Of a stretch of DNA of 36,562 bases, positions 1 through 36,562 are shown piece by piece; the stretch's first letter is position 1; each line of letters begins with the position of its first letter. Made by a program: the position numbers and the translations under genes. The DNA comes from a bacterium (GTDB taxonomy: Bacteria > UBP6 > UBA1177). Under the pieces are notes generated by a model. It made no database searches. It saw nothing but the letters and a program-made list of their open reading frames with translations, and was not told the DNA's origin. Location: NCBI GenBank assembly GCA_017405875.1, contig JAFQZM010000013.1, positions 65,709-102,270 on the forward strand. Reading direction: 5' to 3'.

Positions 1-393
1 ATTTTTCACGGTTATCAGACCGGAAAAAATCTCGAAGAACTTTATCAGAATGCCGATATTTTCGTGCTTCCGTCAATTGTGGATGATGCAGGATACACCG
101 AAGGTTTAGGCACAGTTCTTCTTGAGGCTGCAAATTTTTCGATTCCTTCTATTGGAACGGATGTCGGCGGGATTCCCGACATAATTATCAACAGAAAAAC
201 GGGGCTTTTAGTTCCGCCGAAAGATCCTAATGCTCTTAGCGGTGCAATAAAAACTCTTGCGGAAGATTCGGCTTTGTGCAGAGAACTTACGGAAAACGCT
301 CAGAAACACTTGAAAAACAATTTTTCCTGGGAAGTTATAACGGAAAAGTTCTTCGAAATTTACTCAAAAGCGGTCTCTCAAAATAATATTTAA
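1..393 (+). CDS. Glycosyltransferase family 4 (group 1), C-terminal part, 5' truncated
   Basis: The frame is open from base 1 and ends in TAA at 391-393, so only the last 130 residues are present; the gene starts before the window. They form the nucleotide-sugar-binding half of a GT-B retaining glycosyltransferase. Visible are an HGY..G-NLEELYQNADIFVLPS segment, the E-x7-E stretch (EGLGTVLLEA) that contacts the donor sugar nucleotide in this family, then GTDVGGIPDII and a GLLVPPKDP turn, all classic GT4 signatures. Such enzymes act on the cytoplasmic membrane face, usually in lipopolysaccharide, exopolysaccharide or glycolipid synthesis. Acceptor and sugar cannot be told. No sign of frame damage. 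The next gene follows after 60 bases with its own SD. Confidence 0.88.
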   Translation: MFHGYQTGKNLEELYQNADIFVLPSIVDDAGYTEGLGTVLLEAANFSIPSIGTDVGGIPDIIINRKTGLLVPPKDPNALSGAIKTLAEDSALCRELTENAQKHLKNNFSWEVITEKFFEIYSKAVSQNNI

Positions 394-398
394 TTTTA

Positions 399-426
399 TT
401 GATGTTTTTTTGTAGTGTGGTAAAAA
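399..426 (+). promoter_or_regulatory. Possible sigma70-type promoter for the GspE/PilB gene
   Basis: TTGATG (399-404), 16-nt spacer, TAAAAA (421-426). The -10 is poor, so this is tentative. It lies between the glycosyltransferase stop and the SD AAAGGAG just before the ATG at 454. Confidence 0.3.
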
Positions 427-453
427 TCACCGTTTTTTGAAAAAGGAGTTCGA

Positions 454-2196
454 ATGAAAATAGAGCTTACCCCTTCGATTCTTCTCGATATGCTTGAAGA
501 ATATTCGGTGATAAACAAAAGCCAGAAGGAGCTGATTCTTTCAAGGCGCGACTACTACGAGTCGATGTTTCAGAACAACTTCCGCAGGGAACCTTTCGTG
601 ACGGAGCTTGTCGCTTTTGCGTGCGAAGGTGAAAAGATCAAGTGCGAAGAAGAGCAGCTTTTAAAGCTGATTGCGGCGCGCAGCGGCTGCGAATACATGG
701 TTATCGACCCGCTGAAAATCGATTCGCAGCTTGTGGTCAAGCTGATAAGCGCAAAATACGGCAAACTAAACAGGCTCATTCCGCTTTACAAAGAGGGTGA
801 CGCTCTTGTCGTCGCGATGGCAGACCCGTTCAGAATGGATCTCATCGACCAACTTTCGACATCATGCGGATGCGAAATAATTCCTGTTGTCGCTTCGGCG
901 CAGGAAATCGATAAAACCATCGACGATCTTTTCGGTTTCAAAAAGTCGATAAAAGCTGCAGCAGACGATCATTCCAAAGAAAATTACAACAATCTGGAAA
1001 ACCTCACCGGTCTCGGTCAGGCAAAAAATATGGACGACAAGCATATCATCAATGCTGTCGACTATATGCTGAAATACGCGATCGAGCAGGAAGCAAGCGA
1101 CATTCACATTGAGCCTAAACCCGCCGAAACTCTGATCCGCTTCAGGCTTGACGGCGTTCTCCACACTATTTATTCGTTTCCTGCAGAGGCACACCTTCCA
1201 TTCTTAAGCCGTCTAAAAATGCTTGCAAAAATGGATATCGCCGAAAAAAGGCGCCCGCAGGACGGCAGAATAAAAGTTCTCACCGAAACGGGTCAGACTG
1301 TTGAGCTCCGTGCCAGCACTATTCCGGTAGTCAGCGGAGAAAAAATGGTTCTCCGTATTTTGGAATCAGGCAATTTCATCAAAGATATCAGCAACATAGG
1401 CTTTACCGACGAGCAGAAGAAATCTTTCGAAGAGGCGATGAAAAAGTCTTACGGAATGGTGCTTGTCACAGGTCCTACGGGAAGCGGAAAATCAACAACG
1501 CTCTATTCGACTCTGAAAACCATGGCTTCTCCCGAAATCAACATAATCTCCGTTGAAGACCCTATCGAAATCGTGATAAACGAAATCAACCAGATGGGTG
1601 TCAACGTCAAAGCGGGAATCACTTTTTCAAGCGCGCTGCGCCACATTTTAAGGCAGGATCCCGACATCGTCATGATAGGCGAGATCCGTGACAAAGAGAC
1701 CGCCGCAAATGCTGTTCAGGCGGCACTTACAGGACACCTGGTGCTTTCGACGCTCCACACGAACGATACCGCGACCGCAGTTGAGCGTCTCGGAGACTTG
1801 GGAGTCGAACCTTTCCTTATCGCAAGCGTTCTCAATGCCGTCGTCGCACAGAGACTTGTCAGAAGAGTCTGCCCGCACTGCGCTTTCACCCGCGAAATGA
1901 CTGAGGAAGAAAAGATCACGCTTCACCTTCCGCTTGAACATACCTACAAAATCAGAGATTCGGAAGGTTGCGTCAAATGCCGCTTTACCGGCTACAAAGG
2001 AAGAACTGCAATAGTCGAATATATGCCGGTAACGGCAAAAATGCGTTCACTGATTTCATCGGGCGCAACTACCGAAGAGCTCAGAAACAACGCGGTTATG
2101 GACGGAATGATGACTTTGAAGGAAGCTGCGATCCGCAAACTTGCCGACGGCGTCACGACTTTCAGCGAAATCGTAAAAGCGCTTTACTATGATTGA
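454..2196 (+). CDS. GspE/PilB-family type II secretion / type IV pilus assembly ATPase
   Basis: Hexameric cytoplasmic ATPase that drives pilin or pseudopilin polymerisation. The 580 residues have family-typical length and order. Residues about 60-160 are an MshEN-type N-domain. The core has a Walker A GPTGSGKST (340-348), an Asp box (DP at 369-370), Walker B DPDIVMIGEIRD (402-413) and a His box STLHTNDT (432-439). A tetracysteine zinc site is formed by C473-x2-C476 and C506-x2-C509, seen in GspE and PilB but not in the retraction ATPase PilT. Nothing nearby (no pilC, gspF or pilin) decides between type IV pilus and type II secretion, so no symbol is given. SD AAAGGAG precedes the ATG at good spacing. 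The next gene's SD lies just past the stop, suggesting co-transcription. Confidence 0.93.
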   Translation: MKIELTPSILLDMLEEYSVINKSQKELILSRRDYYESMFQNNFRREPFVTELVAFACEGEKIKCEEEQLLKLIAARSGCEYMVIDPLKIDSQLVVKLISAKYGKLNRLIPLYKEGDALVVAMADPFRMDLIDQLSTSCGCEIIPVVASAQEIDKTIDDLFGFKKSIKAAADDHSKENYNNLENLTGLGQAKNMDDKHIINAVDYMLKYAIEQEASDIHIEPKPAETLIRFRLDGVLHTIYSFPAEAHLPFLSRLKMLAKMDIAEKRRPQDGRIKVLTETGQTVELRASTIPVVSGEKMVLRILESGNFIKDISNIGFTDEQKKSFEEAMKKSYGMVLVTGPTGSGKSTTLYSTLKTMASPEINIISVEDPIEIVINEINQMGVNVKAGITFSSALRHILRQDPDIVMIGEIRDKETAANAVQAALTGHLVLSTLHTNDTATAVERLGDLGVEPFLIASVLNAVVAQRLVRRVCPHCAFTREMTEEEKITLHLPLEHTYKIRDSEGCVKCRFTGYKGRTAIVEYMPVTAKMRSLISSGATTEELRNNAVMDGMMTLKEAAIRKLADGVTTFSEIVKALYYD

Positions 2197-2215
2197 TAAA
2201 CAGAAGAGGTCAAAC

Positions 2216-3451
2216 ATGAAAAAAAGTCTTAAAATCTACATAATTGCGGCGTTGTTCACCGCATTTGCGCTTGTTTCATGCAGCAACAACATTGAAGGTT
2301 TCGAAACCAGCGACCGGATGCTTTCGCTCACGACTTTCAACGCAAAAATGACCGACGATCTCGCATTTAAAGGCAAAAGATTCAAGAAAATGGAATTTGT
2401 TTTAGCCGAAAACACGAGTGATATCCTCTGTATTCAGGATCTTTACGGCGAGAACAGTAAAAAAACAAAAATTATTGATGAAGTCCGCAATATGCTGAAA
2501 AGAGATTACGGCTACGACTACGCGCTTTATGCAAAAACGAGCAATGAAGACGACGACCTTGAACATACCTCAGCTCAGACTATTCCGGCCTCATGCTCAA
2601 CGGAAGACATTACTCCGGTACTCTCATGCGTCATGCAGAACTGTTCCGACTACGATGCGGCATGTATCGTACAGAACTGCTGGCAGAGTTTTCTCGAACT
2701 TCCGGCAGATTGCCGAAACTGTATGATAGGAAACGGGGTTGAAGCCATTGCGGGCGGCAATTATCAGGAGATCCTCACAACATGCATGACGGAAACCAGA
2801 ATTCCGGCAAAAAAACTTAAATACGAGTTCGACGGAAACAGCGGTGTCCTTCTTGCGTCAAAACTTCCAATGTCGAACAAAACACCAGTAAAATTAAGAT
2901 CTTTCGGCAGATTGCGTACCGCTGTTGCAGCCAATGTCGAAAAAGACGGTATCGGCAAAATACAGGTTATCTGCACCGGACTTTCACCAGTGAGCGAAAC
3001 CGAATACGACGGCTTCGGCGAAAGCTGGGAAGACGAACAGCTGACTCAGATCGAACAGATCCTTGCAATTCCGGTCAGTGACGACGTTGTCCAGCGCATA
3101 ATTTTGGGCGATTTCGACGGAAACACTGCAGCCGGAAACATCCGCGAACACAACCCTGCACCGGTCGCACTTCTTGAAGAAAACGGCTGGTACGATCCCT
3201 ATTTCGATGTCGAGCCGAAAGAAGAACTCGACTGCACGCTCTGTCCCGACAATCCTTTCGTTTCGGACGAAGCGCAGGAATCGGTTCCCGACCACATCTT
3301 CTTTCTGGAGAAAAAAGGCTACGAATTTTCATCGGAAAGAATTTTCCTCAACGAATTCACCGATTTCGACATGGAACATCAGACAAAAACCAGCTATTCC
3401 GTCTCCGATCACTACGGAATTACAACCGTCATGAGCATTGAAAATAAATAA
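2216..3451 (+). CDS. Endonuclease/exonuclease/phosphatase (EEP)-fold lipoprotein with a Cys-rich insert
   Basis: Predicted exported lipoprotein of 411 residues. I choose the ATG at 2216, not the one at 2189, because SD AGAGG (2204-2209) sits 6 nt upstream and translation then begins directly with a signal peptide (MKKS, hydrophobic core, lipobox LVSC with C22). The body shows the DNase I-like EEP plan: TTFN (N42), DILCIQD (68-75), ILGDFDGN (296-303), DHIFF (359-363) and SDHYG (397-401). Two metal or active-site positions look altered: the usual QE is QD at 74-75 and the usual GDFN is GDFD at 298-301. Residues 127-190 hold eight cysteines and look like an insertion in the domain, probably disulfide-bonded outside the cytoplasm. 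Substrate unknown; phosphodiesterase or sphingomyelinase-like activity is possible but not shown. Confidence 0.8.
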   Translation: MKKSLKIYIIAALFTAFALVSCSNNIEGFETSDRMLSLTTFNAKMTDDLAFKGKRFKKMEFVLAENTSDILCIQDLYGENSKKTKIIDEVRNMLKRDYGYDYALYAKTSNEDDDLEHTSAQTIPASCSTEDITPVLSCVMQNCSDYDAACIVQNCWQSFLELPADCRNCMIGNGVEAIAGGNYQEILTTCMTETRIPAKKLKYEFDGNSGVLLASKLPMSNKTPVKLRSFGRLRTAVAANVEKDGIGKIQVICTGLSPVSETEYDGFGESWEDEQLTQIEQILAIPVSDDVVQRIILGDFDGNTAAGNIREHNPAPVALLEENGWYDPYFDVEPKEELDCTLCPDNPFVSDEAQESVPDHIFFLEKKGYEFSSERIFLNEFTDFDMEHQTKTSYSVSDHYGITTVMSIENK

Positions 3452-3475
3452 GCAACCCTGGTTTTCAGCGGAAAT

Positions 3476-3525
3476 TTGACAATTTTTGTGTAACGATTAA
3501 AAAAGCACGTCGTTTTGGGTATTAT
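3476..3525 (+). promoter_or_regulatory. Promoter region of the acyl carrier protein gene
   Basis: A perfect -35 TTGACA at 3476-3481 is followed after 16 nt by TAAAAA (3498-3503). A better -10, TATTAT, lies at 3520-3525 with a weak -35 (TTAAAA, 3497-3502) at 17 nt. Either or both could be used. Confidence 0.4.
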
Positions 3526-3542
3526 GAAACTTGGAGGATAAA

Positions 3543-3791
3543 ATGGAAAGAAACGAAATCTTGGAAAAGGTTATAAAGCTTGCGAAAGAAAAGCTGGTTC
3601 CAAAGAAAAATATCGAAATCAAGGAAACTTCCTATTTTCAGGAAGATCTCAACGCCGATTCCATTGATATCACCGATTTTGCCATGGAACTTGAAAACGT
3701 CTTCAACATCAAGATGGACGACAAGGATATGGACAACATCAAAACCATCGGTGACGCGGTCGATCTTATTTACAAAAATCAGCCGAAATAA
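3543..3791 (+). CDS. acpP: Acyl carrier protein
   Basis: Small acidic four-helix carrier of 82 residues that holds acyl chains on a phosphopantetheine arm. The attachment serine is S40 in the motif LNADSIDITDF (usual form LGADSLDxVEL), and the acidic helix II (ELENVFNIKMDD) that docks to partner enzymes follows. The ATG at 3543 is chosen because GGAGG (3533-3537) sits 5 nt upstream; a TTG at 3531 would overlap the SD. It stands alone, with its own promoter region upstream and no fab genes next to it. It could therefore be the fatty-acid ACP or a dedicated carrier for another pathway; length and motif fit the housekeeping type. Confidence 0.88.
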   Translation: MERNEILEKVIKLAKEKLVPKKNIEIKETSYFQEDLNADSIDITDFAMELENVFNIKMDDKDMDNIKTIGDAVDLIYKNQPK

Positions 3792-3845
3792 ACTGACTCA
3801 ACACTAAAAAATCGCTTTAACCCCTCTTTTTCCGCCTCCATTTTT

Positions 3846-3873
3846 TTGAATTATATATAAAATATTATATATT
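3846..3873 (+). promoter_or_regulatory. Promoter for the gmk-spoT run
   Basis: TTGAAT (3846-3851), 16-nt spacer, TATATT (3868-3873) inside a very AT-rich, nearly palindromic stretch. The start of transcription would fall near 3880, only about 5 nt before the first ATG of gmk, which favours the downstream TTG start at 3909. Confidence 0.45.
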
Positions 3874-3884
3874 ACCGCGGTTTT

Positions 3885-4535
3885 ATGAAAAATGAATCGG
3901 AGTTTGCCTTGAACGACTCAAAACATACTGATCACGGTAAAATTTTCGTTATTTCGGCTCCGTCAGGCGCGGGAAAAACCACTTTGGTAGGACTTCTGCG
4001 CGAGCGCTTTCCGCTCCTTGCCGAATCAGTTTCATGCACGACAAGAAATCCTCGCGGACACGAAGTTGACGGTGTTGACTACTTTTTTCTTTCAAAAGAT
4101 GAGTTTTTTGCAAAGAGAGAGGCCGGACTTTTTGCAGAATGGGCTGAAGTCCACGGCAATTTCTACGGGACTCCGCTCGATTTCCTGCAGAAGCAGCTTG
4201 AGAGCGGCAAAGACATAATCTGCGATATCGACTATCAGGGCGCGATAAACATCAAAAAAGCCTTTCCGGAAGAGGCGGTTCTCATTCTCGTGCTGCCTCC
4301 TTCGATGGAAGAACTAGAATCGCGTCTCCGTCTGCGGGCGACCGATAATCCCGAAGTTATCAAAACGCGGCTTCACAATGCGAAAAACGAGATTCTGCAC
4401 TATCCGCACTTCGATTTTGTTGTGGTAAACAACGACCTGAATACTGCAGCAGCCCAGATGACAGCGATAATTTCTGCGCATACAGACTCTTCGATATTCC
4501 ACAACATGGAGACTATAAAAAAACTTACGGAGTAA
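3885..4535 (+). CDS. gmk: Guanylate kinase
   Basis: Phosphorylates GMP (or dGMP) to GDP with ATP. The P-loop SAPSGAGKTT, the GMP-binding SCTTRNPRGHEVDGVDYFF segment, the EWAEVHGNFYGT loop and the DIDYQGA motif are all present, so activity is expected. Total length from the first ATG is 216 residues. That ATG has no SD and would lie only ~5 nt from the predicted transcription start. An in-frame TTG at 3909 has CGGAG (3898-3902) 6 nt upstream and would give 208 residues, starting 10 residues before KIFVISAP; this may be the true start. The stop codon overlaps the SD of the next gene, spoT, so the two are co-translated. In this order GMP kinase feeds the GDP/GTP pool that (p)ppGpp is made from. 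Confidence 0.95.
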   Translation: MKNESEFALNDSKHTDHGKIFVISAPSGAGKTTLVGLLRERFPLLAESVSCTTRNPRGHEVDGVDYFFLSKDEFFAKREAGLFAEWAEVHGNFYGTPLDFLQKQLESGKDIICDIDYQGAINIKKAFPEEAVLILVLPPSMEELESRLRLRATDNPEVIKTRLHNAKNEILHYPHFDFVVVNNDLNTAAAQMTAIISAHTDSSIFHNMETIKKLTE

Positions 4536-4536
4536 A

Positions 4537-6855
4537 ATGGACAAAAAGAAACTGCTCTCCATTTTAAAAAGCGAACTTTACATCAACATTCCGAAAGTTG
4601 TGAGACCCGATTCGATAATCCGCGAGGTCGAGAAACACTCCGGAATCAAAGATCCCGATGAACTTGCAGCCATCACAGGCAGGATCCATCAGGCGATCGC
4701 GATGGCTTCGGCAGCACACAGCGGAATCGTGAGAAAAAGCGGCGAACCTTACATTTTCCATCCATACACCGTCGCATACCTTCTGGCCGTAAGCGGAATG
4801 GATGACGACTGCGTCATTGCAGGACTTCTTCACGACACGGTCGAAGATACGAGCATGACTGTCGAAGAAATCGAAGCGGCTTTCGGAAAAAATGTCGCAA
4901 ACCTTGTCGACGGCGTTACGAAACTCACCGAAATCAGGGAAAAAATCGAAAACGAAGAGATCTGCCGCAAACTAACGCGTGAAGAAAAGCAGGCGACCGC
5001 GATAAAAAAACTTCTCACTTTCGCACAGAACGATTCGCGGATAATCATAATCAAGCTTTTTGACCGTCTGCATAACATGATGACGCTTGACGCGATGGTT
5101 GCGGAAAAGCAGAAAAGGATCGCTCTGGAGACGCTCAATCTCTATGTTCCATTAGCTCACAGGCTAGGGATCTACTGGCTGAAAGAGGCTCTCGAAGCGC
5201 TTGCCTTCTACTTCGGATTTCCCGAAGAATGGGCAGAAATTGACCGCTGCGTAAATGCGACTTATCCAAATCTCGCGGCGCTGACTGCCTCTCTCGATGA
5301 AAAAACGAAAAATGTTTTTGCCTCCCTTGCACCTAATATGGCGAAAAAAATTGAGAGGGTTTACTGCAAAACGAAGTCGTATTACTACATTTACACGAAA
5401 ACGCTGAAAAAAAATCTCGAAGTAGGCGACCTCAAAAACATCCTGGCAGTCAGAATAGTCCTCAAAACCAACGACGTTTTCGACTGCTACACGGTGCTCG
5501 GAATGCTCCATCTTTTCCCGGGTTTCTCACTTGTTCAGCGTTATCTCAAGGACTATATCGCAACTCCGAAAGTGAACGGCTACCAGTCGCTCCACACGCT
5601 GATAAGATACGGAGAATACTTCGTGGAATTCCAGATCTGCACTGATCAGATGGAGCGTGTCGCGCAGGAAGGACAGCTTTCAAAGTGGAAAACCAAAAAC
5701 GATCCCGCCTACAAAGATACTCTCGCGGAGTGGCTCAAATCGATTTTCAGCGAACTTATCGATTCGTCGTCAAAGCCCGAAGCTTTCGTCAGCGACATCG
5801 AAACGCTGCTTCCGCTCGACAAAATGATAGTTTTCACTCCGACAGGCGAAGAAATTTCGCTTCCCGAAGGTGCGACGCTTCTCGATTTTGCGTACGCCAT
5901 CCACAGTGACCTCGGCGAAAAGTGCATCGGCGGAACGGTAAACGGCAAACGTGCGACGATAAGTCAGGTTCTGCAGAGCAAGGATGAAGTAAAAATCGAA
6001 ACCGCAGAAAACCAGAATCCGCGCGAAGACTGGCTCGATTTCGTCAAAACGCAGCGGGCAAAACAGTTCATCAAACGCTATCTGCAGAAGCAGCAGGACA
6101 AAATTCTGGAAAACAAAGGGCGCGACATTTTAAAACCGCTTTTCGTCTCGCAGGAAAGGGGCGAATTTTTCGATACTCTCGAAAAACAGCGCGCATTTAC
6201 AAGTTTCGCAAAAAAATATTCGCTGCCGAAGCAGAACACTCTGAGCACGTTTTTCATCAAGACTGCAACCGGAGAACTAAAACTCGAATCGGTCATCGAG
6301 GCGTTTTTCTCTTCCGACGAGATTTCGAGGCTCATAAACGCTTTTCCGCGCAGAGTCGCACCTCTTTTCGTACTTCAGGACGCAAGAACGGAAGATCTTT
6401 CTCCGATTTTCATTAAGGATATCGGCATGATAAGCGACTACAAAATCGCGCGCTGCTGCCAGCCTGCTGAAGGAGACATCGTTGCCGCCGTGGTTTCATC
6501 GGATGAAGGCTACATCCTCCACAAGCACAAATGTCCGAAAATCGCGAAAATAGATGCTGAACATCTGAAGGAAAACGTTTACTGGTTCGAATATCCGCGC
6601 TACGAAATTTCGTTCATCATCAGCCTCCAGAACAGAAAAGGGGCGCTTATGGAGCTTGCAAACGAACTCAGCGACAAAAACTTCAACATTTCGAGCCTTC
6701 ACCTCAACGCCGACGACGCCGATGAATACACCGGAAAAGTTTACGTCACGGTTCAGGGCTCGAACATCCAAAGTGTTGAAAATCTTAAGGAATCACTCAA
6801 AGACAAAGAAGTTATCATAGATTTTAAAATCAATAACATCAATTACAGAGGTTAA
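4537..6855 (+). CDS. spoT: RelA/SpoT family (p)ppGpp hydrolase with a substituted synthetase site
   Basis: Bifunctional-type stringent-response protein, 772 residues. Order: HD hydrolase (about 40-200), synthetase (about 265-390), TGS (428-490), CC/zinc-finger-like domain with RCCQPAEGD (639-647), ACT (690-765). Hydrolase residues look intact: H61, H75, H99-D100, E103-D104 and the FDRLHNMMTL segment (175-184). In the synthetase, an ungapped comparison with E. coli SpoT from memory gives Asn301 where the catalytic Asp (IMDIYAFR) should be, Cys368 for Arg in EVQIRT, Gln377 for Glu and Lys383 for His in AHW. Glu364 is kept. I infer a working hydrolase and a weak or dead synthetase. Starts 1 nt after gmk; dapA follows after 1 nt, so all three are one transcript. 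Confidence 0.93.
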   Translation: MDKKKLLSILKSELYINIPKVVRPDSIIREVEKHSGIKDPDELAAITGRIHQAIAMASAAHSGIVRKSGEPYIFHPYTVAYLLAVSGMDDDCVIAGLLHDTVEDTSMTVEEIEAAFGKNVANLVDGVTKLTEIREKIENEEICRKLTREEKQATAIKKLLTFAQNDSRIIIIKLFDRLHNMMTLDAMVAEKQKRIALETLNLYVPLAHRLGIYWLKEALEALAFYFGFPEEWAEIDRCVNATYPNLAALTASLDEKTKNVFASLAPNMAKKIERVYCKTKSYYYIYTKTLKKNLEVGDLKNILAVRIVLKTNDVFDCYTVLGMLHLFPGFSLVQRYLKDYIATPKVNGYQSLHTLIRYGEYFVEFQICTDQMERVAQEGQLSKWKTKNDPAYKDTLAEWLKSIFSELIDSSSKPEAFVSDIETLLPLDKMIVFTPTGEEISLPEGATLLDFAYAIHSDLGEKCIGGTVNGKRATISQVLQSKDEVKIETAENQNPREDWLDFVKTQRAKQFIKRYLQKQQDKILENKGRDILKPLFVSQERGEFFDTLEKQRAFTSFAKKYSLPKQNTLSTFFIKTATGELKLESVIEAFFSSDEISRLINAFPRRVAPLFVLQDARTEDLSPIFIKDIGMISDYKIARCCQPAEGDIVAAVVSSDEGYILHKHKCPKIAKIDAEHLKENVYWFEYPRYEISFIISLQNRKGALMELANELSDKNFNISSLHLNADDADEYTGKVYVTVQGSNIQSVENLKESLKDKEVIIDFKINNINYRG

Positions 6856-6856
6856 A

Positions 6857-7738
6857 ATGAAAGGTGTTTACACAGCTATCGTCACCCCGTTCAAAGAGTC
6901 GGGGAAAATCGATTTCGATGCATTCGGAAAACTGCTTGAAGGGCAGGTAAAAGCCAAGGTTTCGGGCGTTGTCGTTGCAGGAACGACGGGCGAAGGAGCG
7001 ACTTTGAATCACGAGGAAAAAGAGGAGCTTTTCCGCTTCACGAAAGAACATTGTCCGACTTTGGACCTTGTTGCCGGCACTGGAACCAACAATACCGCCG
7101 ACAGCGTAAAACAGACCGAAATCGCCCTCGAAGCAGGTTTTGAAAAAGTCCTAATCGTGACGCCTTACTACAATAAACCGACCCCGAAAGGTCTTTTCGC
7201 GCACTACAGCGCAGTCGCGGTAACAGGGGCAAAAATAGTGCTTTACAACGTTCCGGGAAGGACAGGGCTCAATATCGCTCCTGCAGCTCTTAAAATGATA
7301 ACCGAGATCAAAAACGTCGTCGCAGTCAAAGAGGCTACCGGCGATCTCGGAAGACTCGCCGACTATCTCGACGCGGTCGGAACAGAGCGCTTCGACTTCC
7401 TTTCGGGCGACGATTTTACGGTCGTTCCCTTCATTTCGATGGGCGGAAAAGGTGTCATCAGCGTTCTTTCGAACATCTACCCCGAAGTCTGCGTGAAAAT
7501 GGTCAATGCGGCACTTTCCGGCGATTTTGCAACAGCGGCTAAGATCCAGCTTGCAACAAACAAGATCAACCACGCGATGTTCATGGAATCTAACCCGCTT
7601 CCTGTAAAAGAGGCTCTTCATTTGATGAAGAAATGCGGAAACGTTTTCCGCGCACCTCTTGCGAATATGGAAGAAGCAAATTTAGCTAAACTTACCGATA
7701 TAATTAAAGATTTTGAAGGAATCAAAGCAACTTTATAA
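6857..7738 (+). CDS. dapA: 4-hydroxy-tetrahydrodipicolinate synthase
   Basis: Class I aldolase that condenses pyruvate with aspartate semialdehyde in the diaminopimelate/lysine pathway, cytoplasmic. The 293 residues match family length. Seen: GTTGEGATL (42-50) for the pyruvate carboxylate, YYNKP (104-108), catalytic-relay Tyr130 and Arg135 in LYNVPGRTG, and Schiff-base Lys158 in VAVKEATGD. All active-site residues expected of DapA are present, which separates it from N-acetylneuraminate lyase and KDG aldolase relatives, although the superfamily makes misassignment possible. SD AGAGG overlaps the end of spoT, which stops 1 nt upstream. It supplies peptidoglycan precursors, a plausible partner for a growth-rate operon. 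Confidence 0.93.
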   Translation: MKGVYTAIVTPFKESGKIDFDAFGKLLEGQVKAKVSGVVVAGTTGEGATLNHEEKEELFRFTKEHCPTLDLVAGTGTNNTADSVKQTEIALEAGFEKVLIVTPYYNKPTPKGLFAHYSAVAVTGAKIVLYNVPGRTGLNIAPAALKMITEIKNVVAVKEATGDLGRLADYLDAVGTERFDFLSGDDFTVVPFISMGGKGVISVLSNIYPEVCVKMVNAALSGDFATAAKIQLATNKINHAMFMESNPLPVKEALHLMKKCGNVFRAPLANMEEANLAKLTDIIKDFEGIKATL

Positions 7739-7756
7739 TCAAAATCCCGAGGAAAA

Positions 7757-8827
7757 ATGACACTTAAATTTGCCCTTGTCGGCTGCGGAAGGATCGTAAA
7801 AAAGCACATTGACGCTCTTTTGAACATACCGAAAGCGGAGCTTGTCGCGGTGTGCGACATCGTTCCCGAAAAAGCAAAAAAAGCGGGAGAAATGGCGGGA
7901 GTTCCGTGGTATGAAAGCTACGACGAAATGCTTACGGCACACCCTGAGGTTGATGTCGTCAACGTTCTCACGCCGAGCGGACTTCACCCCAAACACGTCA
8001 TCGATATCGTGAAAAAATACAGAAAGCACATCGTCTGCGAAAAGCCGATGGCTCTGAAATTAAGCGATGCCGACGAGATGATCCGTACCTGCGACATGAA
8101 CGGTGTCAGGCTTTTCATCGTCAAGCAGAACCGCTTCAATCTGCCGGTCCAGATCCTGCGCAAAAAACTCGAAAGCGGCGGCTTCGGCAGGCTCGTCATG
8201 GGAACAGTCCGAGTCCGCTGGTGCAGAAAACAGGAATACTACGATGCCGATCCGTGGCGCGGAACGTGGGCTTACGACGGCGGCGTCATCACCAATCAGG
8301 CGAGCCACCACATCGACCTGCTCGAATGGATGCTGGGTGAGCCGGTCAGCGTTATGGCGATGAACGGAACATACCTCGTAAATATCGAAGCAGACGACAC
8401 CTGCGCCGCGATAATCAAATTCAGAAACGGCGCTCTCGGCATAGTCGAAGCGACCACGGCAACGCGTCCGGCAGACCTCGAAGGCTCTCTTTCAATCCTT
8501 GGAGAGAAAGGAAATTGCGTCATCGGCGGCTTTGCGGTAAACAAAATGCAGGAATGGAATTTCGAAGGCGAAACTCCCGACGAAAGAAAGGAAATTTTGG
8601 AAAAATACAGCGAAAACCCGCCAAATGTCTACGGATTCGGGCACATCCGCTACCTTGAAAGCGTCATCGACTGCATCGAAAACGGCAAACACGCCCTCGT
8701 TGACGGTCTTGAAGGGAGAAAATCACTCGAACTCATCAACGCGATCTACGAATCGGTCGAAACGGGCAAGGAAGTCCACCTCGTTTTCGAGCCGAAAGAA
8801 TCAAAACTCGGGCGGACAACTTTTTGA
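7757..8827 (+). CDS. Gfo/Idh/MocA-family oxidoreductase, resembling UDP-GlcNAc(A) 3-dehydrogenase (WlbA/WbpB)
   Basis: NAD(P)-dependent sugar dehydrogenase of 356 residues. The Rossmann domain opens with ALVGCGRIVKKH (6-17, GxGxxG type), and EKP (95-97) carries the family's catalytic Lys. The C-terminal domain has GGVITNQASHHIDLLEW (175-191) with the usual His/Asp set. The segment VKQNRFNLPV (122-131) is characteristic of the WlbA/WbpB group that oxidises C3 of UDP-GlcNAcA on the way to 2,3-diamino uronic acids of O-antigen. That assignment is family resemblance only, and other sugars are possible. The gene lies 18 nt after dapA and 6 nt before pyrK, with SD CCCGAGGAAAA before the ATG. No WbpE-like aminotransferase is next to it. 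Confidence 0.8.
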   Translation: MTLKFALVGCGRIVKKHIDALLNIPKAELVAVCDIVPEKAKKAGEMAGVPWYESYDEMLTAHPEVDVVNVLTPSGLHPKHVIDIVKKYRKHIVCEKPMALKLSDADEMIRTCDMNGVRLFIVKQNRFNLPVQILRKKLESGGFGRLVMGTVRVRWCRKQEYYDADPWRGTWAYDGGVITNQASHHIDLLEWMLGEPVSVMAMNGTYLVNIEADDTCAAIIKFRNGALGIVEATTATRPADLEGSLSILGEKGNCVIGGFAVNKMQEWNFEGETPDERKEILEKYSENPPNVYGFGHIRYLESVIDCIENGKHALVDGLEGRKSLELINAIYESVETGKEVHLVFEPKESKLGRTTF

Positions 8828-8833
8828 GGCAAC

Positions 8834-9574
8834 ATGAAAACAAGTAAAATATGTTCAATAATTTCAAACCAATTCGTCACGAAAGACACTTTTCTGATGA
8901 ATGTGGAATTTGATGAAGTCCCGCAGGCTGGGCAGTTCCTCATGCTTTCAAAAACTGACGGCTTGACCATGCCTTTTCTGCCGCGTCCGATCTCGGTATT
9001 CGATTGGAATGACGGCGTTCTTTCGCTTCTTATCAAGGTAGTCGGCAAGGGAACGAAAATGCTTTCCGAAATGAGACCGGGCGAAAAGATAAGGATCACC
9101 GGATATTTAGGAAACAGCTTTCCCGACACGACCGGGACCCTTCTCTGCATCGGCGGAGGAATAGGTGTTGCACCTCTTTTCTACACGGCGAAAATATCAA
9201 AAGCGGCGAAAAAATCATTCATTCTCGGCTTCCGCGACAAAGATTCTGTTCTCATGGAAGAAAAATTCAGAGAGCTGGGTGAAGTCACGATCGTTACAGA
9301 TGACGGAAGCTATGGACTTAAAAAATATCCGCATGAAGTGCTTGAAACCCTTATCGGTAAAGGATTTGAGCCAAGTGTGATCTGCACCTGCGGACCTCTC
9401 ATAATGATGGACTGCGTTGAAAAAACATGCGAAAAATCAGGAATCACGGAACTTTATAAATCTTACGAAACGACCATGGGCTGCGGGATCGGAGCGTGCC
9501 TCGGCTGCAGGATAGAAACGGCGGGAGGCAGCTTCCTCGTATGCAAGGAAGGACCTGTGTTCAAATCAAAATAG
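8834..9574 (+). CDS. pyrK: PyrK-type dihydroorotate dehydrogenase electron-transfer subunit
   Basis: Ferredoxin-reductase-fold subunit that passes electrons from dihydroorotate dehydrogenase B to NAD+. The 246 residues show FAD-binding PRPISVFD (50-57), the NAD-domain glycine run IGGGIGVAPL (106-115), CTCGP (184-188) and the C-terminal [2Fe-2S] cysteines C217, C222, C225 and C237 in GCGIGACLGC and LVCKEGP. This cysteine pattern is diagnostic for PyrK rather than for flavodoxin or sulfite-reductase relatives. The catalytic partner PyrD is not in the window. SD TGAGG overlaps the stop of the preceding dehydrogenase. Expected to work in pyrimidine synthesis, although an electron-transfer role with another enzyme cannot be excluded without the partner. 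Confidence 0.85.
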   Translation: MKTSKICSIISNQFVTKDTFLMNVEFDEVPQAGQFLMLSKTDGLTMPFLPRPISVFDWNDGVLSLLIKVVGKGTKMLSEMRPGEKIRITGYLGNSFPDTTGTLLCIGGGIGVAPLFYTAKISKAAKKSFILGFRDKDSVLMEEKFRELGEVTIVTDDGSYGLKKYPHEVLETLIGKGFEPSVICTCGPLIMMDCVEKTCEKSGITELYKSYETTMGCGIGACLGCRIETAGGSFLVCKEGPVFKSK

Positions 9575-9583
9575 GAGAGAAAA

Positions 9584-10600
9584 ATGAAAAAAACGGCGAT
9601 AATTTTTGTTCTGATCGCTTTCTGCACTCTGATTTTAAGCTGCGGAAGCGTTGATAAAAAAAGAAATGACGAAAAAGATGCAAACCTCAAACTGCTTGAA
9701 GCGGAAAGCAAAGACGCCGCATTTACCGAAGGGCAGGAGCTTCTTTCCAAACAGGATTACGAAAAAGCTATCGAATCCTTCAAGAAAAGCACCGTCAAGG
9801 ATGCTGAGTTCTATGTGGCGTATTCGCTTGCGGCACTCAACCGCACCGACGAAGCGAAAAAAGCCTTTGAGACATGCGTCGATAAAGGGGTTCAGCCCGT
9901 TGAATCGCTTTATAATTTAGCAATGATATCTTACGATGCACAGGATGTAAACTCGGCTAAAACTTATGCCGAAAAAGCGCTGAAGCTTGACCCAAAGCAT
10001 GTCGCAACGCTTTTTTTCTACGGCAACCTTTTCTATGTCGAACAGAACATGAACGAAGCTCTGAAATACTACAAGGAAGCAGAAAAAATCGAGCCTAAAT
10101 CAAGCGAGATCCAGAATGCGATATTTCTCGTCTACCTTCAGAGCGAGCAGTTTGAAAATGCCTGGAACATCAGGGAAAAACTCGATAAAGATAGCCCCGA
10201 GATCGTTTTTGCAGTCATGCAGATAGCCGAGATCACGGGAAAATTCCTCGACGGAGCGAACTTCGCGAAAAAAGAACTCCTTTCTGAAAACAGAATAAGA
10301 AACCTCGCGAAGATCCTCTTCACAAAAGGTGGAGACCTCATAAAAGCCCTTGAACTTGCCGAAGCTGAAACCATCGAAGAAGGCAAATATGCCCTTCTCG
10401 ACCGCTCGACAACACAGGGAAGCGCTTATGTTCTCGCCCTTGATTCCGAAAAAAATATCTTTGTTTCATGTGAAACAAATCCCGGAAACCTAATTCCGAC
10501 CGAGGTTTCAGAGCAGGGAATCAAAGTCGAAGGCATCGATACTATCATTCCTTTCAAAGAAGTTTCGGCAAAATTAGCGGATTTCTGCAAAGCGAAATAG
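9584..10600 (+). CDS. TPR-repeat lipoprotein
   Basis: Unknown-function lipoprotein of 338 residues. Signal peptide MKKTAIIFVL..., lipobox ILSC with C20; the residue after Cys is Gly, so by the Lol rule it would go to the outer membrane. Residues about 45-210 are tetratricopeptide repeats (for example AFTEGQELLSKQDYEKAIES and AKTYAEKALKLDPKHVATLF), a scaffold for protein contacts. The last ~70 residues (from RSTTQGSAYVLALDSEK) look like a small separate beta-rich domain I do not recognise. SD AGGAGAG is 4 nt past the pyrK stop, so it is the last gene of the gmk run. No terminator hairpin was found after it. Confidence 0.82.
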   Translation: MKKTAIIFVLIAFCTLILSCGSVDKKRNDEKDANLKLLEAESKDAAFTEGQELLSKQDYEKAIESFKKSTVKDAEFYVAYSLAALNRTDEAKKAFETCVDKGVQPVESLYNLAMISYDAQDVNSAKTYAEKALKLDPKHVATLFFYGNLFYVEQNMNEALKYYKEAEKIEPKSSEIQNAIFLVYLQSEQFENAWNIREKLDKDSPEIVFAVMQIAEITGKFLDGANFAKKELLSENRIRNLAKILFTKGGDLIKALELAEAETIEEGKYALLDRSTTQGSAYVLALDSEKNIFVSCETNPGNLIPTEVSEQGIKVEGIDTIIPFKEVSAKLADFCKAK

Positions 10601-10719
10601 CCGGATTCCATTTTTGAGCTGACGCTTAGAAATTTATGATAAAAAACGCATAAAAAAACAAGCGAACCAATTGGCAGAAGTAATGGACAATTAGTTTAAC
10701 ACCTCTTCTCCAGAAGCCA

Positions 10720-10779
10720 ACTTCTTGATTTCTCAAGAGATTTTCTATCGACCGTTGCGAGTACGCCGCCCGTGCTCTC
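10720..10779. repeat. Degenerate repeat, copy A, upstream of the UPF0175 locus
   Basis: Starts with ACTTCTTGATTT (10720-10731) and contains GTTGCGAGTACGCCGCCCGT (from 10754) running into GCTC. Copy B at 11616-11709 shares the same 12-mer exactly and the GTTGC-GAGT-CGCC-GCTC core with small gaps. Both copies have the same orientation; the spacing inside them differs (34 versus 67 nt). Confidence 0.35.
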
Positions 10780-10813
10780 AGAGATTTCACAAAACAAGAG
10801 CTTAATTTTTCCC

Positions 10814-10843
10814 TCTCGCTTTTTTCAAAAAACCGAGTATAAT
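10814..10843 (+). promoter_or_regulatory. Promoter of the UPF0175 antitoxin gene
   Basis: TATAAT at 10838-10843 with no good -35. The 13-mer TCTCGCTTTTTTC (10814-10826) begins exactly 24 nt upstream of the -10, and the same 13-mer sits at the same distance from the -10 of ttcA. Confidence 0.45.
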
Positions 10844-10870
10844 ACTGCAGTTTTTGCATGGAGGTGCGGT

Positions 10871-11152
10871 ATGACAATGAAAGCAATATCCATAAAAATT
10901 CCCGACACGATTGCGGAATACGCTGCGGTAGAAGACGAAAACGCAGTTCTTACACGAAATGCGATGATTCTTTTCCCCTTCATAAAAAATGAAGTCATTT
11001 CGCACGGAAAAGCCGCAGAATTATTGGGTATTCACAAGATGGATCTGATTGCGATATACAGCTCTCTTGGAATAGCTTATCTCGACCAGACAAAAGAAGA
11101 GCTTGAAAGTGATGTCGCCGCGTTGAAAAAACTTCGGAGCAAGTCCGCATGA
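10871..11152 (+). CDS. UPF0175 family antitoxin
   Basis: Small DNA-binding-type protein of 93 residues that belongs to UPF0175, the usual partner of DUF3368 PIN-like toxins. The N-terminus is a short strand-helix (MTMKAISIKIPDTIAEYA); residues about 35-75 form the characteristic helix-turn-helix with SHGKAAELLGIHKMDLIAIYSSLGI, followed by YLDQTKEELESDVAALKKL. Start ATG at 10871 has GGAGG (10860-10864) 6 nt upstream; an internal ATG at 10877 is too far from it. The stop overlaps the toxin ATG (ATGA at 11149-11152), the coupling normal for this pair. By analogy it would neutralise the toxin and repress its own promoter. The frame is intact although the toxin is broken. Confidence 0.85.
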   Translation: MTMKAISIKIPDTIAEYAAVEDENAVLTRNAMILFPFIKNEVISHGKAAELLGIHKMDLIAIYSSLGIAYLDQTKEELESDVAALKKLRSKSA

Positions 11153-11612
11153 TCGTTATTTCAGATACAACCCCGATAGTCTCGCTTATAAAAATCAGTC
11201 GCATTGATCTGCTTGAAAAATTGTTCGGAGAAGTATGCATCCCTGAAGCAGTTTTCCGTGAGCTCACAACAAACACGGTTTTTGAAAGAGAAGCCAAAGT
11301 CGTCCAAGACTCGCCATTCTTAAAGACAATACCTGTCAAAAACCGGAAATCATTGGAAATTTTGCAGGCAGCCAGCGGCTTGGACGACGGCGAAAGCGAA
11401 GCTATCATTTTGTAATTGACGAGCGCAAGGGCAGAAAAGTCGCTCAAAAGCTCGGGATAACCATCACCGGTACAATCGGCATTCTGATTCAAGCCCATGA
11501 TGAAAAGATAATTTCAACCGAAGATATAAAAATCTATCTTGAACAGCTGAGAAACAGCAATATCCGTCTCAGCGAATCGCTTATTCGGGAAGCGTTGTCC
11601 ATACTGGAGTGA
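11149..11612 (+). pseudogene. DUF3368 (PIN-like) toxin, disrupted by a small internal deletion and frameshift
   Basis: The first 88 residues (to TAA at 11413-11415) are a clear DUF3368 N-terminal part: MIVISDTTPIVSLIKI with the PIN acidic residue D6, CIPEAVFREL, and LDDGESEAI. From 11412 a different frame carries the rest of the family: VIDERKGRKVAQKLGI, TGTIGILIQAH, then about 40 more residues to TGA at 11610-11612. In intact relatives roughly a dozen residues separate GESEAI from IDERKG; here only two or three remain. So about 25-30 bases appear deleted, which shifts the frame. Both halves are otherwise well preserved, suggesting a recent event. Loss of a conserved acidic region should abolish RNase activity. 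A sequencing error is less likely because bases are missing, not just one in a homopolymer. Confidence 0.8.
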
Positions 11613-11615
11613 ACT

Positions 11616-11709
11616 ACTTCTTGATTTTAAAATGGTTCAGTTTTCCGATACTTACATTGATCCTGCATTCACTTGTTCAGTTGTTGCAGGCGAGTCGCCC
11701 GCGCTCCGA
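11616..11709. repeat. Degenerate repeat, copy B, downstream of the broken toxin
   Basis: ACTTCTTGATTT at 11616-11627 and GTTGCAGGCGAGTCGCCCGC from 11683. The second part has the look of a short GC-rich dispersed intergenic repeat. It lies between the toxin remnant and the mutS terminator and matches copy A at 10720-10779 in order and orientation. Confidence 0.35.
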
Positions 11710-11710
11710 C

Positions 11711-11736
11711 AAAAGAGTAGTTTTTGATCTACTCTT
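11711..11736 (-). terminator. Terminator of the mlaD-to-mutS run
   Basis: On the minus strand AAGAGTAG (containing the mutS TAG stop), an 8-nt loop ATCAAAAA, and CTACTCTT form an 8-bp hairpin running into TT and then GTC. The U-run is short and partly in the stem, so it may be only moderately efficient. Confidence 0.5.
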
Positions 11737-14320
11737 CTTCGCTTTCCTTAATTATATCAAACAGTTGAAAAACGATGTTCATCGCTTCGCGCGGATTTAT
11801 CTTTTCGGGGTCTACTCTTCTTAAAACTTTTTCGATCTCGCGCAGATAGTCTGGAACGACGCTTTTATTCTGCTCTTCAGCCATTGAAAAGATGTCGGCC
11901 TGAAGCATCGAGCCGTTCTCAAAACGCATTCTGCGGTCGAAACCCTCCATTTTTTTGAGGATCTTTTCAGCGTTTCTGATAACTTCCTTCGGCATATCGG
12001 TGAGTTTTGCGACTTCGACACCGAAACTTCTGCTGCTGCCGCCTTCTTCCATCTGGTAGAGGAAGCGCATTTTTCCGGCGTATTCCCTGACTGTCATGTG
12101 GAAATTCGCGACCTGGTCGAAGTCTTCGGCAAGCTCGGTCAAAATGTGGTAGTGCGTCGCAAAAAGGGTCGTCGCGTTGATTTTGGTTATGATGTATTCG
12201 GCAATCGCACGGGCTAAGCTGATGCCGTCGTAAGTTCCTGTGCCGCGCCCGATCTCGTCAAGAATTATGAGCGATTTTTCGGTCGCCGCGTTCAGAATCG
12301 ACGCGGCTTCCTTCATTTCGACGAGGAAAGTCGATTCGCCTCTCGAAAGGTTGTCGCTCGCCCCGACTCTCGTAAAAATCGCGTCAACGATCCCGATTTT
12401 CGCGCTCTCGGCGGGAACGAAACTGCCGGTCTGCGCCAATAAAACTATGAGTGCCGTCATTCGCATCAAAGTCGATTTACCGCCCATGTTTGGCCCTGTG
12501 ACGAGGCAGAAACGGCGGTTCCCGGAACCGATGGAAACGCTTGCGGGAACGTATCTCGCATCTTTGAGACACGCTTCGACGACCGGATGTCTGCCGTCAA
12601 CGATATCTATCCCCTCTTCTTCGGTGATCTCGGGGCGGCAGTAGTTTTTTTCGACCGCGAGTTTTGCGAAACCGCTGAAAAGATCGATCCATGCCACGAA
12701 TTTCGCAACTGCGAGGATGTCGTCCTTGAATGAGGCGATCTCGGTCACTGTATCATCCAAGATCTTGAGTTCAAGCTCTGTCAGACGCTCCTGCGCCGAT
12801 GAAATTTTCTCCTCGAGCTCCTTGAGTTCAGCCGTGAAATAGCGCTCCGTGTTGACTGTCGTCTGCTTTCTGATGAAATAATCCGGGACCTGCTTTTCAA
12901 AACGTTTGCTGATCTCGAAATAGTATCCGAAAACTTTGGTGAAACCTACTTTTAATGTGGGTATCTGCGATTTTTCGCGCTCTTTTGCCTCAAGGGCTAC
13001 GATGTGCGAGCGGAAATTGTGGATAAAGTCGGAAAGCTCGAAAACTTCGGGTGAAAAATCGGCATTTACGAAGCCGCCGTCCCTGTAAAGAAGCGGAGAA
13101 TCCTCAAGAAAGCGCTTCTGCCACGAAAGAATCTGCTCTTCGCTGAGTCTCAAAGGTTCGTCGCCGGCGAAAAACGGCATTTTTTCAGGTATCGACATGA
13201 TGTAGGAGCGGAGTTTCACCGCATTAAGAAGCGAAGTTGAAAGCATCGATATTTCGCGCGGTCCTCCCCTTCTCACGAGTATCCTGCTGAGAGTTCTCTC
13301 GAAATCCTTGATCTCGCCTAAAGAATCTCTGATCTCGCGCAGCAGAACTGGATCTTCGAAGAGCGTTGCGACGCAGCACTGCCTGAGAATTATCCTGTCG
13401 CGGTTTTTCAGCGGATTTTTCACGACCTCAGAAAGAAGCCTTTTTCCCATCGGAGTCTGCGTTTTGTCTATCGCCCAAAGGAGAGATCCCGCCCTTTCGC
13501 CGCCGATGAGTGTCTTTTCAAGCTCGAGATTGGAAACCGTGTTGTAGTCAAGCGATGCGGTGTCGCAGCTTTTCCACTCGACCGGCAGTCTGAGCGGCGG
13601 AAAATTGCCGAAATAGAGCGAATCGAGATAGAAAAGAAGCTGCTTCAAAGAAGCGAGGACATTCCTGTCAAAGGTGCATCCGTAAAGGCTTTCAAGGTAT
13701 TCCGCAGCTGTTGCCGAAGGGACCCAGTCTGCAAATTTTTCACGGTCGAGCACTTCGCCCGAAACAAAAGATGATCCTTCCGAAAGAATAGTCTCCTTCG
13801 GATCGACCAGATCGATGATGTCAGACGCTGAAGCCTCGGTCGAAACAGCGTAAAACACGTTTCCGCAGCTTACGTCCACCCAGCAGAAAAAGGCGTCTTT
13901 CTTTTTGAAAAAGACCGACATCAGCCAGTTGTTCCTGTTTTCGTTGAGAGAACTCTCTTCGACCACCGTTCCCGGCGTCATGATGCGGACGACGTTACGC
14001 TCCATCGTCTTTTTAGTGCTGTCCATATTCTCGCTCTGCTCGCACACAGCAACCTTTTTCCCGGCTTCAAGCAGCTTTTTGATGTAGTAGTCAGCCGCAT
14101 GCCACGGCACGCCCGCAAGAGGAATATCGGCATCTTTGTGGCGGCTCGTTAGCGTTATTCCCAGAATATCGGAAGCCTCGATAGCGTCATCGAAAAACAT
14201 TTCGTAAAAATCGCCCATACGGAAAAAGAGGATCGCGTCGCTGTACTGTTTCTTTATTTCAAGATACTGGCGCATAGCCGGTGTTTCCATAGCTTTTTCC
14301 ATTGCGGTTTTTGCTGGCAT
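11729..14320 (-). CDS. mutS: DNA mismatch repair protein MutS
   Basis: Recognises base mismatches and small loops and recruits MutL. At 863 residues it has the full MutS1 length. The mismatch-contact motif GDFYEMF (F38-Y39-E40) is present at the N-terminus. The ATPase domain has Walker A TGPNMGGKST near residue 606, the DEIGRGTGTYDG stretch (Walker B and signature) near 686 and FATHYH near 716; the C-terminal helical tail follows. The Phe-x-Glu motif separates it from MutS2 and MutS5-like proteins. Start ATG has AAGGAG upstream. It is the last gene of a minus-strand run after prs (50-nt gap) and its stop lies inside the terminator hairpin. mutL is not in the window. Confidence 0.97.
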   Translation of the reverse strand: MPAKTAMEKAMETPAMRQYLEIKKQYSDAILFFRMGDFYEMFFDDAIEASDILGITLTSRHKDADIPLAGVPWHAADYYIKKLLEAGKKVAVCEQSENMDSTKKTMERNVVRIMTPGTVVEESSLNENRNNWLMSVFFKKKDAFFCWVDVSCGNVFYAVSTEASASDIIDLVDPKETILSEGSSFVSGEVLDREKFADWVPSATAAEYLESLYGCTFDRNVLASLKQLLFYLDSLYFGNFPPLRLPVEWKSCDTASLDYNTVSNLELEKTLIGGERAGSLLWAIDKTQTPMGKRLLSEVVKNPLKNRDRIILRQCCVATLFEDPVLLREIRDSLGEIKDFERTLSRILVRRGGPREISMLSTSLLNAVKLRSYIMSIPEKMPFFAGDEPLRLSEEQILSWQKRFLEDSPLLYRDGGFVNADFSPEVFELSDFIHNFRSHIVALEAKEREKSQIPTLKVGFTKVFGYYFEISKRFEKQVPDYFIRKQTTVNTERYFTAELKELEEKISSAQERLTELELKILDDTVTEIASFKDDILAVAKFVAWIDLFSGFAKLAVEKNYCRPEITEEEGIDIVDGRHPVVEACLKDARYVPASVSIGSGNRRFCLVTGPNMGGKSTLMRMTALIVLLAQTGSFVPAESAKIGIVDAIFTRVGASDNLSRGESTFLVEMKEAASILNAATEKSLIILDEIGRGTGTYDGISLARAIAEYIITKINATTLFATHYHILTELAEDFDQVANFHMTVREYAGKMRFLYQMEEGGSSRSFGVEVAKLTDMPKEVIRNAEKILKKMEGFDRRMRFENGSMLQADIFSMAEEQNKSVVPDYLREIEKVLRRVDPEKINPREAMNIVFQLFDIIKESEEE

Positions 14321-14370
14321 GTCTACTCCTTGATTTCAGATTGCGGAATATGGGAAAGCCGCATGAATTC

Positions 14371-15399
14371 TTAAGATTCCAGGATGTTCGAGATCGATTC
14401 CATGTGGTTTATGCTGTAAACGACTTTTGCGAAGAATCTTGCGACATCGACTTCGTTGTACCACGGATGAGCTTTTTTGAACTCTTCGCCGCGGTTGACT
14501 GCATTCGTTCCGGTAACGCTTCTTACAAAGCCGTCAGCATAAGCTTTGTCGAGTTTTTCGACTGCTTCGCCGTTAAAGAACGGGAATGTGCAGAAAACAT
14601 CTATATTTTTAGCACCGAATTCGTGAAGTTTCTGGCACGCTGCAATCAAAGTTCCGCCTGTTGCGATCATATCGTCAACGATAACAACGTTTTTGCCGTC
14701 AACACTGCCTACCAGTTTGGTATCAACAACCGTCGAAGCTTTGGAATAATCTCTTTCCTTGACGATGAGAGCCATATCGGTCGCAAGTTCGCGGGAATAG
14801 TATCTCGCCGTCTCAGCAGAACCGACATCCGGAGCAACAACGACTGTGTTTTCGGTAATAAGACTTCTCTTTTTCATCGAATTCATAAGCTGTCTTGATG
14901 CGTGGAGGTTGTCGAGTCTTGCAACATGGAAGAAACCCGCGATAGCTTCAGCGTGAATGTCGATCGTGAGGACTCTCGAAGCCCCGCTTGCCTCGATAAA
15001 CGATGCGACCATCGAAGCCGTAACACTTTCACGCCCTTTTCTGCGCTCCTGTCTTGCATTCGGGAACTGCGGGATAACTGCCGTGATCGAAGCCGCATCG
15101 CTGTTGTGGACCGCATTCAGAGCCGTTGCAAGCGCCATCAGGTTGTCGTTTACCGAATATGGTGAAAGAGGATCGTCCATGAGCTGAACAACATAAACGT
15201 CCATGCCGCGGATAGGCTCGTCGATGGAAGTTTTGATCTCGCCGTTTGCAAAGTGCGTCTCGGTGCTTTTTATATAGCGGAAACGCTCCTCCAAATGCTC
15301 TTTCTTATATTTTTCCTTAAGATATTCGACCATTGCATCCGCAAAAACCTTACCAGAATTACATGCAACGATACCAAGCTGACCACGATCCGCACTCAT
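14371..15399 (-). CDS. prs: Ribose-phosphate pyrophosphokinase (PRPP synthetase), divergent type
   Basis: Makes PRPP from ribose 5-phosphate and ATP for purine, pyrimidine, NAD, His and Trp synthesis. Of 342 residues, the PRPP-binding loop VVIVDDMIATGGTL (about 235-248) is perfect. Other family motifs are present but changed: FANGEI, FPNARQERRKGRESV in place of the usual PYARQDRK..., DIHAEAIAGFF in place of DLHA.QIQGFF, and APDVGSAETAR. So it is a divergent Prs rather than the common E. coli/B. subtilis type, but the ribose-5-P and ATP sites look usable. SD GGAGG is 7-8 nt before the ATG. It has its own likely promoter in the 93-nt gap after the Wzy-like gene. Transketolase and pgi elsewhere in the window feed its substrate pathway. 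Confidence 0.9.
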   Translation of the reverse strand: MSADRGQLGIVACNSGKVFADAMVEYLKEKYKKEHLEERFRYIKSTETHFANGEIKTSIDEPIRGMDVYVVQLMDDPLSPYSVNDNLMALATALNAVHNSDAASITAVIPQFPNARQERRKGRESVTASMVASFIEASGASRVLTIDIHAEAIAGFFHVARLDNLHASRQLMNSMKKRSLITENTVVVAPDVGSAETARYYSRELATDMALIVKERDYSKASTVVDTKLVGSVDGKNVVIVDDMIATGGTLIAACQKLHEFGAKNIDVFCTFPFFNGEAVEKLDKAYADGFVRSVTGTNAVNRGEEFKKAHPWYNEVDVARFFAKVVYSINHMESISNILES

Positions 15400-15437
15400 T
15401 TTTTACCTCCTCCGAGAGTTATTCAAACAGCCGCTGA

Positions 15438-15465
15438 AAAATACCGATTTTTGCCTTTTCTGCAA
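15438..15465 (-). promoter_or_regulatory. Likely promoter for prs-mutS
   Basis: Minus strand TTGCAG, 16-nt spacer, TATTTT, about 40 nt upstream of the prs start. It would let prs and mutS be made apart from the envelope genes upstream. Confidence 0.45.
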
Positions 15466-15492
15466 GAAATTTTTTGATAGCTTTGCCGTGAA

Positions 15493-17946
15493 TTATTTCT
15501 TTTCTCTGAACATCAGTTCCTGAAGATTTTTCTCTTCGTCTTTTTCCATTTTCTGCTTTTCGTCTTCGTAACGCTTTTTCATTTCTTCAGGCTTAAACTT
15601 TGGATAATCTCTTGTGATTTTCAGGAAATTCTGCGCTGCAAAGTAGTGCATTCCGCGACGCGCGTACATATTTGCGACTTCGAGCTGCCAATAGGGATTG
15701 TGCGCAACTTCGGCGGCTCTTTCCAGATATTTGAAGCCGGCGGCCTGATTTTTTGCCGCAAATTCGCGGGTCGAGAGCCAGCGGTAGTAGTTTCCGAGGT
15801 TTCCTGAAGTTCTCAAAGTCATGTTTTTAAGGCTGCTTTCAACAAGTTCCTGCGACTCTTTTTCGAGTTTGAGCGAGCAGTAAGCCGCGGTGAGATAGTC
15901 GCTGAACCTCTGAGTCAGGTCGGCGCCGCGCATGTAAAGATCGAAAGCTTCCTTGTAAAGCTGGTCTTTTTCGAGGATTTTTCCGTTGTAAATCATGAGC
16001 TGACCGCGCTCTGAATCTGTTAAATCCTTACGCTCGCCCTGGATTCTGCGGATCATCTCAAGAGCTTCGTCGTAGCGCTTTTCCTTCAGCATGTTCCTGA
16101 TGACTGAAATGAAGAAAACATCCTGATTTTTATTGGCAAAATCGAGTGCTGCGGCGTTTGAGTCCGAAATTTTGAAGATGAATCTTTCGAGTTCGACCTT
16201 GTTGTTTTCGTTCAGAGAAATTATTTCGGTTATCCGCTCGCTGAGACCGAAGCGCGTCATTCTGTCATAGATCGTATCAAGTGCTTTTGCGTATTTTCTG
16301 CCCGAAAGGTCGAGAGCCTCTTTAAATAAAGTGAGAGCCTGATCGTACGCGCCCAAACGCAGCAGATAAACGCCGTTTATGTAGTGGGTGTAGTAGTATT
16401 TCGGAGCTTTTAAGAGTGCCGATGAAAGCTCCGTTCCCGCCGAAAGAACCTGTGCAAAATCCCCGGAATTGAGTTTTTCAAGACCTTTTTCCAGCGGGAT
16501 TTTGAAATTTGCAGGCTCAAGATAAACCGCTTCCTCATAAGATACCGCCGGCTTTTCATCTGGCTGATAACCAAGAAGTTTCTGCCCGCCTTCGGTAGAG
16601 GTAAAAATCATCGTGGTCAGAGCTAAAACAGCGAGCGATGCGAGAGAAACTATTCTTGTGTTCCCGCGGAGTTCCATCGGTTTTACAAGAAGAACAAGCA
16701 CTAAAATCACAGGGAAAAGCGTCGCAAAATTGTGCAGATTGAAATCAAGCGTGTTGTGCATGACAACGAAAAATAGAACCGCCATAAGACCGTTTTTCCG
16801 CTTGGTTTCGCGATGACCGAAAATGACGAGCCCGATAAAAAATGCGAAAATGAAAAGGGCGAAAACTATACCTGTCTCAAGGATGAACTGTATCGGCTCG
16901 TTCTCAAGCTCACGGGCATAAATCCAGAGATTCGACTGGTAATAGGAAAAAACTTTGGAAAAACTGCCCAGCCCTGAACCAGTGAAAAGAAAATCGAAGA
17001 AATAGTCTTTCGCTCTCGCTATAATATCAAATTTGTCGAAGTAGTCCTCTCTTCCGAAATCAAACTCGCGCTCAAGGAGTTTAAGCCCTGTCTGATAAAT
17101 AAAAATCAGGACGAGAATAAGGGAAGCAACCGGTAGATAAAATTTATAACCGCTTGAATTCTTTGCAGATTTCCTGTTTATAAAGAAAAAGAGCACCAGG
17201 GCTGCGACGTAGGCCGCGATCCCTGCTCTGGAGATAGTCGCCGCAACAGCCGCAGAGTGGAAAAAGAAAAGAGCGGCATAAAAAATCTTTTTTCTGGGGA
17301 ATGTCGTCGTATAGATCGAAGTGAGGGCGAGAAGACCCGAAATTCCGAAATATCCTGCGGCGTTATTCGTGTTGATAAGAATCGATTCCATGAAAAATCC
17401 GCCATGGCGCAGTTTGCCGTAAAGCCATGCGTCGGACTGCAGAAACCTCAGCGCAATAGAAAGAATTATGGCAACCGTCGAAATCAGGATCACCGTGTCG
17501 ATAGTGTTCTGCTTCCACTTTTTGTTGCCGAGAAAAATGTTCCTCGCAAGAATGCAGGAAAGGAAAATCAGCGTCAAAACACGGAATATCGAATAAACCG
17601 TGTCGGGTATCGACATCGTGAGCGGATGAGCGCCGGCACCTTCGAGAGTGTGAAAAAAATGCCCCTGCGGAGAAAGTATCTTAAGAAGCGCCGGCGGCAG
17701 CGGAATGAGCTGCAGAAGCGCAAAAACGATTATCGCGGCAAGCGGAAAAACAACCGAAGAAACTGCAAAGGACTTTTTTGTAGCGAGCAGATAAACAGAA
17801 TAGAGAAAAGTCGCAAATGCACAGATGAACATGATGACTAGGTTTGTACCGATGTGGTAGTATACCCCGCCCAGAAGGAACGGCGGCAGGACGAAAAAAA
17901 TGCCCGAAGAAAGCATCAGAAATATAAGTTTTATTTTACTGCTCAC
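15493..17946 (-). CDS. O-antigen ligase/polymerase (Wzy/WaaL-like) membrane protein with C-terminal TPR domain
   Basis: Polytopic inner-membrane protein of 817 residues. Residues 1 to about 430 hold roughly a dozen hydrophobic segments with the marks of the Wzy_C/O-antigen ligase superfamily: an ATISRAG motif, GSGLGSF followed by an acidic, Tyr-rich periplasmic loop, and VVMHNTLDFNLHN near the end of the membrane part. Residues about 450-800 are soluble TPR repeats (for example YYTHYINGVYLLRLGAYDQALTLF), probably periplasmic. Such WaaL/Wzy-TPR fusions join or polymerise glycans onto lipid or protein carriers; the acceptor is unknown, and O-oligosaccharyltransferase of glycoproteins is possible. 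Start is GTG at 17946 with AGAGG 7 nt upstream. It sits 72 nt after the auxiliary lipoprotein gene. Confidence 0.82.
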   Translation of the reverse strand: MSSKIKLIFLMLSSGIFFVLPPFLLGGVYYHIGTNLVIMFICAFATFLYSVYLLATKKSFAVSSVVFPLAAIIVFALLQLIPLPPALLKILSPQGHFFHTLEGAGAHPLTMSIPDTVYSIFRVLTLIFLSCILARNIFLGNKKWKQNTIDTVILISTVAIILSIALRFLQSDAWLYGKLRHGGFFMESILINTNNAAGYFGISGLLALTSIYTTTFPRKKIFYAALFFFHSAAVAATISRAGIAAYVAALVLFFFINRKSAKNSSGYKFYLPVASLILVLIFIYQTGLKLLEREFDFGREDYFDKFDIIARAKDYFFDFLFTGSGLGSFSKVFSYYQSNLWIYARELENEPIQFILETGIVFALFIFAFFIGLVIFGHRETKRKNGLMAVLFFVVMHNTLDFNLHNFATLFPVILVLVLLVKPMELRGNTRIVSLASLAVLALTTMIFTSTEGGQKLLGYQPDEKPAVSYEEAVYLEPANFKIPLEKGLEKLNSGDFAQVLSAGTELSSALLKAPKYYYTHYINGVYLLRLGAYDQALTLFKEALDLSGRKYAKALDTIYDRMTRFGLSERITEIISLNENNKVELERFIFKISDSNAAALDFANKNQDVFFISVIRNMLKEKRYDEALEMIRRIQGERKDLTDSERGQLMIYNGKILEKDQLYKEAFDLYMRGADLTQRFSDYLTAAYCSLKLEKESQELVESSLKNMTLRTSGNLGNYYRWLSTREFAAKNQAAGFKYLERAAEVAHNPYWQLEVANMYARRGMHYFAAQNFLKITRDYPKFKPEEMKKRYEDEKQKMEKDEEKNLQELMFREKK

Positions 17947-18018
17947 TTACAAACCTCTCGTTTTTACTGGTCATAATGCTGAATGCTGGGAACGACTCTT
18001 CTTTCAATCAACAGTCCG

Positions 18019-18621
18019 TCAGCGGTCAAGAGTTTCATAAATTTTTGAAATAAAGACTTCTGTCTCGGAATTTATTATCTCACCTATCGCACGTACCACA
18101 TCCACCGGCTTGCGACCTTTCGCTTCAAGCTTTGTGTCAAAAGAGTGAACGACGATCACATCTGAGGTCTTATAGTCTTTAAGTTCAAAAATTATAGCGA
18201 CTCTGGCGTAACTTTTGTCGTCTTCGATAACTTCGTCAAGGGCCAGTATCCTGCCGCTCAGAACATAGTCAGGTTTTTTATCCATCGTAATTACAATGTC
18301 GGAAAATATCCGCTGCTTTGCGAAGTGATTCGCGACAAGGTCAGTGATCATGTCATCCGGTCTTGATGCCCAGAAATGGGTGTTGTAGTAAAACATCTCC
18401 TCGAAAGAAGTCCTGTAGACAAGATTGTATTTTTTGTACGCTTTGTCAGCGGTGAAAGTTTTTATCCTGAGTGTCGCCTTTATCGGCTGCGCGGAGCCGA
18501 CCTGCGGCTGATAGTTGACCTGATAATAGTGCTTGAGCGGCGCTTTTGAAGAAAAGAGCGAACATGACGAAATCGTGAAAAGAGCTATGAAGCAAACAAT
18601 CAAAACGCCGGTTTTTTTCAT
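18019..18621 (-). CDS. ABC-type transport auxiliary lipoprotein (PqiC/MlaD-partner type)
   Basis: Lipoprotein of 200 residues with signal peptide MKKTGVLIVCF and lipobox ISSC (C20; next residue Ser, so outer membrane by the Lol rule). The body fits the ABC-transport auxiliary component family: YYQVNY near the start, then RIKTF, YKKYNLVYRTSFEEMFYYNTHFWASRP, TDLVANHF, and a late strand region LSGRILALDEVIEDD with ARVAIIFELKD. Members work with MCE proteins in lipid transport between membranes. The start overlaps the MCE gene stop by ATGA, which supports a shared role. SD is weak because translation is coupled. No permease or ATPase gene adjoins. Confidence 0.82.
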   Translation of the reverse strand: MKKTGVLIVCFIALFTISSCSLFSSKAPLKHYYQVNYQPQVGSAQPIKATLRIKTFTADKAYKKYNLVYRTSFEEMFYYNTHFWASRPDDMITDLVANHFAKQRIFSDIVITMDKKPDYVLSGRILALDEVIEDDKSYARVAIIFELKDYKTSDVIVVHSFDTKLEAKGRKPVDVVRAIGEIINSETEVFISKIYETLDR

Positions 18622-19610
18622 TTTTTATCCTCTGCTGTATTATCCGAGTTGCCGCCGCCGAAAAGAGCCGACGGATTTTCCATGATTATTCTCGTAAATT
18701 CGCTGAAGTTGCTCATCGCATCCGAAAGGTCGTCAAGTGATTTGTCGATTTTTTCGGTACTTCTTTCAAACGTAAGCTGCAGTGTATCGACCGTTCTCTG
18801 CGTCGATTCTACGAGTCCGAACATTTTGTCGACCTTTTCCTGAATGTTCGCCTTTTTGTAGTCTGTCCTGAAATCGGCTACAGCCTCTTTCATCATGTCG
18901 AGAGTCTTCGCGAACGAGCCTTCTTTCGACGTGAGCTCCTTGACGTTCGTCGTGATGGCCTTGACATTGTCCATATTGCCGTTGAGCTCTTTCATGAAAG
19001 TATCAGCCTCTTTTATGACGCTGGAGATCTCCTTTTTGTTCTTTACGAGAAGTTCGTCAAGAGAAGTTGAAATGCCGCCCACGTTTTTGACGATCTTTTC
19101 AACGTCGTCTTTCTGGACTCCTTTCAGAGCCTCGTTGAACTGGTTGAGTATCGATTCGAGCTTTTCGGCGATGACGGAAGCTTTTCCGGTGATCTCATCC
19201 CAGCCGCTTTTTTCGGAAGGAATTTCGCCGCCGACCGGAATGTTTTCACCCTGACCGCCGCCTTTGAGTTCGAGGAATTTAAGACCGGTGATACCGATCG
19301 TTCCGAGCTGCGTCTTTGTTCCCTCTTTGATGGGAACGCCCGGTTTAAGACAAAAAGCGACTTCGACAACTGCCGTATTTTCCTTGTCAACGGAGATTTT
19401 CGAAACCGTTCCGATGTTCATGCCCTGAAATTTTACCGTGGAACCTTCGGAAAGACCTGCGACCGAAATATCTTCAAAACGCGTAAAATAGCAGTCCTCG
19501 CGTTTAAGCAGACGGTTTCCGATAAGAAGCGCCGTAAGAATAAGAATAACAGCGATACCGAAAATGAAAAATATCGCGACTCTTCTTTTTTGAGCTGAAG
19601 TAACCTGCAT
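18618..19610 (-). CDS. MlaD/MCE-domain lipid-transport protein
   Basis: 330-residue protein anchored by one N-terminal membrane helix (about 11-32) with a periplasmic MCE domain (about 38-115): FEDISVAGLSEGSTVKFQGMN, GTVSKISVD and LGTIGITGLKFLEL are typical. The remainder is a long, mostly alpha-helical region, like the needle-forming or tunnel-forming tails of MCE proteins that bind phospholipid between the membranes. A GTG at 19613 lies directly beside the GAGGG SD, so the ATG at 19610 (4-nt spacing) is the better start. It heads the minus-strand run and overlaps the auxiliary lipoprotein gene. MlaE permease and MlaF ATPase are absent here, so they must be encoded elsewhere if this is a full Mla-type importer or exporter. 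Confidence 0.88.
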   Translation of the reverse strand: MQVTSAQKRRVAIFFIFGIAVILILTALLIGNRLLKREDCYFTRFEDISVAGLSEGSTVKFQGMNIGTVSKISVDKENTAVVEVAFCLKPGVPIKEGTKTQLGTIGITGLKFLELKGGGQGENIPVGGEIPSEKSGWDEITGKASVIAEKLESILNQFNEALKGVQKDDVEKIVKNVGGISTSLDELLVKNKKEISSVIKEADTFMKELNGNMDNVKAITTNVKELTSKEGSFAKTLDMMKEAVADFRTDYKKANIQEKVDKMFGLVESTQRTVDTLQLTFERSTEKIDKSLDDLSDAMSNFSEFTRIIMENPSALFGGGNSDNTAEDKK

Positions 19611-19636
19611 CACACCCTCAAAAATTCACACGCGCG

Positions 19637-19664
19637 ATTCTAAGTGTAAAAACAGGATTGTCAA
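19637..19664 (-). promoter_or_regulatory. Promoter of the MCE gene run
   Basis: Perfect -35 TTGACA, 16-nt spacer, TAGAAT on the minus strand, with a start of transcription near 19630 and an ~20-nt leader. Confidence 0.7.
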
Positions 19665-19669
19665 CGGTT

Positions 19670-19699
19670 TCTCGCTTTTTTCCGATTTTTCAGTATGAT
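19670..19699 (+). promoter_or_regulatory. Promoter of ttcA
   Basis: TATGAT at 19694-19699; weak -35. TCTCGCTTTTTTC (19670-19682) begins 24 nt upstream of the -10, exactly as at the UPF0175 locus. The region is shared divergently with the MCE promoter. Confidence 0.4.
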
Positions 19700-19720
19700 T
19701 TTCCGCTTTTAGGAGGAGTC

Positions 19721-20470
19721 ATGGGCGAAAGCAAGTGTTTTCTGAGCATGCACAAACTGCTGGAAACGGCGATTTCTGATTATCAGATGATTTGTCCGGG
19801 CGACCATGTTTTAGCCGGCCTTTCGGGCGGCAAGGACAGCTCGATGCTGCTCAGGCTTCTGGCAAGAAAAAAGATCCAGACAACCAATGATTTCAAACTT
19901 TCCGCTGTTTTCGTGAAAATGGGTTTTGCCAACGACGACGAAATTTCAGAATATCTGCGCGATTTCAGCAAAAACCTCGGCGTCCAATATTTTGAGATAG
20001 AAAGATCGCTTGAAAAAATCATGGCTGCCGAAAAAAAGCAGGCATGCTACCTCTGCTCAAGAACGAGAAGGCTTGCTCTTTTCGATCTTGCCGACGAAAT
20101 CGGAGCGAACGTCATCGCTTTCGGTCATCACCGCGACGACTTTGTCCAGACATTTCTCATGAATCTCTTTTTCAACGGCTCGCTTGAAGCGATGAAGCCG
20201 GTCAATCCGTTTTTCAAAGGGAAATACCGCATCATCAGACCCATGCTCTACATCAAAGAAAGTTCCGTCAAAGCCGAAATTGAAAACAGCGGCATCAAGG
20301 TTTTCGATTCGGGCTGCCCTTTCGGCAAAGTTTCTGAGCGCGCCTATATCCGCTCGCTCATAGAAGAGATCACAAAACACGATAGCACTGCAAAAAACAA
20401 TATTTTCAAGGCGTTATACAACCGGAAACCCGATTTTCTCCTCAAAAAGCCGTCGAAGGATATTTTGTAA
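19721..20470 (+). CDS. ttcA: TtcA-like tRNA 2-thiocytidine synthetase (PP-loop, 4Fe-4S)
   Basis: Adenylates and thiolates C32 of certain tRNAs, using ATP and a [4Fe-4S] cluster. 249 residues with PP-loop SGGKDS (35-40), CYLCSRTRR (C109, C112), GHHRDDFVQTFLMNLF (136-150) and a third cysteine C199 in DSGCPFG. Two Cys in CxxC plus one downstream is the TtcA/TtuA cluster pattern. TtcA is preferred over TilS because of these Cys and the GHHxDD motif. The ATG at 19721 is set by AGGAGG 4-5 nt upstream; an upstream in-frame start at 19658 lies in the promoter. The protein is shorter than E. coli TtcA (about 311), mostly at both ends. A related sulfur-transfer enzyme cannot be excluded. Confidence 0.82.
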   Translation: MGESKCFLSMHKLLETAISDYQMICPGDHVLAGLSGGKDSSMLLRLLARKKIQTTNDFKLSAVFVKMGFANDDEISEYLRDFSKNLGVQYFEIERSLEKIMAAEKKQACYLCSRTRRLALFDLADEIGANVIAFGHHRDDFVQTFLMNLFFNGSLEAMKPVNPFFKGKYRIIRPMLYIKESSVKAEIENSGIKVFDSGCPFGKVSERAYIRSLIEEITKHDSTAKNNIFKALYNRKPDFLLKKPSKDIL

Positions 20471-20487
20471 ATAGCGCTTCAAAAATC

Positions 20488-20516
20488 TTGCCGACAAAGC
20501 GTTATTCCGATATAAA
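20488..20516 (+). promoter_or_regulatory. Promoter of the MFS transporter gene
   Basis: TTGCCG (20488-20493), 17-nt spacer, TATAAA (20511-20516), 28 nt before the ATG at 20545, which has a GAGAGG SD. Confidence 0.55.
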
Positions 20517-20544
20517 GCGGCAGCATTTTTATTGAGAGGTTAAT

Positions 20545-22038
20545 ATGAGTTTCAAATCACAAGTCACAGGGTTTCAGAGGAATTTCTGGATCGCGAACGT
20601 CATGGAGATGTTCGAGCGTCTGGCGTTTTTCTCGGTGCGTGCAGTCCTTCCGCTCTGGATGATCGCGACTGCCGACAAACACGGTCTCGGGCTCACTTTC
20701 ACCGAAAAAGGGCTTATTTTCGGTGTATGGGCGGCGTGTCAGAGCCTTATTCCGATGCTGAGCGGCTCTTTTGCCAACTATTTAGGCTACCGAAAAAGCC
20801 TTTACATCGCTTTTACGACCAATGTTTTCGGCTACATTCTGATGGCGAACGCGGCGGGTTTCTGGAGCATGATGCTTGCAGGTATCGCTGTCGGAACGGG
20901 AACCGCCATTTTCAAGCCGCCGATTCAGGGAACTGTCGCAAGTTCCGTTACTGAGGAAAACAGTTCGGTCGGTTACGGCATTTTCTACTGGGTCGTAAAC
21001 ATCGGAGGTCTTTTGGCTCCCGTCATGGCAAGCACTCTGCGCGGAAACGACACCGACGGCTACACCTGGAGCTACGTTTTCTACGCGGCGGCGATAGTCA
21101 CTGCCCTAAACTACATTCCGGCGACGTTTTTCTTTAAGGAACCTGAAAAAACGAAGGCCACGAAGTCCGCGAAAGATGCTCTCAACGACACATGGACTGC
21201 GCTGAAAGACAAGGATTTTATGATCTTTCTTCTTATTTTCAGCGGTTTCTGGCTCATGTTCATGCAGCTTTGGGATCTTTACCCCAATTTCATCGACCAG
21301 TGGACCGACAGCCGCGCTCTGGCAAAGATCCTGCCTGCCTTCATGACCGATAACGGCAGCGTCAAAGCGGAACAGTTCATCAACATCAACTCGCTCTGCA
21401 TCGTCCTTTTCGTCGTTCCGTGGAGCGTAGTCACCGGCAAATTCCCGCGTCTTGTCGCGATAACGGCCGGCATCTGCCTCACGACGATAGCCTTTTTCTG
21501 CGCCGGTATCACGATGGCGGGCGTTGTTACCGCTATCTGCATCGCCTTTTTCAGCCTTGGTGAAATGACCTGCTCGCCCAAATTCAGCGAATACATCGGC
21601 GTAAACGCGCCAGCTGACAAAAAAGCGCTTTACATGGGACTTTCGAACATTCCCTTCGCTGTCGGCTGGATCGTCGGAAACGTCGTTTCGGGCCCGCTTT
21701 ACGACGCTTTCGCGAACAAACTCCAGATCACGAAGCAGTATCTTCTGGAAGTCAAAAAGGTTCCGCTTGAAACTCTTGTAAAAGTCGTTGACGACTACAA
21801 AGCGGCAAATCCCGACAATCTTCTGCCTGAAACCATCGCGAAAATGAATATTGATACTTTCGATTTCTTCCCGTATTTTCAGGAACTTACAGAACTTGAC
21901 AAATATGCTGCAAATCAGATTCTCTGGGATGCTTATGCTCCGTGGAAAATCTGGATCGTTCTTTCTTCCTTCGGCGTTCTCTCAATTGCTGCAATGCTTC
22001 TTTACAACCGTCATAAAAGCAAAATAAACGCAAAATAA
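20545..22038 (+). CDS. MFS transporter, proton-dependent oligopeptide (POT/PTR2)-like
   Basis: Inner-membrane secondary transporter, 497 residues with about 12 or more hydrophobic helices. The first helix contains EMFERLAFFSVRAVLPLW: E21-x-x-E24-R25 corresponds to the ExxER proton/peptide motif of POT carriers (ExxERFxYYG), although the FxYYG part is changed. GSFANYLGYRKSLY is the loop 2-3 MFS motif, and NIGGLLAPVMA follows helix 5. A long insert with alternating hydrophobic and charged stretches precedes the last helix (about 400-465). Oligopeptides are a reasonable guess for the substrate, but the family also moves nitrate, sugars and siderophores. Monocistronic by spacing. Confidence 0.78.
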   Translation: MSFKSQVTGFQRNFWIANVMEMFERLAFFSVRAVLPLWMIATADKHGLGLTFTEKGLIFGVWAACQSLIPMLSGSFANYLGYRKSLYIAFTTNVFGYILMANAAGFWSMMLAGIAVGTGTAIFKPPIQGTVASSVTEENSSVGYGIFYWVVNIGGLLAPVMASTLRGNDTDGYTWSYVFYAAAIVTALNYIPATFFFKEPEKTKATKSAKDALNDTWTALKDKDFMIFLLIFSGFWLMFMQLWDLYPNFIDQWTDSRALAKILPAFMTDNGSVKAEQFININSLCIVLFVVPWSVVTGKFPRLVAITAGICLTTIAFFCAGITMAGVVTAICIAFFSLGEMTCSPKFSEYIGVNAPADKKALYMGLSNIPFAVGWIVGNVVSGPLYDAFANKLQITKQYLLEVKKVPLETLVKVVDDYKAANPDNLLPETIAKMNIDTFDFFPYFQELTELDKYAANQILWDAYAPWKIWIVLSSFGVLSIAAMLLYNRHKSKINAK

Positions 22039-22068
22039 GCGGCAAAAACACTGGAAAACCGTTCTTAT

Positions 22069-22100
22069 TTGTGATAAAGAAAACAGGTTTTTGTTAGAAT
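22069..22100 (+). promoter_or_regulatory. Possible promoter for the unknown protein-phnP-lgt-pgi-galE run
   Basis: TTGTGA at 22069 and TAGAAT at 22095-22100 are 20 nt apart, longer than ideal. The TAGAAT is 16 nt before the ATG at 22117. Confidence 0.3.
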
Positions 22101-22116
22101 GAAAACGGAGTGAGAA

Positions 22117-23331
22117 ATGGAGATCAGAGTTACCCTGGAAGATATTTTTAAGGGTGATATTTCAAAAATAAAAACCATTATCGACAAAATTGCGCCGGAC
22201 AGCAGGCTTTCTGCCGAAAACGAAAACAATATCTCTATAAAATTCGGAGAACTGAAATCGTTCGAACTTGCCTTAAAACTGCAGGAACCGGTATGCAAGG
22301 CGTGGTTTAAAAAGCTCGATTCCGAATATCCCTACCTTCCGTTTTTTCTTAACAAACAGTCGAAAACATTGATGTTTTTCATCATGGGGAATACCAAATT
22401 CTCCATAGACGAGCACAACAACGTCTGCTTCGACGACATATCCAAGCAGCAGTATCTCAGCGCAAAAAAATCTTCGATCAAAGCATTTTGTCTCACCCAC
22501 AACATCGACCCGAAACCGGCAACGCGCAATCTGCTCTCTTTTGAACCGGTACAGCAGAAACAGGCAAACGTAAAAATCATCAAAATACAGGATTATCTCA
22601 ATAAATTCGGTGCAATAACAACTTTTGACGAGCACCGCGAACTTGTTACGTGGCTTCTTGCCGACAAAGTTCCGCCTTCAATAAAAATCCTGCTCTGTTC
22701 CTGCATACAGAACTGTCCGCAGCCCTTTTTCGATATCATCATCGAATACAGCGGGATCCGCACGGAATACATCTCAAAAATCATCCCTTCAAAGAAGGAT
22801 GTCGAGGAATTCTGTCAGACGAAATCCACGATAAAAATCACGTTTGTATTCAAAGACGGAGACAGTCACCAGTCATGGAATCTGGATCATCCGTTTTCAT
22901 GCATGGAACCGGCGGAACTTGAGAAAAAGCGAATTGAACTGATGGATCTTCCTGAAGCACCGCAAAATGAAAGCGCACCGGAAAAATCTGAAATACCGGA
23001 GAGAGAGCCTGAGAATCACGAAGAAACAGAGAAACCGGAAGAGAACGATTCTCCGGCAGAGGAGCCAAAGCAGGAAATTCAGGAAGTTAAAGAAGAACCT
23101 GCAGAAGAAGCAGAGACTGAGGTCAAAAAGACGGAAGAGGCTGACGAACCTGAAGAAGTCATTCCGCAGAATGAAACTCCCGCGGAAACAATCGCGAGAC
23201 TTCAAAAGAAAATCCGTGATCTTCGGGAAAAAATCCAACAGAAAGATAACCTGATAGAAGACTTGGAGCGCGCGCTGAACGAACGGCAGCGTTCGAAAAT
23301 TGCGACATTTTTAAAGGGATTGTTCAAGTGA
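22117..23331 (+). CDS. Unknown protein with acidic linker, coiled coil and basic C-terminal tail
   Basis: I do not recognise this 404-residue protein. Residues 1 to about 265 look globular, mixed alpha/beta and cytoplasmic (no signal peptide, no membrane helix), with scattered cysteines (e.g. LLCSCIQNC). Residues about 268-350 are low-complexity Glu/Pro/Lys. About 355-392 is a heptad-like coiled coil (ETIARLQKKIRDL, EKIQQKDNLIEDLERALNE). The last 13 residues (SKIATFLKGLFK) can form a basic amphipathic helix, a possible membrane-touching or binding tail. Start ATG follows CGGAGTGAGA. Its stop overlaps the GTG start of the PhnP-like gene (GTGA), so the two products are probably made in fixed ratio. 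Heads a six-gene run. Confidence 0.75.
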   Translation: MEIRVTLEDIFKGDISKIKTIIDKIAPDSRLSAENENNISIKFGELKSFELALKLQEPVCKAWFKKLDSEYPYLPFFLNKQSKTLMFFIMGNTKFSIDEHNNVCFDDISKQQYLSAKKSSIKAFCLTHNIDPKPATRNLLSFEPVQQKQANVKIIKIQDYLNKFGAITTFDEHRELVTWLLADKVPPSIKILLCSCIQNCPQPFFDIIIEYSGIRTEYISKIIPSKKDVEEFCQTKSTIKITFVFKDGDSHQSWNLDHPFSCMEPAELEKKRIELMDLPEAPQNESAPEKSEIPEREPENHEETEKPEENDSPAEEPKQEIQEVKEEPAEEAETEVKKTEEADEPEEVIPQNETPAETIARLQKKIRDLREKIQQKDNLIEDLERALNERQRSKIATFLKGLFK

Positions 23332-24089
23332 CGACGGTAATTTTCAACGGCAACGGCTCATCAACCGGAGTTCCGCAGCTTTTCTGCGACTGCGATATCT
23401 GCAAACTGACTGACGAACGCAACCGCCGTACCCGCTTTTCGATGACTCTGATCGAAGAAGATACTGTTTTGCAGATCGATTTCCCCTACGAAATCAGGCA
23501 GCAGCTTTTAAAATCGAAAGTTTCCCACATTGACGCAGGCTGGCTCACACATGCCCACAGCGACCACTTTGCCGGAATCGACGATCTGCGTATGGCTTCA
23601 TTCAGAAACGGCGAACCGCTGCCCTTCTTTTTGAGCAGAGAGACTTTTGAGATCGCTCAAAAGCGTTTTCCATACCTTTTTTTCGAAAACGAATATCTGC
23701 CGCGTCCTTTTCTAAAGCCGGTTTTCGTTGAAAAAAAGCCGGTAACTTTCAAAAATCTGACGCTTATGCCGATACGTCACAAACACGGAGAAACCGTCGT
23801 AACAAGCCTGCGTTTCAAGGATTTCGCGCTTCTTGCCGACATAAATTCGATAGAACCTGAAGAACTCGACAAAGTTAAAGGTGTAAAAATACTGGCGATT
23901 TCTTCGACCGTCCATAAAAAGCACCCGACACACTTCAGTTTTGAGGAAATTCTCGATCTGATAAAGTACATTTCGCCCGAAAGAGCATATCTCACCCACA
24001 TGAACCACACTTTCGACTACGAAGAAACCTTGAAACTGCTGCCAAAAAATACAGTTCCGGCTATTGACGGCATGAAAATAGAATTTTAA
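23328..24089 (+). CDS. PhnP-like metallo-beta-lactamase-fold phosphodiesterase
   Basis: Zinc/manganese hydrolase of 253 residues. THAHSDHFAGIDDLR contains the HxHxDH metal motif (H75, H77, D79, H80); further ligands are in PIRHKHG, LLADINS and YLTHMNHTF. A CDCDIC cluster near the N-terminus (C20, C22, C25) matches the CxCxxC structural zinc site of PhnP, and GNGSSTGVP matches the PhnP start. PhnP hydrolyses phosphoribosyl cyclic phosphate in phosphonate breakdown, but no phn genes are here, and many PhnP-like proteins act on other cyclic phosphates or nucleotides. Start is GTG at 23328 with AAAGGG upstream, overlapping the previous stop by 4 nt. Cytoplasmic. Confidence 0.82.
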   Translation: MTTVIFNGNGSSTGVPQLFCDCDICKLTDERNRRTRFSMTLIEEDTVLQIDFPYEIRQQLLKSKVSHIDAGWLTHAHSDHFAGIDDLRMASFRNGEPLPFFLSRETFEIAQKRFPYLFFENEYLPRPFLKPVFVEKKPVTFKNLTLMPIRHKHGETVVTSLRFKDFALLADINSIEPEELDKVKGVKILAISSTVHKKHPTHFSFEEILDLIKYISPERAYLTHMNHTFDYEETLKLLPKNTVPAIDGMKIEF

Positions 24090-24104
24090 CTTAGGAGGTA
24101 CACC

Positions 24105-24590
24105 ATGAAAAAAATCGCTCTGCTTTTCGTCTGCATCGTTTTCAGTTTCCTTTTCATTTCAGCGGAAAACGCAGCTCCGGCACAGAAACCTGCTGCACAG
24201 AAAACTCTGCAGTGGTCAAAAAAACCGAGATTTTACTCAACATGGGCAGCTGCCAACGAATACTGCGCCAACCTTGAGGAAGACGGTCACAAAGACTGGA
24301 GACTGCCGACCATCGACGACTGGCGCTCGATAGTTGAAAAATGCCCTGAAACAGCAACCGGCGGAAAATGCGAAATCAGTGAAAAAAACGGCAAACTCAC
24401 GATGGACAGCTACAACAAACAGGACTGCCGCGGCTGCCGTAAAGGACGCACCACTCTCGGCGGCAAAGGATGGTTCTGGTCTTCATCGCAGAGACCCGAT
24501 ACCGACCACTACTGGGTAATCAGCCTCAACAACACAAGAATTTCCGAGGCAAAAATGAATGTTCCCTATAACGTTTTCTGCGTCAGATAA
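24105..24590 (+). CDS. Exported DUF1566 (Lcl C-terminal) domain protein
   Basis: 161 residues with a cleavable signal peptide (MKKIALLFVCIVFSFLFISA, cleavage likely after SA-E) and no lipobox. The mature part has the DUF1566/Lcl fold marks: WAAANEYCANL, DWRLPTIDDWRSIVEKC, GWFWSSSQ and VFCVR. This C-type-lectin-like domain is common in secreted and surface proteins; in Legionella Lcl it binds host glycans. Six or more Cys are likely to form disulfides. SD AGGAGG precedes the ATG by 6 nt. It lies 15 nt after the PhnP-like gene and before the Lgt-family gene. Exact function unknown. Confidence 0.82.
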   Translation: MKKIALLFVCIVFSFLFISAENAAPAQKPAAQKTLQWSKKPRFYSTWAAANEYCANLEEDGHKDWRLPTIDDWRSIVEKCPETATGGKCEISEKNGKLTMDSYNKQDCRGCRKGRTTLGGKGWFWSSSQRPDTDHYWVISLNNTRISEAKMNVPYNVFCVR

Positions 24591-24596
24591 ATCCCC

Positions 24597-24611
24597 GGCA
24601 CAAAGTGTGCC
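24597..24611. other. Small hairpin between the DUF1566 and Lgt-family genes
   Basis: GGCACA, 3-nt loop AAG, TGTGCC: a perfect 6-bp stem with no U-run after it. It could be an mRNA processing or stability site rather than a terminator; the lgt SD starts just downstream. Confidence 0.4.
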
Positions 24612-24627
24612 AAAATAGAGGTCGCAC

Positions 24628-25464
24628 ATGTTGAACTGGCTTTCTTCAGGAGCAATAGATATTGCAGGACGCATTACTCCGTTCCTGTTTTTATTGGATG
24701 TTCTTATCTGGTTTCTGCTGGTAAGAAAAAAGACCAGCATCAAAAAAAACAGAAAAATTCTGGTAAAAACTGGTGTTTTTTCGCTGCTCGGCGCGGCAAT
24801 TGCACCGCTTTTGATCATCGTAGTTTCCGGAAAGCTCTTCCCGTTTCTGTCATCCGCAGGAAAACTCATCAAAAGCATAAACAGTTTTGCAATGCTAAAA
24901 ACGGTGTTGTTAGTCGCATTCAGAGGTTTCTCGATAACCGGCGGCATACTCATACTTTCAATTGTTCTTCTGTTCGCTTTGAAAGACGCGAAAAAACTCA
25001 CTTTTGCGATACTTTATCCGTTTCCGCTTTTCGCGGCGCTTGCCAGAATCAACTGCTTTCTCAAAGGATGCTGCTTCGGCAAACTTTATGAAGGTGTTTT
25101 TGCGATAAAATATCCGCCGGCAAGCCTTGCATCAAGGCAGCATTACGCCCAGTCGCTGCTTCCGTCTCGGTATGTCGCATCAATGCCTGTCCATCCGACT
25201 CAGCTTTATATCGTTTTTTCCATGTTCATGCTTTTTATCGGTGTTGTTCTGATGAATAAGTTCAAAGTAAAAAAGAACATTATTGCAGGAACGGTTCTTT
25301 CGGGTTACGGATTTTTTAATTTCTTTATAGAACTTTCCCGCGAAGAGCCGCTTGTCTTCAACTTCATCACGATGGGACAAATCATGGAAATCATTCTCTT
25401 TTGTTTAGGTCTTTACCTTGTTTTCAAAGTAAAGGAAGAAGATATTTCGGAAAGTGGAAATTAA
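24628..25464 (+). CDS. lgt: Lgt-family prolipoprotein diacylglyceryl transferase, GCC(F)G variant
   Basis: Polytopic inner-membrane protein of 278 residues with seven or so helices. Lgt marks: FRGFSITGGILI, ALARINCFLKGCCFG (138-151), PVHPTQLY (187-194) and FFIELSREEP near the C-terminus. Lgt adds diacylglycerol to the lipobox Cys, and this window encodes four such lipoproteins. Compared from memory with E. coli Lgt, R143 and R239 equivalents are kept but H103 is Thr, N146 is Cys and E151 is Cys, as in a widespread family variant with an RxxCFLxGCCxG loop. It may be the organism's working Lgt or a paralogue with another acyl transfer role. SD AGAGG; pgi follows after 9 nt. Confidence 0.78.
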   Translation: MLNWLSSGAIDIAGRITPFLFLLDVLIWFLLVRKKTSIKKNRKILVKTGVFSLLGAAIAPLLIIVVSGKLFPFLSSAGKLIKSINSFAMLKTVLLVAFRGFSITGGILILSIVLLFALKDAKKLTFAILYPFPLFAALARINCFLKGCCFGKLYEGVFAIKYPPASLASRQHYAQSLLPSRYVASMPVHPTQLYIVFSMFMLFIGVVLMNKFKVKKNIIAGTVLSGYGFFNFFIELSREEPLVFNFITMGQIMEIILFCLGLYLVFKVKEEDISESGN

Positions 25465-28144
<2,680 letters not shown>

Positions 28145-28145
<1 letters not shown>

Positions 28146-28174
28146 AAAAAATTGAGACGCACCACGGCACGTCT
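28145..28174 (-). terminator. Terminator after transketolase
   Basis: Minus strand AGACG, 10-nt loop, CGTCT, then CAAT and a run of seven Ts. It sits in the 52-nt convergent gap between galE and tkt. The stem is short (5 bp, extendable with imperfect pairs). Confidence 0.5.
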
Positions 28175-28197
28175 TTGCAATTGTTGAATAATTTTAG

Positions 28198-30192
28198 TTA
28201 CTTGGATTTAGCCGCTTTTACGATGTTTTCAGCGGTGAAGCCGTATTTTTCCATGACCAGACTTCCCGGAGCGGAAGTGCCGAAAGTATCAACGGCAATG
28301 ATTTTTCCTTTTTCTCCGGCATATTTTTCCCATCCGAAACTTGAGCCGGCTTCGATCACTATGCGGTTTTTAACAGATTTCGGAAGCACCGATTCCCTGT
28401 ATTTTGCAGGCTGTTTCTCGAATGTTTCACGTGAAACCATGTTGACGACACGCACTTTTCTGCCCTCTTTTTTGAGAGTTTCGGCAGCTTCAAGCGCGAT
28501 GTGGACTTCTGAACCTGTGGCGATGAGAATGAGTTCGGGAGCTGCTTCCTCAAGTATCTCGTAAGCACCTTTGAGAGCGTTTTCGACATCAGCGTATCTG
28601 GTTCTGTCGATGACGGGAACATCCTGGCGGGTCAGAATGAGTGCAACGGGCTGATTTTTGTTTTCAAGGATGTGTTTCCAGGCGACTGATACTTCGTTTG
28701 CATCAGCCGGACGCCACACTTCAAGCCCCGGAATGCAACGAAGAGACGCAAGCTGCTCTACCGGCTGGTGAGTCGGGCCGTCCTCGCCTACCGCAAGAGA
28801 ATCATGCGTGAAAAGGAATATTGAGCCGAGTTTTGCAAGCGCTGCAAGCCTTATCGGCGGGCGCATATAGTCAACGAACGAGAAGAATGTCCCGGTGTAG
28901 GGTTTGAGCATTCCGTGGTAGAAAATGCCGTTTGCAATAGCTCCCATCGCGTGCTCGCGGACTCCGAAGTGGATGTTTTTGCCCGAAAAATCGTCAGCCG
29001 AGATCCATTTTTCGCCCGAGATCGTTGTTTTGGTCGAGCAGCTGAGGTCTGCGTCACCGCCTACGAGCCACGGAACGGCTTTGCCGAGAGCGGCAAGGAC
29101 TTTTCCGTCTGCGGCGCGTGTCGCCATTTTTGTTCCGGCTTCGAATTTCGGAAGGATCTTGTCGAGATCTTCGACTTTGAGCTCCTGCATCTCCTTGAAC
29201 TGAGCCGCTTCTTCGGGATATTTCACCGCATATTCCGCAAAAAGTTTGTTCCAAGAAGAAACAGCTCTCTTTCCGGCACGTTTTATCGAAGCGAAATCCT
29301 TTTTGACGTCGTCATCGACAAAGAAAAATTTGTCGGGATTCATTCCGAAACCTTTTTTTACCGCCGCAAGTTCGTCGGCACCAAGTGGAGAGCCGTGGGA
29401 GGAAGAGCTTCCAGCCTTGTTGGGAGAACCGAATCCGATAGTGGTTTTTACGATGATAAGTGTAGGTTTCGAGAGCTCTTTTTTAGCTTTTGCGATAGCG
29501 CGGTCGATCGATCTGAGGTCTCTGTCGCCGTCAGCAACCATGATGACCTGGAATCCGTAGCTTTCGAAGCGTTTTTTTACGTCCTCGGTAAAAGTGATCG
29601 AGGTCGGTCCGTCGAGCGAAATATCGTTTGAATCGTAAAGCAGAATGAGCTTTCCGAGTTTGAGATGCCCCGCAAGCGACGCGGCTTCAGCGGCAATTCC
29701 TTCCATCATGCAGCCGTCACCAAGAAGCGCGTAAGTGTAGTGATTTACGATCTCAAAACCGGGTTTATTGAACCTTGCGGCAAGCATTCTTTCGGCTATC
29801 GCCATGCCAACTGCGTTCGCAACACCCTGACCGAGCGGCCCCGTGGAAGCATCAACGCCAGGAGTTACGCCGAATTCGGGATGACCCGGAGTTTTGCTTT
29901 TCCACTGCCTGAAATTTTTCAGATCGTCCATCGAAAGTTTGTATCCTGCAAGATGGAGCATCGAATAGAGAAGCGCACTGCCGTGACCCGCAGAAAGAAC
30001 GAATCTGTCGCGGTCTATCCAGTCGGGATTTACGGGAGAAACCTTGAGATGCCGTTTCCAAAGAGTGTAAGCCACAGGTGCAGCCCCCATCGGAAGGCCG
30101 GGATGGCCCGAATTGGCCTTTTGTATCATGTCAGCCGAAAGAACGCGGACGGTATTCACGCTTTTTTCAGAAATCTTATCGGGAAAAGCCAT
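28198..30192 (-). CDS. tkt: Transketolase
   Basis: Thiamine-diphosphate enzyme moving two-carbon units between sugar phosphates in the pentose-phosphate pathway. 664 residues, normal length for a full-length bacterial transketolase. Seen: [12 protein letters not shown] (28-39), [15 protein letters not shown], the ThDP/Mg motif GDGCMMEG...N (158-165, N189), and in the pyrimidine domain [14 protein letters not shown] and [16 protein letters not shown], plus [11 protein letters not shown] and [12 protein letters not shown]. The upstream start at 30234 is rejected; ATG at 30192 has GGAG 7 nt upstream and begins directly at the family N-terminus. Own promoter TTGTCG-N16-TATATT. Makes ribose 5-phosphate, the Prs substrate, together with other pathway enzymes. 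Confidence 0.97.
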
Positions 30193-30225
30193 TTTTTTCT
30201 CCACAAAAAGTTCATAAATCGGCTG

Positions 30226-30253
30226 AATATACAAAAAAATAGAGAAACGACAA
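30226..30253 (-). promoter_or_regulatory. Promoter of transketolase
   Basis: Minus strand TTGTCG, 16-nt spacer, TATATT; about 33 nt upstream of the chosen ATG. Confidence 0.55.
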
Positions 30254-30296
30254 GATAAAAATGGGGATAGATGAATCTTTTGGGAAAGTTTTTATG

Positions 30297-31058
30297 CTAC
30301 CGAAGATTTTCCAGAAAAACTTTGTTGAGGCTCTCCCAATTTGACGGATAATTTTCCTCTTTTGTCTGCAGGATTTCTTCGATTTTGGCTATATTTTGCT
30401 GAATGAAATCGTCAAGAGTTTTGATGTGAGGCCCTTCAGTTTTTTCGAGATTGTGCTTTTTCGCTTCTAAAAGCCGCATGAAATCATCTTCGATCTCACG
30501 GGGCATGGAACCCGTGTAAAGTTTTGAAAAAAGTGTCGGCGGCGGGCTCTTTTTATCGAGGATCCAGCGGCATGCAAAGATCGGACGCAGAACATAAAGA
30601 TATTTTTTAAGGATGACACTATCCTCTTTGAAATATGCGCGGAGAGTGCTTTTCGCGATCGAAATGTAGTGATAAAGCATCCGTTTTTCCGAAAAATATT
30701 CGGGCATTACGCTTTTTACCCGTTCCCAATCCCCGGTCGTGCGGTAAACCACCGGCGAATCAGCCCACTCGAAAATCACGGGATTCGATTTCGCAAGAAG
30801 CAGAAGCAGCTTTTTTATGTCCCAGCCGTTGATGTCGTAAATGTCATTCAGCTCATACTCGATTACATCGCGGACCGCATCAAGTCTCAGATAGTCACGG
30901 AGATCCCGCACATAGACGAAACGCACGTCATAATCGCTGTCAGGCGAAGCAAAACCCCATGCGCGGCTGCCGCTTTCGCAGGCATAAATTATCTTCACAC
31001 TGCACTTCTGCTCGATTTCTGAAAGTTTTTCTTTGATTGTTTCTTCAATGGTCGGCAT
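30297..31058 (-). CDS. RlaP/YcgL-like (COG3541) predicted nucleotidyltransferase
   Basis: 253-residue stand-alone polymerase-beta-type nucleotidyltransferase. ESGSRAWGFASPDSDYDVRF (28-47) has the GS followed by DxD (D42, D44) metal motif; a third acid may be D80 in INGWDIKKLL. The rest (SNPVIFEWADSPVVY, YHYISIAKSTLRAYF, KKYLYVLRPIFACRWI) matches the RlaP/YcgL group, whose phage and bacterial members sit with RNA-repair genes and are thought to add nucleotides to RNA. No ligase or kinase partner is here. ATG at 31058 is chosen (AGGAG 7 nt upstream); the upstream start at 31115 lies past the promoter -35. Minus strand, its own promoter, divergent from a toxin-antitoxin remnant. Confidence 0.8.
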   Translation of the reverse strand: MPTIEETIKEKLSEIEQKCSVKIIYACESGSRAWGFASPDSDYDVRFVYVRDLRDYLRLDAVRDVIEYELNDIYDINGWDIKKLLLLLAKSNPVIFEWADSPVVYRTTGDWERVKSVMPEYFSEKRMLYHYISIAKSTLRAYFKEDSVILKKYLYVLRPIFACRWILDKKSPPPTLFSKLYTGSMPREIEDDFMRLLEAKKHNLEKTEGPHIKTLDDFIQQNIAKIEEILQTKEENYPSNWESLNKVFLENLR

Positions 31059-31086
31059 CTTATGCTCCTGAAAAATAAAACGGCAG

Positions 31087-31115
31087 ATTTTACATACAAC
31101 AGCTGCAATTTTCAA
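31087..31115 (-). promoter_or_regulatory. Promoter of the RlaP-like gene
   Basis: Minus strand TTGAAA, 17-nt spacer, TAAAAT. It overlaps the control region of the divergent antitoxin gene. Confidence 0.55.
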
Positions 31116-31124
31116 TCCGCAATT

Positions 31125-31130
31125 TATAAT
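31125..31130 (+). promoter_or_regulatory. -10 box of the RelB-like antitoxin gene
   Basis: TATAAT, 31 nt before the ATG at 31162. No clear -35. Close to the divergent RlaP-like promoter. Confidence 0.35.
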
Positions 31131-31161
31131 TTACGGCTTTGTTTATAACGGAGGTAAAACC

Positions 31162-31371
31162 ATGAGTTATGAAGCAATTGTCAAAGAAACAGCAAGACTC
31201 TCAAGGATAGAGCAGTTAAATCTTCTCGCATACCTTGCCAACCTGATAAAGGAAAACGAGGAAAATGACTTGTCTCTCGAAAAGGCTGTTTCAGACTCTC
31301 TCAACATGACAAATCTTTACGGACCCTTCAGTTCCGCAGAAGAAGCCGTTTCTTCAATGCTGGAGGACTAA
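31162..31371 (+). CDS. RelB/addiction-module-type antitoxin, toxin lost
   Basis: 69-residue acidic helical protein: MSYEAIVKETARLSRIEQLNLLAYLANLI, then an acidic middle and the C-terminal FSSAEEAVSSMLED. The plan (N-terminal helices that dimerise or bind DNA, a flexible acidic C-terminal segment that wraps the toxin) and the ending resemble small antitoxins paired with RelE/YafQ toxins. GGAGG lies 6-7 nt before the ATG. Only the last ~24 codons of a RelE/YafQ toxin follow directly, which strongly supports the antitoxin call. With no toxin it may now only repress its own promoter, or protect against a related toxin elsewhere. Confidence 0.72.
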   Translation: MSYEAIVKETARLSRIEQLNLLAYLANLIKENEENDLSLEKAVSDSLNMTNLYGPFSSAEEAVSSMLED

Positions 31372-31373
31372 AA

Positions 31374-31451
31374 TTGTATCGGATTATTGAAGACAAACTG
31401 ATACTTTCAGCCACCGCCACAGGCACTCATTCAGATCTTTTCGGAAAATAA
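31374..31451 (+). pseudogene. Remnant of a RelE/YafQ-family toxin (C-terminal end only)
   Basis: After the antitoxin stop, a frame opening at TTG 31374 encodes about 25 residues, YRIIEDKLILSATATGTH then SDLFGK and a stop. This is the final beta strands and the conserved TGTHxxLF(G) end of YafQ/RelE mRNA interferases (E. coli YafQ ends TGTHAALFG). The toxin's expected SD, GGAGG at 31362-31366, is still in place 7 nt upstream. So the 5' control region and 3' end survive and roughly 60-70 codons in between are gone: an internal deletion. The remnant lacks the rest of the fold and cannot be an RNase. Confidence 0.75.
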
Positions 31452-31492
31452 TCCAAACATTTTCAGATTTTTTTGTTCACCAAACGCTTTTT

Positions 31493-31576
31493 ACCGGCAT
31501 AAACTTGCCGGTTAAGGGGGTAAAAATTGCAAAAAAGTAAAAAGTTGCCCCCTTAACTTGAAAAATACCCCGTTAA
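31493..31576 (+). promoter_or_regulatory. Hairpin plus three TTAAGGGGG-type boxes before the DUF4143 ATPase gene
   Basis: First, ACCGGCA (31493-31499) and TGCCGGT (31506-31512) form a 7-bp stem. Then box 1 TTAAGGGGG (31512-31520), box 2 CCCCCTTAA (31548-31556, inverted) and box 3 CCCCGTTAA (31568-31576, same orientation as box 2, one change). Boxes 1 and 2 form a 10-bp perfect inverted repeat with flanking G/C. Between them is a near direct repeat GTAAAAATTGC / GTAAAAAGTTGC. Box 2 abuts the -35 and box 3 lies in the promoter spacer, 20 bp apart, so on the same DNA face: the layout of a repressor operator. Confidence 0.55.
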
Positions 31577-31586
31577 ATGATATGCT
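31558..31586 (+). promoter_or_regulatory. Promoter of the DUF4143 ATPase gene
   Basis: TTGAAA (31558-31563), 17-nt spacer, TATGCT (31581-31586). Transcription would start near 31593, just ahead of the GGAGG SD at 31602-31606. Confidence 0.55.
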
Positions 31587-31611
31587 TTTTCGGATTTTGT
31601 CGGAGGTTACT

Positions 31612-32859
31612 ATGGAATTTGAAATCAGAAACGATTTATACCCGAGAGAGAAATATTTGGAAAAAATCAGGGGATTTTATCACGAATGCGAGGTGATAAA
31701 GGTTTTGACCGGTGTCAGAAGATGCGGCAAATCGTCGATCATGAACCTTATCATTCAGGAATTGCTTTCGGGCGGCGTGAACAGAGAAAACATCCTTTAT
31801 TTCAATCTTGATAAAAAGCCGTTCGATACAGTTGTTTCGTCAGAAAAACTTGATGAAATCATTGAAAAAAACAAAGTTGCAAGCGGTAAAAACTATCTTT
31901 TTATTGATGAGATCCAGAATGTTAAAGGCTTTGAAAAGGTGATTAACGCATGGCGTGAAGAAGGGAATTTTTCGATATTTATTACCGGCTCGAACTCCTA
32001 TCTTCTGTCGGGCGAGCTTGTAACAAAGCTGACTGGACGATACATCGAATTCAATATTCTTCCTCTCTCGTTCGACGAATATCTGAACGTGAAAAAGTTT
32101 TTCGGGAAACAGGTCTCCGATGACTCGACAGAACTCAGGAACTATATCTACGAAGGAGGGTTCCCTTACGTTTTAAAACTCAACTCGATGAATGACAAAA
32201 GAAGATACGTTCAGAATCTCATTGACGAAATTTACGAAAAAGATGTTAAAAAAAGGCTGAAAATAAGACACCGTTCCGTCTTTGAATCAATCATGAAGTA
32301 TATCGTCAACAATTTCGGCGCGACGACGAGCATTCAGAATATTGTCGATGATTTTGCAAAAAACGGCGTGAATATCAAAAGAGAGACTGTCAACCGATAC
32401 ATTGAAGCCTTGGAGAGCGCGAAAATCATCATGTCTTGCAGCCGCTTCGACATGAAATCGAGGAAATCACTTGCCGGAGAAAAAAAATTCTACCTTTCTG
32501 ACCTATCGTTTTACTATGCTTTAAACACAGACAACCGCATAAATTACGGTCCCGCACTTGAAAACATAGTCTACACCTACGCTTTAGGCTTGGATTACTC
32601 AATCAGCGTCGGCAGGATCGGCAAATTGGAATGCGATTTCATTTTAAGAGACAACGAGATGAATTATTCATATATTCAGGTCGCATACACGATTCTGGAA
32701 AGCAGAGAAACAGAGGATAGGGAATACCGGAGCCTTGAAAACATAACATGGGATAACTATCCGCGTTATCTGCTGACAATGGATAATCTTATTCAAAAGC
32801 GAAACGGCATAATTCACTGCAATATAGCTGAATTTATTAAGGAAAATAGAAAGTTTTAG
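31612..32859 (+). CDS. AAA ATPase with C-terminal DUF4143 domain
   Basis: 415-residue ATP-binding protein. Walker A GVRRCGKSS (34-42), Walker B LFIDEIQ (96-102), sensor ITGSNS (124-129), then LPLSFDEYL and GGFPYVLKL, the standard AAA_14 to DUF4143 plan. A winged-helix-like part (about 225-275, with IQNIVDDFAKNGVNIKRETVNRYIEALESAKII) and a nuclease-like C-terminal end (GRIGKLECDFILRD, YIQVAYTI) complete it; the E/D-x-D and Q-V-A pattern resembles a PD-(D/E)xK core, but this is not certain. Start ATG at 31612 follows GGAGG; the TTG at 31558 is part of the promoter. The family is widespread, many copies per genome, function unsettled. Overlaps the msrA end by 3-4 nt tail to tail. Confidence 0.88.
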   Translation: MEFEIRNDLYPREKYLEKIRGFYHECEVIKVLTGVRRCGKSSIMNLIIQELLSGGVNRENILYFNLDKKPFDTVVSSEKLDEIIEKNKVASGKNYLFIDEIQNVKGFEKVINAWREEGNFSIFITGSNSYLLSGELVTKLTGRYIEFNILPLSFDEYLNVKKFFGKQVSDDSTELRNYIYEGGFPYVLKLNSMNDKRRYVQNLIDEIYEKDVKKRLKIRHRSVFESIMKYIVNNFGATTSIQNIVDDFAKNGVNIKRETVNRYIEALESAKIIMSCSRFDMKSRKSLAGEKKFYLSDLSFYYALNTDNRINYGPALENIVYTYALGLDYSISVGRIGKLECDFILRDNEMNYSYIQVAYTILESRETEDREYRSLENITWDNYPRYLLTMDNLIQKRNGIIHCNIAEFIKENRKF

Positions 32860-33362
32860 TTTTCCTTCATCGCAATACAGAAAAGTTCAAGCGGTAAGTG
32901 GCAGTAACCGTTGGGATTTTTGACAAGATATTTCTGGTGGTACTCTTCGGCGGGATAGAAGTTTTCGAGCGGGTTCACTTCGACCGCAAATTTTCCGGCA
33001 TTTTCGCCGAGAAGCGATTTTTCCTCATTTACAGCCGCTTCAATGTCAGCAAGGAGAGTTTCATCGGTGTAATAAATTCCGGTGCGGTACTGTATCCCGC
33101 AGTCGCAACCCTGCTGATTGACCGAGAGCGGATCTATTGCTTTGAAGTAGTAACCGATGAGTTTCTGTGTCGGAAGAACCGTCTCGTCGTATTCTACCTT
33201 CACTGTTTCGGCGTGTCCGCTACCTGAGCAGACATCCTGATAACTTGGATCTTCAGTTTTTCCGTTGGCATAGCCGACAACTGTCGATCTCACTCCCTGA
33301 AACTGGTCGAAAAAACGCTGCGTTCCCCAGAAACAGCCCCCTGCAAAATAGATCGTTTTCAT
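32856..33362 (-). CDS. msrA: Peptide methionine sulfoxide reductase MsrA
   Basis: Reduces methionine-S-sulfoxide in proteins and free Met. 168 residues. Catalytic C10 in the signature GGCFWG (8-13); GYANGKTEDPSYQDVCSGSGHAETV, then QQGCDCGIQYRTGIYY (family DxGxQYR with two extra Cys) and EEYHQKYL near the end. C-terminal cysteines in GYCHLPLELFC are candidates for resolving residues. The ATG at 33362 is chosen over GTG 33365 because GGAGG (33368-33372) is 5 nt away from it. No fused MsrB. Its 5' region, with a 16-bp palindrome, is shared with divergent ahcY. The stop overlaps that of the convergent ATPase gene. Confidence 0.96.
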   Translation of the reverse strand: MKTIYFAGGCFWGTQRFFDQFQGVRSTVVGYANGKTEDPSYQDVCSGSGHAETVKVEYDETVLPTQKLIGYYFKAIDPLSVNQQGCDCGIQYRTGIYYTDETLLADIEAAVNEEKSLLGENAGKFAVEVNPLENFYPAEEYHQKYLVKNPNGYCHLPLELFCIAMKEN

Positions 33363-33374
33363 CACTTCCTCCCT

Positions 33375-33390
33375 AAAAACCGCGGTTTTT
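33375..33390. promoter_or_regulatory. Perfect palindrome in the msrA leader
   Basis: AAAAACCGCGGTTTTT, extendable to CTAAAAA...TTTTTTAG with one extra T. It lies 3-4 nt upstream of the msrA SD, where a regulator or an mRNA hairpin could block ribosome access. A partial match, ACCGCGGTTTT, is also found directly before gmk (3874-3884). Confidence 0.4.
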
Positions 33391-33420
33391 TAGCACAGAG
33401 CCGCTTCTTTTGCCATTTCT

Positions 33421-33449
33421 TTTGTGTTTTCGCCCTTTCTTTTTATAAT
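33421..33449 (+). promoter_or_regulatory. Promoter of ahcY
   Basis: TTTGTG (33421-33426), 17-nt spacer, TATAAT (33444-33449), followed by a G/C-rich discriminator (GGCGCCGC), as in growth-rate-controlled promoters. Confidence 0.55.
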
Positions 33450-33469
33450 GGCGCCGCAAAATTGCCGGT

Positions 33470-33495
33470 ATCACGGGATTGCGGGATTACGTGAT
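33470..33495 (+). promoter_or_regulatory. Leader hairpin of ahcY
   Basis: ATCACG (33470-33475), a 14-nt loop containing GGATT twice, and CGTGAT (33490-33495). It lies within the ~70-nt 5' leader between the likely transcription start (about 33456) and the AGGAGG SD (33517-33522). I could not match the SAH riboswitch consensus. Confidence 0.35.
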
Positions 33496-33527
33496 CTCGG
33501 GCGGCGCGACAAAAACAGGAGGAAAAA

Positions 33528-34928
33528 ATGACAAACGAATTCAAGGTAAAAGACATTAATCAGGCCGATTTCGGCAGAAAAGAGATCGCTCTGGCAGAGA
33601 TCGAAATGCCCGGACTTATGGCGCTTCGTGAAAAATATGCTGATAAGCAGCCGCTCAAAGGGGCTCGCATCACTGGAAGCCTTCACATGACGATACAGAC
33701 TGCCGTTCTGATAAAGACTTTAGTCGCTCTCGGCGCGGATGTCCGCTGGGCAAGCTGCAACATCTTCTCGACTCAGGATCATGCTGCTGCTGCTATTGCC
33801 GACATGGGCGTTCCGGTTTTCGCATGGAAAGGTGAAACTCTTGAAGATTACTGGCAGTGCACGCTTAAAGCGCTTTCATTTCCCGGCGGAAAAGGTCCGC
33901 AGCTCATAGTTGACGACGGTGGAGACGCGACGCTTCTCGTCCACAAAGGGTATCAGTATGAAGAAGATCCGACGATTTTCGACGCTCCGGCTGAGAACCG
34001 CGAAATGCAGATAATCATCGACCTCATCAAGGAAGAATACAAAAAAGATCCGCAGAAATGGCACAAAATCGTCAAGGAAATCAAGGGTGTAAGCGAAGAG
34101 ACCACGACGGGCGTCCACAGACTTTACCAGATGCTCGAAAAGAAGACCCTTCTCTTCCCGGCGATAAACGTCAACGATTCTGTCACGAAGTCGAAGTTCG
34201 ACAACCTTTACGGCTGCAGAGAGTCGCTTGCCGACGGCCTCAAACGCGGAACCGACATCATGGTCGCAGGTAAGATCGTCTGCGTATGCGGCTACGGCGA
34301 TGTCGGCAAAGGGTGTGCGAAGTCGATGCAGGGTTTCGGCGCGAGAGTCATCGTAACCGAGATCGACCCGATCTGCGCGCTTCAGGCAAGCATGGAGGGC
34401 TTTGAGGTCAGAACTGTTGAAGAAGTCGTTGATTTTGCTGATATTTTCGTGACTGCTACCGGAAACTGCGACATCATCACCGTTGACCACATGAAGAAAA
34501 TGAAAAATATGGCCATCGTCTGCAACATCGGACATTTCGACAACGAGATCCAGGTCGATGCGCTTTATGCTGTTCCGGGCGTAAAAAAGATCAACATCAA
34601 GCCGCAGGTCGACCGCATCGAATTCCCCGACGGACATTCGATAATCCTTCTCAGCGAAGGCAGACTTGTAAACCTCGGCAACGCGACGGGACATCCGAGC
34701 TTCGTAATGAGCAATTCTTTCACCAATCAGGTTTTAGCGCAGATGGATCTCTGGCAGAATGACTATAAACTCGGCGTTTACATCCTTCCGAAACATCTTG
34801 ATGAAGAAGTAGCGCGTCTCCACCTTGCAAAACTGGGGGTAAGCCTCACAAAACTCACGCAGAAACAGGCTGACTACATCGGCGTCAAAGTCGAAGGTCC
34901 CTACAAAGCCGACCACTACAAATATTAG
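33528..34928 (+). CDS. ahcY: S-adenosylhomocysteinase
   Basis: NAD-dependent hydrolase that splits S-adenosylhomocysteine to adenosine and homocysteine, relieving product inhibition of methyltransferases. 466 residues, the longer bacterial form. Substrate residues lie in [29 protein letters not shown] and ETTTGVHRL; the NAD loop [14 protein letters not shown] is at about 252-265; [10 protein letters not shown] and the C-terminal [10 protein letters not shown], which reaches into the neighbour subunit, are intact. SD AGGAGG precedes the ATG. It is divergent from msrA, a second methionine-linked gene, and is followed after 9 nt by a lipoprotein gene. No metK, metH or luxS here. Confidence 0.97.
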
Positions 34929-34937
34929 GAGATAAAT

Positions 34938-35903
34938 ATGAAAAAATCCTTTTTATTTCCGCTTTTTTTCGCAGTTTTTTTCTCTCTCAACTCGTGCATT
35001 GCAATGAAAAATGATGTTGACATGGCAAAAACGGAACTTCGCGCCGAAACTACTGCCAAAATGAAAATCCTTGAAGAGAACGTAACAAAAAACGTGACTC
35101 AGACTCTTAAAGATGAAGTGGCAAAACTGAACGCGCGTCTTGACGAAATCGAAAAAACGCAGCAGACCGAAAAGCAGATGCAGAAAAACAAAATTGACCT
35201 TTCTTTCAATAATCTTGAAGAGTTACGTGAAACCATCAAAGAGCTAAACCAGAGAATCGACAACGTTGATATGACGGCGCAGAAAAATTCTCTTCTTTCC
35301 GAGCAGATAACCGCTCTTGAGAAAAAAATCGCTGAAAACGAGACGGAACTCGCTCTGCTGAAAGAAAATATGAATTCGCAGATAGAGAACCTTAAACCGG
35401 TAGACAAATTCACCGTGACGAAAGAAGGAATCGTCCGACTTCCCGAAAGCGAATCAAAAAGCTACAATCAGCTTGTCGAATACACTAAAAGCGAAAACTG
35501 CGATCCGGCAATCGCGAGAAAAGCATGGGAAACTTACTCGGAGAAATGGTCCGAAAGCAGAAAGTGCGACGTGACCTTCTGGATCGGCGAAACATACTAC
35601 ATGGAAAAAAGCTACAACAAAGCAATAGAGACGCTGCAGCCCATCGAAAAAACCTATCCGGGATGCCCGAAAATAGAACGCAGCTACCTTCACATCGCCT
35701 TTTCGCTTTTTCACATCGGCAAAGTCGAGGTTGCAAACGCAATTCTTGAAAGCATGAAGCAGAAGTTCCCGCAGCCGGCTTTCCCCGATGAAGTAAAAGA
35801 ACTTGAAAAACTCATAAATTCAAAAATGCCGAAAAAAGCTGCTCCTGCAAAAAAGGCTCCGGCAAAACAGCAGACAAAAACACCGGCTAAAACCAAAAAA
35901 TAA
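34938..35903 (+). CDS. CpoB/YbgF-like coiled-coil TPR lipoprotein
   Basis: 321-residue lipoprotein: signal MKKSFLFPLFFAVFF, lipobox LNSC with C20. Residues about 25-160 are a long coiled coil rich in Glu/Lys/Asn (e.g. LDEIEKTQQTEKQ, ELNQRIDNVD, ITALEKKIAENETEL). About 175-290 are TPR-like repeats (VTFWIGETYYMEKSYNKAIET, SYLHIAFSLFHIGKVEVANAI), the CpoB/YbgF order, a Tol-Pal partner that links peptidoglycan synthesis with outer-membrane constriction. The tail is a Lys/Ala/Pro-rich stretch (KKAAPAKKAPAKQQ) that could bind wall polymers or nucleic acid. E. coli CpoB is periplasmic, not lipidated, and no tol/pal genes adjoin, so the name is by architecture only. SD TAGGAGAT. Confidence 0.75.
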   Translation: MKKSFLFPLFFAVFFSLNSCIAMKNDVDMAKTELRAETTAKMKILEENVTKNVTQTLKDEVAKLNARLDEIEKTQQTEKQMQKNKIDLSFNNLEELRETIKELNQRIDNVDMTAQKNSLLSEQITALEKKIAENETELALLKENMNSQIENLKPVDKFTVTKEGIVRLPESESKSYNQLVEYTKSENCDPAIARKAWETYSEKWSESRKCDVTFWIGETYYMEKSYNKAIETLQPIEKTYPGCPKIERSYLHIAFSLFHIGKVEVANAILESMKQKFPQPAFPDEVKELEKLINSKMPKKAAPAKKAPAKQQTKTPAKTKK

Positions 35904-35937
35904 TCTGAAAATTTCCTGAAAACCGCCTGAAAAAGGC

Positions 35938-35945
35938 AAAAAAAA
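35938..35945 (-). terminator. U-run after tRNA-Asn
   Basis: Eight consecutive Ts on the minus strand directly after the encoded CCA; the tRNA acceptor/T-arm hairpin could serve as the terminator stem. Confidence 0.4.
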
Positions 35946-36021
35946 TGGCTCCTCGTGACGGACTTGAACCGCCGACCTAGTGGTTAACAGCCACCCGCTC
36001 TACCGACTGAGCTAACGAGGA
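35946..36021 (-). tRNA. tRNA-Asn (GTT)
   Basis: Minus strand, 76 nt with encoded CCA. Acceptor TCCTCGT / ACGAGGA pairs fully, discriminator G. The D-arm GCTCAGTCGGTAGAGC and T-loop GGTTCAAGTCC are canonical; the T stem has one G-U pair. The anticodon loop CTGTTAA gives anticodon GTT, so it reads AAC and AAU. The promoter TTGACT-N16-TATACT lies about 50 nt upstream. Confidence 0.97.
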
Positions 36022-36066
36022 ACCTCAAAAAAATTGGATCGAATGTAACGAACTCAAACGGGCGGG

Positions 36067-36094
36067 AGTATACACTTGGGAAAACAATAGTCAA
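36067..36094 (-). promoter_or_regulatory. Promoter of tRNA-Asn
   Basis: Minus strand TTGACT (36094-36089), 16-nt spacer, TATACT (36072-36067), then the GC-rich discriminator CCCGCCCG typical of stable-RNA, stringently controlled promoters. An A/T-rich run upstream (36095-36115) could be an UP element. Confidence 0.75.
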
Positions 36095-36194
36095 ATAAAA
36101 TCTTTTATTTTTTTGTGATATTGCAAATTTTTCAAGAAAAAACAAATAGTTACCACTAAATTTGTCTTTGTTTTCAACTTAACCGCATGAGGGC

Positions 36195-36220
36195 AAAAAA
36201 AATCCCCCGTTGCCGGGGGA
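36195..36220 (-). terminator. Strong rho-independent terminator of a minus-strand transcript
   Basis: Minus strand TCCCCCG, loop GCAA, CGGGGGA, then TTTTTTTT. The 7-bp GC-rich stem, the stable tetraloop and eight Ts make this the clearest terminator in the window. The only transcript it can serve comes from positions above 36220. Confidence 0.87.
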
Positions 36221-36480
36221 CTGCCGTTTGAGTATTACAACATAACCTGAGGGGGATCTTAATTATCAAAAAACACGTTTATTTAGTTCCACCAAGTGCC
36301 GATTTTTCTGACTCAAAAATGAACTTTTTTTGAAAAAAGTGAATAGGTCGCGATTTTTATTGATAAATTTTTACGTGTTTTTTTGAGGGATTCTGCCGCT
36401 CATAATGCCTAATAAGGTAAAAATCCTGAAATTCGCGTTTTTGAATAGCCAAAACACAAAAACTTGCCTTTCTTTCCACA
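36195..36480 (-). ncRNA. Candidate structured non-coding RNA, about 285 nt
   Basis: Bounded by the promoter at 36487-36515 and the terminator at 36195-36220; no open frame longer than about 16 codons with an SD. Predicted helices, 5' to 3' in the RNA: (1) GUUUUUG/CAAAAAC, 36463-36457 with 36443-36437; (2) GGAUU/AAUCC, 36426-36422 with 36392-36388; (3) a 13-bp long-range helix with one bulge, UCAAAAAAACACGU (36386-36373) with ACGUGUUUUUUGA (36278-36266); inside it hairpins (4) 36340-36323 and (5) 36320-36302; (6) the terminator stem. I recognise no known family; tmRNA, RNase P, SRP and 6S landmarks were not seen. Many pairs are A-U, so folding alone is weak proof; promoter plus terminator are the stronger evidence. 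Confidence 0.5.
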
Positions 36481-36486
36481 TTCCGT

Positions 36487-36515
36487 ATCATAACGCGTTT
36501 TTGATTTTTTAACAA
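36487..36515 (-). promoter_or_regulatory. Promoter of the candidate ncRNA
   Basis: Minus strand TTGTTA (36515-36510), 17-nt spacer, TATGAT (36492-36487); initiation expected near 36480. Confidence 0.68.
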
Positions 36516-36562
36516 AGAGGCTTGTTATAAAGTGAATATGGTTTTTGCGAATCAAGAATCAA

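Follow-up and report, generated by a model that had tools for sequence, protein, structure and literature searches.

RoxS and IsrR are C-rich small regulatory RNAs (sRNAs) that are independent of Hfq. Other sRNAs have been described at the 3′ ends of mRNAs: in the sections of PMC9438474 drawn on here, CpxQ is an Hfq-dependent, 3′ end-derived sRNA from cpxP, of which its region is the most conserved part, and MicL, DapZ and ArgX represent a type that lies at an mRNA 3′ end and has its own promoter, located inside the coding gene in the case of MicL and DapZ; MicL is sigma-E-dependent and represses Lpp synthesis. The window analysed here is a stretch of 36,562 nt from a bacterial genome of the phylum UBP6 (G000, contig C5, positions 65709-102270), and its final base is the final base of the contig. 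Near that end, upstream of a tRNA-Asn gene, lies a region that we read as the remnant of the transcription unit of a lost small-protein gene, the conserved tail of which is most likely a small regulatory RNA; on the strength of sequence comparison, we would give this reading a probability of roughly 0.6.

The tail is a segment of ~60 nt on the minus strand (36195-36255; CCCCCU(C/A/U)AGG at its start, a terminator and T8 at its end), a candidate sRNA that forms the 3′ untranslated region (UTR) of a small gene in those relatives that carry an open reading frame (ORF) at this place. The mean pairwise identity of 36195-36254 over nine genomes was 0.970, compared with 0.616 for the adjacent spacer, 0.827 for the neighbouring gene, and 1.0 for the tRNA. 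In an alignment of nine rows that spans the lipoprotein gene through to the promoter element, it ranked tenth of 251 sliding 60-nt windows, behind nine that overlap tRNA-Asn, and in the 1.3 kb compared tRNA-Asn alone was more conserved. Of the structured RNA of ~285 nt proposed in a preliminary description of this DNA, the conserved RNA thus makes up no more than the last ~60 nt. The segment ends in the intrinsic terminator which that description had recognised and which we confirm on the minus strand at 36222-36201, with a stem of 9 pairs (6 G-C), a GCAA loop, and a tract of 8 T extending to 36195 (36195-36202, U in the RNA).

A covariance model of the segment, run on 28 genomes of the phylum, found one strong copy in each of nine (91-102 bits). 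The next best match scored 32.2 bits, and the weak matches at or below this score were set aside, the two that were read, in L066 and L067, each having the GCAA loop on an otherwise ordinary terminator. The strong match was missing from 6 of the 15 genomes of the genus, five of which are <90% complete (the sixth, G014, is 97% complete). Single-base insertions or deletions among the nine rows exclude a peptide in the segment, which upholds the earlier statement that coding content is absent, and no support was found for two mechanically called ORFs (52 and 48 aa) that overlap the region. Within the terminator stem, seven of eight aligned pairs never vary across the nine rows and one changes from G-U to A-U in a single row; none of the 13 predicted pairs of the RNA has changed on both sides, because its sequence hardly varies. 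The three RNAs of 69-84 nt that we tested fold weakly better than shuffles (z -1.4 to -1.8). At gathering score, Rfam 15 returned nothing but tRNA in the window, and likewise in seven related loci, in line with the earlier remark that no known family fits; sub-threshold matches in 36022-36562, such as Yfr10 (the best, E 0.25) and a Phe leader (E 0.43), were judged to be chance. Among publications on UBP6 and the rumen, 3′ UTR-derived sRNAs, the origin of sRNAs by gene decay, and dual-function RNAs that lose their frame, we found none whose title or opening of the abstract treats this RNA.

The relatives reveal that the region is composite. A BLAST search with it placed leader and terminator ~275 nt apart in six relative loci, and the ~275-nt insert is an ORF of ~86 aa (MSFKCECCGGGESLEIRK...) with a ribosome-binding site. 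Ten of 12 relative loci were used, the distant L039 and L040 being left out. The ORF stands between leader and terminator in six of the nine aligned rows (L029, L030, L031, L034, L037, and L038); the window, L032, and L035 (genomes G000, G006, and G013) keep leader and terminator and lack the ORF, and L033 and L036 have neither leader nor terminator at the corresponding place. The alignment of the nine loci puts the junction at which the Cys-rich ORF of the relatives (86 aa in L031) is missing at 36263-36265 on the minus strand. A protein search of 28 phylum genomes recovered the ORF in 6 of the 15 genus genomes, on the contigs of this locus, and in three of the four family genomes from other genera, also close to tRNA-Asn, and did not find it in the window's own genome. 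Given this distribution, loss here is the simpler direction of change, and most simply the ORF was ancestral and disappeared from the window's genome. The lost protein may be described as small, Cys-rich, and zinc-ribbon-like; two such proteins scored 17.8 and 17.2 bits against CpXC (PF14353), the nearest Pfam family, for which the cut-off is 25.4, and NCBIfam and solved structures gave nothing firm.

The number of losses was approached through single-gene trees. That of the lipoprotein gene, built on 11 rows, joins G013 to G001 (0.959) and G006 to G010 (0.937) and places G000 poorly (0.383). In that of AHCY, which holds 6 rows only, G000 pairs with the ORF-bearing G010 (0.803) next to G006 (1.000), so that an ORF-bearing genome sits between two ORF-less ones. 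The ORF-less junctions of G000 and G006 are nearly alike, and that of G013 is different. We consider it likely, if not proven by trees that are themselves weak, that the ORF was lost twice or more.

Across the six ORF-bearing rows, identity was 0.957 for the RNA, 0.884 for the ORF, and 0.631 for the spacer, and the best 60 columns within the ORF (0.936) stay below the RNA. In the three ORF-less rows, the RNA differs at 0, 1, and 1 of 60 positions and the spacer at 25, 35, and 36 of 84, indicating that conservation of the RNA continues without the ORF. It could be argued that these 60 nt are a well-kept terminator and a 3′ UTR acting in cis, through protection of the mRNA or insulation of tRNA-Asn, with no activity in trans, a possibility that we regard as unlikely. 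A strong intrinsic terminator does close the segment just upstream of tRNA-Asn, and no targets emerged: the exact complement TAACCTNAGGGG was found solely in the RNA gene itself (one site in each of 9 of the 15 genomes), and duplex energies with eight regulon leaders were no better than those of shuffles (44 to 185 of 200 as good). However, invariance extends through the ~30 nt that precede the hairpin to about the same degree as in the hairpin itself, the segment is nearly unchanged in the three genomes that have no ORF, and identity is just 0.719 in the short interval that separates the lipoprotein gene from tRNA-Asn and that may contain a terminator as well.

The pattern in the ORF-less genomes also bears on whether promoter and terminator are a decaying relic, left by a recent deletion of the ORF and devoid of present function. 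This we find improbable; the ORF is cleanly missing, and the near-identity of the G000 and G006 junctions is compatible with a recent event, yet G013 has a different junction and stands elsewhere in the lipoprotein-gene tree, and all three genomes retain 59-60 of the 60 RNA positions next to a spacer that differs at 25-36 of 84. It is more improbable again that the 60 nt act as DNA, in the form of a binding or integration site. Invariance without covariation would also be expected of a DNA site, but the segment is present as one strong copy per genome, is 60 nt long, has a terminator with a U tract at its end, and has the same promoter element before it in each of the nine rows.

This element, GTCAGAAAAAT-N13-AACTAAATA (36280-36312, minus), of which the window holds a copy with no mismatch, belongs to a promoter-like family. 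Its pattern occurs at nine places in the window's own genome with ≤3 mismatches (none for the reversed control) and at 85 places in 13 of the 15 genus genomes with ≤2 mismatches (none in controls). We read 36 distinct sites, part of these 85, at the fixed spacing that the pattern imposes. A ribosome-binding-like site and an ORF lie within 200 nt at 32 of the 36; 28 of these ORFs start with a hydrophobic signal-like stretch, the other four are the small Cys-rich gene, and 16 of the 32 have a lipobox-like motif, shares of secreted proteins that may be too high given that the choice of ORF favoured ATG, hydrophobic, and lipobox starts. Named by eye, the linked genes presumably include VWA-like, serpin-like, and Cys-rich ones. 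The rule yielded no ORF at four sites, namely the window, the same locus in G006 (L124), L127, and L091, the last of which has a short lipoprotein-like frame behind it. At the locus, the core of the element does not stand out in conservation (identity of 0.845 across the nine rows, and of 0.883 for core and leader together in the six rows with the ORF), and a conserved AT-rich block, ACTTTTTTnAAAAAAAGTTCATTTT, lies upstream of it in the alignment (36316-36340, minus). Judged by motif position, 36280-36312 is likely a regulon promoter found mostly ahead of genes for secreted proteins and lipoproteins; it may be read by an alternative sigma factor, and transcription is predicted to start a few bases downstream, at ~36273.

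Under the reading that we prefer, a remnant unit with a regulatory RNA at its end, what is left would be this promoter, a short leader, and the conserved 3′ end with its terminator (36195-36255). In relatives, the Cys-rich gene lies between leader and 3′ end and the conserved RNA is its 3′ UTR; in the window, with the ORF gone, the promoter would directly yield an RNA of ~75-80 nt, a non-coding transcript that most likely ends at the terminator at 36222-36201. Its predicted layout, a leader remnant, UCCCCCUCAGG, a nearly invariant and mostly unpaired stretch, and the terminator, is the build of a base-pairing sRNA, in which the C-rich stretch (UCCCCCU) and the nearly invariant ~25 nt would form the pairing region and the terminator hairpin a stabilising 3′ end. 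A search for Hfq (PF17209) that recovered it in 5 of 14 known genomes used as a control detected it in none of the 15 genomes of the genus, and thus the best-studied mechanism seems unavailable and a C-rich, Hfq-independent mode more likely. Like RoxS and IsrR, the RNA would be short, and its C-rich motif could bind G-rich ribosome-binding sites by base pairing; RoxS and IsrR belong to other phyla, and the window RNA has no Rfam match. We suggest tentatively, and at less than even odds, that a stand-alone sRNA gene was born here when an mRNA lost its coding part, an event that probably took place two or more times in the genus, with the promoter of a surface-protein regulon and the 3′ UTR sRNA kept. 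The cells would then have retained the RNA in preference to the protein, and the RNA would be a non-coding arm of the regulon in a genus without detected Hfq. If so, a rumen lineage that is uncultured would have an RNA family not described before, and nature would have set up an experiment in which what one mRNA does as RNA is separated from what it does through its protein, with relatives that have both and genomes that have the RNA alone. Most of the named relatives of the adjacent lipoprotein gene derive from metagenomes of the rumen.

The segment resembles CpxQ, as presented in the same sections of PMC9438474, in lying in the 3′ UTR of a small protein gene, sharing the terminator of that gene, and being more conserved than the ORF. 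An ORF stands directly upstream in six of the nine rows (not in the window), the terminator is common to both, conservation of the 3′ UTR exceeds that of ORF and flanks, and the segment is non-coding. Unlike CpxQ, which those sections describe as Hfq-dependent (PMC9438474), it occurs in a genus in which Hfq was not found, and three genomes have the promoter directly before the RNA with no parent ORF; a sequence relation to CpxQ was judged through Rfam as a whole. With MicL, DapZ, and ArgX it shares putative transcription of its own at an mRNA 3′ end, here from the promoter of a secreted-protein regulon, but in contrast to MicL and DapZ as covered there, this promoter would be the former promoter of the mRNA, brought close by the absence of the ORF (PMC9438474).

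That the region instead encodes one structured RNA of ~285 nt, running from TTGTTA/TATGAT hexamers to the terminator as the preliminary description had it, now seems scarcely tenable: hexamers, inverted repeat, and terminator all exist, but the 5′ third belongs to a dispersed promoter unit of the plus strand, which of the nine aligned rows just the window and L034 have at the locus, the 289-nt stretch has a folding energy of z = -0.72 (51 of 200 shuffles fold as well), and covariation does not rise above shuffles. The 13-bp long-range inverted repeat is there, with 11 perfect pairs, or 13 with a one-base bulge; over the nine aligned loci, however, the covariation score of the 13-pair stem was reached by 195 of 500 shuffles, and its paired cells amounted to 87.2% versus 86.8% in shuffled alignments. 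The stem scored above versions slid by 1-3 columns (0.197 versus at most 0.132), which is usual for a structure derived from one member of the alignment. A scan of 35000-36562 gave four promoter-like sites (2.0 ± 1.4 in shuffles) and four terminator-like sites (2.2 ± 1.7 in shuffles); with counts so near the shuffle level, a promoter or terminator pattern alone says little.

The TTGTTA-N17-TATGAT hexamers do occur on the minus strand (36515-36487, 9 of 12 matches), but, judged by their copies across the genus, they are a dispersed plus-strand unit seen from behind. This unit (36457-36562, plus), with TTGCCT-N16-TATCAT at 36464-36491 leading into GAATCAA heptamers at the contig end, has many matching places in the genus genomes, from which 22 copies including that of the window, some near-identical to one another, were picked for comparison. 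Most have a plus-strand TTGCCT-N16-TAT(C/T)AT followed by ACGCGTTTTTGATTTTTTGAGGAG or similar, often with GAATCAA/G heptamer arrays. A minus-strand -35 hexamer starting with TTG is present in one of the 22 (the window only) and a plus-strand TTG in 20, and the minus -10 is the plus -10 read in reverse. Match counts to 12 consensus bases are alike on both strands (minus 5-9, plus 6-9), so it is the -35 and the conservation around it that favour the plus strand. Two copies (L106 and L107) stand directly ahead of plus-side ORFs, that behind L106 being recognised by eye as what we take to be SmpB, and several others stand 100-190 nt ahead of one. The GAATCAA/GAATCAG arrays vary in length among the units (window 36457-36562 and L092-L111), several of which lie at contig ends, and where an array separates a promoter from its gene, phase variation could result. 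As this case illustrates, a promoter match that is in fact a dispersed element read on the wrong strand can put the 5′ end of a predicted RNA far from its true place.

A different RNA lies beside tRNA-Asn, on the other strand and divergent, in eight genomes of other genera from two families of the order (G015-G018 and G020-G023; L047:1380-1455, plus strand, and also L048, L049, L053, L054, L055, and L073). It is made up of a GTGGAT/C hairpin, CATTCCCCTCCCACCCC, AGATAT, and a G-C-rich terminator, and has tRNA-Asn beside it in seven of eight loci, the eighth being at the locus end. Its covariance model, R2, was run with stricter filters on 146 genomes and matched strongly in eight (69-99 bits, one per genome, with further weaker matches of 26-45 bits in G020 and G023); weak matches in ten genomes outside the phylum (~27 bits or less) were taken for chance. 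The model found nothing in G019, G024, or the three genomes of the fourth family, and nothing at E ≤ 0.01 in the 15 genomes of the window's genus; L074 did not yield the exact C-rich motif, and L047-L049 had no Rfam match. For two copies, the predicted fold is far more stable than those of shuffles (z -5.3 and -5.8), and the terminator stem covaries, with 6 of 10 pairs changed on both sides among six sequences; the 5′ hairpin hardly varies. Homology with the window RNA was rejected, local alignment being no better than shuffles (304/500 at full length, 182/500 without the terminator), and with no significant similarity this second C-rich RNA appears unrelated.

The tRNA-Asn of the window (gtt; 35946-36021, minus; an Rfam match at gathering score) lies 173 nt from the terminator and has its own promoter-like site, TTGACT-N16-TATACT, in agreement with the preliminary description, which had given 174 nt and a separate tRNA promoter and had held that the transcript is not a tRNA leader. 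In the leader of tRNA-Asn, GAGTTCGTTACA (36044-36061, minus) is kept in all nine aligned rows. Pairing between this leader and the RNA was considered and rejected: 10 perfect bases, overlapping the start of GAGTTCGTTACA, exist in the window and are kept in four of the nine rows, the other five having 4-6 bases, with no compensating change. The leader motif was likewise rejected as a multi-copy target, with one exact place and 17 in all compared with 14 for the reversed control. A phage origin was set aside, as a comparison with 50,697 phage records gave nothing at E ≤ 1e-5. Convergent with tRNA-Asn is the lipoprotein gene (34938-35903, plus), which resembles YbgF/CpoB (TIGR02795, E 3.9e-11, below the cut-off). 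On the upstream side, G000 and G010 (L034) have in common a rearranged neighbour, to which the matches of query 1-298 belong, at the place where most other relatives have the gene for a 750-aa membrane protein.
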